Part shown: positions 1 through 64,000 of the stretch, piece by piece | How the letters are laid out: every line of letters starts with the position of its first letter | Position numbering within the stretch: position 1 is the stretch's first letter | Source: Bradyrhizobium yuanmingense | GTDB lineage: Bacteria > Pseudomonadota > Alphaproteobacteria > Rhizobiales > Xanthobacteraceae | Length of the DNA stretch: 64,000 nucleotides | Direction: 5' to 3' | Assembly (NCBI RefSeq): GCF_900094575.1 | Contig: NZ_FMAE01000002.1 | Span: forward strand, 1-64,000 | Program-made: the position numbers and the translations under genes | Notes under the pieces: model-generated | Databases searched by the model: none | Told to the model about the DNA's origin: nothing | The model's input: only the letters and a program-made list of their open reading frames with translations

Positions 1-1319
1 ATGAACTTGTGGATCTGGGCTTCGCTCATCTTCTCGAGCTCGGCCTCGGTGACGAGACCGGACGAGAGCGCCTTGGCCTTGATCTTCTCGGTGTTGAGGC
101 CGCGGCCGTTGTCGGCGATGCAGATGATGATGTGGCCGCCCTCGTGATAGGCGGACAGGCGAATGGTGCCCTGCTCGCCCTTGCCGCTGGCGAGGCGCTC
201 GGCGGGGGTCTCCAGGCCATGATCGGCGGAGTTGCGCACCATGTGGGTGAGCGGGTCCTTGATCAGATCGAGCACCTGGCGGTCGAGCTCGGTGTCGGCG
301 CCGTGCATCTCGAGCTCGATCTGCTTGCCGAGTTCGGATGAGAGGTCGCGGACGATGCGGGGCAGCTTCTGCCAGGCATTGCCGATCGGCTGCATGCGCG
401 TCTTCATGACGCCTTCCTGCAGCTCGGCGGTGACGTTGGAGAGGCGCTGCAGCGGCACCTTGAACTCGGTGTCCTCGTTGCGGCGGGAGATCTCCAAGAG
501 CTGGTTGCGGGTCAGGACCAGCTCGGAGACCATGGTCATCAGGTGCTCCAGCGTATCCACGTTGACGCGGATCGACTGGTTGGCGATGCGGTCGCCCTCG
601 CCCGCCATCTCGTCGGCCATCGACTTCTTCGGCGCGGCCTTTTCCTTGGCGGGCTTTGCGGCTTCAGCAGCCGGCTCGGCCTTAACCTCAGCCTTGGCCA
701 CGGGCGCGGGCACCGGCGCTTCGATCGCGGTCTCGCGGAAGGCGCGCTCGAGCTCGTCGAGCGAAACCTCGCCCGGACGCAGCGGACGCTCCAGGGTCTG
801 ATCGACCAGCGTGCCCATGGTCATCTCCTTGGCGGGGGCGGCTGCAGCGGCGGGCGCTTCCGGCACCAGCGGCGGCGCATCGGCAACGGGAGCCGCAGTG
901 CCGGCAGTCGGCATCGGCTGCGCCGAGCCTGACATCGCCGCCATGCCCTGCTCGACCATTGCCTCCAGCTTGTCGATGAGATCGCGGTCGTTGCCTTCCG
1001 GCTCGGCCTCGGTCGCCTCCAAGCCAGCCAAAATCTCCTTGATGCGGTCGATCGAGGACAGGATCACCGTCACCGCCTCGGCAGTGACAGGCATGCCGTC
1101 ACGGAATTTGCCCATCAGGGTCTCGCCGGCATGCGCCAGCGCTTCCAGCCGCGGCAGGCCGAGGAAGCCGCAGGTGCCCTTGATGGTGTGGACCAGGCGG
1201 AAGATGTTATCCAGGATCTTGGCGTTGTTCGGCTCCTGCTCGAACTTCACCAGCTGATTGTCCACGGTGTCCAGGCTCTCGCTGGTCTCCGTCAGAAACT
1301 CCCGCAACAGATCATCCAT
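1..1319 (-). CDS. cheA: Chemotaxis histidine kinase CheA, N-terminal 439 residues (runs off window)
   Basis: CheA autophosphorylates on a His in response to chemoreceptor arrays and passes the phosphate to CheY/CheB. The start is ATG at 1317-1319 (MDDLLREFL). The P1 Hpt domain carries the phospho-acceptor in HTIKGTCGFLGL (His44). An Ala/Pro/Glu-rich linker follows (roughly residues 130-215), then the dimerisation helices. The ATP-binding domain begins with an N box HMVRNSADHG near residue 355 and a G1 box DNGRGLN near residue 400. The rest of the ATPase domain and the CheW-like domain lie beyond position 1. A dyad motif at 1438-1451 sits about 120 bp upstream. Identification is certain; which chemotaxis cluster it belongs to cannot be told. 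Confidence 0.96.
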   Translation of the reverse strand, partial: MDDLLREFLTETSESLDTVDNQLVKFEQEPNNAKILDNIFRLVHTIKGTCGFLGLPRLEALAHAGETLMGKFRDGMPVTAEAVTVILSSIDRIKEILAGLEATEAEPEGNDRDLIDKLEAMVEQGMAAMSGSAQPMPTAGTAAPVADAPPLVPEAPAAAAAPAKEMTMGTLVDQTLERPLRPGEVSLDELERAFRETAIEAPVPAPVAKAEVKAEPAAEAAKPAKEKAAPKKSMADEMAGEGDRIANQSIRVNVDTLEHLMTMVSELVLTRNQLLEISRRNEDTEFKVPLQRLSNVTAELQEGVMKTRMQPIGNAWQKLPRIVRDLSSELGKQIELEMHGADTELDRQVLDLIKDPLTHMVRNSADHGLETPAERLASGKGEQGTIRLSAYHEGGHIIICIADNGRGLNTEKIKAKALSSGLVTEAELEKMSEAQIHKF

Positions 1320-1723
1320 GAGCTACGCCTTACTGACCCGGGCCGCAAACGCGACGTCCGAGCCACCCTTGGCACGGACGGACGCCCTATCCTGGATCGT
1401 TAGACATCCCCTTTCACAGTCCCGTTAATTTCATCCTCCGTGCTACTACGGATTTTGAAGAGAAGTTTGCGGTTCTGCCGCGTGTTGCAGCGCTTTTCGG
1501 CAAAACCATCCCCGCGCCGCAACGGCGGGAGCCGCGCGGTGAACGAGCCACTAATCGCGCGACGCGGCGTGCGAGAAAGTCCTGCTCGTGAAGAACGATA
1601 GAGGCGGTCGAGGCAAGCCGGCCGCGCCCTCGTCGCGCGAGTGCTTGGGCGTTGCCGGATCTAGGCGGTCCACGCTCGAGGTAAACGAAGCGTTACCCCG
1701 CGGGGAAAGCGGCTCGTGTCGCG
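1320..1723. other. 404-bp intergenic region between cheA and the broken response regulator
   Basis: I find no convincing gene here. It is the upstream region of cheA and the downstream flank of the response-regulator pseudogene. The one feature that stands out is the dyad at 1438-1451. Short open frames at 1551-1788 have no family signature and overlap one another on opposite strands. Confidence 0.6.
1438..1451. promoter_or_regulatory. Dyad CCGT-N6-ACGG upstream of cheA (copy 1 of 3)
   Basis: The sequence reads CCGTGCTACTACGG and the dyad extends one base each side (T/A). It lies 119-132 bp upstream of the cheA ATG. Two more copies, CCGTACTTCTACGG (4725) and CCGTATGACTACGG (5800), sit upstream of other genes in this cluster, giving the consensus CCGTRYKWCTACGG. 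I infer a shared operator; the regulator is unknown. Confidence 0.45.
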
Positions 1724-2205
1724 CTAACCGAGCTGCACGGCCGTGGCAATGTCGGAGCGGGGGCGAGGCTCTGCCAGGCAATCGTTGATGGCGGCGAGCA
1801 GCGCGTGCGGCGTGAACGGCTTGCGCAGACAGCGCGCGGCGCCGAGCTCCAGCGCCATCCGCAGGAAGTCCGGCGCGGGCGAGTCCAAATTCGCGAAGGC
1901 GTAGCCGGACATCGCGATCAGCGGAATGACCGGAGCCCGGTCGTGGAAATCCGGATCGATTCGAACCCGCGCATGTGCGGCATGAAGATGTCGATGATCA
2001 TCAGATCGAATTGCTTGTGCTCGAGGGCGCGCAGTCCGGCTTCACCACCCTCGGCGATCGTCACCCGAAAATTGTTGCGCTGGAGGTAAACCTCGATGGC
2101 CATGCACACCATCGGGTCATCGTCGACGACGAGAATATGGCGCAGATCGTCTCGCCCGGATTGAGCTTCCCGTTCCGGCGATTCAACAATCGAACCGTGG
2201 GGCAC
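1724..2205 (-). pseudogene. Single-domain response regulator (CheY/DivK type) split by a -1 frameshift
   Basis: From ATG at 2205 the frame encodes a receiver start: HILVVDDDPMV (acidic pair) and LMIIDIFMPHMRGFESIR with the phospho-acceptor Asp. It then shifts into a short false tail ending at 1918. The missing half is in another frame: FHDRAPVIPLIAMSGYAF (conserved Ser) and RCLRKPFTPHALLAAI (conserved Lys), stopping at 1724. One extra base in the ccgg run at about 1949-1954 would restore one receiver of about 160 residues. As given, the product lacks the switch Ser and the Lys. It may be a true pseudogene or a sequencing error. Its position beside cheA and an Hpt protein fits a phosphorelay partner. 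Confidence 0.8.
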
Positions 2206-2540
2206 GCCTTTCTCCTTTGCTTTCGATGAGAGATGAAACTAACATTTTTGCGGACGCGGTCGAGGCGACGCGAGCCGGCCCAATGGCCAGCGCGACTGCA
2301 ATGCCTTCCGGCTCCTGAGGCCCCCTTGCCGCTTTTTCCCTGCGCAATCGTTGCAGGACGGCCGCCTCGTCAACGAATCAGCGTGCGCTACTTAATTCCG
2401 CCGCAAATGAGACAGGCTGTCTGCCCTCTAACGGGTATATGGACGACACCACAACCTTTAGATTAGTATTTGCGCGCCGTGCAACTGAGTGACGAAGGCC
2501 GCCGCGCCCGGCGTCCATCGAACCCGCCGGATTAACCTGC
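2206..2540. other. Intergenic region between divergent response regulator and Crp-type gene
   Basis: This 335-bp stretch must hold the divergent promoters of the broken response regulator (leftward) and the first Crp/Fnr-type gene (rightward). I see no clear -35/-10 pair, no terminator and no RNA gene. Confidence 0.5.
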
Positions 2541-3251
2541 ATGACCGTGAGCGGCCGCCCGCCCAACCAGCTGCTGCAACTGCTCGATGCCGCGGATTTC
2601 GATCTGCTGCGTCCGCACCTCGCGACGGTTGAAATGGTCAGCAAATCTGTCGTGGGCGAGATCGGCACTGCACCGAGACATGTCTACCTCCCGCATGGTG
2701 GATGCGTTTCGATCAGGGTGAGCCTGTCCGAAGGACAGACGATCGAAATTGCGATGCTGGGCCGCGACAGCGTCGTGGGGGCCGGTGCGGCCCTTGCCGA
2801 CGGCATCTCGCCGATGGACGCGGTTGTGCTGTTCCCAGGAGCTGCTTCCGTGATCGAAATCGGAGTTTTCCGCGCGGTAGCGACCGCAAGCGCACGCCTC
2901 CGCAAGCTGATGGTCCGCCACGAGCAGGTCATGCTCGCGCATGTGCAGCAATCGCTGCTCTGCAATACGCTGCATCCGGTCGAGGCTCGGCTCGCGCGTT
3001 GGCTGCTCCGCGCCCACGACCTGTCCGACGACCAAATCCTGCCGCTGACCCAAGAGGCGCTGGCGCAGATGATCGGCGCCCGCCGCAACGCGATCTCGCT
3101 GGTCGCGCATGCGCTGCAGCGCGCCGGCATCATTCGCTACAGCCGCGGCCAGATCGAGATCATCGATCCCAAGGCGCTGCTGGCGACGTCCTGCGGCTGC
3201 TATTCGGCGGTGAAGACCCATCACCTGCGCCTGATGGGAGTCGTGGCGTGA
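2541..3251 (+). CDS. Crp/Fnr-family transcriptional regulator (first of a tandem pair)
   Basis: The 236-residue protein has a cyclic-nucleotide-binding-like beta-roll at about residues 10-130 (PHGGCVSIRVSLSEGQTIEIAMLGRDSV region) and a Crp-type winged helix at about 150-225. The HTH reads LTQEALAQMIGARRNAISLV followed by ALQRAGIIRYSRGQIEIID. There is no N-terminal FNR/FixK-type cysteine cluster, so an Fe-S oxygen sensor is unlikely; the ligand is unknown. The start is ATG at 2541, without a strong Shine-Dalgarno. A paralogue follows 177 bp downstream, sharing motif AQMIGARRN and a C-terminal Cys-x-Cys-Tyr segment. Confidence 0.85.
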   Translation: MTVSGRPPNQLLQLLDAADFDLLRPHLATVEMVSKSVVGEIGTAPRHVYLPHGGCVSIRVSLSEGQTIEIAMLGRDSVVGAGAALADGISPMDAVVLFPGAASVIEIGVFRAVATASARLRKLMVRHEQVMLAHVQQSLLCNTLHPVEARLARWLLRAHDLSDDQILPLTQEALAQMIGARRNAISLVAHALQRAGIIRYSRGQIEIIDPKALLATSCGCYSAVKTHHLRLMGVVA

Positions 3252-3428
3252 CGGGAGCACGATGCGATCTCTGTGTTCCGACGTGCACGCAGCGTCGGTG
3301 CATCGCCAGGGCCGGACAACTTGTCTCAATTGCCAATATATCCCGCCGCGAGGATGATGGAACTTACCCGCGCACCGCGTGAGTGCAGGCGTGCGATTCC
3401 CAGGTGCAAGGGTACGGAGGAGGCAGCT

Positions 3429-4136
3429 TTGGAAAGCATGGCGCGTCCGTCCAACGGTTTCCTGTCCGCACTGTCGGCAGACGATTATGAGTTGATCCGC
3501 CCGCACCTGCGAACTGTGGATCTGGCCCAGGGGGCGGTGCTGGTCGAGACCGGCGAGACGCTCATGCGCGCCTATTTTCCTCACCGCGGCGTCATCTCGC
3601 TGGTGGTTGAACTGGCCAAAGGCGAGCATGTGCAGGTCGCCATGATCGGCCGTGGCAGCCTGCTCGGAACGCTCGCCATCGAGGGTGATGCGTGTGCGTT
3701 GAACACCGCCATCGTGCTGGTTCCCGGCGCCGCCTCGGTGGTGGATCTGGACCGCCTGCGCATGGCCGCCGATCAGAGCAGCGCCCTGCGCACGCAGCTT
3801 GCGCGTCACGGGCTGGCGGTCTACGCCCAGGTGCAGCAAACCGCGGGCTGCAACGCCGCTCATCCGGTGGAGTCGCGGCTGTCGCGCTGCCTGCTGCACA
3901 CGCATGACATGTCGGGCGAGTCGCGTCTGCTGCTGACACAGGAGACCATGGCTCAGATGATCGGGGCCCGGCGCAACAGCGTGTCGCTGGTCGCCAACTC
4001 CCTGCAGCAGGCCAATTTCATCCACTACAGCCGCGGACACATCCAGATCACCAACCTGGACGGGCTGCGCCAGACGGCGTGCGAATGCTACGCCGCCGTG
4101 AAGGCCCAGTACGACCGGCTGCTCGGCCCGCCCTGA
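3429..4136 (+). CDS. Crp/Fnr-family transcriptional regulator (second of a tandem pair)
   Basis: This is a paralogue of the preceding gene with the same layout: an effector beta-roll (FPHRGVISLVVELAKGEHVQ, then VAMIGRGSLLG) and a Crp-type HTH (LTQETMAQMIGARRNSVSLV, then NSLQQANFIHYSRGHIQI). I chose a TTG start at 3429 because GGAGGAGG at 3416-3423 is correctly spaced for it; ATG at 3438 would leave about 14 bases. An upstream in-frame ATG at 3273 would add a tail unlike the family. The pair most likely arose by tandem duplication. Ligand and targets are unknown. Confidence 0.83.
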   Translation: MESMARPSNGFLSALSADDYELIRPHLRTVDLAQGAVLVETGETLMRAYFPHRGVISLVVELAKGEHVQVAMIGRGSLLGTLAIEGDACALNTAIVLVPGAASVVDLDRLRMAADQSSALRTQLARHGLAVYAQVQQTAGCNAAHPVESRLSRCLLHTHDMSGESRLLLTQETMAQMIGARRNSVSLVANSLQQANFIHYSRGHIQITNLDGLRQTACECYAAVKAQYDRLLGPP

Positions 4137-4289
4137 ACGCCGCGGTCCTTGGTAAACCGCGGGCTAATGCCGGCCTGCAAACACCAGCCATCCTGCTACC
4201 AGAACTGAAATTCGAAGGGCGTACACACGCGACATGCCGCGCGCGGCGGCGTGCCGCGCGACACGAACCGGGATGAGGGCAGGCAAGAC

Positions 4290-4652
4290 ATGTTTGACGT
4301 CACCGTCGGGCTCGATGCCGAACCCGCGCGCGAGCCGCGCGCGTACGAAGCGCTGGTGCGCGAGATCGGCGAGGACGGCGCCGGTGAAGTGCGCGACGTG
4401 TTCTGGAGCGAGACCTGCGCGCGCCTGCAATTGCTCCGCACGCTCTCGCCCGCGCAGCACCACGCCAGGATCGCGCGCGAAGCGCATTCGCTGAAGAGCG
4501 CGGCCGGAACGTTCGGCTATCTCAGGCTCGCAGCGCTGGCGCTGCGGCTGGAGAAAACCGCGGAAAGCCTCGGCGAGACCGAATTCCGCGCGCTCCTGAA
4601 CCAGATGGATGCGGCCTACGCCGCCGCGCATGCGCAGGAGCCGCAAGGCTAG
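4290..4652 (+). CDS. Hpt-domain (histidine phosphotransfer) protein
   Basis: The 120-residue helical protein carries the Hpt signature HSLKSAAGTFGYLRL, where the first His is the expected phosphate acceptor and KSAAGTFG the following helix turn. Hpt proteins shuttle phosphate between receiver domains. No other domain is visible. I chose ATG at 4290 (MFDVTVGLD) over an in-frame ATG at 4251 because GAGGG at 4275-4279 lies about 10 bases before it and the family begins near here. Nearby cheA and the receiver at 1724-2205 are possible partners, which is inference from position. Confidence 0.82.
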   Translation: MFDVTVGLDAEPAREPRAYEALVREIGEDGAGEVRDVFWSETCARLQLLRTLSPAQHHARIAREAHSLKSAAGTFGYLRLAALALRLEKTAESLGETEFRALLNQMDAAYAAAHAQEPQG

Positions 4653-4724
4653 CTCGCTTGGGATGCGCGCTCGTCGCGCTGCTTCGCGTGAAAACGCTCC
4701 GGACTACTCGCGCGTGCATTCCCG

Positions 4725-4738
4725 CCGTACTTCTACGG
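4725..4738. promoter_or_regulatory. Dyad CCGT-N6-ACGG (copy 2 of 3)
   Basis: The sequence reads CCGTACTTCTACGG with perfect 5-bp arms CCGTA/TACGG. It lies 66-79 bp upstream of the ATG at 4804, where an operator would be expected. It matches the copies at 1438 and 5800. Confidence 0.45.
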
Positions 4739-4803
4739 TTTGCGATTTTCACAGATGGCTAATCATAGCTGGCGATAGTCCCGGAAAACCAGGAGGGTTT
4801 TCC

Positions 4804-5052
4804 ATGTTCACCTACGAGACCGCAGACCAGAAGGAGGTTCGTCGCTTCCGGATCGCACAGTTCAACGGCCGGATGGCGACGGTGAAGGCCGGCGAGTCGA
4901 CCGTGACCGGCTTCGTGCGCTCGGTGCTGGAGCAGGAATCGAGCATGCCCCCCCGCTGGACCATCACGATCATTCCGAGCGCACCGAAGGAAGAGATCAA
5001 GCCGCTGCGTCCCACCTCGCGCGCACGTCCCTTCGCCGAAGACTATTTCTGA
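4804..5052 (+). CDS. Conserved small hypothetical protein (82 aa)
   Basis: The start is ATG at 4804, preceded by a strong AGGAGGG at 4791-4797 with a 6-base spacer. The larger in-frame ORF from 4609 has no such signal. The product is a compact, charged protein with no signal peptide or membrane segment: N-terminal FTYETADQKEVRRFRIAQFN, a middle VTGFVRSVLEQ, then a basic C-terminus. I do not recognise a domain; it has the look of a Bradyrhizobium-type small regulatory or stress protein. The dyad at 4725-4738 suggests co-regulation with cheA and the LuxR-type gene, which is inference. Confidence 0.72.
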   Translation: MFTYETADQKEVRRFRIAQFNGRMATVKAGESTVTGFVRSVLEQESSMPPRWTITIIPSAPKEEIKPLRPTSRARPFAEDYF

Positions 5053-5121
5053 GCGCCACGGATTTCCCAACTTTCGAGATAGGCGTCGGGTCTCGCCCGA
5101 CGGCGGGCGACGGGCCCGGCC

Positions 5122-5751
5122 TCAGTCGATCGAATGCAGCAGCGCCGCACGGACGAGGTCCGCGGTGTTGCGCGCACCGAGCTTGCGCATCGCCTCGGCG
5201 CGATGGCTCTCGAAAGTGCGCGGACTAATCTGCATGCGAAGCGCACCCTGCTTGTTCGAGTAGCCTTCGCTGATCAGCCTCAGCACCTCGCGCTCGCGCC
5301 TGGTCAGCCGCTTCTGGCCCGACGGGCCGATCAGATCGGCGCTCGGCGACCGCGGCGGTTGCAGCACGCGGACGGCCTTCGATTCCGCTTCTTCGGACGG
5401 GCTGGGTAAGCCGCCCTTGGAGCCGCCCTTGGGCGGGCCGGCGAGCTGCTTGACCAGGCCGCAAACGCGCTCGGTCTGGGCCAGCGCGTTCTCCACCACC
5501 CGCTGCAAATAGGCGCGATCGCCGGTCGCGGGGACGAGCTGATCGCTGTGGTGCTTGATCTCGCCCATGTAGAGCAGCAGCGCGGTCAGGGGGCCATTGA
5601 GCTCGCGGGCGATGGCAGCCGCCATTTCGTCGGCCGCCTTGGCACGCAAGGCGCTCAGGCGGGCGAAATCGAGCTCTTCAGCTGAAGCAGCGCTGCTTTC
5701 GTGCCATGCCGACGGCCGCGAATCGGTGGCCGTATCATTCTGTGACCCCAT
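5122..5751 (-). CDS. LuxR-type regulator with an N-terminal kinase-like dimerisation domain lacking the phospho-His
   Basis: The 209-residue protein has two parts. Residues about 38-103 resemble the paired dimerisation helices of FixL-type histidine kinases (AIARELNGPLTALLLYMGEI, then a second helix with VENALAQTERVCGLVKQL). The position of the phospho-His is Arg49 (FixL-type motif HELNQPL; here RELNGPL). Residues about 148-206 are a LuxR/FixJ-type HTH (LTRREREVLRLISEGYSNKQ, ISPRTFESHRAEAMRKLGAR). There is no receiver and no ATPase domain. The dimerisation helices probably fix the oligomeric state or dock a kinase or Hpt protein, which is inference. The dyad at 5800-5813 lies about 50 bp upstream of its start, consistent with autoregulation. 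Confidence 0.8.
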   Translation of the reverse strand: MGSQNDTATDSRPSAWHESSAASAEELDFARLSALRAKAADEMAAAIARELNGPLTALLLYMGEIKHHSDQLVPATGDRAYLQRVVENALAQTERVCGLVKQLAGPPKGGSKGGLPSPSEEAESKAVRVLQPPRSPSADLIGPSGQKRLTRREREVLRLISEGYSNKQGALRMQISPRTFESHRAEAMRKLGARNTADLVRAALLHSID

Positions 5752-6086
5752 GTCACTCGTTTAGCGGAACCGGGGCGGGTCTGTGATTAACTTTTTGCTC
5801 CGTATGACTACGGTGATTTAGACGGTTTTACGCTGAAATGACGACTTCGGCACAATTTGTGCTTGCGCGGCGCCGCACGCGACCATGCAGCGGTTGAGTT
5901 TTCTGCCGAATGCTGGGCTGGGAACGGGAAAAGCTCCTCGGCGAACGCCTTGCTCCGACATCCACCCCCCGGATTTTACGGATTAATTAACGGCGACTTG
6001 CTTCTCTAGGGAGGTTGAGAGCGCGCAAATGCCTCCACGCATTGGGCCCGCAAGCCCGCGGGCCACGCTGCGAAAGATTGCGTGCC
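5752..6086. other. Intergenic region between the LuxR-type gene and the 387-aa gene
   Basis: These 335 bp separate divergent genes and hold both promoter regions. They include the dyad at 5800-5813 and an AT-richer patch around 5785-5860. I see no gene or terminator. Confidence 0.5.
5800..5813. promoter_or_regulatory. Dyad CCGT-N6-ACGG (copy 3 of 3), upstream of the LuxR-type gene
   Basis: The sequence reads CCGTATGACTACGG with arms CCGTA/TACGG, 49-62 bp upstream of the leftward ATG at 5751. The 3' half CTACGG is identical in all three copies of the motif. Confidence 0.45.
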
Positions 6087-7250
6087 ATGGACGAGATCGA
6101 CCGGCTATCGGAATTTCTGCAGAGGCTGACGCCGCTGTCGCGCAGCTGTCTGCTCAGCGAGCTCGAACGGCTCGAGCTGTGCGGCATCGACATGCCGGGT
6201 TCGGCCGACATCCAGGCCCGCTTGCGCGCCGAATTCCGCAAGGACGGATCGACCCAGGCGCGCGCCACCAGCCCGTCGCGCTATTTCTTCGCGCCGCTCG
6301 AGCTGCTGCTGATCGATGGCGCGCCCGAGCATGCCAACATGGGGCGGATCTCGCGCAATACCCTCACCCCGATCTGGGAATGGATCTGCCGCGACCTGCT
6401 GCCGACCATGGCGCGCGACTACATCAAGGCGATCGGCGACCAGGTCGCGGCCAACAACCCGAAGGAAGTCCAGAAGATCGCCTCGACCTTCCAGATCAAG
6501 GTCGTCAAGGTCCTCGAGAGCACCCTCGCCTCGCCCGAGAGCGCCGAATCCGCGCGCGCCAAGCTCGGGCAATATACGGCCTCGCGCACCGCCTTCGACG
6601 ACGTCGTGAAGATGCTGCACGTGTTGCGCGCCGGCGATGCACTGCCGAAGTTCAACGCGAAGCTGCCCGACAAGATCGCGAAGTTCGACGACGGCCAGGT
6701 CGCTCAGATCACCGCGCAGCTCGACGCCTTCAAGAAGGCGCATCCTCAGGCGCTGCCCTTCGCGCTGGCGCTGGTGGCGCGACGCCTGAAGACGTCCTGG
6801 CAATTGGTGCGGCTTGCTACCCGAGCCGCTGCGAGCAAGGCCGCCGCAGACGTCGCCGCCACCCCCTATGCCTGCGTCGTTCCCATGGTTCTCGACCGGC
6901 TCGACGACAAGCGTCTCGCACTTCGCGTCGCGCTCCGGCACAACCGGGTGCTGATCGCCCGCGACCTGCTCGCCGAGATCTACGACACCGAATATGCGCT
7001 CAAGGTCCGCATCGACGGCATCGAGCAATGCGAATGGGGCGTCCGCCTCCAGCAATTGATGGATGCGATCGCGGCGCTGGTCTCCGCCGAGGTGAGCCGC
7101 TTCCCTGCCAATGTCGGCCACATTCTCGGCTCGCGGCGGCTGCGCAGCCACGATACGCTCGGCGGCAAGCTGAGCTATCTGGCCTGGAAGGGACGCGACG
7201 CGATGCAGGACGGTGCGGCGGCGTTCCGCAAATTGATCGGGCAAACCTAG
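6087..7250 (+). CDS. Hypothetical protein, 387 aa, helical, unknown function
   Basis: I chose ATG at 6087 (MDEIDRLSEFLQRLTPLSRS). The in-frame extension back to 6015 has low-complexity codon use. The product is soluble and helix-rich with no signal peptide, no membrane segment and no motif I recognise. The first 60 residues are Leu/Arg-rich. The middle contains FFAPLELLLIDGAPEHANMG and WEWICRDLLPTMARDYI. Codon use and GC match the chromosome, so it is an ordinary resident gene. It is followed after a few bases by a dispersed repeat at 7258-7306. Confidence 0.75.
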   Translation: MDEIDRLSEFLQRLTPLSRSCLLSELERLELCGIDMPGSADIQARLRAEFRKDGSTQARATSPSRYFFAPLELLLIDGAPEHANMGRISRNTLTPIWEWICRDLLPTMARDYIKAIGDQVAANNPKEVQKIASTFQIKVVKVLESTLASPESAESARAKLGQYTASRTAFDDVVKMLHVLRAGDALPKFNAKLPDKIAKFDDGQVAQITAQLDAFKKAHPQALPFALALVARRLKTSWQLVRLATRAAASKAAADVAATPYACVVPMVLDRLDDKRLALRVALRHNRVLIARDLLAEIYDTEYALKVRIDGIEQCEWGVRLQQLMDAIAALVSAEVSRFPANVGHILGSRRLRSHDTLGGKLSYLAWKGRDAMQDGAAAFRKLIGQT

Positions 7251-7805
7251 AGCGTTTGAGCATGATCTTTCCGGAAAACTGCTGCACACTTTCCGGATCA
7301 TGCTCTAGATCCGGTTCGGCCGCGAAAAGCCACGATGCGCCGCGCGGCTAGCGCGGCAGGCACAGGAAGCGATCCATGAATCGCCCTGACAGCACGAACC
7401 TGAACCACCAATACATCATTCGCCGCATCGACATAGCTGTAATCCTCGACAGCCCTCCACCGGCTCGGGGGACCTTTAGCGCGAGCGCGGCAACGCGCGT
7501 GTGATGTGCTTCACATTCTCGGCCGCCGGCGCGGACCCCTTGTCGCATGACCGTCACGAGCGAAAGGCGACGATGCGCGCATCGCGGGAAGACGCAAGCG
7601 TGAAAGCCGCCGCCGATTCACGTTGCGCCGGCTTCATCGCCGCCGCGGGACAACCGCGCGCGTGCACCCAAAGATTTCGTCGACAAATTAGCTCGAATTG
7701 CAGGGCTTAACGTTACTCAGATAATTCAAGAACGATGTGAAGCTCTCCTTATTTGAACCCACGCTCCGCGTTTAAGAAACCGTCACGGAACGGGAGTGGT
7801 GTACG
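7251..7805. other. 555-bp intergenic region
   Basis: Apart from the palindromic repeat at 7258-7306 I find no supportable gene. Open frames at 7348-7557 (-) and 7501-7710 (+) have no ribosome-binding site or family pattern. The last 150 bp are AT-richer and should contain the promoter of the EAL gene. Confidence 0.55.
7258..7306. repeat. Dispersed palindromic repeat (rhizobial GAGCATGATC element)
   Basis: Perfect 10-bp arms GAGCATGATC (7258-7267) and GATCATGCTC (7296-7305) enclose two TTCCGGA-type half sites. From general knowledge this type of element is scattered in high copy through Bradyrhizobium and other Rhizobiales intergenic regions. It directly follows the stop at 7250 and may form a 3' hairpin. 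Confidence 0.75.
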
Positions 7806-9014
7806 ATGAACGATGGGATGATTGAACTCGTCGGACGAAGGCCTGTGACCTTCGGACGGCGAAAGGTGACGCCGCGCGCCTGCGTGGCCGACAGCAAGCG
7901 TCACTTGCGCGCGTTCCTCAGCGAGATCCTCGAGGATCTCGGCTTCGTCACCTGCGAATGTGCCAGCGCCGAGGAGCTGAAGACGGTGCTCGCGAGCGAA
8001 TTGCCGGACCTGATCCTGCTCGGCGTCGCCGCCGACGGCATCGAGCCGGGACGATTCCTCGAAGTCCTGGTGCGCGAGGCATTCGCCGGCAAGGTTCTCG
8101 CCGTCGGCGCCCGCGATTCGATCATCGTCAAAGCCGTGCGGCAGGTCGGCGACGAATATGGCCTTAGCATGCTGCCGCCGCTGACAACGCCTTTCGCCGC
8201 GGAGACGCTGCGCGAGCGCGTTGCGATGCTGCTGCCGGAGGAGCCGGCGCCGAGCCCGGCCGTGCATGTCGGCGAGGCCTTGCATGCCGGCTGGCTCGAG
8301 CTCTGGTACCAGCCCAAGATTGACGCACGCACGCTGGTGCGCAACGGCGCCGAGGCATTGGTGCGGATGCGGCATCCGACCTGGGGCGTGGTGCCGCCGG
8401 CCTATTTCATCCCGGAGCCGCACGATCCGCATTTTCGCGAGCTGTCGGAGTTCGTGATCGATCGCGCCATGCAGGACTGGCACTATCTTCTCGAGCAACA
8501 AAGTCCGGTCGACCTGTCGATCAATCTTCCCGCCGCCTATCTCAGGGAGCCGCAGGCGGTGCGCGATCTCTGCCGCCGCGTGCCGACGCATCCGGCCTTC
8601 GGCGGACTGACGGTCGAGATCGACAGCGAGGAGGCGATCCGCGAGCTCGATTTCCTCGCCGAGGTCGCGCGCGAGGTCGGCCTGCACAATATCGGCCTGT
8701 CGATCGACAATCTCGGCGCCAACTGGCCGTCGCTGATGGAGCTGGACAAGATTCCCTTCGTCAAGCTGAAGGCCGATCGGCAGTTCGTCACCGGCAGCGG
8801 CGGCGATCGGTTGAAGCGCACAGTGTGCCGTCATATCGTCGAGCTGGCGCAGACCTTCGGCGCGCGCGCTGTGGCGCAAGGGGTCGAGAGCCGCGCCGAC
8901 CTCATCGCGGCGAGCGAGATCGGCTTCGATGTCGTTCAGGGCTTTCTGTTCGGCAAGCCGATGCCGCTGAAGAAGTTCGCGAAGGCCGCGCTGACGCGCA
9001 CCGTGATGGGATGA
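7806..9014 (+). CDS. Degenerate receiver-EAL protein (probable c-di-GMP binder rather than enzyme)
   Basis: The 402-residue protein has a receiver-like domain at about 22-142. At the usual phospho-Asp position there is Gly73 (LPDLILLGVAADG) and the conserved Lys is lost (PPLTTPF). An EAL domain spans about 155-395. The EAL triplet is present (E183-A184-L185), as are N240, E271 and K322. The usual DDFGTG reads DNLGAN (second Asp to Asn302), and the general-base Glu of EGVE is Gln358 (AQGVES). By comparison with active EAL enzymes such as RocR these two changes should abolish phosphodiesterase activity, so a c-di-GMP effector or scaffold role is likely. The last 25 codons are duplicated at 10903-10980. 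Confidence 0.82.
   Translation: MNDGMIELVGRRPVTFGRRKVTPRACVADSKRHLRAFLSEILEDLGFVTCECASAEELKTVLASELPDLILLGVAADGIEPGRFLEVLVREAFAGKVLAVGARDSIIVKAVRQVGDEYGLSMLPPLTTPFAAETLRERVAMLLPEEPAPSPAVHVGEALHAGWLELWYQPKIDARTLVRNGAEALVRMRHPTWGVVPPAYFIPEPHDPHFRELSEFVIDRAMQDWHYLLEQQSPVDLSINLPAAYLREPQAVRDLCRRVPTHPAFGGLTVEIDSEEAIRELDFLAEVAREVGLHNIGLSIDNLGANWPSLMELDKIPFVKLKADRQFVTGSGGDRLKRTVCRHIVELAQTFGARAVAQGVESRADLIAASEIGFDVVQGFLFGKPMPLKKFAKAALTRTVMG
8937..9010 (+). repeat. Direct repeat, copy A: 3' end of the EAL gene
   Basis: This segment recurs at 10897-10970. Over the 70-bp core (8941-9010 versus 10901-10970) I count 62 identical bases. Both copies keep the same reading frame to the end of the EAL protein. 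Confidence 0.85.
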
Positions 9015-9023
9015 GCGCGTTCG

Positions 9024-9878
9024 CTACGCCGTTTCCTCGCGGAGATCTGCCGTTGACCGCATCGCTCCTGGCTTGCTCGGCGCGCCGCCTTCGTGAGCGG
9101 AATCGAGGTGGAGCGCGAAACCGCGCGCTCCGGGAGACTCGAGCCCGGCGCGGAGCTGCATGCTCGGAATGATGTAATCGCCGCCATTCTGGCGCCGATA
9201 GGGAATCGGCAAAGTCGTCGCGAGCGTTCTCATCCGCTCGCGCAGGCGTTCGGCCGTCGCGCCGAAAGCGGCTTCATCGAACCTGTCGGTCTGATAGGCC
9301 ACGAACGGCGGCAGGACGTCATAGCCGGGATAATAGAGAATGCCGTGATTGATCGGAAACAGCAGGTCGTCGATCGGCCCGTTGACCCCGCGAGCGGAAT
9401 AATGGTCCTGCCAGCCGCCGGCCGTCACGATCAGCATCGCGCGCTTGCCCGCCAAGGTCCCCTCGCCATAACGGTCGCCCCAGCGCTTGTCGCTGTGCTC
9501 GCCGACACCATAGCCGAAGCCGTAGGCGAACACGCGGTCGACCCAGCCCTTGAGAATCGCAGGCATGCTGAACCACCACAGCGGAAACTGCAGAATCAGA
9601 GCATCCGCCCACAGCAGCTTCTCGATCTCGCCCTTGACGTCGGCCGTCAGCGTGCCCGCCTCGAACGCCTGCTTGGATGCCGCGGCGACCGCGAGACGCG
9701 CATCGACCGGCAGCGACGGAAAGTCGCCGCGGTCGACCTCGGACTTCCAGCCTTCGGCATAGAGGTCGGAGACCCGCACCTCGTGCCCCTGCGCCACGAG
9801 CTCTCTGACGGCGACATCCCGGAGCGAGCCGTTGAGCGAGCGCTGTTCAGGATGAGCATAGACGATCAACACTTTCAT
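9024..9878 (-). CDS. NAD(P)H:quinone oxidoreductase / flavodoxin-2 family
   Basis: The 284-residue protein from ATG at 9878 opens with MKVLIVYAHPEQRSLNGSL, the FMN/FAD-binding start of the NQO1/KefF/MdaB-type flavodoxin-2 fold. LLWADALILQFPLWWFSMPA, KGWVDRVFAYGFGYG and LIVTAGGW loops contact flavin in this family. Such enzymes reduce quinones by two electrons in the cytosol. The C-terminus is about 50 residues longer than usual. The gene is divergent from a LysR regulator (start 9975) with a 96-bp gap, the usual arrangement for a LysR target. Both lie between the two EAL-tail repeats, so the pair looks like one inserted unit. Confidence 0.88.
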   Translation of the reverse strand: MKVLIVYAHPEQRSLNGSLRDVAVRELVAQGHEVRVSDLYAEGWKSEVDRGDFPSLPVDARLAVAAASKQAFEAGTLTADVKGEIEKLLWADALILQFPLWWFSMPAILKGWVDRVFAYGFGYGVGEHSDKRWGDRYGEGTLAGKRAMLIVTAGGWQDHYSARGVNGPIDDLLFPINHGILYYPGYDVLPPFVAYQTDRFDEAAFGATAERLRERMRTLATTLPIPYRRQNGGDYIIPSMQLRAGLESPGARGFALHLDSAHEGGAPSKPGAMRSTADLREETA

Positions 9879-9974
9879 GTAAGGGCACCATTGGATTGAG
9901 GATTGTGGCTCGGCAGATAGCGCGGTGGCCCGCGATCCGGTAGACGTAGCCGATGGATAAGATTGTGCCGGAAA

Positions 9975-11021
9975 ATGGATAGGCCGGAGGTTACGCTCGA
10001 GCGCATGCGCAGCTTCGTGCGCGTCGCCGAACGCGGAAGCCTGTCTGCGGTCGCGCGCGAGCTCGGGGTCGGCCAGTCCACGGTGACGCGGCACATTCGG
10101 GAGCTTGAGCAGGCGGTCGGCGTGCCGCTGCTCACCAGAACCACGCGCAGGGTCACCGTGACGGAGGAGGGCCGCAATTACTACGCGGGCTGCGTGCATA
10201 TCCTGCGTCTCGTCGAGCAGGCCGGCGACGAGGCGCGCTCGACACGCGGCGCGCCGGCCGGAACGGTGCGGGTCTCCTGCACCGCGGCGTTCGGCGTGCT
10301 CCACGTCAGCCGCTTGATCTTCGCCTTCCAGGACGCTTATCCGGAGGTGTCGGTCGACCTCAGCCTGACCGACGAGCGGATCGACCTCGTCAGGGAAGGC
10401 GTCGATGTCGCGCTGCGTCTGGGGCCGCTCGCCGAAAGCACGATGAAGCTGAAGTCGCTCGGCCAGTCGCGGCGAGTGCTCGTGGCCGCACCCGATTATC
10501 TTGCCGCGCGTGGCCGGCCTGCGCGCCCGCAAGACCTCGCTCATCACGAGGGCATTCGGATGTCCAACATCGCTGGCAGCGATGTCCTCGTGCTGCAGGG
10601 GCGCCGCGGCGGCCGCCATGCGATACCCTTCGAGGGGCGGCTGCGCCTCGATCACGGGCTCGCCGCGCGTGAGGCGCTCGCGGCCGGCCGCGGCATTGCG
10701 CCGGCGCATCTGTGGCTGGTCAGCGACCTGCTCGCGGACGGCAGGCTCGAACGCGTGCTGCCGGACTATTCACCGCCGCCCGTTCCGCTGAACATGCTGA
10801 TCGTGCCGGAGCGGTCCGGCATTGCGCGCGTGCGCCTCCTGGTCGATTTCCTCGCCGGAGAGATCGCGCGATTACCGGGGATCGAAAGGCCTCAATCAGA
10901 GCTTTCTGTCCGGCAAGCCGATGCCGCTGAAGAAGTTCGCACGGAGCGCGCTGATGCGCACCGTGACGGGGCAGCAGTGAGGCGAAGGCCTCACGCTAGC
11001 GGCAGACCCAGACGCCGTTGA
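9975..11021 (+). CDS. LysR-family regulator with a chimeric C-terminus
   Basis: Residues 1-60 are the LysR winged HTH (LERMRSFVRVAERGSLSAVA, VGQSTVTRHIRELEQAVGVP). Residues about 90-295 form the periplasmic-binding-like effector domain. The start is ATG at 9975; TTG at 9963 is also in frame. The protein is 348 residues, about 40 longer than usual. The extra tail (from about 10897) is read, in a different frame, out of the copied 3' end of the EAL gene and beyond, and contains runs such as VRQADAAEEVRTERADAHRD. The native end was probably near GIERPQ. It most likely controls the divergent oxidoreductase. Its 3' end overlaps the convergent gene at 10996. Confidence 0.87.
   Translation: MDRPEVTLERMRSFVRVAERGSLSAVARELGVGQSTVTRHIRELEQAVGVPLLTRTTRRVTVTEEGRNYYAGCVHILRLVEQAGDEARSTRGAPAGTVRVSCTAAFGVLHVSRLIFAFQDAYPEVSVDLSLTDERIDLVREGVDVALRLGPLAESTMKLKSLGQSRRVLVAAPDYLAARGRPARPQDLAHHEGIRMSNIAGSDVLVLQGRRGGRHAIPFEGRLRLDHGLAAREALAAGRGIAPAHLWLVSDLLADGRLERVLPDYSPPPVPLNMLIVPERSGIARVRLLVDFLAGEIARLPGIERPQSELSVRQADAAEEVRTERADAHRDGAAVRRRPHASGRPRRR
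10897..10970 (+). repeat. Direct repeat, copy B: displaced EAL-gene tail
   Basis: This is the second copy of the 8937-9010 segment and lies inside the 3' end of the LysR gene. It marks the right end of the oxidoreductase-LysR insertion. Confidence 0.85.
10903..10980 (+). pseudogene. EAL-protein C-terminal remnant (25 codons plus stop)
   Basis: Read in the EAL frame this encodes FLSGKPMPLKKFARSALM then RTVTGQQ and a TGA at 10978-10980. The intact protein ends FLFGKPMPLKKFAKAALT, RTVMG. The stop codon is preserved, so this is the end of an EAL gene copy rather than chance similarity. The rest of that copy is absent. Confidence 0.82.
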
Positions 11022-11280
11022 CCAGCACGCGGACGCAGGCTGGCGCCACGACGGCGGCTCCTGCGGCTGCTGCACCGACGGCGGCGCCACCGACCACGGC
11101 ACGACGCGTCGTTCGACGTGCGACGCCCGCGACACTCGCCGGCGTCGCTGGCCGCCCGACTCGGGCTTCCGCGCTCTGGATCGCGAGTGAAAGACCGTCC
11201 TCGGCCGACCACTGCACCGAGCCCAATGCTGCGCAGACAACAACGGCGCCGGCTAACCACAATTTGGTTCGGTGTCGCAT
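10996..11280 (-). CDS. Small exported Ala-rich protein (94 aa), probably microaerobically induced
   Basis: The start is ATG at 11280 with AGGAGG close before it (GAAGGAGGACGTC-ATG). The N-terminus is a signal peptide (basic start, WLAGAVVVCAALGSV core). The mature part contains RRAVVGGAAVGAAAAGAAVV, a Gly/Ala-rich helix, and ends CVRVLVNGVWVCR with two Cys that could pair. I know of no function. A perfect FixK/Fnr-type box at 11353-11366 lies about 80 bp upstream, so expression under low oxygen is expected. Convergent with and overlapping the LysR gene by 26 bp. Confidence 0.75.
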   Translation of the reverse strand: MRHRTKLWLAGAVVVCAALGSVQWSAEDGLSLAIQSAEARVGRPATPASVAGVARRTTRRAVVGGAAVGAAAAGAAVVAPACVRVLVNGVWVCR

Positions 11281-11352
11281 GACGTCCTCCTTCGCTCGAG
11301 GTTTTGACCAGGCTATTTCCTCGTAAAGGCAGACACCGCGCCGGGACGGGCA

Positions 11353-11366
11353 TTGATCTAGATCAA
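11353..11366 (-). promoter_or_regulatory. FixK/Fnr-type box TTGATCTAGATCAA
   Basis: This is a perfect 14-bp palindrome matching the Fnr/FixK consensus TTGAT-N4-ATCAA. Its centre is about 80 bp upstream of the ATG at 11280. A FixK2-class promoter would then start near 11318, leaving a leader of about 38 bases. The other neighbour (EamA gene, stop at 11449) ends towards it, so the small exported protein is the only sensible target. Confidence 0.7.
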
Positions 11367-11448
11367 GGTTTGCCGGTCGCATGACAATGGCCCCAGATAT
11401 CGATGGCCCCGCCCCCCGCACGAAGCAAGCCGAGTGAGGCGAGAGGCT

Positions 11449-12309
11449 TTAGGCAAACCGCCGCGCGAAGAAGACGCAGGCGACCACGATTGCCGTCGCG
11501 GCGATCATGCTGCCTGCGACCGGCTCGCCAAGCAGAAGGCCGGCGAGCGCCAGACCGAAGAACGGCTGCAGCTGCTGCAGCTGGCCGACGCGGGCAATGC
11601 CGCCGATGGCGAGCCCGCGGTACCAGAAGATGAAGCCGACGAACATGCTGAAGACGGAGACATAAGCGAGCCCGATCCAGGCGGGCACACTGACGCCGCT
11701 CCAGGTGGGCGGCCACGTCAGCACTGCGAGCACCAGCATCAAGGGCAGCGCGAGCAGCAGCGCCCAGGAGATCACCTGCCAGCCGCCGAGGCGGCGCGAC
11801 AGCGCAGCGCCCTCGGCATAGCCGAGGCCGCACAGCACGATCGCGGCCACCATCAGGAGATCGCCTTGAAGCGAGGCCGCGCCGTCGCCGGTGAGGGCAA
11901 AGCCGGCCACCGTGGCGCTGCCGAGACAAGCGAACAGCCAGAACAACGGCCGCGGCCGCTCGCCGCCGCGCAGCACGCCGAAGATCGCGGTCGACAGCGG
12001 CAACAGGCCGATGAAGACGATGGAGCGCGCGGACGTGATGTGCTGGAGCGCGAGCGCCGTCAGCAGGGGAAAGCCGACTACGACGCCGATGGCGACGATG
12101 GTGAGCGAGGCGAGATCACGGCGCTGCGGCCGCGCCTGCCGGAGCAGGCCGAGCACCACAGCACCAATCAGCGCCGCGATGACGGCGCGCGCCGACGTCA
12201 GGAACAGCGCCGAGAAGCCGCCGACCGCCACCCGCGTCGCCGGCAGCGAGCCGCTGAAGATGATGACGCCGAGAAGCCCGTTGCCCCAGCCGCTGGCGGA
12301 AGAGTGCAT
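11449..12309 (-). CDS. EamA/DMT-family transporter (10 TM)
   Basis: The 286-residue integral membrane protein begins MHSSASGWGNGLLGVIIFSG at 12309; a longer in-frame start at 12366 adds only a polar, Arg/Pro-rich stretch. About ten hydrophobic segments form two EamA repeats, each ending in a conserved GE-type loop (LLGEPVAG near residue 255). The family exports amino acids, purines and other metabolites through the inner membrane; the substrate cannot be predicted. The nearest upstream signals are weak; a 24-bp dispersed repeat lies at 12392-12415. Confidence 0.85.
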   Translation of the reverse strand: MHSSASGWGNGLLGVIIFSGSLPATRVAVGGFSALFLTSARAVIAALIGAVVLGLLRQARPQRRDLASLTIVAIGVVVGFPLLTALALQHITSARSIVFIGLLPLSTAIFGVLRGGERPRPLFWLFACLGSATVAGFALTGDGAASLQGDLLMVAAIVLCGLGYAEGAALSRRLGGWQVISWALLLALPLMLVLAVLTWPPTWSGVSVPAWIGLAYVSVFSMFVGFIFWYRGLAIGGIARVGQLQQLQPFFGLALAGLLLGEPVAGSMIAATAIVVACVFFARRFA

Positions 12310-12736
12310 GTTGGTCTCGCTTGGGTAGGGGCGGCTGGCCCGGTGCCGCGGCGGTGAACGCCTCACGTGATGGCATGGAACAACAAAGGTGCGAAAACAA
12401 CCCCATGCACAGTAGACGGGGGTTGCAAGATCAATGGGTTAGGTGGGGGGCTGGATGAGGTGCGGGTCGGGCGGGGTTTCGGGAGCCAAAAAGTCGGGGA
12501 ATCATGATTCGACGCGCTTGTCCGGCGCGCTTTTACGAGCCGACGAAATTGGCGGCGAGCGGCGTCGCCCATTCCGAATGACATCTCCTGTCATTTGCTT
12601 CGTCGGGCAAAACAGGAGCATAGTGGCATCATCGCAGGAGGTCGGCCAGGCAGGGCTTTGGCCCAGATCTCGTGAAGGCGTCTGCCGCCGGACGGTGCGC
12701 GTTTCGTGCACTGTCACCGCAACATCCGGCATCCGC
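12310..12736. other. 427-bp intergenic region with repeat fragments
   Basis: It contains the 24-bp repeat at 12392-12415 and G-rich tracts around 12440-12480. Open frames at 12363-12584 (-) and 12443-12856 (+) lack start signals and family patterns. I consider the stretch non-coding and probably built from dispersed repeats. Confidence 0.5.
12392..12415. repeat. 24-bp dispersed repeat, copy 1
   Basis: The 24 bases beginning CGAAAACAACCCC and ending CACAGTAG are identical to 45491-45514. Both copies are intergenic. Confidence 0.8.
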
Positions 12737-13876
12737 TCAGGCAAATCGAGAATATCGGGAAAGCTGAAAGAAGGGTTCTGCCTGGTAGGACGGATCGGTG
12801 GCAAGGCGAGCGAGCCTTTGCCCGATGGCGGGCGCGAACTTCGCACCATGGCCTGAACACGCAGAGCAGACGATCAGGCGGGACTCCGGCCAGCGATCGA
12901 TGATAAATTCCTCGCCGGCATCGGGCCGGCGGTCGGCGGGCGCGGTGTTGGTGTAGAGACAGACGTCGCGATCGATGATGGGCCCGGCCGCACCCGGGAC
13001 GAGGGCGGCCAACGCTTCGCCGATCGGGCGGAGTTCACCATCGCTGGCCTGCGGGCCCCAGTCGTCAGGGCCGACCACGGGCCCGTGGTTGTGAGGCGCA
13101 GCTTTGACGCCGCGCTGTTCGAAGTCCGGAAAGCCGTAGACGGTGTCATCAGGACCTCGGTCCAGGATGAAGATCGGCAAACGACCGAGCGACACGCTCT
13201 CGGGGCTGCTAGGTGCAAACCAGCCGACCGCCTGTCGGGTCACCTTGAGCAGCGCGGCGAGTTGCGGCAGTGCGCGACCGAGCCATGGGCCTAGCGCCAG
13301 AATCGCGCGCTCGGCGAAGAACTCTTCGGTATCAGTGCGGATCGACACGCCGTCGTGGTGCGGCGTGAAGCTCGCGCGTTCCGGAATCACGCGGTCGCGA
13401 GCGCGTGCGCGCATCAGTGTCATGACGACACCGGTGTGCAGGATCGCGCCACCGTCCTGCACAACGACGTCCCAATCGTCGGGCAGGCTGAAAGCCGGAA
13501 ATTCCCTGTTCGCTTGAGCCGCGGTCAGCATCGGATCCGGGCGCCCCTTCGCGATCGCGGCCGCGCGCGAGGACGCCACCATGGCGGAGCCGGGGCGGCC
13601 GGCCTCCAAAACAGGGGCTTCCGTCAGAATTGTTTGACCGCTTTCGCTCTGCAGCCGGATCCAGCCGGCATGAGCCTCGTCGCTCAGGCTGGTGTAGTTG
13701 GGGTTTTCGAAATTGAAGCGACGGAAAATGCGACATGAACCATGTGACGAGCCTCGATCCGAACCGGGTCCGATCGGGTCGAAGCCGAGCGCATCGACGC
13801 CGGCATCCAGCAATGCGCCCAGCGCTGCTCCGCCCATGAGCCCCAGACCCAGCACGGCGACTTCGCATTTTCGCAT
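12737..13876 (-). CDS. FAD-dependent amine oxidase of the sarcosine oxidase / N-methyltryptophan oxidase family
   Basis: The 379-residue protein starts at 13876 with an ADP-binding loop MRKCEVAVLGLGLMGGAALG. SSHGSCRIFRRFNFE matches the HG-SR segment of monomeric sarcosine oxidases. DVCLYTNTAPADRRPD contains the Cys to which FAD is covalently bound in this family, and SACSGHGAKFAP the conserved GHG-KF loop. Such enzymes oxidise N-methyl amino acids to imines, with H2O2 as by-product, in the cytosol. The exact substrate is open. It stands alone with 240 bp of non-coding DNA upstream, where the sequence turns AT-richer. Confidence 0.87.
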   Translation of the reverse strand: MRKCEVAVLGLGLMGGAALGALLDAGVDALGFDPIGPGSDRGSSHGSCRIFRRFNFENPNYTSLSDEAHAGWIRLQSESGQTILTEAPVLEAGRPGSAMVASSRAAAIAKGRPDPMLTAAQANREFPAFSLPDDWDVVVQDGGAILHTGVVMTLMRARARDRVIPERASFTPHHDGVSIRTDTEEFFAERAILALGPWLGRALPQLAALLKVTRQAVGWFAPSSPESVSLGRLPIFILDRGPDDTVYGFPDFEQRGVKAAPHNHGPVVGPDDWGPQASDGELRPIGEALAALVPGAAGPIIDRDVCLYTNTAPADRRPDAGEEFIIDRWPESRLIVCSACSGHGAKFAPAIGQRLARLATDPSYQAEPFFQLSRYSRFA

Positions 13877-14116
13877 AAAGGCCTCGCGAGCGATGCTACG
13901 ACGCGCTGATCATCCTGGTCATTTCGCGCGTTTGCAAGGTGTGCGGGAGGCGATTGCGGCACGACGGCCTGCTCGCGGCAACGGCGTTGGCACACGATCT
14001 GACGCGGCAGGCGATATGCCAAAGGATGCAACCAAAGTCGCGCTGGGCTTCACAACGTATACTTGCACTATCCGGCGAAGTCGCTGTACTAGTGTGAGGC
14101 CGCTTGGGGCGTTCGA

Positions 14117-14869
14117 ATGGCATTCTTCAAATCTATCTTTCATAGACCGATGACGTACAACGACTTGCTCAACGACATGAGCAAGCTAATCGTGTCCCCG
14201 CCGCTGCCGGGCGATTGGAAGCACCTTGCGGCGGGATTAGTTGGCAACAGCGGTGTGAGCCTGCTCGACTATTGGCGCACCTACTTTAAGTCTCAGCTTG
14301 AGATGATTGCTGAGGAAGAAACATGGCAGATGCAGCGATCTCGCCTGCTCAATTTGGTCATGTCTGAATGCAGTTGGCGTGCTGTCTATGCCGTCTCGAC
14401 AAACACAAAGCACGTCGCGTCGTGGTCCTACATGTGTGAGGGGGCGCCGTGGTATGCGAGCGCGACTGAAAGCGATTTGCGCTCGCTGCTGACGCAGCGT
14501 TGGCTGATGGCGACTCTGTCAGATGCCTGTCTACGCACACTCGGGGCCATGGCTTACGGAGTAGATAAAGTCAAAGAGAACGAACTCGAATTGCACTACT
14601 CATACCACAAAGAGATAAAGCTGCTCGACGCCAACATCGTCGACGCGATCAAGACCGCTGTCGATGAATATAGGGACGAGGACGCACACTTCATCGCGGC
14701 ATTCAAGGATGACCAACTCGCGCCGCTAATCCGCGAACAATACACATTGCTGGCCCAGCTTGGGGACGACGTCGCTAACGGTACAGTCGATCTCACTTGG
14801 CTCAATTCTCGGATGGGCGCACTCAAGCAGAAGCAGAACGAGCTCGCTTCGGCCGTCTCAACAAGTTGA
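14117..14869 (+). CDS. Hypothetical helical protein in a low-GC patch (250 aa)
   Basis: ATG at 14117 opens MAFFKSIFHRPMTYNDLLND. The protein is soluble, helix-rich and Trp-rich in the middle (DYWRTYFKSQ, SWRAVYAVS, SWSYMCEGAPWY), with a charged C-terminal helix LKQKQNELASAVSTS. I recognise no family. Base composition and codon use are clearly more AT-rich than in the flanking genes, pointing to transfer. It precedes the FRG-domain gene in the same direction with a 216-bp gap; the two probably arrived together. Confidence 0.65.
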   Translation: MAFFKSIFHRPMTYNDLLNDMSKLIVSPPLPGDWKHLAAGLVGNSGVSLLDYWRTYFKSQLEMIAEEETWQMQRSRLLNLVMSECSWRAVYAVSTNTKHVASWSYMCEGAPWYASATESDLRSLLTQRWLMATLSDACLRTLGAMAYGVDKVKENELELHYSYHKEIKLLDANIVDAIKTAVDEYRDEDAHFIAAFKDDQLAPLIREQYTLLAQLGDDVANGTVDLTWLNSRMGALKQKQNELASAVSTS

Positions 14870-15085
14870 CTTAGGAATTACGGCGCACAAAATTGGAACT
14901 GGCCATTCAAGAACGTCGGAGCAATGGCGGGCAACGCCCGTCGAAGATGAGTACTATGAAAACATAGCAGGAACTCCTATTTTCAAAAATGACTTGATAA
15001 TTGGTCCCGCGTCTCCTGTGCGTTAAGATGTAACATATCGCAGGAGAGACTGATCGACGCAGTGCAGGCAATGGAATAGCGACGC

Positions 15086-16492
15086 ATGGCGGAAAATTTC
15101 AATTACATCTCTTTCGGCGATTGGAAATGTATCGAAGGAAACATCGATGACATCACCATGGGCCGGGGACGTATGTTCGAATATACGCCATCCGATACCG
15201 AAAAGAGGCTTGAGAGCCTAGACAGTACCGCGATCACCTTCCTGGAAAAGCTGCCAACCTTCCTATGCAGTGAAATCAAAGCAAGTGGAGACACCGTCTC
15301 CATGCTGATCAAGTACGGTCGAATTTCCAACATCAATCTTGGACGCAAGGAGGTCTCCGCTGCCTTCGAGACCATGATCGACTTCGGCGAGGTGGAATTC
15401 GAGGACATTGAGGCCGCGCGAACGGTGTTTGGCGCAGATAGGTTCCAACTCTATCGAACACATTGGGCCGTCCGTGAAGGCGATGCTCGTGACATCCTCA
15501 AACGACTCGCTGAGGCGAAGCCAGATCTTGCTCAATCTATAACGGCAGAGGACGCTTATGCTGACGACGAGGAAGTCCAACCGCCGCCGCGAGACAAAAA
15601 GATTCTCGGCAAGGCTGACAGCGTAGAGCAGTTTCTTAAGCTTCTTTACAGCTCGCCGGCAAAGGTGGGGACCGAGACCTTCTTCCGGGGGCACAGCGAC
15701 GCGCGCTATGAATTGACCCCCTCCCTGCTGCGCAAATGGGATAATGGTGACTGGCAGTTCATGCCCAGCGAAGACCGCCTTTGCAAGGAGCTGCTGATCG
15801 CCCATCACGACGAGTTCCACGGCGATGACTATTGCTTCGACCGTCTCGTGCGGATGCAACACTACGGTTTGCCGACACGGCTGCTTGACATCTCCGGCAA
15901 TCCGCTGGTGGCGCTGTTCTTCGCCTGCTCGTGCAGGCCGGATCAACTCGGAATCGACGGCGAGGTCATCGTCTTTCGGGTCGCGTCGGACGATATTAAG
16001 TACTATGATTCAGACACCGTCAGTTGCCTATCCAACCTTTCTAATCTGACCTACGCGCAGAAGAACGACATAGACCTCAGCCTTGATCCAGACGCCTTCA
16101 ACGCAACGGATGTCGCCGGCAAGTTGCTCCACCACATCAAGTCCGAGAAGGGCTTTTTCGAGGGGCGGATAGTTCCCGACGACCTGGGATCTATCATCTG
16201 CGTCAAGGCGAAGCGCACGAATACCCGCATCAAATCGCAGTCGGGAGCCTTCCTGCTGTTCGGCCACGAAGCAGCGCTGCCCGATGCTGGACAGAATGGA
16301 ATTGAGATCAGCCGGGTGACGATCAAGAACAAGGCGTACATTCTCAACCAACTCGACCGCATAAACATCAACGCCACGACCGTCTATCCCAGCATCGACC
16401 AGACCGCAGTTCATTTGCGAGATCAGCACCAGTCGCCGAAGCCTGCCAGAGCGGCCTCAACCGCTGCGCCCGGTGTTCTTCCAGAGGTTTGA
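15086..16492 (+). CDS. FRG-domain protein (468 aa) with a unique N-terminal domain
   Basis: Residues about 178-300 are an FRG domain: TFFRGHSDARYELTPSLLRK with the Phe-Arg-Gly at 200-202, and the second signature at residues 257-280 (MQHYGLPTRLLDISGNPL...). The N-terminal 170 residues are acidic and I recognise no domain; the C-terminal third contains SIICVKAKRTNTRI. FRG domains are found in poorly characterised, often mobile or defence-associated proteins; the biochemical activity is not established. The gene is AT-rich relative to its neighbours and ends 35 bp from a tRNA-Ser 3' end, the usual side for integrated DNA. A role in phage defence is only an inference. The start ATG has a weak ribosome-binding site. 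Confidence 0.8.
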   Translation: MAENFNYISFGDWKCIEGNIDDITMGRGRMFEYTPSDTEKRLESLDSTAITFLEKLPTFLCSEIKASGDTVSMLIKYGRISNINLGRKEVSAAFETMIDFGEVEFEDIEAARTVFGADRFQLYRTHWAVREGDARDILKRLAEAKPDLAQSITAEDAYADDEEVQPPPRDKKILGKADSVEQFLKLLYSSPAKVGTETFFRGHSDARYELTPSLLRKWDNGDWQFMPSEDRLCKELLIAHHDEFHGDDYCFDRLVRMQHYGLPTRLLDISGNPLVALFFACSCRPDQLGIDGEVIVFRVASDDIKYYDSDTVSCLSNLSNLTYAQKNDIDLSLDPDAFNATDVAGKLLHHIKSEKGFFEGRIVPDDLGSIICVKAKRTNTRIKSQSGAFLLFGHEAALPDAGQNGIEISRVTIKNKAYILNQLDRININATTVYPSIDQTAVHLRDQHQSPKPARAASTAAPGVLPEV

Positions 16493-16526
16493 CGGTAGGT
16501 TTCGGCCGATTTCAGACATTGATGGC

Positions 16527-16612
16527 TGGCGGAGAGGGAGGGATTCGAACCCCCGATAGGCTTGCACCTATGCCGCATTTCGAGTGCGGTGCAGTCACTC
16601 TGCCACCTCTCC
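16527..16612 (-). tRNA. tRNA-Ser(CGA), D-arm-shortened copy (possible pseudo-tRNA)
   Basis: The 86-nt copy keeps the acceptor stem (GGAGAGG/CCTCTCC), anticodon loop CTCGAAA, long variable arm, T arm GGGTTCGAATCCC and encoded CCA. Compared with the intact gene at 25327-25416 it lacks 4 bases in the D arm: the loop is GAGTGAC instead of GAGTGGTTGAA. The invariant G18-G19 pair, which docks on the T loop, is therefore gone. It is probably non-functional, or works poorly. It sits at the end of the FRG patch with its 3' end facing that patch. Confidence 0.8.
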
Positions 16613-16704
16613 TGAAGACGCCATGGAGGGACTGCACATCTCGCATAGGGAAGCGTAAGATGAGCGAGCGCGGCCACAGCCGATTGTCCCCGCGCCATTC
16701 CCCC

Positions 16705-17319
16705 CTAATACAGCGGCTCCTCATACACCGCCTCACCCTCAAGCAGCAGCCGCTTGATCGCCGCGCGGCCCGAGGGCAGCACGGCGGCGACGATGCGCAG
16801 CTTCTGCTGATTGCGGGCCTCTTCGAGCGTCCTGCCCTCGCCTTCGGGGACGAAATAGCTTTCGAGGCCGTATTTGATCGGCAGCTTGTCGCAGAACCTT
16901 CGCCGGTCGTCGCCGCAGGACCCGCCGTAATTGCCGACGCGGCCGCGGATCAGCACTTCGGGCGCGGTGACCTTGACCGGCTCGGCATGCACCGAGACCG
17001 CCTGATAGACGCCGTCGGCCTTGGGTGCGAGCTTGACGAACACGTCAGGATGCCGCGCAGCGGCGGGCTTGCCGGCGAGCGCGCCGGCCGGCACTTGCGA
17101 GATGTCGTAGCGGAGCACGACATAGTCGCCGCGCAGGAGATCGCGGGGATCGACCGGCTGGGTCTGCAGGGTCACCTCGACGCCGTTACGCAGGATCTGC
17201 ATGCGATCGGCGACCATCAGGACCAGCAGCGCGCACTGGATCAGGATGGCGGCACAAAACAGCACGGCTTTCGGGATGCGCCGCCAGAATGCGGTGAGGG
17301 GTGCGATCATCCCGTTCAT
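16705..17319 (-). CDS. GDYXXLXY-domain membrane-anchored protein
   Basis: The 204-residue protein starts MNGMIAPLTAFWRRIPKA at 17319 and has one N-terminal membrane helix (AVLFCAAILIQCALLVLMVA), after which the rest is probably periplasmic. The signature GDYVVLRYDIS near residue 70 defines the GDYXXLXY family. Two Cys (GGSCGDDRRRFCDKL) may form a disulphide. Its ATG overlaps the stop of the DUF2157 gene (ATGA at 17316-17319), so the two are translationally coupled; this pairing is common for the family. Function unknown. Confidence 0.85.
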   Translation of the reverse strand: MNGMIAPLTAFWRRIPKAVLFCAAILIQCALLVLMVADRMQILRNGVEVTLQTQPVDPRDLLRGDYVVLRYDISQVPAGALAGKPAAARHPDVFVKLAPKADGVYQAVSVHAEPVKVTAPEVLIRGRVGNYGGSCGDDRRRFCDKLPIKYGLESYFVPEGEGRTLEEARNQQKLRIVAAVLPSGRAAIKRLLLEGEAVYEEPLY

Positions 17320-18587
17320 CGCCCGGCCCTCGGCAGCATGCGATTGAGCGCGGTGGCAAAGGCGACGGCCGCAACGCCCGCCGCCGCCAAGAAGGCCGCG
17401 CGGCGCAGCAGCGAGCCCTTCACGGCCCAGGTGATGCCGGCGATGACCCCGGCGATCCCGAGCCAGCCGGCGACGATGCGCGGACGCACGTCGTCGAGCA
17501 TGCCGGAGACGACGAGACACAGCATGGCCGAGAGCAGCGCGGCATAGGCGAGCCAGGATTCGCCGGCCATGGATGCCGGCCAGATCGGCGCGGCGAGCAG
17601 GACCAGGGCGATCGCCGCTGCTGCAAGCAGCTCTCCCGCGCGCCTGGTGATGGCAGCCGAGGCCAGCGCGAGGATCACGCCGGCATTTCCGCACGCGATC
17701 GCCCAAAGCGGCTGGCCCGCAAGAGACCCTTCGCGAAAGCGGACGAGATCGTCGACCGTCGTCACCTCCAGGAACGCGGCAATGGCCAATGAAAACGCGC
17801 CGTAAATCGACAGCACGCTGCCTAGCCGGAGCGCTCGCGGCGACGGCGCGGCGGCGATCGCAAGCCCGGCGCCGAACAGCAGCGCCGCACCGCTCGCGAG
17901 CACGAAGGACGGCTGGGTGCCCTCGAATTCGAAGCGGAGCGAGGTCGCGATCCACCACGGCAGCAGCGCCAGCGCGACGAGATGGGCGGCGACGCGGGAA
18001 TTCCAGGCGAAGGCGAGCGCGGCGGCGATGAGCCAGACCGAGACGTAAGGAAGATGCAGCACGTCGGACGCGTCGGTGATCCGCATGCAGGTCCAGATCG
18101 AGGCGGCTACGAGGCCGACCGCGAGCGCGCCGCGCGAGCCGGTCAGCAGAGCCGCGGCAAAGGCGCCAATCGACCACAGCAGCATGCCGCCGGCAAAGTC
18201 GTCGCCGAGGTGGTACATCTGGCCGACCAGCGCGATGCCGGCGCCGAAGATGATCGCACCGATGCTGGCGCAGAGATCGGCGAGAATTGTGCGCTCTCGC
18301 GCGGCGAACCAGGCGCCGAGGCCGCCGGCAACAGTCATGCCGGCGAGCAGGATCGCGAACCGCGCCAGCCGCGCGATCTCGGTCCAGTGCGCCGCGACGA
18401 AGGCGAGGAACGCGGCCGCGATCAGGAGGCCGCCGACGATGGCGACGACCATTGCGATGTTGATGCCGGCCGGAAGCGGCGGCAGCGCGCTGCGGATCGC
18501 GACGGCCGCCGCCGGCGCAATCACGCCGTCGGCCTCCCATCGCGCAAGATCGGCTTCGAGGCGCCGCCGGTAGGTTTGGTCGAACAT
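17316..18587 (-). CDS. DUF2157 polytopic membrane protein
   Basis: The 423-residue protein begins with a short cytosolic helix (MFDQTYRRRLEADLARWEADGVI, in DUF2157 style) followed by about 12 hydrophobic segments. The N-terminal AHWTEIARLARF and GQMYHLGDDF motifs match the family. No enzymatic residues are evident. It forms a two-gene unit with the overlapping GDYXXLXY gene downstream. Their joint role is not known. Confidence 0.82.
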   Translation of the reverse strand: MFDQTYRRRLEADLARWEADGVIAPAAAVAIRSALPPLPAGINIAMVVAIVGGLLIAAAFLAFVAAHWTEIARLARFAILLAGMTVAGGLGAWFAARERTILADLCASIGAIIFGAGIALVGQMYHLGDDFAGGMLLWSIGAFAAALLTGSRGALAVGLVAASIWTCMRITDASDVLHLPYVSVWLIAAALAFAWNSRVAAHLVALALLPWWIATSLRFEFEGTQPSFVLASGAALLFGAGLAIAAAPSPRALRLGSVLSIYGAFSLAIAAFLEVTTVDDLVRFREGSLAGQPLWAIACGNAGVILALASAAITRRAGELLAAAAIALVLLAAPIWPASMAGESWLAYAALLSAMLCLVVSGMLDDVRPRIVAGWLGIAGVIAGITWAVKGSLLRRAAFLAAAGVAAVAFATALNRMLPRAGR

Positions 18588-18921
18588 CGTCCTGGGATCA
18601 CTTAGGCCCCGCCGGATGGCGGGGCAATGCTAGGTCGGATCGTACAGGCGATGGGTTCAAGCTCCTGCTCGCAGGAGGGTGAATCGCATTCGAGAGTTTT
18701 CCCTGCGGCCATCCTTCGAGACGCCCGCTTGCAGCGGGCTCCTCAGGATGAGGATGGAGTCCGCGGCAGCAATTTCGACGGGCATTAGCCTCATCCTGAT
18801 GAGGCTAAGCGGCATCGGAGCCCGCTAAACTCGCGCCACACACTCGGTCCTCATCCTGAGGGCCCGCCAAGGGCGGGCGTCTCGAAGGATGGCCACAAGC
18901 GACATCACTCTCATGTGCGGC
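18588..18921. other. 334-bp intergenic region filled by repeats
   Basis: It consists largely of the inverted-repeat element at 18709-18892. I see no gene. Confidence 0.6.
18709..18892. repeat. Dispersed inverted-repeat element
   Basis: The outer arms CCATCCTTCGAGACGCCCGC (18709-18728) and its complement (18873-18892) match, and inner segments containing CCTCATCCTGA are also repeated. It is the kind of mobile palindromic element common between Bradyrhizobium genes. Confidence 0.75.
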
Positions 18922-19437
18922 CTATTGCGCAGGCAAAGGAATGCGCCGCAGGACGTCGTCATAGGGTGCGAGGTCGAGATAGGCTGTGACCTCCGCCGCC
19001 TTGCCGTCCTGCATGAGCAGGATCCACGCGTAAGAGTTCGCGTAAGGCTTGCCGTCACGCGCGACGCCGCTGCCTTCCCAATGCGCGATGACGTGGTCGC
19101 CGTCAGCGAAGATCCTCACAGCAGTCGGACGGACCGGGGTCGACAACCGGCCGGCGAACGGGCGGACCGCGCGATCAACGAACACATCGCGGCCCCGGAA
19201 TTCGCCGGCGCTGGGGCCGGACCCCTTGATGCGCCAGACCACGTTGTCGTGCAGCAGGTCATTGAAGAAGGTTGTTCCTCCGGCCGCCCAGCGATCGAAC
19301 GCATCGGTGACGATCCGCTTGTTGTCGTCCTGCACGGAATTGGCCTGTCCGCACGGTGCGGCCGTCGTCAGGGTGGAAGCGGTGACGATGAATGCGTAGA
19401 CGCACGACGCAAGTGCGCGGTTGAGCAGGGTTGCCAT
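18922..19437 (-). CDS. Exported SnoaL/NTF2-like protein (ketosteroid-isomerase-type fold)
   Basis: The 171-residue protein has a signal peptide (MATLLNRALASCVYAFIVTA..., cleavage after TTAA). The mature domain follows the SnoaL/NTF2-like pattern: NKRIVTDAFDRWAAGGTTFF, LLHDNVVWRIKGSGPSAGEF, DHVIAHWEGSG and a C-terminal AEVTAYLDLAPYDDVL strand-helix. Members are small hydrolases, isomerases or binding proteins; no catalytic set can be assigned. Periplasmic location is inferred. It lies upstream-adjacent to the aldo/keto reductase with 77 bp between, same strand reading order reductase then SnoaL. Confidence 0.78.
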   Translation of the reverse strand: MATLLNRALASCVYAFIVTASTLTTAAPCGQANSVQDDNKRIVTDAFDRWAAGGTTFFNDLLHDNVVWRIKGSGPSAGEFRGRDVFVDRAVRPFAGRLSTPVRPTAVRIFADGDHVIAHWEGSGVARDGKPYANSYAWILLMQDGKAAEVTAYLDLAPYDDVLRRIPLPAQ

Positions 19438-19514
19438 TGGTGTCTCCCTTTCTGGTGCAAGATGTCGTCTGCCCCGAAGTGATGCACGCGCGGTCGGTCG
19501 CGTTGTTGCTCGAC

Positions 19515-20576
19515 CTACCCGCGCCGCGCGACGGCGGCGCCGCCGAAGATGAGCTGCTCCACCATCGGGCGGCGCAGGAAGCGGCCTGGAAAGATGGGAT
19601 CGGGCGCGGTAGCCTGGTCGAGGCGCGCCATCTGTTCAGGCGACAGCGAGATCCCGACCGCGCCAAAATTGTCTTCCGCCTGCTCCAGCGTGCGGGCCCC
19701 GATCACCGGCGCGGTGACCGCGGGATTGGACAGCGTCCAGGCAATCGCCACCTGCGAGGACGTCGCGCCGAGCTCCCAGGCGATGGCTCGCACCGTCTCG
19801 GCCGCATCCAGCGACCGCTCGTTAAGAAGGCCTGATGACGCGATGATCGAGGCGCGTGTCGTTCCGACGGCGCGGTCCTGGGAATCCCTGAGATCGGCGC
19901 GGGTGTACTTGCCGGTGAGCACGCCGCCGCCGAGAGGCGACCAGGGCAGCACGCCCAAGCCGAGGCTCGCCGCCAGCGGAATGAGCTCGTGTTCGACGGT
20001 GCGCTCGACCAGATTATATTCGATCTGCAGGGCGACGAAGGGCGACCAGCCGCGCAGATCTGCGATCGTCTGCAGCTGTGCAATGCGCCAGGCCGGCGTG
20101 TTGCAAATGCCGATGTACAGAACCTTTCCGCTGCGCACGAGATCGTCCAGGCCGCGCATCACCTCGTCGGGCTGCGTCGTCGCATCCCAGGCGTGGAGGT
20201 AAAGCAGGTCGATGCGGTCGGTCTCGAGCTGCCGCAGGCTCTGCTCCACGGAACGAACCATGTTGAGCCGGTGGTTGCCGCCGGAATTGGGATTGCCGGG
20301 ATCGCGCGCCATGGTGAACTTGGTTGCGAGCACGATACGGTCGCGCTTGCCGCGGGCGAACTGGCCGACCAGGCGCTCGGACGCGCCATTGGTGTAGTTC
20401 ACCGACGTGTCGATGAAATTGCCGCCGCGGTCGACATAGAGGTCGAAGATCCGCCGGGCCTCGCCGGGATCGGCGCCCCAACCCCACTCGGTTCCGAAGG
20501 TCATCGTGCCCAGGGCAAGGGGAGATACGCGCAGGCCGGAGCGGCCGAGCAGGCGGTATTGATCGAGTGACGTCAT
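19515..20576 (-). CDS. Aldo/keto reductase
   Basis: The 353-residue TIM-barrel oxidoreductase starts at 20576 (MTSLDQYRLLGRSGLRVSPL) with AGGAGG just before. The catalytic tetrad is visible: Asp in FIDTSVNYTNG, Tyr in the same segment, Lys in LATKFTMA, His in YLHAWDA. NADPH-binding elements include GICNTPAW and VIGARTLEQAEDNFGAVG. It reduces aldehydes or ketones in the cytosol; the substrate is unknown. A divergent LysR gene starts 92 bp away and probably controls it. Confidence 0.9.
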   Translation of the reverse strand: MTSLDQYRLLGRSGLRVSPLALGTMTFGTEWGWGADPGEARRIFDLYVDRGGNFIDTSVNYTNGASERLVGQFARGKRDRIVLATKFTMARDPGNPNSGGNHRLNMVRSVEQSLRQLETDRIDLLYLHAWDATTQPDEVMRGLDDLVRSGKVLYIGICNTPAWRIAQLQTIADLRGWSPFVALQIEYNLVERTVEHELIPLAASLGLGVLPWSPLGGGVLTGKYTRADLRDSQDRAVGTTRASIIASSGLLNERSLDAAETVRAIAWELGATSSQVAIAWTLSNPAVTAPVIGARTLEQAEDNFGAVGISLSPEQMARLDQATAPDPIFPGRFLRRPMVEQLIFGGAAVARRG

Positions 20577-20668
20577 CAGAGCCTCCTTCGTGTGGCTCCG
20601 AGATAGTCCCCGGCGAGAGGTGGGAGAAGTTGGCCAATGATGACTGGGGTGGTAAGTATAGCTAACCA

Positions 20669-21571
20669 ATGACAGCCGACCTGAACCTCGTTGCCGTTTT
20701 CATCGCGGTTGCGGAAGCCAAGAGCTTCCGTGGCGCCGCCGAGCGGCTCGGGGTGACCCGATCCGCCGTGAGCCAGGCCATCCGGCGCATGGAAGACCAG
20801 CTGGGCGTGGCGCTGGTGCAGCGAACAACGCGCAGCGTCAGTCTCACCGAAGCCGGCCTGCGCTTGCACGCGCGTGTGGCACCGGCAGTTGCCGAGGTCG
20901 AACAGGCGATCAACGGCGCCCGCGACCGTGACGCGCAGCCGACGGGGCAGCTGCGTCTTGCCGTCTCGTCGATCGCCGAGCGATTCATTCGCGGCCCGTT
21001 GCTGGCCGAATTCACCCACGCCAATCCCGGCGTGCAGGTCGACGTCACCGTGACCGACGAGGAATTCGACATCGTGGCCGAGGGCTTTGATGCCGGCGTC
21101 CGGCTCGGCGAAGTGATCGAGCAGGACATGATCGCCGTGCCCGTTTCGGGCGACCAACGCCAGCTGGTCGTGGCAGCTCCAGCCTATCTGCAGCGGTTCG
21201 GCGCGCCCTCGCACCCGCGCGAGCTGTCGCAGCATTGCTGCATCGGCTGGCGGCCGGCGCCGCACGTCGCGCCCTACCGCTGGGAATTTGCGGAAGGAGG
21301 GCGCGAGTTCGACGTCGCGGTGGAGCCGAGGATCACGACCAACGACATGTGGGTCATGGTGCGGACCGCCTGCGCGGGCGGCGGCCTGACCTTCGGCATG
21401 GAGGAGACGTTCAGGCCGTATATCGAGCGAGGAGAGCTGGTACCCGTGCTGGAGGAATTCTGCCCGTTCTTCCCCGGCTTCTTCCTCTACTTTCCGGATC
21501 GGCGGAATCTTCCGCCGAAGCTGCGCGCGCTGGTCGATCACGTGCGTTATCGGGGAAGCGGAAAGCGCTGA
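20669..21571 (+). CDS. LysR-family regulator, divergent from the aldo/keto reductase
   Basis: The 300-residue protein has an N-terminal winged HTH (MTADLNLVAVFIAVAEAKSF, TRSAVSQAIRRMEDQLGVAL) and a C-terminal effector-binding domain from about residue 90. Normal length for the family. The 92-bp divergent promoter region suggests control of the reductase and possibly itself. It is convergent with the TctC-type gene, whose stop lies 2 bp beyond. Confidence 0.9.
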   Translation: MTADLNLVAVFIAVAEAKSFRGAAERLGVTRSAVSQAIRRMEDQLGVALVQRTTRSVSLTEAGLRLHARVAPAVAEVEQAINGARDRDAQPTGQLRLAVSSIAERFIRGPLLAEFTHANPGVQVDVTVTDEEFDIVAEGFDAGVRLGEVIEQDMIAVPVSGDQRQLVVAAPAYLQRFGAPSHPRELSQHCCIGWRPAPHVAPYRWEFAEGGREFDVAVEPRITTNDMWVMVRTACAGGGLTFGMEETFRPYIERGELVPVLEEFCPFFPGFFLYFPDRRNLPPKLRALVDHVRYRGSGKR

Positions 21572-21572
21572 A

Positions 21573-22550
21573 CTAATTAGCCTTGATGCCGGCCTCGCTG
21601 ATCAGCTTGCCCCATTTCGCGCTCTCGCTCTCAATGAAGCGGCTGAACTGCTCGGGCGAGGTCGGCGCAGGCTCGGCGCCGAGGGTGCGGATCTTCTCGG
21701 CCACGGCAGGATCCTTCAGCGCCTTGGTGAAGGCCTCGTTCAGCCGGCCGATGACATCCGCAGGCGTGCCGGCGGGAGCAACGAGCCCGAACCAGCCGAC
21801 GGATTCGAAGCCCGCAATGCCGCTCTCGGCCAGCGTCGGCACATCGGGCAGGGATGGAAGGCGGCGCGCGGAGGACACGCCGATGGCGTTGAGCTTGCCG
21901 TCGAGGATCAATTGTCGCGATGCCGGAATATCCAGCACCGCGAACGGGACATGCCCGGCGAGAACATCGACCGCCGCCGGCCCCGTCCCGCGATAAGGGA
22001 CCAGCTCCATTGCGATGCCGCTTCTCTGCGTGAATAGCGCGGCGGTCAAATGCATCGCCGTCGAGTTGCCGCCATGCCCGATCGACAGCGCACCGGGCCT
22101 TGCCTTGGCGAGCGCGATGGTCTCCGCTGTGTTGCGCGCCGGGACATTCGCGGATGCGACCAGCACGAAGGGAATTTCCGCGAGCAGGGTGATGGGCGCG
22201 AGATCCTTCAGCGCGAACGGCATCGCGGCATTGAGGTGCGGATTCACCGTCAGCGCACCTGCCGGCGCCACGCCGAGCGTGTAGCCGTCGGGCTTTGCCT
22301 GCGCGACCGCGGCCATGCCGATGTTGCCGCCGGCGCCGGCGCGGTTCTCGATGACGAGGCCCTGCTTGAGCTCGGCGGTGACGACAGGCTCGAGCGCGCG
22401 GATCACCGTGTCGGCGCTGCCGCCGGGCGGGAAGGTCACGATGATCTTGATCAATTGCTCGGGATAGGCGGCTTGGGCCGCCAGCGGCAACATCGCGAAA
22501 GAAGCGGCCGTCAGCGCGGCCAGGATGCGGCGCCTTGCAACGTGAAACAC
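21573..22550 (-). CDS. Tripartite tricarboxylate transporter receptor (TctC/Bug family)
   Basis: The 325-residue periplasmic binding protein has a signal peptide (VARRRILAALTAASFAMLPL, cleaved after AQAA) and Bug-family motifs: IIVTFPPGGSADTVIR, ENRAGAGGNIG, GGNSTAMHL, VPYRGTGPAAVD. Bug proteins bind carboxylates and many lack a cognate membrane partner, as here. I take the start as GTG at 22550: the ATG at 22565 begins ATGGAGGAGGAG, which itself is the ribosome-binding site 2-5 bases before the GTG. The next gene upstream is a flavoprotein monooxygenase, suggesting uptake of an aromatic acid, which is inference. Confidence 0.88.
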   Translation of the reverse strand: MFHVARRRILAALTAASFAMLPLAAQAAYPEQLIKIIVTFPPGGSADTVIRALEPVVTAELKQGLVIENRAGAGGNIGMAAVAQAKPDGYTLGVAPAGALTVNPHLNAAMPFALKDLAPITLLAEIPFVLVASANVPARNTAETIALAKARPGALSIGHGGNSTAMHLTAALFTQRSGIAMELVPYRGTGPAAVDVLAGHVPFAVLDIPASRQLILDGKLNAIGVSSARRLPSLPDVPTLAESGIAGFESVGWFGLVAPAGTPADVIGRLNEAFTKALKDPAVAEKIRTLGAEPAPTSPEQFSRFIESESAKWGKLISEAGIKAN

Positions 22551-22628
22551 GTTCTCCTCCTCCATGCGTTCCTTTTCTTGAAATCAACCTGGCGAGCTGC
22601 GCCGCCAGGCCGTCGGCTCGTTGTCGTC

Positions 22629-24269
22629 TTACGCCGCAGCGCCGGTGATACGGGCCAGAAGGCCCTGCGCGTTCTCCGGCGCGGACTGGCCGCGCCAGGC
22701 GATGTGCTGGTCGGGCCGCGCCAGCACGAGCTTCTCGGCATAGGCGCCGTTCGCCTCCTCCGGCGCGACGTCGAGCAGCGCGAGCGGCACGCCGCGCGCC
22801 TTTGCAGCGTCTTGCAGCCGCGTCACATCGATCGCCGGATCGAACCGCAGCAAGGTGTAGCCGGGGCCGAAGGCATCATAGAGCGAGCGTCCGTCGCGCA
22901 GGAACAAATGCGGCGCGCGGGCGCCCGGCACGGTGGAGGGCGTGAAGCTGCCCATTGCGTAAGGCGGCGGCGCCTCGCCGTCATAGGCGATGATCGGCGA
23001 GGCATCGTAATAATAGCCGAAGTTGAGGCCGGCGCAGCAATATTGCTGCACGTTGAGATCGTAGGCCGCTTTCGCCAACGCCGCGCGCGCCGCATGGCCG
23101 CGCGGCGTGTCGTCCTCGATCTCCGCAGGTACGCCGCCGCGCTGGGCCATCATCTTCATCGCATGGTCCATCGCAAAGCGCGATACCTGCTCGGTGATGG
23201 GCTGGCGCTCCGCCTCATAGGCATCGAGGATCGCTATAGGCGCCCAGCCGTTCAGATGCGCCGCCAATTGCCAGCAGAGATCGACGGCGTCCGCAATGCC
23301 GGCATTCATGCCGTAGCCGGCATAGGGCATCCACAGATGCGCGGCGTCGCCGCAGATGAAGACCCTGCGGTCGCGGAAGCGGTCGGCCACCAGGCGCCGT
23401 CCGACCCAATCCTCCTTGCTGAGCACGCGGTATTCGAAGCGCTCGTCGACGCCGAGGATGGCACGGATGGCCCAGTCGCGATCGACCGAGTCGAACTCGG
23501 GCTCATCGGGCTTCAGATGATTGTGGATCAGCCAGCGGTCGTGGCCGTCGATCGCGACAACGGTGCCGGAGCGGCGCGGATTGAGCGAGAGCACCATCCA
23601 GGCCGGCTTGTGTGCCCCCATCAGCTCTTTCAGCTGCGGCGCTTCGATGAAGGTCGACTGCACGCGCTGGATCACCGGCGTGCCGGACAGGCTGGCACCG
23701 ATTGATTTCCGAACCAGGGATCGGCTGCCGTCGCAGCCGATCACGAAGCTGGCTTCGATCCGGAGCGAATGTCCGCTGTCGAGATCGCGCGCCAGCGCGA
23801 CGACATGGTCGTCGTGCTGCGCGATGTCGGTGATTTCCGTGCGCGCCAGGATCTTGATGCGTGATTGCGCAGCGGCATGGCTGAACAGGATCGGCTCGAG
23901 ATAGACCTGGTTGATCCGGTGCGGCGGCTCGGGCGTCGGCCACCAGGTGTCGGGGCCACCGGTCGCGCTATAGCGGCGCGCACGGGAGGGAATGTCGATG
24001 CGGCAAAGCTCGATCCCGATCGCCGTGGTCCTATAGGAGCAATCGTTGGGAAAGTCCGCAGGGAGCCCCGCATCGCGCAAGCGGGCGGCTATTCCGAGCC
24101 GTCGAAAAATCTCCATCGAGCGCGCCGACACGTGATTGCACTTGACGCTGGGCGGATCGCCGGCGTGGCGGATCTCCGCGACGACGACGTCGATGCCGCG
24201 CGAAGCGAGATCCATCGCCGCGGTCAATCCGACGGGCCCGGCCCCCACCACCAGCACTTGTGCTCTCAT
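22629..24269 (-). CDS. FAD-dependent aromatic monooxygenase (class A flavoprotein hydroxylase)
   Basis: The 546-residue protein starts MRAQVLVVGAGPVGLTAAMD (ADP-binding GxGxxG) at 24269; the in-frame extension to 24314 lacks support. The DG motif reads FVIGCDGSRSLVRKSIGASL and the GD motif RRVFICGDAAHLWMPYAGYG, MNAGIADAVDLCWQLA. The C-terminal 150 residues resemble the thioredoxin-like tail of phenol/MhpA-type hydroxylases. It should hydroxylate an aromatic acid or phenol using NAD(P)H and O2. Its LysR regulator is divergent (24381) and a TctC-type receptor is downstream on the same strand. Confidence 0.88.
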   Translation of the reverse strand: MRAQVLVVGAGPVGLTAAMDLASRGIDVVVAEIRHAGDPPSVKCNHVSARSMEIFRRLGIAARLRDAGLPADFPNDCSYRTTAIGIELCRIDIPSRARRYSATGGPDTWWPTPEPPHRINQVYLEPILFSHAAAQSRIKILARTEITDIAQHDDHVVALARDLDSGHSLRIEASFVIGCDGSRSLVRKSIGASLSGTPVIQRVQSTFIEAPQLKELMGAHKPAWMVLSLNPRRSGTVVAIDGHDRWLIHNHLKPDEPEFDSVDRDWAIRAILGVDERFEYRVLSKEDWVGRRLVADRFRDRRVFICGDAAHLWMPYAGYGMNAGIADAVDLCWQLAAHLNGWAPIAILDAYEAERQPITEQVSRFAMDHAMKMMAQRGGVPAEIEDDTPRGHAARAALAKAAYDLNVQQYCCAGLNFGYYYDASPIIAYDGEAPPPYAMGSFTPSTVPGARAPHLFLRDGRSLYDAFGPGYTLLRFDPAIDVTRLQDAAKARGVPLALLDVAPEEANGAYAEKLVLARPDQHIAWRGQSAPENAQGLLARITGAAA

Positions 24270-24380
24270 GCTCGCTCCAATCCTTGCCGCGGATTCTTTT
24301 CGTCCGCACAGCATGCATTTTATTGCAGGTCCGTTTATGCGATAAGTCGGAAAGAACTCATCAATTCATGAGATTTCTCT

Positions 24381-25292
24381 ATGAATGTCACATTGCGCCA
24401 GCTGCGGATCTTCACCGGCGTGTATCGGACGCGCAGCATCACGCGGGCCGCCCGCGAGCTCGGCATCACGCAATCGGCGGCGAGCCTGTTGATCCAGCAG
24501 CTCGAGGCCCAGCTCGGCGTCAAGCTGTTCGACCGCTCCACGCGCTCGGTGCAGCCGACGCTGGCCGCCGACGAGGCGTTCGCCGCCGCCGAGCGCATGC
24601 TGAGCGATGCGCAAGGCCTGTCGCGCCGCATGCGTGACCTCGCGCAAGCCCGCGCAGGCCGGGTCGTGTTTCTCGCCTCCGCCGGCACGGCATCGGCGCT
24701 GCTGCCCATGGTGCTGGCGAAATTCCGCACTGGCCATCCCGACATCGAGATCGACATGCGCGATGTCGCCGCCGACGATCTCGTGCCACGGCTGAGCACG
24801 ACCGATGCCGAGTTCGCGATCGGCAGCGTCGAGGGCGAATTCGCGGACATGACGATCGAGACGCTGACAAGCGGCCGCCTGAGCGCGATCGGCCGTCGCA
24901 CCGCGGACTTCGCCGCGCGTCGGTCCCTAACCTGGGACGAGCTGGTGCAACTCCCGACGATCGCGATGCGCAGCGAGACACGCATCCGCATGCAGATCGA
25001 TCAGGCCCTGAGCGCGCAGGGCAAGCGCCTCGATCCGACCTATGAAGTGACCCTGATCAACACCGCCCTCGCCATGACGGCGCAGGGCCTCGGCCTCGCC
25101 ATCCTTCCCGCGACGATGCTGCCGGCCGACCAGTTCCCGACACTGATCGCAAGACCGCTGGTGCGCCCCGCCCTCACCCGCCCCGTGTCGCTGCTGCAGC
25201 GCCAAGGCCGGACGCTGTCGCCCGCGGCGCAGGCGTTTGTGGCGACGGCGCGGATGGTGCTCGCGGGGCGAACGGCACCGGCATCAGGCTGA
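24381..25292 (+). CDS. LysR-family regulator, divergent from the monooxygenase
   Basis: The 303-residue protein has a LysR HTH at residues 1-60 (MNVTLRQLRIFTGVYRTRSI, TQSAASLLIQQLEAQLGVKL) and an effector domain (GRVVFLASAGTASALLPMVL onwards). It lies 111 bp from the divergent monooxygenase start and is its likely activator. The stop is 34 bp before the tRNA-Ser gene. Confidence 0.9.
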   Translation: MNVTLRQLRIFTGVYRTRSITRAARELGITQSAASLLIQQLEAQLGVKLFDRSTRSVQPTLAADEAFAAAERMLSDAQGLSRRMRDLAQARAGRVVFLASAGTASALLPMVLAKFRTGHPDIEIDMRDVAADDLVPRLSTTDAEFAIGSVEGEFADMTIETLTSGRLSAIGRRTADFAARRSLTWDELVQLPTIAMRSETRIRMQIDQALSAQGKRLDPTYEVTLINTALAMTAQGLGLAILPATMLPADQFPTLIARPLVRPALTRPVSLLQRQGRTLSPAAQAFVATARMVLAGRTAPASG

Positions 25293-25326
25293 TTTTGCGG
25301 AGCTATTGAGAGGGGGGTCGCTGAGC

Positions 25327-25416
25327 TGGCGGAGAGGGAGGGATTCGAACCCCCGATAGGCTTGCACCTATGCCGCATTTCGAGTGCGGTGCATTCAACC
25401 ACTCTGCCACCTCTCC
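25327..25416 (-). tRNA. tRNA-Ser(CGA)
   Basis: The 90-nt gene reads GGAGAGGTGGCAGAGTGG... with a normal D arm, anticodon loop CTCGAAA (anticodon CGA, codon UCG), long variable arm typical of tRNA-Ser, T arm GGGTTCGAATCCC, and encoded GCCA end. It is the intact relative of the copy at 16527-16612; flanks on the 5' side are also similar over about 15 bp. Confidence 0.95.
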
Positions 25417-25552
25417 TGAAGGCGCCATATTAGGAGCTGGGCCCCTGTGGTTGGGGGCGTTAATAGGCGAGGATGGCGGGCCAGACAAGGCGCGAAAGGG
25501 GAAAATCCGCTGCCTCTTTTCGCCCACTATCCCGCTTTGGGAAGGAACTGCC

Positions 25553-26416
25553 ATGGAGCATCTGACGGTCACCGCCAATGGCGCCAAATTCCACGTGGCT
25601 CGTGCCGGAAGCGGCAAACCGCTGCTTTTGCTGCATGGCTGGCCGGAATTCTGGCTGACCTGGGAGCCGGTGATATCGAGGCTTTCGGACCGATTCACGC
25701 TTGTCGCGCCTGACCTCCGCGGCTTCGGCGACAGCGACAAGCCAGGTGGACCTTACGGACCGGACGGCCATGCCGCCGATATGCTGGCGCTGATGGACCG
25801 GCTCGGCATCGACCGATTCGGCGTCGTCGGCCACGATGTCGGCGGCGCTGTCATGCAGCCGCTGGCTCGGCAGGCGCCCGAGCGGATGGCGGGCCTCTTC
25901 TTCTTCGATTTCGTCTATCCCGGGATCGGGCCGCGCATGGCCGCGCCCGATAGGCTCAACCACATCTGGTACCAGTCCTTTCACCAGATGGAGATGGCCC
26001 CACAGCTCGTCGGCGCGAGCCGGGAGAGCTGCCGGCTCTACATCAGCCATTTCCTCAAAGGCTGGGCGCACCGGACAAACGCCTTCGACGACGTGCTGGA
26101 CGCCTTCACGGACAATTTCCTGAAAGACGGCAACCTCGCCGGCGGCTTTGCGCATTACCGCGCCTCGCATGCCGGGCGCGTGGCGATGATGAAGGGCGAG
26201 GCGCCCAGGCTGCCGCCGATCGCGGTGCCGACCTGCGTGCGCTGGGCCGAGCACGATCCGCTGTTTCCCTTTGGCTGGATCGACCGGCTGTCCGAGACCT
26301 TCAGCGATCTCGACCTCGAGATGTTTCCCGGCGTCGGCCACTTCCCGCATCGGGAAAATCCGGATCGCGCGGCACGCGAGATCGCCGCGTTCTTTGCGCG
26401 CATCGGCTGGAGCTGA
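25553..26416 (+). CDS. Alpha/beta hydrolase, epoxide hydrolase / haloalkane dehalogenase type
   Basis: The 287-residue protein starts at ATG 25553 with GGAAGGA shortly before; the longer ORF back to 25370 runs through the tRNA. The oxyanion motif is LLLLHGWPEF and the nucleophile elbow VVGHDVGGAV, with Asp as nucleophile, which marks epoxide hydrolases and dehalogenases rather than Ser esterases. The acid is likely Asp of AEHDPLFPFGW and the base His in GVGHFPHRENPD. The substrate (epoxide or fluoroacetate-like halide) cannot be decided. Cytosolic. Confidence 0.87.
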   Translation: MEHLTVTANGAKFHVARAGSGKPLLLLHGWPEFWLTWEPVISRLSDRFTLVAPDLRGFGDSDKPGGPYGPDGHAADMLALMDRLGIDRFGVVGHDVGGAVMQPLARQAPERMAGLFFFDFVYPGIGPRMAAPDRLNHIWYQSFHQMEMAPQLVGASRESCRLYISHFLKGWAHRTNAFDDVLDAFTDNFLKDGNLAGGFAHYRASHAGRVAMMKGEAPRLPPIAVPTCVRWAEHDPLFPFGWIDRLSETFSDLDLEMFPGVGHFPHRENPDRAAREIAAFFARIGWS

Positions 26417-26590
26417 GGAGAAAAACGGGGTGGGACCGCCAGACGCGGTAAACACTGGCGGTCCCGTGCCGCTTATTGAAATACTGGCCGTGAAGGGCGG
26501 CTTCGCCGGCCGAGTGGAAGCGACGATTCGACCCTAGCGTGCGACGGGCGGTCCGCAACGCAATCCGGTCCTTAACCTAACCGGTCAAGG

Positions 26591-27718
26591 TTACTCCTTG
26601 TCCGCTTTACCTTTTTTCTTCCCGTTCTCCGTGGAATCCCGGTCCTTGCCGTTGCCTTCCTTGCGGCGATTGGTGAAGCGCGCATTGCCAAGTCCGGTGC
26701 CGATGGTGAGCACGCCCCAGCGGTCAACGTCCTGCATGAACGGTACTTCCGAGAGCCCCTGCACCACGCCGTCATTGTGCATCAGGATCGCGGTGTCGTG
26801 CTCGCCAATAGCGGGGATGCCCTCGATCAGGCTCGCCGGCAGGTTGAACTTGCTGCTCTCCCAATTGCCCGGCAGATTCTGCGCGCCCTTCTCGATCGAG
26901 CCGTCCGGGTTGATCACACCGGGACAGGCGATGCCGATGAACGGCGCGAGCTTGTAGCCTTCGGCCTCGGCCTCCGTGATCAGCCCTTTCAGCATCTTGG
27001 TCAGCCGCTTCACCGCGCCTTCGCGCGTCGGCTCGTCGTCGGCGTGACGCCACAGCTCCGCATGCACCACCTTGGCCTTGGACAGATCCTTGGCTTTCTT
27101 CCAGCCGGTTTCCACCACGCCGCAGCGGATGTTGGTGCCGCCGATGTCGACGGCGAGAATGCTGTCATGAGCCTCGAAGATCCAGGACGGCGCCAGGTGC
27201 AGCGCGCCGATCAGGCCGGCCTCGTCAGGATGATGGCGGATCGGCTGCAGGTCGATCTTGAAGCCCTCGGATTTCAGGATGATCTCGGCGCGGGCGATCA
27301 CGAGCTCGCCGAGCCTTGAATCGCGAAAGCCGCCGCCGACGACGATGCGCTCGGTCTTGGCCCAGGCCTTGGTCTTGAGGAATCGGCGCGTGACATAAGC
27401 GAGCTCCTGGGAGAAATCCTCGATCGCGCTGTGCACCACGGCCGAGGCCTCGGTGTCGTCGCCGATCAGGATGGCGTCCAGCGTCTTCTTGTTGATCTCC
27501 TCGGTCGGCACCTTCCCGAACGGGTCCTCCCCCGTCTTGCGCAGCGGCTTGCGCCAGCGCTCGAGCACCTCCCGGAACGCGCCCTTGCTGGCGCGGTCGC
27601 CGAGAAAGCCGTCCTCGTCCTTGATCTCGATGTTGAAGCTGTCGACGTCGACCGACGGCAGCCGTTCGGCGCCATGCTGGGCGATGCCCGTTGTTTTGAC
27701 CAGTTCGTCTGTTGCCAT
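26591..27718 (-). CDS. ROK-family kinase-like protein with circularly permuted lobes (375 aa)
   Basis: ROK kinases normally begin with the ATP-phosphate motif DIGGTKI and end with IVLGGG...AGLIGAA. Here the order is reversed. Residues about 95-176 carry the usual C-terminal part (ERIVVGGGFRDSRL, HPDEAGLIGALHLAP). Residues 187-345 carry the usual N-terminal part: LAVDIGGTNIRCGVVE, IGIACPGVINPDGSI, the catalytic Asp315 in HNDGVVQGLSE, and LTIGTGLGN. The Cys-rich zinc motif of classical ROK proteins is missing. The first 80 residues are specific to this protein, and the tail is Lys/Asp-rich. The start is ATG at 27718. It may phosphorylate a sugar, as the N-lobe catalytic residues are intact; the substrate is unknown. 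Confidence 0.8.
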   Translation of the reverse strand: MATDELVKTTGIAQHGAERLPSVDVDSFNIEIKDEDGFLGDRASKGAFREVLERWRKPLRKTGEDPFGKVPTEEINKKTLDAILIGDDTEASAVVHSAIEDFSQELAYVTRRFLKTKAWAKTERIVVGGGFRDSRLGELVIARAEIILKSEGFKIDLQPIRHHPDEAGLIGALHLAPSWIFEAHDSILAVDIGGTNIRCGVVETGWKKAKDLSKAKVVHAELWRHADDEPTREGAVKRLTKMLKGLITEAEAEGYKLAPFIGIACPGVINPDGSIEKGAQNLPGNWESSKFNLPASLIEGIPAIGEHDTAILMHNDGVVQGLSEVPFMQDVDRWGVLTIGTGLGNARFTNRRKEGNGKDRDSTENGKKKGKADKE

Positions 27719-27859
27719 GAGAGCCCTTGCCCCGCTTGCTTGTTCCGGCCGGGACAACTGCGGGGGAACCCGTTTGTTGCAAAGCCCACCCGAGATTCGG
27801 CTGCGCGCTTTCGGCGCGGCCAAAGCCTTCAAATCCGGGCGGTTTTCGCCCAGTTTTCC

Positions 27860-27887
27860 TTGACTTGGCGCGCTCGGCCGCTATAAG
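27860..27887 (+). promoter_or_regulatory. Housekeeping-sigma promoter of rplU-rpmA
   Basis: TTGACT (27860-27865) and TATAAG (27882-27887) are separated by 16 bases, a near-consensus -35/-10 pair. Transcription would start near 27894, giving a leader of about 155 bases before rplU. Confidence 0.7.
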
Positions 27888-27897
27888 TCCCACAGCC

Positions 27898-27919
27898 GGC
27901 GCGGGGCGTTTCTCGCGCC
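27898..27919 (+). promoter_or_regulatory. Leader hairpin followed by U-rich tract, possible L21 autoregulatory leader
   Basis: Arms GGCGCG and CGCGCC enclose 10 bases just after the predicted start point, and a T-rich run (cttgttttgcttgggtttt) follows. It could be an attenuator for ribosomal protein L21 feedback; that is inference from position. Confidence 0.35.
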
Positions 27920-28049
27920 GCTTGTTTTGCTTGGGTTTTCAAAGGGATAACTCCCGCCCACGCAGACTCGCATAAACCATAGCGACTGACAAAAAGCCGG
28001 CCCGGACGCTCCGCGTCCCGAGGCCGGGATTGAACACGGAGAAAGAACG

Positions 28050-28436
28050 ATGTTCGCAGTCATCAAAACCGGCGGCAAGCAATACCGCGTCGTGCCGGAT
28101 GATGTTCTCGAAGTAGGCAAGATCGAAGGCGAAGTCGGCTCGATCGTGCAGCTGAATGAAGTGCTCGTGGTCGGCGGCGACACGCCGGTGCTGGGCGTCC
28201 CGACGGTCGCAGGCGCGTCCGTCGCGGTCGAGGTGCTCGACCACAAGCGCGGACCGAAGGTCATCGCGTTCAAGAAGCGCCGCCGCAAGAACTCGCGCCG
28301 CAAGCGCGGCTATCGCGACGAGATCACGGTTCTGCGCATCAGCGAGATTCTGACGGACGGCGCCAAGCCCACCAAGGGCCCGCGTCCGAAGAAGGAAAAG
28401 GTGACGAAGGAGCCGGCAGCGGAAGCCGCCGAGTAA
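28050..28436 (+). CDS. rplU: 50S ribosomal protein L21
   Basis: The 128-residue protein begins [20 protein letters not shown] and has the L21 signature [20 protein letters not shown] region. The C-terminal tail ([15 protein letters not shown]) is Lys/Ala/Glu-rich, as usual in alphaproteobacteria. It binds 23S rRNA in the large subunit. GGAGAAAGA ahead of the ATG serves as ribosome-binding site. It is co-transcribed with rpmA 103 bp downstream. Confidence 0.97.
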
Positions 28437-28539
28437 CGCAAAACCGATCACGCCAATTCACGAATTGATGCGTGCGACGTTTTGAAATGATTCCGTCAAG
28501 GAATTGACCTAGAACTACGCAGGATTTCGGAGACGAGCC

Positions 28540-28809
28540 ATGGCTCACAAAAAAGCAGGCGGTTCATCGCGCAACGGTCGCGATTCCAAGGGCAAGCGCC
28601 TCGGTATCAAGGCGTTCGGCGGCGAGATCGTCACGCCCGGCAACATCATTGCGCGTCAGCGCGGCACGACCTGGCACCCCGGCCTCAATGTCGGCATGGG
28701 TACGGACCACACTCTGTTCGCCAAGATCGAGGGCCGCGTTGCGTTCCAAGCCAAAGCCAACGGCCGCACCTTCGTATCGGTGCTCCCGCTTGCCGAGGCT
28801 GCTGAATAG
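28540..28809 (+). CDS. rpmA: 50S ribosomal protein L27
   Basis: The 89-residue protein begins [20 protein letters not shown], the flexible N-terminal arm of L27 that reaches the peptidyl-transferase centre, followed by [20 protein letters not shown]. Length and sequence are typical. A strong terminator follows at 28887-28920, closing the rplU-rpmA transcript. Confidence 0.97.
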
Positions 28810-28886
28810 ACGGTGGACAAAAACGGAGTCCGCCGGTCCCGACTGAACCGGCGGAGTCCTAGAGATCGCAAGAGATCGAAGGCTCC

Positions 28887-28920
28887 AAGGGGAGGCGGGA
28901 AACCGGCCTCCCCTTTTCTT
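28887..28920 (+). terminator. Rho-independent terminator of rplU-rpmA
   Basis: A 10-bp stem AAGGGGAGGC/GCCTCCCCTT (28887-28896, 28906-28915) with a 9-base loop is followed by TTTTCTT. Confidence 0.85.
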
Positions 28921-28971
28921 TGCTCACTTTGTTCTTTGCACTTTGACTTAGTGACTTTCACGGAGCCGGAC

Positions 28972-29565
28972 ATGTTGCAGGATTTCTCGAGCGTGACCTT
29001 GGCCGAGGCGAGACCAAGCGTCGTCGCCACCGAGCGGCTGACCTTGCGGCGGCCGACGCTGGCCGACGTCAGGACCATCGCCCGGCTCGCCAACGACCGC
29101 CGCGTCGCCGAGAACACGCGCCGCCTGCCGCATCCCTATTCGCAGGACGACGCCGCCGAATTCATCCGCGCCACCGCCGAACTCGGCAGCGAGACCGTGT
29201 TCCTGATCGAGCACGACAGCGGGCCGGTCGGCATGGTCGGCATCGATTGCTCCAAGCCCGGCAATGCCGAGCTCGGCTACTGGCTCGGCGTCGAGCATTG
29301 GGGTCGGGGCTTTGCCACCGAGGCGGCGCGCGGCGCGATCGATTTCTTCTTCGAGGAGTTCGAGGACGAGCATCTCTACGCCGGCGCGCGCGTTACCAAT
29401 CCGGCCTCGCGCAAGGTGCTGGAGAAGTGCGGCTTCCAGTGGAGCGGCGTGCAGTTGCACCGCTTCCTGGCGCTCGGCTCCTCGACCCCCGTCGACTGCT
29501 TCCGCCTGTCGCGCGGCGTGTGGGCCTCGCTGAAGAGCTGGAGCAGTGCGAGGAGGGTGCGGTAG
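28972..29565 (+). CDS. GNAT N-acetyltransferase (RimJ/RimL-like)
   Basis: The 197-residue protein starts at ATG 28972, with CGGAG about 6 bases upstream; the in-frame extension to 28813 crosses the terminator. RimJ/RimL-type features are TERLTLRRPTLADVRTIARL, the acetyl-CoA loop HWGRGFATEAARGAID (R-G-x-A type) and the C-terminal NPASRKVLEKCGFQWSG. It acetylates an amine, perhaps a protein N-terminus or a small molecule. No neighbour suggests a substrate. Confidence 0.88.
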   Translation: MLQDFSSVTLAEARPSVVATERLTLRRPTLADVRTIARLANDRRVAENTRRLPHPYSQDDAAEFIRATAELGSETVFLIEHDSGPVGMVGIDCSKPGNAELGYWLGVEHWGRGFATEAARGAIDFFFEEFEDEHLYAGARVTNPASRKVLEKCGFQWSGVQLHRFLALGSSTPVDCFRLSRGVWASLKSWSSARRVR

Positions 29566-29588
29566 GGCGAGGCGCCGCACTCGCAATT

Positions 29589-29732
29589 GTCATCCCGGGG
29601 CGCGCGTAGCGCGAGCCCGGGATCCATAATCCCGGAGCGCAGTGCGGGGCAAAGCGCCCACTCCGGGTCGTCGTCCAATTGCTCCCTGGGGCTATGGGTC
29701 CCGGGCTCGCGCTGCGCGCGCCCCGGGACGAC
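29589..29732. repeat. Dispersed inverted-repeat element (GTCATCCCGGGGCGCGCG type)
   Basis: Long arms (29589-29628 and 29692-29732) are near-perfect complements, each containing an inner palindrome around GCGCGAGCCCGGG. Non-coding. Confidence 0.75.
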
Positions 29733-29739
29733 GTCGTGG

Positions 29740-30654
29740 CTACGCCGGCGGATTGACCTCGTCGCTCTCACGTCCCAAATCGCGCTCCCGAAGATAAATG
29801 TAGAACCCGGCGCCGATAATGATCGCGGCGCCGACGAGTGTTGCGATGGATGGGACGTCGCCGAACACGACGAAGCCGAAGATCACCGCCCAGACGATCA
29901 TCGAATATTGGTAGGGCACCACGACGCTGGCCGGCGCCAGCTTGAGCGAACGGTTGACGCAGAACAGCGCGGTGACCGAAACCAGCCCGGCGGCGGCGAA
30001 GATCGCGAGGCTGCCCGGCGTCGGCGGCACCCAGTTGAACACCGACAGCACTGCGCCCAGCGAGAACGTGCCGAGGAATTGCGAGGACGCCATCACGATG
30101 TCGGGCGTCTTGCGCAGGCTGCGCGTGATCAGCATCAGGGTCGCGAAAGAAAGACTGCCGCCGAGCGCGATCAGGGCCGGCAGGCTGACGGTCTGCGCCG
30201 AGGGGCGCAGCGCGATCAAGACGCCGCAGAAGCCGATCAGGATCGCGGTCCAGCGCCGCCAGCCGACCTTCTCGCCCAGAAAGATTGCCGACATCGCGGT
30301 GACGAAGATCGGGCCGGCGAGATAATAGGTGATGACGTCGGCGAGCGGCAGATAGACGGTTGCGAGAAAGAAGGCCGCGACTTCCAGCGTCGACAGCACG
30401 ACGCGAACCAGCTGCAGGCCCGGCCGCTCCAGATGCAGAAACTGGTGACGCTGCGTCCAGATCAGCGGCGACAGCAGGAGCAGTGCCGCGCAGGCGCGCA
30501 GGAATAGCAGCTGCCCCACCGAATAGGTCCCGACCAGGAACTTGCCCATGGCGTCGCCGAACGAGAACATGAAGATCGACAGCACCATGAGCCCGATGCC
30601 GGCCAGGCGCGCGGAGCGATCGTCATAGGCGGAGAGATTCTTGAACAGGGGCAT
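29740..30654 (-). CDS. EamA/DMT-family transporter
   Basis: The 304-residue membrane protein starts MPLFKNLSAYDDRSARLAGI at 30654; the in-frame extension towards 30762 runs into a repeat element. Ten hydrophobic helices form two EamA repeats, with a GDAMGKFLVG start typical of the RhaT/SAM-carrier-like branch and FLGEKVGWRRW at the middle of the first repeat. It probably exports a metabolite through the inner membrane. Substrate unknown. Unrelated in detail to the EamA protein at 11449-12309. Confidence 0.87.
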   Translation of the reverse strand: MPLFKNLSAYDDRSARLAGIGLMVLSIFMFSFGDAMGKFLVGTYSVGQLLFLRACAALLLLSPLIWTQRHQFLHLERPGLQLVRVVLSTLEVAAFFLATVYLPLADVITYYLAGPIFVTAMSAIFLGEKVGWRRWTAILIGFCGVLIALRPSAQTVSLPALIALGGSLSFATLMLITRSLRKTPDIVMASSQFLGTFSLGAVLSVFNWVPPTPGSLAIFAAAGLVSVTALFCVNRSLKLAPASVVVPYQYSMIVWAVIFGFVVFGDVPSIATLVGAAIIIGAGFYIYLRERDLGRESDEVNPPA

Positions 30655-30680
30655 TGCGACGAGTTGCAGGTTCGGGGGCT

Positions 30681-30767
30681 CGTCATTGCGAGGAGCTCTT
30701 GCGACGAAGCAATCCAGAATCTTTCCGGGGAGGGATTCTGGATTGCTTCGCTGCGCTCGCAATGACG
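30681..30767. repeat. Dispersed inverted-repeat element (CGTCATTGCGAGGAGC type)
   Basis: Left arm 30681-30721 and right arm 30734-30767 pair over the CGTCATTGCGAG and GCAATCCAGAATC segments. Non-coding, between the EamA gene and the MaoC gene. Confidence 0.75.
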
Positions 30768-30924
30768 GGGAGATAGCGGCGAAAGCAGGCGAATAGAGTC
30801 GCTTGCAGTCGTTTTAATGACGGCAGCCGCCGCGGCAAGCCCGCGCAAGCCGAATTGAACGGATTGTCGCATTGTTTGCATCGCGGTAGCGATAAGCGCC
30901 CAGCGACGAAAAGAGAGCTTTGAC

Positions 30925-32533
<1,609 letters not shown>

Positions 32534-32547
32534 ACTCTCTCCCCAAC

Positions 32548-32674
32548 GTCGTCCCCGCGAAGGCGGGGACCCATACCGCGTGATCTATCTGTTGCTAAGG
32601 GTCGAAGTACCGAACGACGAGTCTTCGCCAAACGACTCCCTGTGGTTATGGGTCCCCGCCTTCGCGGGGACGAC
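32548..32674. repeat. Dispersed inverted-repeat element (CGTCGTCCCCGCGAAGGCGG type)
   Basis: Arms 32548-32575 and 32647-32674 are complementary (GTCCCCGCGAAGGCGGGGAC core, itself palindromic). Non-coding, between obgE and the sulfatase gene. Confidence 0.78.
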
Positions 32675-32770
32675 AGCGGAGTCTATCGCTGCGAGCGTGC
32701 GCATCACCGGCTTGTCTTCGCGCCCGCGATAGCGCAGCATCAAACAATCAAGAAACGGCAGGGACAACGC

Positions 32771-34405
32771 ATGGCGCGCGCGAAGAACATTCTCTGGATC
32801 ATGTGCGACCAGCTTCGCTACGATTATCTCGGCTGCACCGGCCATCCCACGCTGAAGACACCGAACATCGACGCCATGGCCAAGCGCGGCGTGCTGTTCA
32901 GCAAGGCGTATGTGCAATCGCCGATCTGCGGCCCGTCGCGGATGTCGTTCTACACCGGGCGCTACATGCGCTCGCACGGCTCGCACTGGAACGGCTGGCC
33001 GCTGCGCGTCGGGGAGCCCACGCTCGGCGATCACCTCAACAAGATCGGCGTGCGCAACGTGCTGGTCGGCAAGACCCACATGGCGCCTGATATCGAAGGC
33101 ATGAAGGCGCTCGGCATCCCGCCGGAATCGATGATCGGCGTGCATGTCGCCGAATGCGGCTTCGAGCCTTACGAGCGCGACGACGGCCTGCATCCGACCG
33201 GACGGCCACGCCCGAAATACGACGAATATCTGCGAAAGCAGGGTTTTGAAGCCACCAATCCCTGGGAGCACTGGGCCAATTCCGGCGCTGCCGAGGATGG
33301 CAGCTTGCAGAACGGCTGGCTGCTGGTGCACGCCGACAAGGCCGCGCGCGTGCCAGAAGAGCATTCCGAGACGCCCTACATGACGCGGCGCGCGATGGAC
33401 TTCATCAGCGAGGCGGAAACGGACGGCCGCCCCTGGTGTTTGCATCTGTCCTACATCAAGCCGCACTGGCCCTATATCGCGCCGGAGCCCTATGCCAGCA
33501 TGTATTCGACGGATGACATGATCCCGGTGATCCGCTCGGAGCGCGAGCGGCAGAATCCGCATCCGGTGTTCGGCGCCTACATGGACATGCGCTATTCCCG
33601 CAACATGGCGCGCGATGATGCACGCGAGAAGGTGATCCCGACTTATATGGGCCTGATCACCCAGATCGACGATCAGATGGGCGTGCTGATGAAGTTTTTA
33701 GGTGAGCGCGGCCTGCTCGACACCACCATGATCGTGTTCACCTCCGATCATGGCGACTATCTAGGCGATCACTGGATGGGCGAGAAGGACCTGTTCCACG
33801 AGCAATCGGCAAAGATCCCGCTGATCATCATCGATCCTTCGAAAGAAGCCGACGCGACGCGCGGCACACGCAGCGACGCGCTGGTCGAGGGAATCGATCT
33901 CGCGCCCACCTTCGTCGATTATTTCGGGGGCAAGGTGGCGGGCCATATCCTCGAAGGACGTTCGCTGCTGCCGCTGCTGCGCGGGCGCACGCCATCAGAT
34001 TGGCGCAAGGTGGCGTTCTCCGAATACGACTATGCCATGCAGGACGTACGGCTGAAGCTGAACCAGCCGATCGAGCGCTGCCGCCTGTTCATGGTGTTCG
34101 ACGGACGCTGGAAATACATCCACGCCTCCGGCTTCCGCCCGATGCTGTACGACCTCGAAACCGATCCGGACGAATATCTGGATCGCGGCGACGATCCGGA
34201 ATGCGCCGGCATCATCGCGCGGCTCCAGGCCGAGCTGTTCGACTGGGCGCTGCATCCTAACGATCATATCACCACACCACGCGAGAAGATCGCCGCCTAT
34301 GCGGATAGTCAGCTCCAGGTGAAGGGTGGGATCTTGATCGGCATCTGGGACGAGAAAGAGCTCGCGGCGATCAAGGACGGCATCGCCCAGCGCGCGAAGA
34401 TGTGA
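32771..34405 (+). CDS. Sulfatase-family hydrolase (arylsulfatase / phosphonate monoester hydrolase type)
   Basis: The 544-residue protein starts at ATG 32771; the longer frame to 32642 runs through a repeat. The formylglycine site is Cys53 in ICGPSRMSFYTGRY, the C-x-P-S-R consensus. Metal ligands are in the N-terminal MCDQLRYD and in TSDHGDYLGDHWMGEKDLFH. The latter segment resembles phosphonate monoester hydrolases of Rhizobium and Burkholderia, which cleave several phospho- and sulfo-esters. No signal peptide is visible, so a cytosolic location is likely. It requires a formylglycine-generating enzyme encoded elsewhere. Confidence 0.88.
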   Translation: MARAKNILWIMCDQLRYDYLGCTGHPTLKTPNIDAMAKRGVLFSKAYVQSPICGPSRMSFYTGRYMRSHGSHWNGWPLRVGEPTLGDHLNKIGVRNVLVGKTHMAPDIEGMKALGIPPESMIGVHVAECGFEPYERDDGLHPTGRPRPKYDEYLRKQGFEATNPWEHWANSGAAEDGSLQNGWLLVHADKAARVPEEHSETPYMTRRAMDFISEAETDGRPWCLHLSYIKPHWPYIAPEPYASMYSTDDMIPVIRSERERQNPHPVFGAYMDMRYSRNMARDDAREKVIPTYMGLITQIDDQMGVLMKFLGERGLLDTTMIVFTSDHGDYLGDHWMGEKDLFHEQSAKIPLIIIDPSKEADATRGTRSDALVEGIDLAPTFVDYFGGKVAGHILEGRSLLPLLRGRTPSDWRKVAFSEYDYAMQDVRLKLNQPIERCRLFMVFDGRWKYIHASGFRPMLYDLETDPDEYLDRGDDPECAGIIARLQAELFDWALHPNDHITTPREKIAAYADSQLQVKGGILIGIWDEKELAAIKDGIAQRAKM

Positions 34406-34410
34406 AGCAG

Positions 34411-34551
34411 CCTCTCCCCGCTTGCGGGGAGAGGCCGGAATTTACGAGAGCAAATTCCGGATGAGGGGGACTCTCCGCGAGTTCAATTGCCAGCGCTTTC
34501 GCGGAGACAGCCCCTCACCCCAACCCTCTCCCCGTAAGAACGGGGAGAGGG
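34411..34551. repeat. Two CTCTCCCCG hairpins bracketing a repeat element
   Basis: Hairpins at 34411-34434 (CCTCTCCCCG/CGGGGAGAGG) and 34524-34551 (CCCTCTCCCCG/CGGGGAGAGGG) are similar to each other. They lie between convergent genes and may also terminate transcription. Confidence 0.65.
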
Positions 34552-34565
34552 AGAAGAGGCAGCCT

Positions 34566-35531
34566 TCAATTCGTGATCTTGTAGCCCGTCGCCTTCACGA
34601 TCGGCTGCCACAGCGCGGTGTTCGCGGCGAGCTCCTTGGATAGCGCGTCCGCATTGCTGCCGATCGGAATCAGCCCGATCGCCGTCAACTTCTCCTTCAC
34701 CTCCGGCTTGGCGAGCGCGGCGCTCGCCGCCGCCCCGAGCTTGCTCGCGAACTCCGGCGGGCTGCCGGCGGGAAGCCACATGCCGTACCAGGCGTCGGCA
34801 ACGAGATCGATGCCGCTCTCCTTCAGCGTGGGCACGTCAGGCGCGAAGGGTGAACGTTCCGCGCTCGCGACCGCGATGATCTTCACGCCCTTGGCGCGGT
34901 GCTGCGGCAGCGCGTCCGCCAGCGTGGTGATCCCGAAGGAAATGTGGCCGCCGACGAGGTCGTTAAGGATCGGCGCGCTGCCGCGATAGGGCACGCGGGT
35001 CAGGGGAATACCGAGATCCTTCTCGAGCTTGGAGCCGGTGAAATGCGGAATGGTGCCGTTGCTCGGCACTCCGAACGAGGTCTTGTCCGGATGCGATTTC
35101 AGCCACGCTACGAACGCTTTGAAATCGGCAGCATCGATGCCCGGGCCGATCACCAGCGCAAACTCGAAGCGCGCCAGCAGCGACACCGGCATGAAATCCC
35201 TGGCCGTGTCGAAGCTCGGCGTCGCCTCCACCATTGGCAGCAGATACATGGTCGGCCCTGTCGTCACCAGCACCATGCTGCCGTCGGGGCTCGCGCCTTT
35301 CACCGCCTTGATGCCGATCAGGCCGTCGCCGCCGGTGCGGTTCTCGACCACGACGGTCCGCTGCAGCAGCGGAGCCATCTCCTGCGCGAGCAGCCGGCAC
35401 AGCGTGTCGCCGCCGGCTCCGGCCGCAAACGGGAAGATGATCTTCGTCAGCCCGGCCTGCGCCCGCGCACCACCCGCCTGCGCGAACAGCGGCAGGCCGA
35501 GGCATCCGGCCATGAATTTGCGGCGATCCAT
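34566..35531 (-). CDS. Tripartite tricarboxylate transporter receptor (TctC/Bug family), Tat-type signal
   Basis: The 321-residue binding protein starts MDRRKFMAGCLGLPLFAQAG at 35531, a twin-arginine-like signal with cleavage after ARAQA. Bug motifs include IIFPFAAGAGGDTLCR, ENRTGGDGLIGIKAV, PSNGTIPHFTG and VPYRGSAPILND. It should bind an organic acid in the periplasm. No TctA/TctB membrane genes are near, so it is an orphan receptor. The other Bug gene here (21573-22550) uses a Sec-type signal. Confidence 0.87.
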   Translation of the reverse strand: MDRRKFMAGCLGLPLFAQAGGARAQAGLTKIIFPFAAGAGGDTLCRLLAQEMAPLLQRTVVVENRTGGDGLIGIKAVKGASPDGSMVLVTTGPTMYLLPMVEATPSFDTARDFMPVSLLARFEFALVIGPGIDAADFKAFVAWLKSHPDKTSFGVPSNGTIPHFTGSKLEKDLGIPLTRVPYRGSAPILNDLVGGHISFGITTLADALPQHRAKGVKIIAVASAERSPFAPDVPTLKESGIDLVADAWYGMWLPAGSPPEFASKLGAAASAALAKPEVKEKLTAIGLIPIGSNADALSKELAANTALWQPIVKATGYKITN

Positions 35532-35722
35532 TCGTTTCCTCTTTCGGCCCGTTTATCGTTGATCGCCATTAGAGCCAGACGGACGGCTGACACAAGGCCG
35601 ACATGCGTCGTTTACCATCCCGGCTGCCTTGCGCCGGTCACCGTCCTGCTGCAAAAGCAGGGCTCATCGGCGCCGCCTGTCGCTCCGCCGTCATTCGCAT
35701 CCAGCGCCAGCACACAAGAGAC

Positions 35723-36844
35723 ATGGCCAGCCCCGAACTCAGCCAATTCCGCCGCATCGTCGTCAAGGTCGGCTCAGCGCTGCTGGTGGATTCCGACAGG
35801 GGCGAGGTGCGTGCGTCCTGGCTGGCTGCACTGGCCGACGACATGGCCAAGCTGCACAAGGAAGGGCGCGACGTGCTGGTCGTCTCCTCCGGCTCGATCG
35901 CACTCGGCCGCAGCCGGCTGAAATTGCCGCGCGGCCCGCTGAAGCTGGAAGAGAGCCAGGCCGCGGCCGCCGTCGGTCAGATCGCGCTGGCGCGAATCTG
36001 GTCGGAGGTGCTTGGCGCCCACGGTATCGGCGCCGGCCAGATCCTGGTGACGCTGCAGGACACCGAGGAGCGCCGCCGCTATCTCAACGCGCGCTCCACC
36101 ATCGGCAAGCTGCTGGAATGGCGCGCGATCCCCGTGATCAACGAGAACGACACGGTGGCGACCACCGAGATCCGCTACGGCGACAACGATCGCCTCGCCG
36201 CGCGCGTCGCGACCATGGCGAGCGCCGACCTGCTGGTGCTGCTGTCCGACATCGACGGGCTCTACGATGCCCCGCCGAAGAACAATCCGAACGCAAAACT
36301 CATTCCCGTCGTCGACAGCATCTCCTCGGAGATCGAGGCGGTGGCGGGCGATGCCGAGTCCGAGCTGTCGCGCGGTGGCATGCGCACCAAGGTCGAGGCC
36401 GCCAAGATCGCGACGACCGGAGGCACGCATATGCTGATCGCCTCCGGCAAGATCGAGCATCCCTTGCAGGCGATCGCCGATGGCGGCCGCTGCACCTGGT
36501 TCCTGACGCCGGCCAATCCCATCACCTCGCGAAAGCGCTGGATCGCGGGCACGCTGGAGCCGAAGGGCACGCTGACCATCGATGCCGGCGCGGTGACCGC
36601 GCTACGGGCCGGGGCCAGCCTGCTGCCGGCCGGCGTGAACAAGGTCGAGGGCCAGTTTGCCCGCGGCGATGCCGTGATCGTGCGCGGCCCCGACGGCAGC
36701 GAGGTCGGCCGCGGCCTGATCGCCTATGACGCCGATGATGCCGAGCGGATCAAGGGCCGCTCCTCCCCAGATGTGATGACCATCCTCGGCATCAGCGGCC
36801 GCGCGGAGATGATCCACCGGGATGATCTGGTGGTGGGCGGGTAA
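35723..36844 (+). CDS. proB: Glutamate 5-kinase
   Basis: ProB phosphorylates glutamate, the first step of proline synthesis. The 373-residue protein begins [20 protein letters not shown] (kinase start VKVGS), has [20 protein letters not shown] and [11 protein letters not shown] substrate loops, and a C-terminal PUA domain (residues about 280-365). I chose ATG at 35723; a longer frame to 35603 adds Arg/Ala-rich sequence not seen in the family. proA follows after 106 bp in the same direction. Confidence 0.96.
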
Positions 36845-36950
36845 GGGCCCCGCCCCGCTCGCCGCCGGGAGACCAGCCATACCCTCCCCGCCCTTCGCAA
36901 AAGCGGGATTTCCGTGCTAGGACACCGCCTTAGCAGAAGGTTTTGACCCC

Positions 36951-38246
36951 ATGGCCGCCCCCCTCAAAGCCGTTGACGGCAATGCCGATCTTCAGGCGCT
37001 GATGTCCGATCTCGGAACCCGTGCCCGCGCTGCCGCGCGCGTGCTGGCGCTGGCGCCGCCGGAGCAGAAGAACCGCGCGCTGGAAGCCATGGAGCGGGCA
37101 ATCCGCGCCAACTCGGCCGCGATCCTCGCCGCCAATGCGGAGGACGTCGCGGAGGCCCGTGCCGCCGGCAATGCCACCTCCTCCTTCATCGATCGCCTGA
37201 CGCTGACGCCGGCGCGCATCGAGGGCATGGCCGAAGGCATCGGCATTGTGCGCGGCATCGCCGATCCCATCGGCGTCGTCACCGAGCGCTGGCAGCGGCC
37301 GAACGGCATGTCCATCGAGCGCGTGCGCGTGCCGCTCGGCGTCGTCGGCGTGATTTTTGAGAGCCGGCCCAATGTCGCGGCCGATGCCGGCGTGCTGTGC
37401 CTGAAGTCGGGCAATGCCGTGATCCTGCGCGGCGGCTCCGACAGTTTCCGCTCGTGCCGCGCCATCCATGAGTGCCTGGTGCAGGGCCTGCGCGAAGCCG
37501 GCCTGCCGGAAGCTGCGATCACGCTGGTGCCGACGCGCGACCGCGCAGCGGTGGGCATGATGCTGTCGGGCCTCAACGGCGCCATCGACGTGATCGTGCC
37601 GCGCGGGGGCAAGAGCCTCGTCGCGCGGGTCGAGCAGGAGGCGCGCGTGCCTGTCTTCGCGCATCTCGAAGGCGTCAACCACGTCTATATCGATGGCAGC
37701 GCCGACCTCGCCATGGCGAAGTCGATCGTGCTCAATGCCAAGATGCGACGCACCGGCGTCTGCGGCGCGGCCGAGACGCTGCTGGTCGATCGTGCCGCCG
37801 CTGGCAAGAACCTGAAGCCGCTGGTGGAGATGCTGCTCGATGCCGGCTGCGAGGTGCGCGGTGACGAGGCCGTGCAGAAGGCCGATCCGCGCGTCAAGCC
37901 GGCGAGCGAGGAGGATTGGGACACCGAATATCTCGACGCGATCATCGCGGCGAAGGTGGTGGACGGCGTCGACGGCGCGATCGCGCACATCCAGGACCAC
38001 GGCTCGCATCACACCGATGCCATCGTGAGCGCGGATGAGGCTGCGGCGAGCAAGTTCCTGAGCGAGGTCGATTCCGCGATCGTGCTCCACAACGCCTCGA
38101 CGCAGTTTGCCGATGGCGGCGAGTTCGGGTTCGGCGCCGAGATCGGGATTGCCACCGGCCGCTTCCACGCCCGCGGCCCGGTCGGCGCCGAGCAATTGAC
38201 GAGCTTCAAATATCGCGTCCGCGGCACCGGACAGACTCGGCCGTAG
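36951..38246 (+). CDS. proA: Gamma-glutamyl phosphate reductase
   Basis: ProA reduces glutamyl-5-phosphate with NADPH, second step of proline synthesis. The 431-residue aldehyde-dehydrogenase-like protein has [33 protein letters not shown] and the catalytic Cys in [16 protein letters not shown]-terminal [20 protein letters not shown] is conserved. It forms a unit with proB upstream and nadD 19 bp downstream. Confidence 0.96.
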
Positions 38247-38265
38247 ACGTCGCGGGGCGCGGGCA

Positions 38266-38910
38266 TTGAGCAACAATCTCGTCGTGCCGCGCTTCGTGGC
38301 GCAAGCGGTTCCGCCCTCGACGCCGGGCATGCGCATCGGCCTGCTCGGCGGCTCGTTCAACCCGCCGCATCAGGCGCACCGCGCGATCAGCCGCTTCGCG
38401 CTGAAGCGATTGCAGCTCGATCGCGTCTGGTGGCTGGTTACGCCGGGCAATCCGCTCAAGGAGAACGGCACGCTGCACGAGCTCGGCGAGCGCATGCAGG
38501 CCGCGCGCGAGGTCGCCGATGATCCGCGCATCGAGGTGAGCTGTCTCGAATCCGTCATTCGCACCCGCTATACTATCGACACGATCAACACCTTGCGCCG
38601 CCGCTTTCCTGGCTTGCGCTTCGTCTGGATCATGGGCGCCGACAATCTCGCTCAATTCCATCGTTGGCAGGACTGGCGGCGCATCGCCGCCCAGGTGCCG
38701 ATGGCCGTGATCGATCGCCCCCCGCAGAGTTTTCGCGCGCTCGGCTCGCCCGCGGCCCAGGCGTTATCGCGCTACCGTCTGCCCGAGAACAAGGCTGTCC
38801 AGCTTGCAGATCGGCCGGCACCGGCCTGGGTGTTCCTGACCGGATTGAAGCTGAATCTGTCCTCGACCGGCCTACGGAACCCGGACGGGAGCTGGAAAGG
38901 TACGAAGTGA
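38266..38910 (+). CDS. nadD: Nicotinate-nucleotide adenylyltransferase
   Basis: NadD makes deamido-NAD from nicotinate mononucleotide and ATP. The 214-residue protein uses TTG at 38266 ([10 protein letters not shown] in translation); the catalytic core starts at [20 protein letters not shown] with the (H/T)xGH-type loop. WVLVTP-like [27 protein letters not shown] and the C-terminal [11 protein letters not shown] (ISSTxIR-type) complete the family. The start lies 19 bp after proA, so translation is probably coupled to it. The native start could be the internal Met of GMRIGLLG. Confidence 0.93.
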
Positions 38911-39053
38911 GACGAAGTGTGCCGACCTGGTGGGGATTTCGGTCTCTCTGGCATATTGAAACCCTTAACCCCACATGATGTAGTGTAACCAGTGGGCGCC
39001 CGGATTCGGCGTTCGCGATACAGTGAAAGGAATGGTCCCTGACCGCATCTGTA

Positions 39054-39476
39054 TTGTCCAAGTCTGTTTTACCCAAGGTTGCCAAGCCTACGCGTAAAAC
39101 ATCGACCAAAGCTGCGGCCTTGAAGGCGCAACCCGACGCCGACAAGACGCTGACCCTGATCCTCTCCCGCCTCGAGGACATGAAGGCGGAAGAGACGGTC
39201 ACCATCGACCTTCGCGGCAAATCGGCGTACTCCGACTACATGATCGTCACCACCGGCCGGGTGAACCGGCACGTCGGCGCGATCGCGGAAAACGTCACCA
39301 AGAGCCTCAAGGAAAACGGCATCAAGAACATCCATGTCGAGGGCTTGCCCAATTGCGACTGGGTGCTGATCGATTCCGGCGACGTGATCGTGCACGTGTT
39401 CAGACCCGAGGTCCGCGAGTTCTACAACCTCGAGCGGTTGTACACGCAGGGCCCAGGGGCGGCGAAGGCGATCTAG
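39054..39476 (+). CDS. rsfS: Ribosomal silencing factor RsfS
   Basis: RsfS binds L14 and blocks 30S-50S joining when nutrients are short. The protein (about 140 residues) uses a TTG start at 39054; no in-frame ATG is available. An in-frame CTG at 39039 with GAAAGG before it is a possible alternative. The core is GKSAYSDYMIVTTGRVNRHV, NCDWVLIDSGDVIVHVFRPE and REFYNLERLY. The N-terminal 30 residues are Lys/Thr-rich. It is in the standard nadD-rsfS-rlmH order. Confidence 0.93.
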   Translation: MSKSVLPKVAKPTRKTSTKAAALKAQPDADKTLTLILSRLEDMKAEETVTIDLRGKSAYSDYMIVTTGRVNRHVGAIAENVTKSLKENGIKNIHVEGLPNCDWVLIDSGDVIVHVFRPEVREFYNLERLYTQGPGAAKAI

Positions 39477-39567
39477 GCTCGAAGGCCGATTTCGAATCGG
39501 CTGACGCGCATGCTAGCGTCGTGCGCGCGCTTGTTGCGCGCGGTCTCGTCAACGCGACTCAAGAATC

Positions 39568-40050
39568 ATGCGTGTTGCTGTCATTGCGGTGGGCCGGCTG
39601 AAGCAGGGCCCCGAACGGGAGCTTGCAGACCGCTATTTCGAGCGGTTCGAGGAGGCCGGCCGCAAGCTTGGATTCCGCGAGCTCGGCATCCACGAAATTC
39701 CCGAAAGCCGCGCACGCGATGCGGCGACGCGGATGGCCGAAGAGGCCGCGGCAATCTCGGCGCATATTCCTGACAAGGCGATCCTGGTGGCGCTGGACGA
39801 GCGCGGCCAGAATCTCGAGTCCACCGTATTCGCACGGCATCTGGCGCGCTGGCGCGACGAGGGCGCCGGACATACTATCTTCGTGATCGGAGGGGCGGAC
39901 GGACTTTCGCCCGAATTGCGCCGTAAGGCTAAGCTCGCGATCGCGTTCGGCTCTGCGACTTGGCCGCACCAAATGGTCCGCGTCATGCTTCTGGAACAGC
40001 TGTATCGGGCCGCCACCATCCTGGCCGGCCATCCCTATCACCGCGCGTGA
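39568..40050 (+). CDS. rlmH: 23S rRNA pseudouridine1915 N3-methyltransferase
   Basis: The 160-residue SPOUT-fold protein begins MRVAVIAVGRLKQGPEREL and has LVALDERGQNLES, FVIGGADGLSPELR (SAM-binding trefoil knot) and the conserved C-terminal MVRVMLLEQLYRAATILAGH, PYHRA. Length is typical. Its stop overlaps the start of the EnvC-like gene by one base (TGATG at 40048-40052). Confidence 0.96.
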   Translation: MRVAVIAVGRLKQGPERELADRYFERFEEAGRKLGFRELGIHEIPESRARDAATRMAEEAAAISAHIPDKAILVALDERGQNLESTVFARHLARWRDEGAGHTIFVIGGADGLSPELRRKAKLAIAFGSATWPHQMVRVMLLEQLYRAATILAGHPYHRA

Positions 40051-41480
40051 TGCGCGCCACAACGAGCACCTTTGCCGACACGATGCGAGCGCCGCTCCTC
40101 AACCTGCTGCTGATCACCGGCCTTGCCGGCGCAAGCCTCTTCGCCGAAGCAAGCCTCTTCGCCGAAGAAAGCCTCGCGCAAGCCCAGACGCAAGGTCAGA
40201 CAGTTGCGCCGTCGCCGCAGACTGCCGCCGTCTCGCCCGATGCGATCAAGCAGCGCGAGCAGGAGCTGGAGGCCGCGCGCGCGAGGCAACGAAGCGCGGA
40301 AGAAGCGCAGGCCAAGCTGAAGGCCGAGATCACCGCGCTCGGCCAGGACCGCACCCAGCTCAATCAGCAGCTGATCGACACCGCCGCCAATGTGCGCGCC
40401 GTGGAAACCAAGATCGACGAGGCCGAGGCGCGGCTGCGAACGCTGAACGGCCGCGAGCAGCAGATGCGCGCTTCGCTGGATTCGCGCCGTGCCGACATCG
40501 TCGAGGTGCTGGCGGCCTTGCAGCGCGCCGGCCGGCGCACGCCGCCGGCGCTGCTGGTGCGGCCAGAAGATGCGCTGCAATCCTTGCGCACCGCGATGCT
40601 GCTTGGCGCCGTCGTGCCGGAATTGCGCGGCCGCGCCGAGAAGATCGCAAGCGAGCTCGGCGAGCTCGTGGCCTTGCGCAAGACCATAGCCACCGAGCGC
40701 GATCAGCTCGCCTCCGACCGCGACAAGGTCAGGAGCGACCAGACCCGGCTCACCGCCCTGATCGAGGAACGGCAGCGTCAGCAGTCCGCGCGGGAAAAAG
40801 ACCTCGACGCCGAAAGCGCGCGCGCGATCGCGCTGTCAAGGCAGGTCGGCGATCTCCAGGGGCTGATCGCCAAGATGGAGCAGGATCTGCAAACCGCCGC
40901 CAGGGCGGCCGAGAAGGCTGCCGAGGCCGCAAGGCAGGCCGAGGCCAAGGAGGCCAAACTGGCGGCGGCAAACGCGGCCGCCAGCGCCAAACAGGGCCCG
41001 GGCGCGTTCAAGGACAAGTCCCGCACCACCCCGGCGATCGCCTTCGCTTCGGCCAAGGGCCTCCTGCCGTTTCCGGTTAACGGTAACAAGATCAGGGACT
41101 TTGGCGGTTCCGACGGGGTCGGCGGCGTCCAGAAGGGCATTTCGCTGGCGACCAAGCCCGGCGCCCAGGTCACGACGCCGTGTGATGGCTGGGTTGTGTA
41201 TGCCGGCCCATTCCGCAGCTATGGACAACTCTTGATCCTAAACGCCGGGGGCGGGTATCATGTCCTGATCGCCGGGATGGAGCGCATTTCGGTCAACATC
41301 GGCCAGTTTGTGCTCACGGGGGAGCCGGTCGCGACCATGGGGTCGACCTCTCAGGTCGCTTCCATTCTCGCCACCAATGCGAGTCAACCTGTGCTGTATG
41401 TCGAGTTCCGTAAAGACGGCACTCCAATCGATCCAGGCCCATGGTGGGCCGCAAATGAAGGCGAGAAGGTTCGCGGATGA
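40050..41480 (+). CDS. EnvC-like murein hydrolase activator (coiled coil + degenerate LytM/M23)
   Basis: The 476-residue exported protein has a signal peptide (core LLNLLLITGLAGA), then coiled coils at about 70-310 (heptad-rich, Ala/Glu/Gln), then an M23-type LytM domain from about 345. Zinc ligands are lost: the HxGxD position reads VQKGISL and the HxH position reads LYVEFR. It should therefore activate an amidase rather than cut peptidoglycan itself, as EnvC does. The ATG at 40050 overlaps the rlmH stop; ATG at 40083 (MRAPLLN) is an equally good start for the signal peptide. A tandem 18-bp repeat lies in the signal region. ctpA overlaps its end by 4 bases. Confidence 0.88.
   Translation: MRATTSTFADTMRAPLLNLLLITGLAGASLFAEASLFAEESLAQAQTQGQTVAPSPQTAAVSPDAIKQREQELEAARARQRSAEEAQAKLKAEITALGQDRTQLNQQLIDTAANVRAVETKIDEAEARLRTLNGREQQMRASLDSRRADIVEVLAALQRAGRRTPPALLVRPEDALQSLRTAMLLGAVVPELRGRAEKIASELGELVALRKTIATERDQLASDRDKVRSDQTRLTALIEERQRQQSAREKDLDAESARAIALSRQVGDLQGLIAKMEQDLQTAARAAEKAAEAARQAEAKEAKLAAANAAASAKQGPGAFKDKSRTTPAIAFASAKGLLPFPVNGNKIRDFGGSDGVGGVQKGISLATKPGAQVTTPCDGWVVYAGPFRSYGQLLILNAGGGYHVLIAGMERISVNIGQFVLTGEPVATMGSTSQVASILATNASQPVLYVEFRKDGTPIDPGPWWAANEGEKVRG
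40131..40184 (+). repeat. 18-bp tandem repeat in the signal-peptide region of the EnvC-like gene
   Basis: GCAAGCCTCTTCGCCGAA occurs twice exactly (40131-40148, 40149-40166), with a third degenerate unit to 40184. It encodes ASLFAE-ASLFAE-ESLAQA, adding residues just at the cleavage region. Copy number could vary between strains. Confidence 0.8.
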
Positions 41481-42838
41481 TGCGCAAGACTTCAGTAATC
41501 CTCCTCAGCGCCGCCACCGGTGCAGCGCTGACGCTGTTCGTGACCCAGCCGCGCGCGGTGTTCATGGGCTCCAGCGCGCGAGCCGCCACCGCGGACACCT
41601 ATCGCCAGCTCAACCTGTTCGGCGATGTGTTCGAGCGCGTGCGCTCCGACTATGTCGAGAAGCCCGATGACACCCAGCTGATCGAATCCGCCATCAGCGG
41701 CATGCTTACCGGCCTCGATCCGCACTCGAGCTACATGGACGCGAAGAGCTTCCGCGACATGCAGGTGCAGACCCGCGGCGAGTTCGGCGGCCTCGGCATC
41801 GAGGTCACGATGGAGGACGGCCTGATCAAGGTGGTCTCGCCGATCGACGACACGCCCGCCTCGCGCGCCGGCGTCATGGCCAACGACATCATCACCAATC
41901 TCGACGACGAGGCGGTGCAGGGCCTGACCCTGAACCAGGCGGTCGAGAAGATGCGCGGTCCAGTCAACACCAAGATCAAGCTCAAGATCATCCGCAAGGG
42001 CCAGGACAATCCGCTCGACGTCACGTTGGTGCGCGACAACATCCGCGTCCGCTCGGTGCGCGCGCGCGTCGAGCAGGATGACATCGGCTATATCCGCATC
42101 ACCACCTTCAACGAGCAGACCACCGAAGGCCTGAAGCGCGAGATCGGCAACCTCACGAACCAGATCGGCGGCGACAAGCTCAAGGGCTTCATCATCGACC
42201 TCCGCAACAATCCGGGCGGCCTGCTCGAGGAAGCGGTCACCGTCTCCGACTCGTTCCTCGAGAAGGGCGAGATCGTCTCGACCCGCGGCCGCAATGCCGA
42301 GGAGACCCAGCGCCGCGCCGCGCATACGGGCGACCTGACCAAGGGCAGGCCGGTCATCGTGCTGGTCAATGGCGGCTCGGCCTCGGCGTCGGAAATCGTC
42401 GCCGGCGCGCTGCAGGACCACAAGCGCGCGACCATCGTCGGCACGCGCTCGTTCGGCAAGGGCTCGGTGCAGACCATCATTCCGCTCGGCAGCGGCAACG
42501 GCGCGCTGCGGCTGACCACCGCGCGCTATTACACGCCGTCGGGCAAGTCGATCCAGGCCAAGGGCATCGTGCCCGATATCGAAGTGCTCCAGGACGTGCC
42601 GGACGAGCTGAAGTCGCGCACCGACACCAAGGGCGAGGCTTCGCTGCGCGGCCACCTCAAGAACGACGGCGACGAGAAGACGGGCTCGCAGTCCTACGTC
42701 CCGCCGGACGCCAAGGACGACAAGGCGCTCAAGCTCGCCGGCGACCTGCTCCACGGCATCAAGAACAGCGCCTCCGCGGCGCCGACGCCCGGCAACGACA
42801 ACAAGGCGGCGACCGACAAGGCCAAAGCGGCGAACTAG
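41477..42838 (+). CDS. ctpA: Carboxyl-terminal processing protease (S41 family)
   Basis: The 453-residue periplasmic protease has an N-terminal hydrophobic anchor (SVILLSAATGAALTLFV), a PDZ domain at about 95-180 (GGLGIEV, ASRAGVMANDII), and the S41 core. The Ser is in NGGSASASEIVAGALQ (residues 298-313) and the Lys in TRSFGKGSVQTI (Lys328). It trims periplasmic or peptidoglycan-associated proteins. The ATG at 41477 overlaps the EnvC stop (ATGA), indicating coupling. The C-terminal 70 residues are charged and low-complexity. A terminator follows at 42863-42893. Confidence 0.95.
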   Translation: MMRKTSVILLSAATGAALTLFVTQPRAVFMGSSARAATADTYRQLNLFGDVFERVRSDYVEKPDDTQLIESAISGMLTGLDPHSSYMDAKSFRDMQVQTRGEFGGLGIEVTMEDGLIKVVSPIDDTPASRAGVMANDIITNLDDEAVQGLTLNQAVEKMRGPVNTKIKLKIIRKGQDNPLDVTLVRDNIRVRSVRARVEQDDIGYIRITTFNEQTTEGLKREIGNLTNQIGGDKLKGFIIDLRNNPGGLLEEAVTVSDSFLEKGEIVSTRGRNAEETQRRAAHTGDLTKGRPVIVLVNGGSASASEIVAGALQDHKRATIVGTRSFGKGSVQTIIPLGSGNGALRLTTARYYTPSGKSIQAKGIVPDIEVLQDVPDELKSRTDTKGEASLRGHLKNDGDEKTGSQSYVPPDAKDDKALKLAGDLLHGIKNSASAAPTPGNDNKAATDKAKAAN

Positions 42839-42862
42839 GTCGGCGTATCACGCGATCCAGCG

Positions 42863-42893
42863 AAAGGGCGGCTTCCCGAAGCCGCCCTTTTTG
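42863..42893 (+). terminator. Rho-independent terminator after ctpA
   Basis: Stem AAAGGGCGGCTTC/GAAGCCGCCCTTT (42863-42875, 42878-42890) ends in TTTTT. It closes the rlmH-EnvC-ctpA transcript. Confidence 0.88.
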
Positions 42894-42984
42894 CTTGGGA
42901 ACTGCTGCTGCCTCCGGCCTATCCCGGCCTGCCGCCGCTTGACCTCGGCGTGGTATCGTCGGCTGGAGTGATTCGGGATCGCGC

Positions 42985-44205
42985 ATGACTGAAACGGCCG
43001 ATGATCTGAGCGCCCCGCTCGGACAGGATAAGCCGCGCCGCAAACGGCGGCTGCGGCTGCCGTTCACGTCTATGCAGCTGCTGGCTGTTCTGCTCGGCCT
43101 GTTCCTGGTTACCTTTGCCGGCTTCGCCATCTTCAACAAGGACCCGCTCGGCGGTGAGCCGATGAGCCGGATCGCGATCAACCAGCTCAGGCCGGCCGAG
43201 AAGGCCACGGACGACAAGTCTGCCATCGGCCAAGGCCAGGAAACCAAGCACGAGACCAAGGAAGCGCCGAAGCAGGCCGCGCCCGGCGAGCAGAAGACCA
43301 TCACCATGATCGATGGCTCCACCGGCGCCCGCCGCGACGTGGTGATCGGCGGGGGCGATGCCGCCGACAAGGGCGAGGCTGCATCCGCCCCGCCGCCCGT
43401 CATGACCGGGATCAATCCGAAGCTGCTGGAGAAATCGCGCTACGGCATGATCCCGGTGGTCGCCGACGGGCTGAGGCCGTTCAACGTCTATGCGGCGGAC
43501 GCCGACCGCGCCAAGGCCGCCAAGATGCCGGTGGTCGCGATCGTGATCGGCGGCCTCGGCGTCGGCGCCGCCAAGACCCTGGACGCCATCATGAAGCTGC
43601 CGCCGGCGGTGACGCTGGCCTTCACGCCCTACGGCTCCGACCCCGGCAAGCTCGCCGAGCGGGCGCGGGCGCAGCGCCACGAGATCTTCCTCCAGATCCC
43701 GATGGAGCCCTACGACTTCCCCGACAACGATCCGGGGCCGCAGACGCTGCTGACCTCGCTCAGCCCCGACCAGAACATGGACCGCCTGTACTGGCACCTC
43801 AGCCGGATGCAGGGCTATGCCGGCCTCACCAATTTCATGGGCGCCCGCTTCATCGCGACGGAGCCGGCGATGCAGCCGATCATCCGCGAGGCGGCCAAGC
43901 GCGGGCTCGGCTTCTTCGACGACGGCTCCTCGCCCCGCAGCATCGCGCCTCAGGCCGCGGCCAACCAGGCCGTGCCGTTCGGCAAGGGCGATATCGCCAT
44001 CGACGCGGTGCCGACAGCGACCGAGATCGACCGCGCCCTCAACAAGCTGGAATCGGCGGCGCGCGAGCGCGGCATCGCCGTCGGCACGGCCTCCGCCCTG
44101 CCCGTCTCGATCGAGCGCATCAGCGCCTGGACCAAGACACTGGGCGACCGAGGTATCCTTTTGGTGCCATTGACAACCGCGATGCTGAAATCAAAATCCA
44201 GCTAA
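42985..44205 (+). CDS. Divergent polysaccharide deacetylase family protein (YibQ type)
   Basis: The 406-residue protein has a basic N-terminus, one membrane helix (LLAVLLGLFLVTFAGFAIF) and a Lys/Glu/Ala-rich linker to about residue 150. The C-terminal domain (from VVAIVIGGLGVGAAKTLDAI) follows YibQ: VTLAFTPYGSDP, RARAQRHEIFLQIPMEP, YAGLTNFMGARF, FFDDGSSPRSIAP. The family resembles NodB deacetylases and is usually near envC and ctpA, as here, suggesting a role in envelope maintenance. Substrate unproven. Confidence 0.9.
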   Translation: MTETADDLSAPLGQDKPRRKRRLRLPFTSMQLLAVLLGLFLVTFAGFAIFNKDPLGGEPMSRIAINQLRPAEKATDDKSAIGQGQETKHETKEAPKQAAPGEQKTITMIDGSTGARRDVVIGGGDAADKGEAASAPPPVMTGINPKLLEKSRYGMIPVVADGLRPFNVYAADADRAKAAKMPVVAIVIGGLGVGAAKTLDAIMKLPPAVTLAFTPYGSDPGKLAERARAQRHEIFLQIPMEPYDFPDNDPGPQTLLTSLSPDQNMDRLYWHLSRMQGYAGLTNFMGARFIATEPAMQPIIREAAKRGLGFFDDGSSPRSIAPQAAANQAVPFGKGDIAIDAVPTATEIDRALNKLESAARERGIAVGTASALPVSIERISAWTKTLGDRGILLVPLTTAMLKSKSS

Positions 44206-44280
44206 ATCAACGAATTGGTTCGGCGCGGGTCTCGCGGGGCCGGCATGCCTTCCCAAGAAGCAGGCAAGAGGTCTGGCGGA

Positions 44281-44787
44281 ATGGCGCGTTACGAGGATCT
44301 GCCCTACCGGACCTGTGTCGGTGTGATGCTAATCAATCCAAAGGGACTGGTGTTCATCGGCCGCCGCGCCGGCGGCATCGAGCATGTCGACGACACCCAT
44401 GTCTGGCAGATGCCGCAGGGCGGGGTCGATCCCGGCGAGGACACCTGGGAAGCGGCCAAGCGCGAGCTCTACGAGGAGACCAGCGTCCGCTCGGTCGAGC
44501 GGCTCGGCGAGGTCCCGGACTGGCTCACCTATGACATTCCGCGCACCGTTGCCGGGCGCGCCTGGAAGGGCCGCTACCGCGGCCAGCGCCAGAAATGGTA
44601 CGCGGTGCGCTTCACCGGCAAGGACAGCGAGATCAACGTCGAGCATCCCGGCGGCGGCGGCCACAAGGCGGAATTCGTGAGCTGGCGCTGGGAGTCGATG
44701 AAGAATCTCCCTGAGTTGATCATCCCGTTCAAGCGCCCAGTCTATGAGCGCGTGGTGCAGGAATTTTCTGCGCTGGCGGAGGGGTGA
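44281..44787 (+). CDS. rppH: RNA pyrophosphohydrolase (Nudix)
   Basis: RppH removes pyrophosphate from mRNA 5' ends and starts RNA decay. The 168-residue protein begins [20 protein letters not shown] and has [30 protein letters not shown] (Nudix box G-x5-E-x7-REL-x-EE). [16 protein letters not shown] matches the family. I chose ATG at 44281; the longer frame to 44215 has no support. A second RppH-like gene follows at 44985 (see there). Confidence 0.92.
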
Positions 44788-44813
44788 TCAGATCACCTGT
44801 CGCGGCTCGCTCG

Positions 44814-44970
44814 GTCGTCATCCCCGCGAAGGCGGGGATCCATACTCCCAGGCAGAAGCTGTGCGAAGGATAGCAGCCACGGCCTTTCAACCCATTGTGG
44901 CCTGTGGTTATGGATTCTCAGGTGCGCAATTGCGCACCAGAGCTCGCGCTTCGCGCGCCCCGGAATGACG
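44814..44970. repeat. Dispersed repeat element between the two Nudix genes
   Basis: It begins with GTCGTCATCCCCGCGAAGG-type sequence (compare 32548) and ends with a GCGCCCCGGAATGACG-type half (compare 52015-52117). The two ends belong to different repeat types, so this may be a composite. Non-coding. Confidence 0.65.
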
Positions 44971-44984
44971 AGAGAAGGTTACGC

Positions 44985-45485
44985 GTGACGACCCACAAAC
45001 CCTACCGCCCGAACGTCGGCATCGCGCTGTTCAACGCCGACGGCCGCGTGCTGATCGGCCATCGCTTCAAGGGTGACGGACCCGAGATCATCCTGCCGGG
45101 GCTCGACTGGCAGATGCCGCAGGGCGGTGTCGACGAGGGCGAGAACCTGCGTGATGCGGCGATGCGCGAGCTGTGGGAGGAGACCAACGTCGTCAGTGCC
45201 GACTATCTCGGCGAGACCGACTGGTTCACCTATGAATTCCCGCCTTACGACGGACCGCAGACGCACCGGCTGGCGAAATTTCGCGGCCAGCGCCAGAAAT
45301 GGTTCGCGCTGCGCTTCACCGGCACGGACGACGAGATCGATCCGCTGACGCCGCGCAACGGCCAGCCCGCCGAGTTCGACGCCTGGCGCTGGGAGCGCCT
45401 CGGCCGTGTCGCCGACCTCGTGGTGCCGTTCCGCCGCGAGGTCTACCGCGCGGTGGCACAGGAGTTTGCGCACCTCGCCGACTGA
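44985..45485 (+). CDS. RppH-like Nudix hydrolase, paralogue
   Basis: The 166-residue protein uses GTG at 44985, with AGAGAAGG about 6 bases before. It has the same layout as the gene upstream: [53 protein letters not shown] and KFRGQRQKWFALRFTG. The two are clear tandem paralogues, differing mainly at the N-terminus and around the substrate loops. Which is the main RppH, and whether the other acts on dinucleoside polyphosphates, cannot be told. Confidence 0.87.
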   Translation: MTTHKPYRPNVGIALFNADGRVLIGHRFKGDGPEIILPGLDWQMPQGGVDEGENLRDAAMRELWEETNVVSADYLGETDWFTYEFPPYDGPQTHRLAKFRGQRQKWFALRFTGTDDEIDPLTPRNGQPAEFDAWRWERLGRVADLVVPFRREVYRAVAQEFAHLAD

Positions 45486-45490
45486 ACTCT

Positions 45491-45514
45491 CGAAAACAAC
45501 CCCATGCACAGTAG
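45491..45514. repeat. 24-bp dispersed repeat, copy 2
   Basis: The 24 bases are identical to 12392-12415, though the flanks differ. Confidence 0.8.
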
Positions 45515-45564
45515 CGAAGTGACTGACGCGCCGCGATAAAATAGGCGACAGCGCCAGCGATAGC

Positions 45565-45611
45565 GCAATAAAGTTTCAGCGCCCGCCACGACCGTGACGA
45601 GCGCTGAAACT
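45565..45611 (-). terminator. Terminator of the atp operon
   Basis: Perfect 11-bp arms AGTTTCAGCGC (45572-45582) and GCGCTGAAACT (45601-45611) enclose 18 bases. Read leftwards the stem is followed by TTATTG, 45 bp after the atpC stop. Confidence 0.65.
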
Positions 45612-45655
45612 GTTCAGGAATTTGGAGATCGAGCCCCGGAGCGGTGCCCCGGGGC

Positions 45656-46148
<493 letters not shown>

Positions 46149-46151
46149 ACC

Positions 46152-47594
<1,443 letters not shown>

Positions 47595-47628
47595 TTACTG
47601 TCTCCTTCGATCCGAATTTCGTGTCCGG

Positions 47629-48501
47629 TCAGACTGCTTCTGCGCCGGAGATGATTTCGATGAGTTCCTTGGTGATCTGAGCCTGACGCGTGCGGTTGTA
47701 GACCAGCGTCTGCTTGCGGATCATTTCCCCGGCGTTGCGGGTGGCGTTGTCCATCGCCGACATCTGCGCACCGTAGAACGATGCGTTGTTCTCGAGCAGT
47801 GCGCGGAAGATCTGCACCGCGAGGTTGCGCGGCAACAGGCGCGTGAGGATCTCGTCCTCCTCCGGCTCGTATTCGTACGACGTCGTGTTGGCGGCACCGC
47901 CCTCCTCGATGACCAGCGGGATGACCTGCTGGGCGGTCGGGATCTGCGCGATCACCGACTTGAATTGCGAGTAGAACAGCGTGCAGACGTCGAACTCGCC
48001 GTTGTCGAAGCGCGCCAGAACCTTCTTGGCGATCTCCTCGGCGTTGACGAAACCGAGCTGGCGGACGCTGCGCAGGTCCATGTGCTCGACGATCTGCTTG
48101 TCGAACTGGCGGCGAAGCTGCTCGTAACCCTTGCGGCCGACGCAGAAGAACTTCACTTCCTTGCCCTGCGCGATCAGCGCCAGAGCGCGCTCGCGGGCGA
48201 GACGCACGATCGAGGAGTTGAAGGCGCCGGACAGGCCGCGCTCGCCGGTGCAGACCAGCAGCAGATGAACCTGGTCCCGGCCGGTGCCGGCCAGCAGCAC
48301 CGGTGCGCCGGGCGAGCCGACCGCGGCGCTGGCGATGTTGGAGATCACCGCGCTCATCTTGTCGGCATAGGGACGCGCCGCTTCCGCGGCGGTCTGCGCG
48401 CGGCGCAGCTTGGAGGCCGCGACCATCTGCATGGCCTTGGTGATCTTTTGCGTCGCCTTGGTGGAGGCGATGCGGACGCGCATGTCTTTAAGTGACGCCA
48501 T
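47629..48501 (-). CDS. atpG: ATP synthase F1 gamma subunit
   Basis: The central rotor shaft, 290 residues. It begins [20 protein letters not shown] with the N-terminal coil, and ends [36 protein letters not shown], the C-terminal coil. [15 protein letters not shown] is conserved. An inverted-repeat element separates it from atpA. Confidence 0.97.
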
Positions 48502-48550
48502 TCTTCGTCCCCAGCGATCAGCCTGCGGCTCGACCGCGACCCTATCCTTT

Positions 48551-48664
48551 CGTCATGCCCGGGCGTGTCCCGGGCATCCACGTTCTCCGTCTTCCACGCA
48601 CAAGACGTGGATGGCCGGGACTTCAGTTGCGAAGACGCGCTTCGCGCTTTGGCCCGGCCATGAC
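48551..48664. repeat. Inverted-repeat element between atpA and atpG
   Basis: Left arm 48551-48582 (CGTCATGCCCGGG-type) and right arm 48606-48664 are complementary over their outer and inner parts. It lies within the operon. Confidence 0.72.
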
Positions 48665-48671
48665 AGCCTTC

Positions 48672-50761
<2,090 letters not shown>

Positions 50762-51420
50762 AGACGCGCTCTTTTTGCTGTCAAACTCGCAAGGGAAAAA
50801 CCGTCGCCACGAAGCGGCGCCTAGCGATCCAAGCCCTTGGAATTCAAGCGGGACTTCGATTTCCGACCAGCACGGGAGGTGCCGGGCTCGTTAAAATCGC
50901 GGCTTTGCTAACATAGCAGGTGCGCAGGTGCAACATGACGCCAAACTAAAGGCATGAGGTTCTATCGCCAGTTCGTCGCAGCCTCGCAACACATTGCGCG
51001 CGGGAGGGCCGACCGAGGCGGCGACCTGCCACGTCACGGAATTCAGCGCCGGCCCTGCCGCGGCACCCCCCATTTGGTTCCTGCCCCCAGCGCATAGCGG
51101 CCATGAACACGGATCGCTGAGGCGTGAATCCGTTCCCACCAGTTCCACCCGCCGAATACTTATCGAATTCTAAACGCTAGGGGCGATGACTTCGCTTTAC
51201 AGTATTCGCAAGTAATATAGAGGTTAATAAAACGTTAAAGGCGAAGATTACGGAACATCGGCTGAATATCACGCGACGGTAACAAGATATTTCAAGACGA
51301 CACATAGCGGATTTACTGCCCAATTCACGCCTCATTGGGAATCGAAACGCCAACTCGCTCACAAACTGATGGGGGCTCCACTTGCCACAAATGTGGCAAT
51401 ACTAGCTTAGGGACCATTAA
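50762..51420. other. 659-bp region between divergent atpH and rlpA-like genes
   Basis: No gene can be supported: the frame at 50891-51148 (-) has no start signal or family pattern. The stretch 51170-51300 is markedly AT-rich. A perfect dyad at 51382-51399 lies close to the rlpA-like ATG. Promoters for both directions must be here but I cannot assign them. Confidence 0.5.
51382..51399. promoter_or_regulatory. Perfect dyad TTGCCACA-AA-TGTGGCAA upstream of the rlpA-like gene
   Basis: Two 8-bp arms with a 2-bp spacer lie 22-39 bp before the ATG at 51421. A position this close to the start suggests an operator or a 5' UTR hairpin. No known motif comes to mind. Confidence 0.45.
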
Positions 51421-51915
51421 ATGCTGTCTTTGAAGACGCTGGGCTTTGTGACCCGGCCGCGTACGGCGATTGCTTTCGTCGCCGCAACTCTCCTCGTCGG
51501 TGGAACTGCCACCGAAGCTTCCGCCAAATCCAAGCATCGGCATCACCACCGCCACCACGCCCAGACCGAGGCCAACGCGACCTCCGATTGGCGCAATGCC
51601 AATGCGTCGATGACGCCGACCTCCGGCACGGGCCGCAGCTTCTCCGGCATCGCGTCCTTCTACGGCAATGAGTCCGGTAGCAAGACCGCCTCGGGCCAGC
51701 GCTTCAACCAGAACGCCATGACCGCGGCGCACCGTTCGCTGCCCTTCGGCACCAAGCTGCGCGTCACCCATGGCAGCCAGAGCGTCATCGTCACCATCAA
51801 CGACCGCGGCCCGTTCATTCGCGGGCGTGTGCTCGACCTCTCCACGGGTGCCGCCCGCGCCATTGGCCTCACCAGTCGCGGCGTTGGCCGCGTCACCGCG
51901 GAAGTCGTCTCCTAA
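51421..51915 (+). CDS. RlpA-like double-psi beta-barrel protein with His-rich linker
   Basis: The 164-residue protein has a signal peptide (cleavage near TEASA), a basic His-rich stretch KSKHRHHHRHHAQ (residues 36-48) and an RlpA domain at about 73-163: GIASFYGNESGSKTASGQRF, TAAHRSLPFGTKLRV, INDRGPFIRGRVLDLSTGAA. In Pseudomonas RlpA the catalytic set is E120, H131 and D157. Here His104 and Asp128 are kept, while the Glu is Gln93 (same 11-residue spacing to the His). It may not cleave glycan strands; it lacks the SPOR domain of longer RlpA proteins. A terminator follows at 51976-52012. Confidence 0.87.
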   Translation: MLSLKTLGFVTRPRTAIAFVAATLLVGGTATEASAKSKHRHHHRHHAQTEANATSDWRNANASMTPTSGTGRSFSGIASFYGNESGSKTASGQRFNQNAMTAAHRSLPFGTKLRVTHGSQSVIVTINDRGPFIRGRVLDLSTGAARAIGLTSRGVGRVTAEVVS

Positions 51916-51975
51916 AGGCGCGATCTGCGCCTGATCGAGCGCGCAGTTTTCATCAGTTTGCTGCGCACGTGAAAC

Positions 51976-52012
51976 AAGCCCGCGGTCTTGGGGGACCGCG
52001 GGCTTTTTTTGT
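51976..52012 (+). terminator. Rho-independent terminator after the rlpA-like gene
   Basis: A 12-bp stem AAGCCCGCGGTC/GACCGCGGGCTT (51976-51987, 51994-52005) with a 6-base loop is followed by a T run. Confidence 0.92.
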
Positions 52013-52014
52013 TT

Positions 52015-52117
52015 TGTCATTCCGGGGCGCGCGGAGCGCGAACCCGGAATCCATTCATCCACAAACTCTGCCGCCCGATGGATTCCGGGCTCGCGCTACG
52101 CGCGCCCCGGAATGACA
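52015..52117. repeat. Dispersed inverted-repeat element (TGTCATTCCGGGGCGCGCG type)
   Basis: Arms of 40 bp, 52015-52054 and 52078-52117, are nearly perfect complements. The inner part is itself palindromic around GCGCG. It separates convergent rlpA-like and priA genes. Confidence 0.82.
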
Positions 52118-52141
52118 GTAGAGGGTATGGCTGCGGTGGCC

Positions 52142-54346
52142 CTACAAAAAGCTCTGCGGATCGACGTCGACTTCCAGCTTCAGATTGCCTGTCGGCTTCG
52201 GGCAGACCGCGAGCCAGTTGCGCAAATAGTCCGACAGGTCGAAACCGCGCGCCGATTTCACCAGGATGCGGAAGCGGTAGCGGCCCTTGATGACGGCGAG
52301 CGGGGCTTCGGCGGGGCCGAGCACGACGACGCGCTCGTCGCGCGGCGCGAGCGCGACGAGCTTGCGGCCGAAGCCTTCGGCGCCCGGGCGATCGCCGGCA
52401 GAGATGATGAGGCTGGCGAGCCGGCCGAAGGGCGGATAGAGCGTCTTTTCGCGCAGCTCGATCTCGCTGTCGTAGAAGGCCTCGCGGTCGCAGGCGATCA
52501 GCGCCCGCATCACGGGATGATCGGGCTGGTGGGTCTGCAGATAGCCGACGCCGCGGCCCTGCTCGCGGCCGGCGCGGCCGATCACCTGGTTGAGCAATTG
52601 CCAGGTGCGCTCGGCCGCGCGCGGATCGCCGTTGGAAAGGCCAAGATCGGCATCGACGACGCCGACCAGATTGAGCCGCGGGAAGTTGTGACCCTTGGCC
52701 ACGAGCTGCGTGCCGATGATGATGTCGACGCGGCCCTCCGCGATCTCGGCGAGCTCGCTTCGCATCGTCTCAATCGAGGTGATGAGATCGCTCGACAGCA
52801 CCATGGTGCGCGCTTGCGGGAACAACGCGGCCGCCTCCTCCTGCAGGCGCTCGACGCCGGGTCCGACCGCGACCAGCGATTCCTCGGCCGAACAGTTCGG
52901 GCAGATGTGCGGGCGCGGCATCGAGAAGCCGCAATGGTGACAGACGAGGCGCTGGCGAAAGCGATGATCGACCAGCCAGGCATCGCAGATGGTGCAGGCG
53001 AAGCGATGGCCGCAGGCACGGCACAGCGTCAGCGGCGCATAGCCGCGGCGATTGAGGAAGAGCAGCGCCTGCTCGCGCCGCTCGATCGCGGTTCTGATCT
53101 CGCCGGCAAGCCGCGGCGAGATGAAGCGGCCGCGCGCGGGCGGCTCGCGGCGCAAATCGATGGCCTCGATATGCGGCATGTGCTGGCCGCCGAAGCGCGA
53201 GGGCAGCGCGATACGCTGATAGCGGTTCTTGCGCGCATTGACCTCGGATTCCACCGACGGCGTCGCCGAGGCCAGCACGACCGGAATTTTCGCGATGTGC
53301 CCGCGCACCACCGCCATGTCGCGGGCGTGGTAATGCACGCCGTCGTCCTGCTTGTAGGCCTGGTCGTGCTCTTCATCGACGACGATGAGGCCGAGCTTGG
53401 CGTAAGGCAGGAACAGCGCCGAGCGCGCGCCGACCACGACCGGCGCCGAACCTTCGGAGATCGCGGCCCAATTGCGCGCGCGAGTGCGCGGGGTGAGCTC
53501 GGAATGCCATTCGATCGGCCGGACGCCGAAGCGCTGCGCGAAGCGATCGAGGAACTGGCCGGTCAGCGCGATCTCCGGCATCAGGATCAGCGCCTGCTTG
53601 CCGCGGCGGATCACCTCGGCGACCGCTTCGAAATAGACCTCGGTCTTGCCCGAGCCGGTGACGCCGTCGAGCAGCGCGACATGGAAGGTGCCGTTGGCCG
53701 CGAGCGCGCGCATCGCATCCACACCGGCACGCTGTAGCAGCGAAAAATCCGGCCGGCCGAATTCCGGATCGGGCGCCGGCGGCGGAGGCGGCGGCGGCAT
53801 CGGCTCCACTGTGAGCGTGCCTTCATCGACGAGACCGTCGATCACGCCCGAGGAGACGCCGGCCTCCTTGGCCGCCTCGGACTTGCCGTGCAGCAGCCGG
53901 TCCGACAGCAGCGTGATAACGCGCTGGCGCGCCGGTGTCAGGCGCTTCGGCGGATCGCCGGTCAGGCGCACGCCGGCGCGCACCCGCTCCGGGCCGAGAT
54001 TTTCGCCCATGCGCAGGCACATGCGCAGCACCATGCCGCGCGGGCTCAGCGTGTAGTTTGCGACCCAGTCCACCACCGAGCGCAACTCCGGCTTGAGCGG
54101 GGGAATGTCGAGCTTCTCGCTGACCTCCTTGAGGCGGTTATGCAGGCGCGGATCAGGATTGGCGTTCTCGCCCCAGACCACGGCCAGCACCTCGCGCGGA
54201 CCGAGCGGCACGCCGACGAGGTCGCCCGCCTTCAGCTCCATGCCGCGCGGCACCTTGTAGGAATAGGTCTGGTCGAGCGCGACCGGCACCAGCACGTCGA
54301 CCATGCGGGTGGCGGGGGCGGTGTCGTTGCGCGGCGATTGGTCCAT
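52142..54346 (-). CDS. priA: Primosomal protein N' (replication restart helicase PriA)
   Basis: PriA reloads the replisome at stalled forks. The 734-residue protein has the N-terminal 3' DNA-binding domain (VDVLVPVALDQTYSYKVPRG), Walker A GVTGSGKTEVYFEA, DEEHDQAYKQDDGVHYHARD (DEEH box), and the zinc-binding Cys pairs CRACGHRFACTICDAW and CHHCGFSMPRPHICPNC. Helicase motifs such as GTQLVAKGHNFPRLNLVGVV complete it. The start is ATG at 54346. xerC is divergent, 112 bp away. Confidence 0.97.
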   Translation of the reverse strand: MDQSPRNDTAPATRMVDVLVPVALDQTYSYKVPRGMELKAGDLVGVPLGPREVLAVVWGENANPDPRLHNRLKEVSEKLDIPPLKPELRSVVDWVANYTLSPRGMVLRMCLRMGENLGPERVRAGVRLTGDPPKRLTPARQRVITLLSDRLLHGKSEAAKEAGVSSGVIDGLVDEGTLTVEPMPPPPPPPAPDPEFGRPDFSLLQRAGVDAMRALAANGTFHVALLDGVTGSGKTEVYFEAVAEVIRRGKQALILMPEIALTGQFLDRFAQRFGVRPIEWHSELTPRTRARNWAAISEGSAPVVVGARSALFLPYAKLGLIVVDEEHDQAYKQDDGVHYHARDMAVVRGHIAKIPVVLASATPSVESEVNARKNRYQRIALPSRFGGQHMPHIEAIDLRREPPARGRFISPRLAGEIRTAIERREQALLFLNRRGYAPLTLCRACGHRFACTICDAWLVDHRFRQRLVCHHCGFSMPRPHICPNCSAEESLVAVGPGVERLQEEAAALFPQARTMVLSSDLITSIETMRSELAEIAEGRVDIIIGTQLVAKGHNFPRLNLVGVVDADLGLSNGDPRAAERTWQLLNQVIGRAGREQGRGVGYLQTHQPDHPVMRALIACDREAFYDSEIELREKTLYPPFGRLASLIISAGDRPGAEGFGRKLVALAPRDERVVVLGPAEAPLAVIKGRYRFRILVKSARGFDLSDYLRNWLAVCPKPTGNLKLEVDVDPQSFL

Positions 54347-54458
54347 GAGCGGGGAATCGGAACCTTGAGGCCTTGAGGCTAGCGCCGCGCGGCGGCCTTA
54401 GCGAACAGTAAACTGGTGTGATGCGATATACTGTGCGGAATCACCACGTCCAGAGCGC

Positions 54459-55424
54459 ATGAGCAAAGCGGTCGCCCCACACATCGAGCTCGCCAGCGCC
54501 GATCCCTCGATCGCGCAGGAGATGGCGCGCTGGCTGGCGCATCTCGGCGCCGAGCGACGGCTGTCGCCGAAGACGCTGGAGGCCTATGGCCGCGATCTGC
54601 GGCAATGCCTGGATTTCCTCAGCAATCATTGGGGCGAGCGGGTCACGCTGGAGCGGTTTGCAGCGCTGGAAGCCACCGACGTGCGCGCCTTCATGGCGAT
54701 GCGCCGGGCCGACGACATTGCCGGCCGCAGCCTGATGCGCGCGCTGGCGGGCCTGCGCTCGTTCGGACGCTTTCTGGAGCGCGAGGGCAAGGGCAAGGTC
54801 GGTGCATTGTCGGCGATCCGCGCGCCGAAGGTCGCCAAGAGCCTGCCGAAGCCGCTGCCGATGGCCTCGGCCAAACGTCTGGCCGATGCCGACGAGCGCG
54901 CCGGCGAGGAGCGCGAGACCTGGATCCTTGCACGCGACGCCGCGGTGATGGCGCTGCTCTATGGCTCGGGCCTGCGCATCTCCGAGGCGCTGGGTCTCAA
55001 GCGCCGCGAGGTGCCGAAGCCCGGCGAAGGCGACGTGCTGGTCGTGACAGGCAAAGGCAACAAGACCCGCATGGTGCCGGTGCTGCAGAACGTGCTCGCG
55101 CTGGTGCAGGAATATGTTGCGATGTGCCCCTATCCGCTGCCGGCGGAAGGACCGATCTTCGTCGGCGCGCGCGGCGGCCCCTTGAGCCCGCGCATCATCC
55201 AGCTCGCGATGGAGCGGCTGCGCGGCGCGCTCGGGCTGCCCGACAGCGCCACGCCGCACGCGCTGCGGCATTCCTTCGCCACGCATCTGCTCTCGCGCGG
55301 CGGCGATCTGCGCGCCATCCAGGAATTGCTCGGCCATTCCTCGCTCTCGACGACGCAGGTCTATACCGGCATCGATTCCGAGCGGCTGCTCGAGGTGTAT
55401 GCCAGCGCCCATCCGCGGCGCTGA
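54459..55424 (+). CDS. xerC: Tyrosine recombinase XerC
   Basis: XerC resolves chromosome dimers at dif with XerD. The 321-residue protein has an N-terminal SAM-like domain (LAHLGAERRLSPKTLEAYGR) and catalytic residues Arg in YGSGLRISEALGL, Lys in TGKGNKTRMVPVL, His-x-x-Arg in PHALRHSFATHLLSRGGDLR, His in LGHSSLSTTQVYTGI with the Tyr nucleophile. It sits with priA in a housekeeping setting, so it is not an integrase of a mobile element. Confidence 0.93.
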   Translation: MSKAVAPHIELASADPSIAQEMARWLAHLGAERRLSPKTLEAYGRDLRQCLDFLSNHWGERVTLERFAALEATDVRAFMAMRRADDIAGRSLMRALAGLRSFGRFLEREGKGKVGALSAIRAPKVAKSLPKPLPMASAKRLADADERAGEERETWILARDAAVMALLYGSGLRISEALGLKRREVPKPGEGDVLVVTGKGNKTRMVPVLQNVLALVQEYVAMCPYPLPAEGPIFVGARGGPLSPRIIQLAMERLRGALGLPDSATPHALRHSFATHLLSRGGDLRAIQELLGHSSLSTTQVYTGIDSERLLEVYASAHPRR

Positions 55425-55509
55425 CACACTCTCGTCATAGCTCGCGTGCCTCTTGCACAGCGCCCACGGTTCGGTCAAATCGTGGGAACCGGCACAGGAG
55501 GGACATTAT

Positions 55510-56097
55510 ATGGGCGCACATGAAAGCATGGAGCATGCCGAGCACGCCGAACACGCGTCCGGCTCGAACAAGAAGATCGCTCTTCTGATCGCCGTGCTGG
55601 CGCTGTTCCTGGCGATCTCGGAGACGCTCGGCAAGGGTGCCCAGACCGAATCGATCAGCAAGAACGTCGAGGCCGCCAATCTCTGGGCATTCTTCCAGGC
55701 CAAGAGCATCCGCCGCACCGTGGTGGTGACCGCGGCGGAACAGGGCAAGCTGACACTGGCCGCCGCGGCCGAGGCGCAGAAGCCCGCCGTGCAGAAGCAG
55801 ATCGACGACTGGACCAAGACCGCGCAGCGCTACCGCTCCGAGCCCGAGACCGGCGAAGGCACCGAGCAGCTTGCGGACAAGGCCAAGCACGCCGAGCACG
55901 CCCGCGACGAGGCGACCGCGAAGTACCACCATTTCGAGCTGGCCTCGGCCGCCTTCCAGATCGGCATCGTGCTGGCGTCCGCCACCATCATCACCGGCAT
56001 GATCGCGCTCGCCTATGTCGGCGGCGCGCTGACGATCGCCGGCCTGTTCATGACCGCGCTCGGCCTGTGGTGGCCGCATCTGTTGCATTTGCATTGA
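55510..56097 (+). CDS. DUF4337 membrane protein
   Basis: The 195-residue protein starts at ATG 55510 with AGGAGGG about 7 bases upstream; the longer frame to 55453 has no such signal. It begins with HAEHAEHA repeats (MGAHESMEHAEHAEHASGSN), then one membrane helix (KIALLIAVLALFLAISETLG), an intermediate helical domain rich in Ala/Gln, and two C-terminal membrane helices. Family function is unknown. It follows xerC after 85 bp. Confidence 0.85.
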   Translation: MGAHESMEHAEHAEHASGSNKKIALLIAVLALFLAISETLGKGAQTESISKNVEAANLWAFFQAKSIRRTVVVTAAEQGKLTLAAAAEAQKPAVQKQIDDWTKTAQRYRSEPETGEGTEQLADKAKHAEHARDEATAKYHHFELASAAFQIGIVLASATIITGMIALAYVGGALTIAGLFMTALGLWWPHLLHLH

Positions 56098-56135
56098 GGT
56101 GCGCGTGCGGCGGGCGCTCAAGAACACACAGACAG

Positions 56136-56240
56136 TGTCATGCCCCGGCTTGACCGGGGCATCCAGTACGCCGCGGCTTCTCGGTTCAATTATTGACGTC
56201 TCTGGAATACTGGATCGCCCGGTCAAGCCGGGCGATGACG
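56136..56240. repeat. Dispersed inverted-repeat element (TGTCATGCCCCGGCTTGACC type)
   Basis: Arms 56136-56168 and 56207-56240 are complementary (GCCCGGTCAAGCCGGGC inner core). It lies between convergent genes. Confidence 0.8.
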
Positions 56241-56259
56241 GAGAGCGTGTGGTGAACAG

Positions 56260-56790
56260 CTAGCGCGCCTGATGCACGCTCTTCCTGAAGCGCTGGATCA
56301 TACGCAGCGTGCGGTAGGACCAGCCCTCGCCGTTGCCGGCGATCAGCTCGCGGATGCGGCGCTTGATCGGGTCGACCAGCTCCGCGGCCTTGGCGCGGAT
56401 CTTCAGCACCAGGGCGTAGATCCGCTCGAACCAGCGCATCTCCAGAAGCTTGGCGCGCGTCACGTCGAACACGAAGGCGGTGACGCCGACGCCGACGAGC
56501 TTTCCGAACACGATCGTGAAGAACGCGCCGGTCCAGTATTCATGCGCGAGCAGCCACAGCCCGACCAGCTTGAGCGGAAACAGCGGGACGACGGGCACGG
56601 CAAACACGAGCAGCGTCATGGCCGGCGAGAGCGCATCGACGCGCTCCGTCAGCCAATGCTTGAAGCGCGCCAGCGGGATGGCTGCGACGATCCTGGCGAC
56701 GATCGGCTCGAGATGATCCCACAGCCAGGCTTCGATCAGGAAGATGATCGCAAGCAGGACCCAGACCGGTTGAAGAAGGCGGCGCAGCAT
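56260..56790 (-). CDS. Membrane protein of unknown function (176 aa)
   Basis: The start is ATG at 56790 (MLRRLLQPVWVLLAIIFLIE); the in-frame extension to 56958 overlaps lpdA in an unlikely way. There are two or three hydrophobic segments (VWVLLAIIFLIEAWL; MTLLVFAVPVVPLFPLKLVG) and a basic C-terminus (KIRAKAAELVDPIKRRIREL). I recognise no named domain; similar proteins are found next to lpdA in Bradyrhizobium-type genomes as far as I recall. It is probably co-transcribed with lpdA, 34 bp downstream of its stop. Confidence 0.72.
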   Translation of the reverse strand: MLRRLLQPVWVLLAIIFLIEAWLWDHLEPIVARIVAAIPLARFKHWLTERVDALSPAMTLLVFAVPVVPLFPLKLVGLWLLAHEYWTGAFFTIVFGKLVGVGVTAFVFDVTRAKLLEMRWFERIYALVLKIRAKAAELVDPIKRRIRELIAGNGEGWSYRTLRMIQRFRKSVHQAR

Positions 56791-56824
56791 GTGTTTCCCG
56801 CCCGGTTCGGCGCTGGGCGCGTCG

Positions 56825-58225
56825 TTACATATGGATGGCTCGCTTGCCGACCGCAAGCGCGGCTTCCTTGACGGCCTCCGAGCGCGTCGGATGGGCGTGG
56901 CAGGTGCGCGCGAGATCTTCCGCACTGCCGCCGAATTCCATAAGAACACACGCTTCATGGATCATTTCGCCGGCTTCGCGGCCGATGATGTGCACGCCGA
57001 GCACGCGATCGGTCTTCGCATCCGCGAGAATCTTCACGAAACCGTCAGTGGTCTGGTTGACCTTGGAGCGGCCGTTGGCGGTGAACGGAAACTTTCCGAC
57101 CGTGTAAGCCACGCCCGCCTGCTTGAGTTCCTCCTCGGTCTTGCCGACGGAGGACACTTCCGGCGTGGTATACACGACGCCCGGGATCACATCGTAATTC
57201 ACGTGGCCGGCCTGGCCTGCGATGATCTCGGCGACCGCAACGCCTTCGTCCTCGGCCTTGTGCGCCAGCATCGGGCCGGCAACGACGTCGCCGATGGCAT
57301 AGACGCCCTTCAGACTGGTGGCGAAATGCGGATCGATCTGGACCCGGCCGCGCGCATCGAGCGCGACGCCGGCTTCCTTGAGGCCGAGACCGTCGGTGTA
57401 GGGCACGCGGCCGATGCAGACGAGCACGACGTCGGCTTCGAGCGTCTCAGCGGCACCGCCGGAAGCCGGTTCGATTTTCGCGAGCAATGCCTTGCTGTTC
57501 ACCTCGACGCCGGTCACCTTCGAGCCCAGCTTGAACGCAAAGCCCTGCTTCTCGAGGATGCGCTGGAATTGCTTGGCGATCTCGCCGTCCATGCCGGGCA
57601 GGATGCGGTCGAGGAATTCGACCACGATGACTTCGGCACCCAGGCGGTGCCAGACCGAGCCGAGCTCGAGACCGATCACGCCGGCACCGACGATGAGGAG
57701 CTTGCCGGGGACCTTGTCCAGCGACAGCGCGCCGGTCGAGGAGACGATGCGCTTCTCGTCGATCTCGATGCCCTTGAGGCGCGCGATGTCGGAGCCGGTG
57801 GCGATCACGATGTTCTTGGTCTCGACCACCTGCGAATTGCCGTCGGCGGAGACCTCGACCTTGCCGGTGCCGAGGATCTTGCCGGTGCCCTTGAGCACGT
57901 CGATCTTGTTCTTCTTCATCAGGAACTCGACGCCCTTGACGTTGCCGTCGATGCCCTGCTGCTTGAAGTTCATCATCGCGGGCAGATCGAGCTTCGGCGC
58001 GGAAACGCTGACGCCCATCTTGGCGAAGGAATGGCCGGCTTCCTCGAACATTTCGGAGGCGTGCAGCAGCGCCTTCGACGGCATGCAGCCGACATTGAGG
58101 CAGGTGCCGCCGAGGGTCGCGTTCTTTTCGACCACGGCGACCTTCATGCCGAGCTGGCTCGCGCGTACCGCGCAGACATAACCGCCCGGTCCGGTGCCGA
58201 TGACGACGAGATCGTAGGTAGCCAT
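56825..58225 (-). CDS. lpdA: Dihydrolipoamide dehydrogenase (E3)
   Basis: E3 reoxidises lipoyl groups of 2-oxoacid dehydrogenases. The 466-residue flavoprotein begins [20 protein letters not shown], has the redox disulphide in [17 protein letters not shown], an NAD-binding [20 protein letters not shown] and the C-terminal His-Pro in [18 protein letters not shown]. It is in the odhA-odhB cluster, so it probably serves 2-oxoglutarate dehydrogenase. Confidence 0.97.
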
Positions 58226-58277
58226 GAGAGAAAGTCCCGTAAGGTTAGGCGTGGTGAGGATGCGTCAGCGCGGCGCG

Positions 58278-59027
58278 TCAGCGTCCGCCGGACACATCGA
58301 GAATGGCTGAGGTGACGTAGGAGGCCTCGTCCGAGATCAGCCAGACGATGGCATTGGCGATTTCATCGGCGGTGCCGACGCGCTTCATCGGCACCAGATG
58401 GGCCAGGCGATGGGCGCGGTCGGGTTCGCCACCGGCAGCGTGGATGTCGGTGTCGATCAGGCCGGGACGGATCGCGGCGACGCGGATGCCCTCGCCCGCG
58501 ACCTCATGGCCGAGGCCGACGGTGAAGGAATCGACCGCACCCTTGGATGCGGCGTAGTCGACATAGGTGTTGGGCGCGCCGAGCCGCGCAGCGACGGACG
58601 ACAGGTTGACGATGACTCCGCCCGTGCCGCCGTGCTTGGTCGACATCCGCTTCACCGCCTCGCGCGCGCAGAGGATGGAGCCGGTGACGTTCACCGCCAT
58701 CACGCGCTGGATGCGCTCGGCCGACATCTCGTCGACGCGCACGCCGCTCTTGCCGACGATGCCGCCATTGTTGACGAGCGCCCCGAGCGTGCCGAACTTG
58801 TCGGCCTCCTCGAACAGATTGAGGATGTCGCTTTCCTCGGCGACATCGCATTTCACAGCGATGGCCTTGCCGTTGCTGGCCGCGATCTGCGCGACCACCT
58901 CGTCGGCCGCCTGCTTGTTGCTGGCATAGCCAACCACGACGCGAAAACCGCGCGCGGCCGCCGCAAGCGCGGTCGCCCGCCCGATGCCGCGGCTGCCGCC
59001 GGTGATGACAACGACTTTATCCGTCAC
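58278..59027 (-). CDS. Short-chain dehydrogenase/reductase
   Basis: The SDR protein (about 249 residues) has the cofactor loop TGGSRGIGRATALAAAARGF, NNGGIVGKSGV (NNAG-type), the catalytic Ser in VNLSSVAARLG and the Tyr-Lys pair in YVDYAASKGAVDSF. The C-terminal DVSGG is standard. I prefer GTG at 59027, because GGGGA lies 5 bases upstream; GTG at 59039 would give VGIDVTDKV and is also possible. It reduces a carbonyl or oxidises an alcohol; the substrate is unknown. Its place inside the odh-lpd cluster has no clear reason. Confidence 0.87.
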   Translation of the reverse strand: MTDKVVVITGGSRGIGRATALAAAARGFRVVVGYASNKQAADEVVAQIAASNGKAIAVKCDVAEESDILNLFEEADKFGTLGALVNNGGIVGKSGVRVDEMSAERIQRVMAVNVTGSILCAREAVKRMSTKHGGTGGVIVNLSSVAARLGAPNTYVDYAASKGAVDSFTVGLGHEVAGEGIRVAAIRPGLIDTDIHAAGGEPDRAHRLAHLVPMKRVGTADEIANAIVWLISDEASYVTSAILDVSGGR

Positions 59028-59052
59028 ATCAATCCCCACGAGTTCGAGCGCA

Positions 59053-59286
59053 CTACGACGTCCTGCCCTCAAGAGCCGCCAAGCGATCAAGCACGGACTT
59101 GTCCGTCAAGCTGATCAAATGGAACAGAATGAAGGGCGTGAGAAACGGGATCAGGCACAAGGCCGCGAAGCCGACCCCCTTACCTTTCCTGCGACTAATC
59201 GGAATCGCAAAGAAGAAAAAGATAAGGGTGGTCAGCAGGAGCGGCACCATGGAGATGAGCGCATGCGCGAGCGACGGCTCCCCCAT
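59053..59286 (-). CDS. Small membrane protein (77 aa)
   Basis: The start is ATG at 59286, preceded by GGGAGG at a normal distance. It has two membrane helices (ALISMVPLLLTTLIFFFFAI and GFAALCLIPFLTPFILFHLI) separated by a basic loop ISRRKGKGVG, and a short polar C-terminus. No family is recognised. It lies 11 bp after odhB and 25 bp before the SDR gene, so it is very probably part of that transcript. Confidence 0.75.
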   Translation of the reverse strand: MGEPSLAHALISMVPLLLTTLIFFFFAIPISRRKGKGVGFAALCLIPFLTPFILFHLISLTDKSVLDRLAALEGRTS

Positions 59287-59297
59287 CGTCGCCTCCC

Positions 59298-60539
59298 TTA
59301 GAGGTCCAGCACCAGGCGCGCCGGATCTTCCAGGCTCTCCTTAACGCGAACCAGGAAGGTGACGGCTTCCTTGCCGTCGATGACGCGGTGATCGTAGGAC
59401 AGCGCCAGATACATCATCGGGCGGACCTCGATCTTGCCGCCGACGACCATCGGGCGCTCCTGGATCTTGTGCATGCCGAGGATGCCGGACTGCGGCGCGT
59501 TCAGGATCGGGGTCGACATCAGCGAGCCGTAGATGCCGCCATTGGTGATGGTGAAGGTGCCGCCCTGCATCTCGTCGATCTTGAGCTGGCCGTCACGGGC
59601 GCGGCGGCCGAAATCGGCGATGCTCTTCTCGATGTCGGAGATCGACTTGTGGTCGCAGTCGCGCACCACGGGCACGACCAGGCCCTTGTCGGTGCCGACG
59701 GCAACGCCGATGTGGTAGTAGTTCTTGTAGATCAGGTCGCTGCCGTCGATCTCGGCGTTGACGGCCGGGATGTCCTTCAGCGCCTGCACGACGGCCTTGG
59801 TGAAGAAGCCCATGAAGCCGAGCTTGGCGCCGTGCTTCTTCTCGAACGCGTCCTTGTAGTGCGCACGCAGCGCCATGACGTTGGTCATGTCGACCTCGTT
59901 GAAGGTCGTGAGCATGGCCGCGGTGTTCTGCACGTCCTTGAGCCGGCGCGCGATGGTCTGGCGCAGCCGGGTCATCTTGACGCGCTCTTCGCGGGCGGCG
60001 TCATCGGCCGGCGAGGGGCTGCGGACCTGCACGGCGGCGGCGGGCTGGTTGACCGGCGTCGGCGCCGAGGCGGCGCGCTCGATGGCGGCCAGCATGTCGC
60101 CCTTGGTGACGCGGCCGTCCTTGCCGGAGCCCGGCACGGTCGAGGCGTCGATGCCGGTCTCGGCCGACAGTTTGCGCACGGACGGCGCGAGCGGCGCATC
60201 GGCCGGCGGCGCCTTCGCGGCAGCGGGAGCCGCCGCCGGAGCAGCGGCAGCAGCGGCAGGCGCAGCAGCCTTGACCGGCGCGGCAGCGGGCTTGGCTGCG
60301 CCGGCACCTTCGGTGATCTGACCGAGCAGCGCGCCCACGGCAACGGTCGCACCATCAGCAGCGATGATCTCGCTCAGCGTGCCGGCGGTCGGCGCGGGGA
60401 CTTCGATGGTGACCTTGTCGGTCTCGAGCTCCACCAGGGGCTCGTCGACGGCGACGGGGTCGCCGGCCTTCTTGAACCAGCGGCCGATGGTGGCCTCGGT
60501 GACGGATTCGCCGAGCGTCGGCACACGAATTTCAGTCAT
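59298..60539 (-). CDS. odhB: 2-oxoglutarate dehydrogenase E2 (dihydrolipoyl succinyltransferase)
   Basis: The 413-residue protein has a lipoyl domain at residues 1-76 with the lipoyl-Lys in [14 protein letters not shown], an Ala/Pro-rich linker, a peripheral-subunit-binding domain ([27 protein letters not shown]) and the acyltransferase core ending [18 protein letters not shown] with the active-site His. It transfers succinyl to CoA in the TCA cycle. An inverted repeat lies between it and odhA. Confidence 0.97.
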
Positions 60540-60583
60540 GGTCTCTTCCTCAAGGGATCGCAGGTAGCGGTCATGAATTCATA

Positions 60584-60683
60584 CGTCATTGCCCGCGAAG
60601 ACGGGCAATCCAGTACGCCGTGACTTTCGTGATCAGAACGAAAGCCGCGGAGTACTGGATGCCCCGCCTTCGCGGGGCATGAC
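60584..60683. repeat. Inverted-repeat element between odhA and odhB
   Basis: Arms 60584-60615 and 60651-60683 are complementary over CAGTAC and GGGCAAT/GCCCCGC parts, and the right part is itself a GCCCCGCCTTCGCGGGGC palindrome. It lies inside the operon. Confidence 0.72.
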
Positions 60684-60702
60684 AGAGTCCTAAAAAAACT
60701 TC

Positions 60703-63660
60703 TCAGCTCAGTGCTTCGTCCAGGAACGCCTTCAGCTGAGCCTGATGCTTGGACATCAGACCCGTTGCGGTCGCGGCGGAAGCGGCGCGGCCGACATAAC
60801 GCGGACGCCGGCTCGCGCCGTTCACCTGGTTCAGCACCCATTCCAGATAGGGCTCGATGAAGTGCCAGGCACCCATGTTGCGGGGCTCTTCCTGGCACCA
60901 CACCATCTCGGCCTTCTTGAAGCGCGACAGCTCGGCCACCAGCGCCTTCAGCGGCACCGGATAGAGCTGCTCGACGCGCATCAGGTAGATGTCGTCGATG
61001 CCGCGCTTCTCGCGCTCCTCGTAGAGGTCGTAATAGACCTTGCCGGAGCACAGCACGATGCGGCGGATCTTCTCGTCGGGGACGAGCTTGATGGCCTCGT
61101 TCGGCAGCATCTGGGCGTCATCGTAGAGGATGCGGTGGAAGGTCGTGCCCTTCGCGAGTTCGTCGAGACGCGACACCGCCCGCTTGTGACGCAGCAGCGA
61201 CTTCGGCGTCATCATGATCAGCGGCTTGCGGATCTCGCGATGCAGCTGCCGGCGCAGCACGTGGAAGTAGTTCGCCGGCGTGGTCGGGTAGACCACCTGC
61301 ATGTTGTCTTCCGCGCACATCTGCAAGTAACGCTCGAGGCGCGCCGAGGAGTGCTCCGGCCCCTGGCCCTCATAGCCGTGCGGCAACAGGCAGACCAGAC
61401 CGGACATGCGCAGCCATTTGCGCTCGCCCGAGGAGATGAACTGGTCGAACACGACCTGCGCGCCGTTGGCGAAGTCGCCGAACTGGGCTTCCCACAGCGT
61501 CAGCGTGTTCGGCTCGGCGAGCGAATAGCCGTATTCGAAACCGAGCACGGCTTCTTCCGACAGCAGCGAGTTGATGACCTCGTAATGGCCCTGCTCGTGG
61601 CCGAGATGGTTGAACGGCGTGTAGCGGCTCTCGTCCTCCTGATCGATCAGGACCGAATGGCGCTGCGAGAAGGTGCCGCGTTCCGAATCCTGTCCGGACA
61701 GGCGGACGTGGTGGTTTTCGTTGAGCAGCGAGCAGAACGCCAGCGCCTCGCCGGTCGCCCAGTCGATGCCGTTGCCGCTCTCGATCGCCTTGGCGCGGTT
61801 ATCGAGGAAGCGCTGAATGGTGCGGTGAACGCGGAAACCGTCCGGCACCTTGGTGATCTTGCGGCCGATGTCCTTCAGCGTGGCGATGTCGACGCCGGTG
61901 ACGCCGCGCCGCGCATCCTCTTCCTGGTCGGCGATCTTGAAGCCCGCCCACTTGCCGTCGAGCCAGTCGGCCTTGTTCGGCTTGTAGGAGGTGCCGGCCT
62001 CGAACTCGGCATCGAGCCGGGCGCGCCAGTCCGCCTTCAGCTTGTCGACCTCGCCCTCGGTGACGACGCCTTCCGCGATCAGGCGCTTGGAGTAGAGCGT
62101 CAGCGTCGAGGGATGGGCGGCGATCCGCTTGTACATCACCGGCTGGGTGAAGGCCGGCTCATCGCCCTCATTGTGGCCGTAGCGGCGGTAGCACCACATG
62201 TCGATGACGACGGGCTTGTGGAACTTCTGCCGGAATTCGGTCGCGACCTTGGCCGCGAACACGACGGCTTCCGGATCGTCGCCGTTGACGTGGAAGATCG
62301 GCGCATCGATCATCTTCGCCACATCCGACGGATAGGGCGAGGAGCGCGAGTAGCGCGGATAGGTGGTGAAGCCGATCTGGTTGTTGACGATGAAGTGCAC
62401 GGAGCCGCCGGTGCGGTAGCCCTTCAGGTCGGACAGGCCGAAGCATTCAGCAACCACGCCCTGGCCGGCGAAGGCGGCGTCGCCGTGCATCAGGAGCGGC
62501 ATCACCGAGATGCGCATATCAGGGGGATCGCCGTGCTGGTCCTGCTTGGCGCGGACCTTGCCGAGCACGACGGGATCGACGATCTCGAGATGCGAGGGGT
62601 TGGCGGTCAGCGACAGGTGGATGCGGTTGCCGTCGAACTCGCGGTCCGAGGAGGCGCCGAGGTGATACTTGACGTCGCCGGAGCCTTCGACCGCGTCGGG
62701 ATTGGCCGAGCCGCCCTTGAACTCGTGGAATAGTGCGCGATGGGCCTTGCCCAACACCTGGGTCAGCACGTTGAGGCGGCCGCGATGCGGCATGCCGAGC
62801 ACGATTTCCTTCACGCCGAGATTGCCGCCGCGCTTGATGATCTGCTCGAGCGCGGGGATCAGGGCTTCACCGCCGTCGAGGCCGAAGCGCTTGGTGCCGG
62901 TGAACTTGGTGTCGCAGAACTTTTCGAAACCCTCGGCTTCGATCAGCTTCTGCAGGATGGCCCTGCGGCCTTCGCGCGTGAACGAGATCTCCTTGTCGGG
63001 TCCCTCGATGCGCTCCTGGATCCAGGCCTTCTGCGCCGCGTTGCTGATGTGCATGAACTCGACGCCGAGCGTCTGGCAGTAGGTGCGCTCGCAGATCGCG
63101 GTGATCTCGCGCAGAGTGCCGTATTCGAGGCCGAGCACGTGATCGAGGAAGATCTTGCGGTCGAAATCGGCTTCGCTGAAGCCGTAGGTGCGCGGATCGA
63201 GCTCTTCGCGGTTACGCTGGGCTTCGATGCCGAGCGGATCGAGCTTGGCGTGGAAGTGGCCGCGCATGCGGTAGGAGCGGATCAGCATCAGGGCGCGGAC
63301 GGAATCGCGCGTCGCCTGAAGCAGGTCGGCGGAGGAGATGTCGGCCCCCTTGGCCTGCGCCTTGGCGGCGATCTTGCCACCGACCGTCTTCTCGACCTCG
63401 GCCCAGTTGCCGTCGAGGGCGGAGGTCAGATCGTCCTTCGGGGTCAGCGGCCAGTTGTCGCGCTCCCAGGACGGGCCTTCCGCGTTCTTGCTGATGTCAG
63501 CCGGCGCGTCGTTCAGGCTCTTGAAGAACTCCTGCCACTCGGCATCGACCGAGGACGGGTCCTTCTGGTAGCGGGCGTAGATTTCGTCGATGTAGGTGGC
63601 GTTGGTGCCCTGCAAAAAGGATGACAGGGCAAAGGCTGCGTTCGCGTCCTGGCGAGACAT
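60703..63660 (-). CDS. odhA: 2-oxoglutarate dehydrogenase E1
   Basis: The 985-residue thiamine-diphosphate enzyme decarboxylates 2-oxoglutarate and loads the succinyl group on E2. It begins MSRQDANAAFALSSFLQGTN, with the conserved GMPHRGRLNVLTQVLGK, GDAAFAGQGVVAECFG (ThDP), VNNQIGFTTYPRYSRSS and ARLERYLQMCAEDN. The C-terminal RRPRYVGRAASAATATGL is typical. Order sucD-odhA-odhB, leftwards, is standard. Confidence 0.98.
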   Translation of the reverse strand: MSRQDANAAFALSSFLQGTNATYIDEIYARYQKDPSSVDAEWQEFFKSLNDAPADISKNAEGPSWERDNWPLTPKDDLTSALDGNWAEVEKTVGGKIAAKAQAKGADISSADLLQATRDSVRALMLIRSYRMRGHFHAKLDPLGIEAQRNREELDPRTYGFSEADFDRKIFLDHVLGLEYGTLREITAICERTYCQTLGVEFMHISNAAQKAWIQERIEGPDKEISFTREGRRAILQKLIEAEGFEKFCDTKFTGTKRFGLDGGEALIPALEQIIKRGGNLGVKEIVLGMPHRGRLNVLTQVLGKAHRALFHEFKGGSANPDAVEGSGDVKYHLGASSDREFDGNRIHLSLTANPSHLEIVDPVVLGKVRAKQDQHGDPPDMRISVMPLLMHGDAAFAGQGVVAECFGLSDLKGYRTGGSVHFIVNNQIGFTTYPRYSRSSPYPSDVAKMIDAPIFHVNGDDPEAVVFAAKVATEFRQKFHKPVVIDMWCYRRYGHNEGDEPAFTQPVMYKRIAAHPSTLTLYSKRLIAEGVVTEGEVDKLKADWRARLDAEFEAGTSYKPNKADWLDGKWAGFKIADQEEDARRGVTGVDIATLKDIGRKITKVPDGFRVHRTIQRFLDNRAKAIESGNGIDWATGEALAFCSLLNENHHVRLSGQDSERGTFSQRHSVLIDQEDESRYTPFNHLGHEQGHYEVINSLLSEEAVLGFEYGYSLAEPNTLTLWEAQFGDFANGAQVVFDQFISSGERKWLRMSGLVCLLPHGYEGQGPEHSSARLERYLQMCAEDNMQVVYPTTPANYFHVLRRQLHREIRKPLIMMTPKSLLRHKRAVSRLDELAKGTTFHRILYDDAQMLPNEAIKLVPDEKIRRIVLCSGKVYYDLYEEREKRGIDDIYLMRVEQLYPVPLKALVAELSRFKKAEMVWCQEEPRNMGAWHFIEPYLEWVLNQVNGASRRPRYVGRAASAATATGLMSKHQAQLKAFLDEALS

Positions 63661-63797
63661 ACTTGAGTTCCTGGCGATTTCGATTCGCGCATAACAAACG
63701 GCGCTGGCGCCGAGCTCCCCCGACAGGGCTCGACGCGACAGGCACCCTTTACCCTATTTGCTGCGAAACTTCGCCCGGAAAAGCACGAAGAACTGAA

Positions 63798-64000
63798 TTA
63801 GCCTTTCAACTTTTCGGCAAGCGTGTGGCCGAGGCGGGCGGGCGACGGGGACACTGTAATCCCTGCGGATTTCATCGCGTCGGTCTTGGAACCGGCATCG
63901 CCCTTGCCGCCGGAGATGATGGCGCCGGCATGACCCATGCGGCGGCCGGGAGGGGCGGTGACGCCGGCGATGAAGCCGACCATCGGCTTCTTGCGGCCAC
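63798..64000 (-). CDS. sucD: Succinyl-CoA synthetase alpha subunit, C-terminal end (continues beyond window)
   Basis: The visible 67 residues read [40 protein letters not shown], then HTLAEKLKG and stop (TTA complement at 63798-63800). GHAGAI carries the phospho-His of SucD; the segment is the conserved end of the alpha subunit. Its 5' part and sucC lie to the right. It is 137 bp upstream of odhA on the same strand. Confidence 0.93.

Follow-up and report, generated by a model that had tools for sequence, protein, structure and literature searches.

The locus examined here raises the question of whether a protein of the ROK family of sugar kinases can carry its two lobes in reversed order along the chain. 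The gene lies within a contiguous stretch of 64,000 nucleotides from Bradyrhizobium yuanmingense, which was analysed as a whole and is referred to as the window. Comparison of sequence profiles indicates that the encoded protein is very probably a ROK-family sugar kinase that has undergone circular permutation in nature. It would thus be a case in which evolution has maintained a whole-lobe permutation within a much-studied family of sugar kinases, and would offer a natural test both of the tolerance of the two-lobe kinase clamp to altered chain connectivity and of the role of the ROK zinc loop.

The open reading frame and its parts

The coordinates, the strand and the motifs quoted for this gene in a first-pass annotation, which was made from the letters alone, were all found as described. 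Most of the nearest orthologues share the ATG at position 27718 as their start; reading from a TTG further upstream would give 413 amino acids, and this longer version is mechanical only. The parts of the gene are as follows:

26591..27718, minus strand: whole open reading frame of the probable circularly permuted ROK protein, 375 amino acids plus stop
27191..27682, minus strand: ROK C-terminal lobe, first in the chain, residues 13-176 (hhalign, VIA)
27329..27337, minus strand: GGG of RIVVGGG, residues 128-130, kept in 149 of 149 relatives; presumably the adenosine-side loop of the C-lobe
27161..27190, minus strand: short linker, residues 177-186, bridging the ordinary C- and N-termini (the best rotation cuts fall at residues 180-188)
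26666..27160, minus strand: ROK N-terminal lobe, second in the chain, residues 187-351 (PF00480 positions 2-141 of 294, hhalign, VIA)
27131..27148, minus strand: DIGGTN, residues 191-196, with D191, G193 and G194 in 149 of 149 relatives; presumably the phosphate-1 loop
26771..26776, minus strand: N315-D316, kept in 149 of 149 relatives
26687..26701, minus strand: GTGLG, residues 340-344, shortly before the new C-terminus (sequence, alignment); presumably the phosphate-2 loop
26594..26665, minus strand: Lys-rich tail, residues 352-375, of low model confidence

The first half of the protein closes with RIVVGGG...DEAGLIGALHLAP, and the second half starts with LAVDIGGTNIRCG, followed by HND...GTGLGNARF and the Lys-rich tail at the end. 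In an alignment with human N-acetylmannosamine kinase, Asp316 falls on the Asp of its N-D pair, which we take to be the catalytic residue. C199 and C265 are the only cysteines, and CxCGxxGC, presumably the ROK zinc motif, is absent, as had been noticed before. The C-terminal tail (26594-26665) is rich in Lys, Asp and Ser; its length varies, and it is short or missing in many relatives.

The Pfam ROK model PF00480 matched residues 188-350 only, corresponding to profile positions 2-141 of 294, and with 31.4 bits against a curated cut-off of 22.9 the N-lobe passes. The NCBIfam model NF047821 gave a weak match (E 0.0031, far below its cut-off) between residues 105-176 and profile positions 217-286 of 288; the positions of these two matches place the C-terminal hallmark of the family ahead of the N-terminal one, as the first-pass annotation had suggested. 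The polyphosphate glucokinase model NF045942 reached 21.7 bits, below its cut-off of 250 bits. The first half alone had no ROK match in Pfam, and rotating the sequence gained only 2 bits on PF00480. In searches of the PDB, the first-half profile found no ROK at E up to 1, the unrotated profile matched three chains with the best stretches at or near the start of the N-lobe, and the rotated profile picked up a single chain (E 0.0018), with only a portion of the N-lobe aligned. Plain HMMER searches thus did not reveal the permutation, and a comparison of profile with profile was needed.

Order of the two lobes

A profile of 51 relatives was compared by hhalign with a profile of 55 ordinary-order ROKs from other genomes; 60 ordinary loci had been fetched, five of which were left out because no motif or open reading frame was found. 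The first half (residues 8-184) scored 56.0 against the ordinary C-lobe (probability 95.3%) and 12.7 against the N-lobe, whereas the second half scored 98.7 against the ordinary N-lobe and 15.3 against the C-lobe; the baseline, ordinary C-lobe against ordinary N-lobe, was 15.2. The first-half profile itself scored 55.5, and 100 column shuffles of it did not exceed 20.2. Residues 16-178 correspond to columns 157-299 of the 307 columns of the ordinary ROK profile. The first half thus matches the ROK C-lobe, so the roughly 90 residues that had been described as an N-terminal addition are the front of that lobe; the suspicion that the first 180 residues might not be a ROK lobe, which would have spoken against a permutation, did not hold.

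Rotation of the sequence at 15 cut points gave a consistent picture. The score rose from 98.7 without rotation to 127.3 with a cut before residue 150 and 134.9 before residue 175, was highest (138.2-139.2) with cuts before residues 180-188, and fell to 104.5 before residue 200 and 76.7-84.9 before residues 300-330. At the optimal rotation, the alignment spans columns 2 to 297 of 325, and controls in which the N-lobe was joined to a shuffled C-lobe (n=100) reached a maximum of 108.5. In the alignment used for the tree, GFLGDRASKGAF of the window protein lies opposite GCLETYASATAV of an ordinary ROK; judged from the aligned sequences, the new chain ends take the place of what lies between GTGxGGG and the zinc motif in ordinary ROKs.

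Conserved residues and proposed mechanism

Conservation was assessed over 149 full-length relatives, mostly close ones, defined as distinct tblastn alignments that start at or before residue 20 and end at or after residue 345, with identical segments counted once. D191, G193, G194, N315, D316, T338, G340, T341, G342, G344 and N345 are invariant in all of them, and with them DIGG, the N-D pair and GTGxGN, and H15 is kept in 148 of the 149. These conserved residues make it likely that the protein is an active kinase. The glutamates expected at the sugar site of ordinary ROKs could not be made out, and the sugar must therefore be bound in a different way.

In ordinary ROKs, the E-x-G-H motif belongs to the zinc-site stretch. 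In the mechanism that we propose, the ordinary N and C termini would have been joined through about ten residues, and new termini would have opened between the GTGxG phosphate loop and the E-x-G-H/zinc-site stretch of ordinary ROKs, with loss of the zinc knuckle and hairpin as a consequence. The chain would refold to the usual two-lobe clamp, whose lobes would meet round the nucleotide, and we infer that they form one active site. Asp316 might act as the base towards a hydroxyl group of the sugar, which would most likely be a hexose, for instance glucose; the phosphoryl donor would be ATP, or possibly polyphosphate.

It is also conceivable, although rather improbable, that the permuted protein has no kinase activity and acts as a sugar sensor or regulator like the NagC/Mlc-type ROK proteins. 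The zinc site is gone, sugar-site residues are changed and ROK repressors are among the structural matches, all of which would fit a sensor; however, the N-D pair, DIGG and GTGxGN, invariant in all 149 relatives, would be dispensable for a pure sensor, and Pfam, which returned ROK and a sub-threshold Hexokinase_1 match, gave no helix-turn-helix match at E up to 1.

Predicted structures

AlphaFold2, run with 32 sequences, yielded a best of five models with a pLDDT of 78.3 and a pTM of 0.79; the whole-protein models vary, with mean pLDDT from 78.3 down to 58.6, and the first half modelled alone had a pLDDT of 64.3. In VIA comparisons, the second half (model residues 183..351) aligned with the N-lobe of the ROK structure 2yhw with Z 10.0 over 147 residues at 2.6 Å. 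For the first-half model, the best ten VIA rows were all ROK, and nine of them aligned from chain residue 116 or later, for instance 5nck (134..269 of 291, Z 7.8) and 3vgk (168..305 of 310, Z 7.4); the exception among the ten, the ROK row 7rhe, spans 14..387. The Z values of these first-half rows do not exceed 7.8, a range which may mean only a common arrangement, and from rank 11 onwards the rows were non-ROK, comprising other actin-like and unrelated chains. Foldseek found nothing for the first-half model at E 0.001 or better, and the matches in a viral fold library were confined to general actin-like and RNase H-like folds.

For the whole model, tandem human hexokinases were among the top Foldseek rows. 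VIA placed model residues 35..333 on residues 288..673 of a tandem human hexokinase chain, a span which we take to run from the last part of one half into the first part of the next, with an rmsd of about 30 Å; such a value would follow if the aligned lobes sat in different hexokinase halves. Overall, the predicted structures agree with the permuted order, at modest Z.

The fold pseudo-repeat leaves room for another reading, in which the protein has the general two-domain build of actin-like proteins, with the domains in ordinary order, and the second domain resembles a ROK N-lobe by chance; indeed, CoaX-type pantothenate kinases can also be aligned to the chain without any change of order (3.2-3.5 Å over 183-190 residues). 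This is very unlikely, as the first half is specific to the ROK C-lobe in the profile comparison and colinearity over the full length appears only once the sequence is rotated.

Distribution and phylogeny

Searches for the permuted family covered the phylum of the window, plasmids and named genomes. Among the 41 nearest genomes, 26 carry the gene, namely all 25 of the genus and one of the 16 others, and the same lobe order was found in 54 of 100 genomes of the family sample. In the order sample, 28 of 199 genomes matched; one of these matches is an ordinary ROK N-lobe only, which leaves 27 permuted. The phylum sample gave matches in 46 of 299 genomes, 16 of which (18 proteins) were full length, and the other 30 were weak and restricted to the N-lobe; three relatives from outside the class are 48-50% identical. 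Matches were also found in 207 of 72,556 plasmid records, chiefly from Rhizobium (111) and Sinorhizobium (79); in 204 of them the match extends over 80% of the protein or more. Among the plasmid matches listed, the gene is annotated variously as 'ROK family protein', 'glucokinase' or 'hypothetical protein', or no gene is given. The scan of named genomes detected at least 80 loci, nearly all of which, among the matches listed, are from Bradyrhizobium or Rhodopseudomonas.

A rotated profile, run against 249 genomes that are largely the same sample as the 299 of the phylum, matched 44, comprising 13 genomes (15 proteins) with strong and 31 with weak matches (at most 31 bits). The C-lobe piece lies upstream of the N-lobe piece in all 15 strongly matching proteins, and no close sister of ordinary order was seen among the 249 genomes with this profile. 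A tree was computed from 72 rows, among them 17 permuted ones that had been rotated back. It unites the permuted rows in a single group, with a support of 100/100 in a bootstrap that had not settled, on a long stem of 3.59 changes per column.

The order is common to relatives in other root-nodule and soil bacteria, which argues that the permutation is natural and no artefact. That two ROK fragments were joined by an assembly error or in a pseudogene, a reading for which the broken extra copies in some genomes of the genus (G007) might speak, has a negligible probability, since such a join is not expected to recur in independent genomes, the same intact order is present in many of these and in plasmids, and both halves show a dN lower than dS in each of the five pairs compared (for example, 0.092 versus 0.468 overall). 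The circular permutation proposed in the first-pass annotation is upheld by the two-by-two profile comparison of the lobes, the rotation scan, the predicted structures, the lobe order in orthologues and the low dN relative to dS in both halves.

Several single records deserve mention. Split or fragmentary extra copies occur at G007:C5:14630-15681, G289:C151:167216-167338 and L114:2271-2378, and the Bradyrhizobium genomes with fragmentary extra copies also hold a full-length one. A record titled Frankia sp. RB7 (L070) contains a relative that is 88% identical; this may be an assembly from Bradyrhizobium that was misnamed or is contaminated. Plasmid p195_2 of Bradyrhizobium sp. 195 (L213), which is typed as conjugative, carries a paralogue of 80.7% identity with a recombinase gene near it, so the gene may move. 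Furthermore, a relative is present on pSymB of Sinorhizobium meliloti 1021, which makes the question testable in a model symbiont. The ROK regulator in the part of PMC6200981 that was available is encoded on pSymA and is thus a different gene.

Gene neighbourhood

In the window, the gene is flanked on one side by genes which we take, from their sequences, to be rplU, rpmA and obg, and on the other by an alpha/beta hydrolase gene; no gene of trehalose metabolism adjoins it there. The genome of the window also has its own ordinary Glk and one other ROK match. rplU and rpmA are present at 72 of 102 loci and at only one of the 22 loci L024-L038 and L142-L148, the first fifteen of which have shorter flanks, and the widest set of loci has no neighbour common to all.

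A trehalose-phosphatase homologue is close by in 8 of 27 more distant loci (about 10-11.5 kb each), in a scan whose queries came partly from the scanned loci; these eight come from three of the twelve families, and the homologue shares the strand of the permuted gene in three of them and is divergent in five. In two more of the 27, a HAD phosphatase follows the gene, and Pfam confirmed the trehalose-phosphatase in two tested loci and the HAD in one. On plasmids, otsB adjoins the permuted gene in six of ten regions, five by annotation and one by tblastn. The loci with otsB or a homologue near the gene are L146, L147, L222, L225, L227, L230, L231 and L236, and those on plasmids L211, L212, L215, L217, L218 and L219; otsB is divergent at some loci and on the same strand at others. 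Because of shared ancestry and the uneven sample of loci, this link is a lead and not a statistic.

From this gene context, we propose that the protein might be a hexose kinase beside trehalose metabolism in some of these bacteria. It is tempting to speculate further that a separate enzyme family, retained in rhizobia and their relatives, arose when a ROK kinase was permuted at its lobe boundary. The new ends would then stand in place of the zinc and sugar-specificity loop, and would give a new substrate tied to the metabolism of trehalose or trehalose-6-phosphate; this is a tentative idea, and we regard it as possible but rather doubtful.

Comparison with known systems

In the literature searched, mostly outside subscription journals and preprints, the portions available contained no description of a permuted ROK protein. 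As far as these portions go, PMC1079889 deals with permutation between kinase folds in general terms, PMC2213659 with an ADP-dependent glucokinase with a segment swap, and PMC1976428, PMC10326533 and PMC7824862 use the wording of permutation in unrelated contexts.

The bacterial glucokinase Glk (PF02685) gave only sub-threshold Pfam matches and is a separate family, although it has the same broad fold class as ROK. ROK repressors of the NagC/Mlc type differ in that they begin with an N-terminal helix-turn-helix, whereas the first half of the window protein is a C-lobe. Some zinc-less ROKs resemble polyphosphate glucokinases, and a close tie to the latter was therefore considered; it was not supported, as the first half scored only 13.4 against a small profile of the five proteins named below. 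In the tree, the permuted and the polyphosphate-glucokinase-like groups are both on long branches and may join falsely.

The zinc motif is also missing from some ROKs of ordinary order. Five short zinc-less ROKs (L179, L180, L188, L193 and L200), which match NF045942 weakly and below its cut-off, share with the window protein the missing motif and a GTGxG-S/T/A-A loop, and the second half of the window protein aligns well with them (65.1); in contrast to it, they have the ordinary order and only 237-251 amino acids. With the ROK family PF00480, in its glucokinase/N-acetylmannosamine kinase branch, the window protein has in common both lobes, DIGGT, the N-D pair, GTGxG, the GGG of the C-lobe and the closing D-x-x-G-x-x-GA stretch; it differs from the family in its reversed lobes, in being without CxCGxxGC and in forming a separate long branch.
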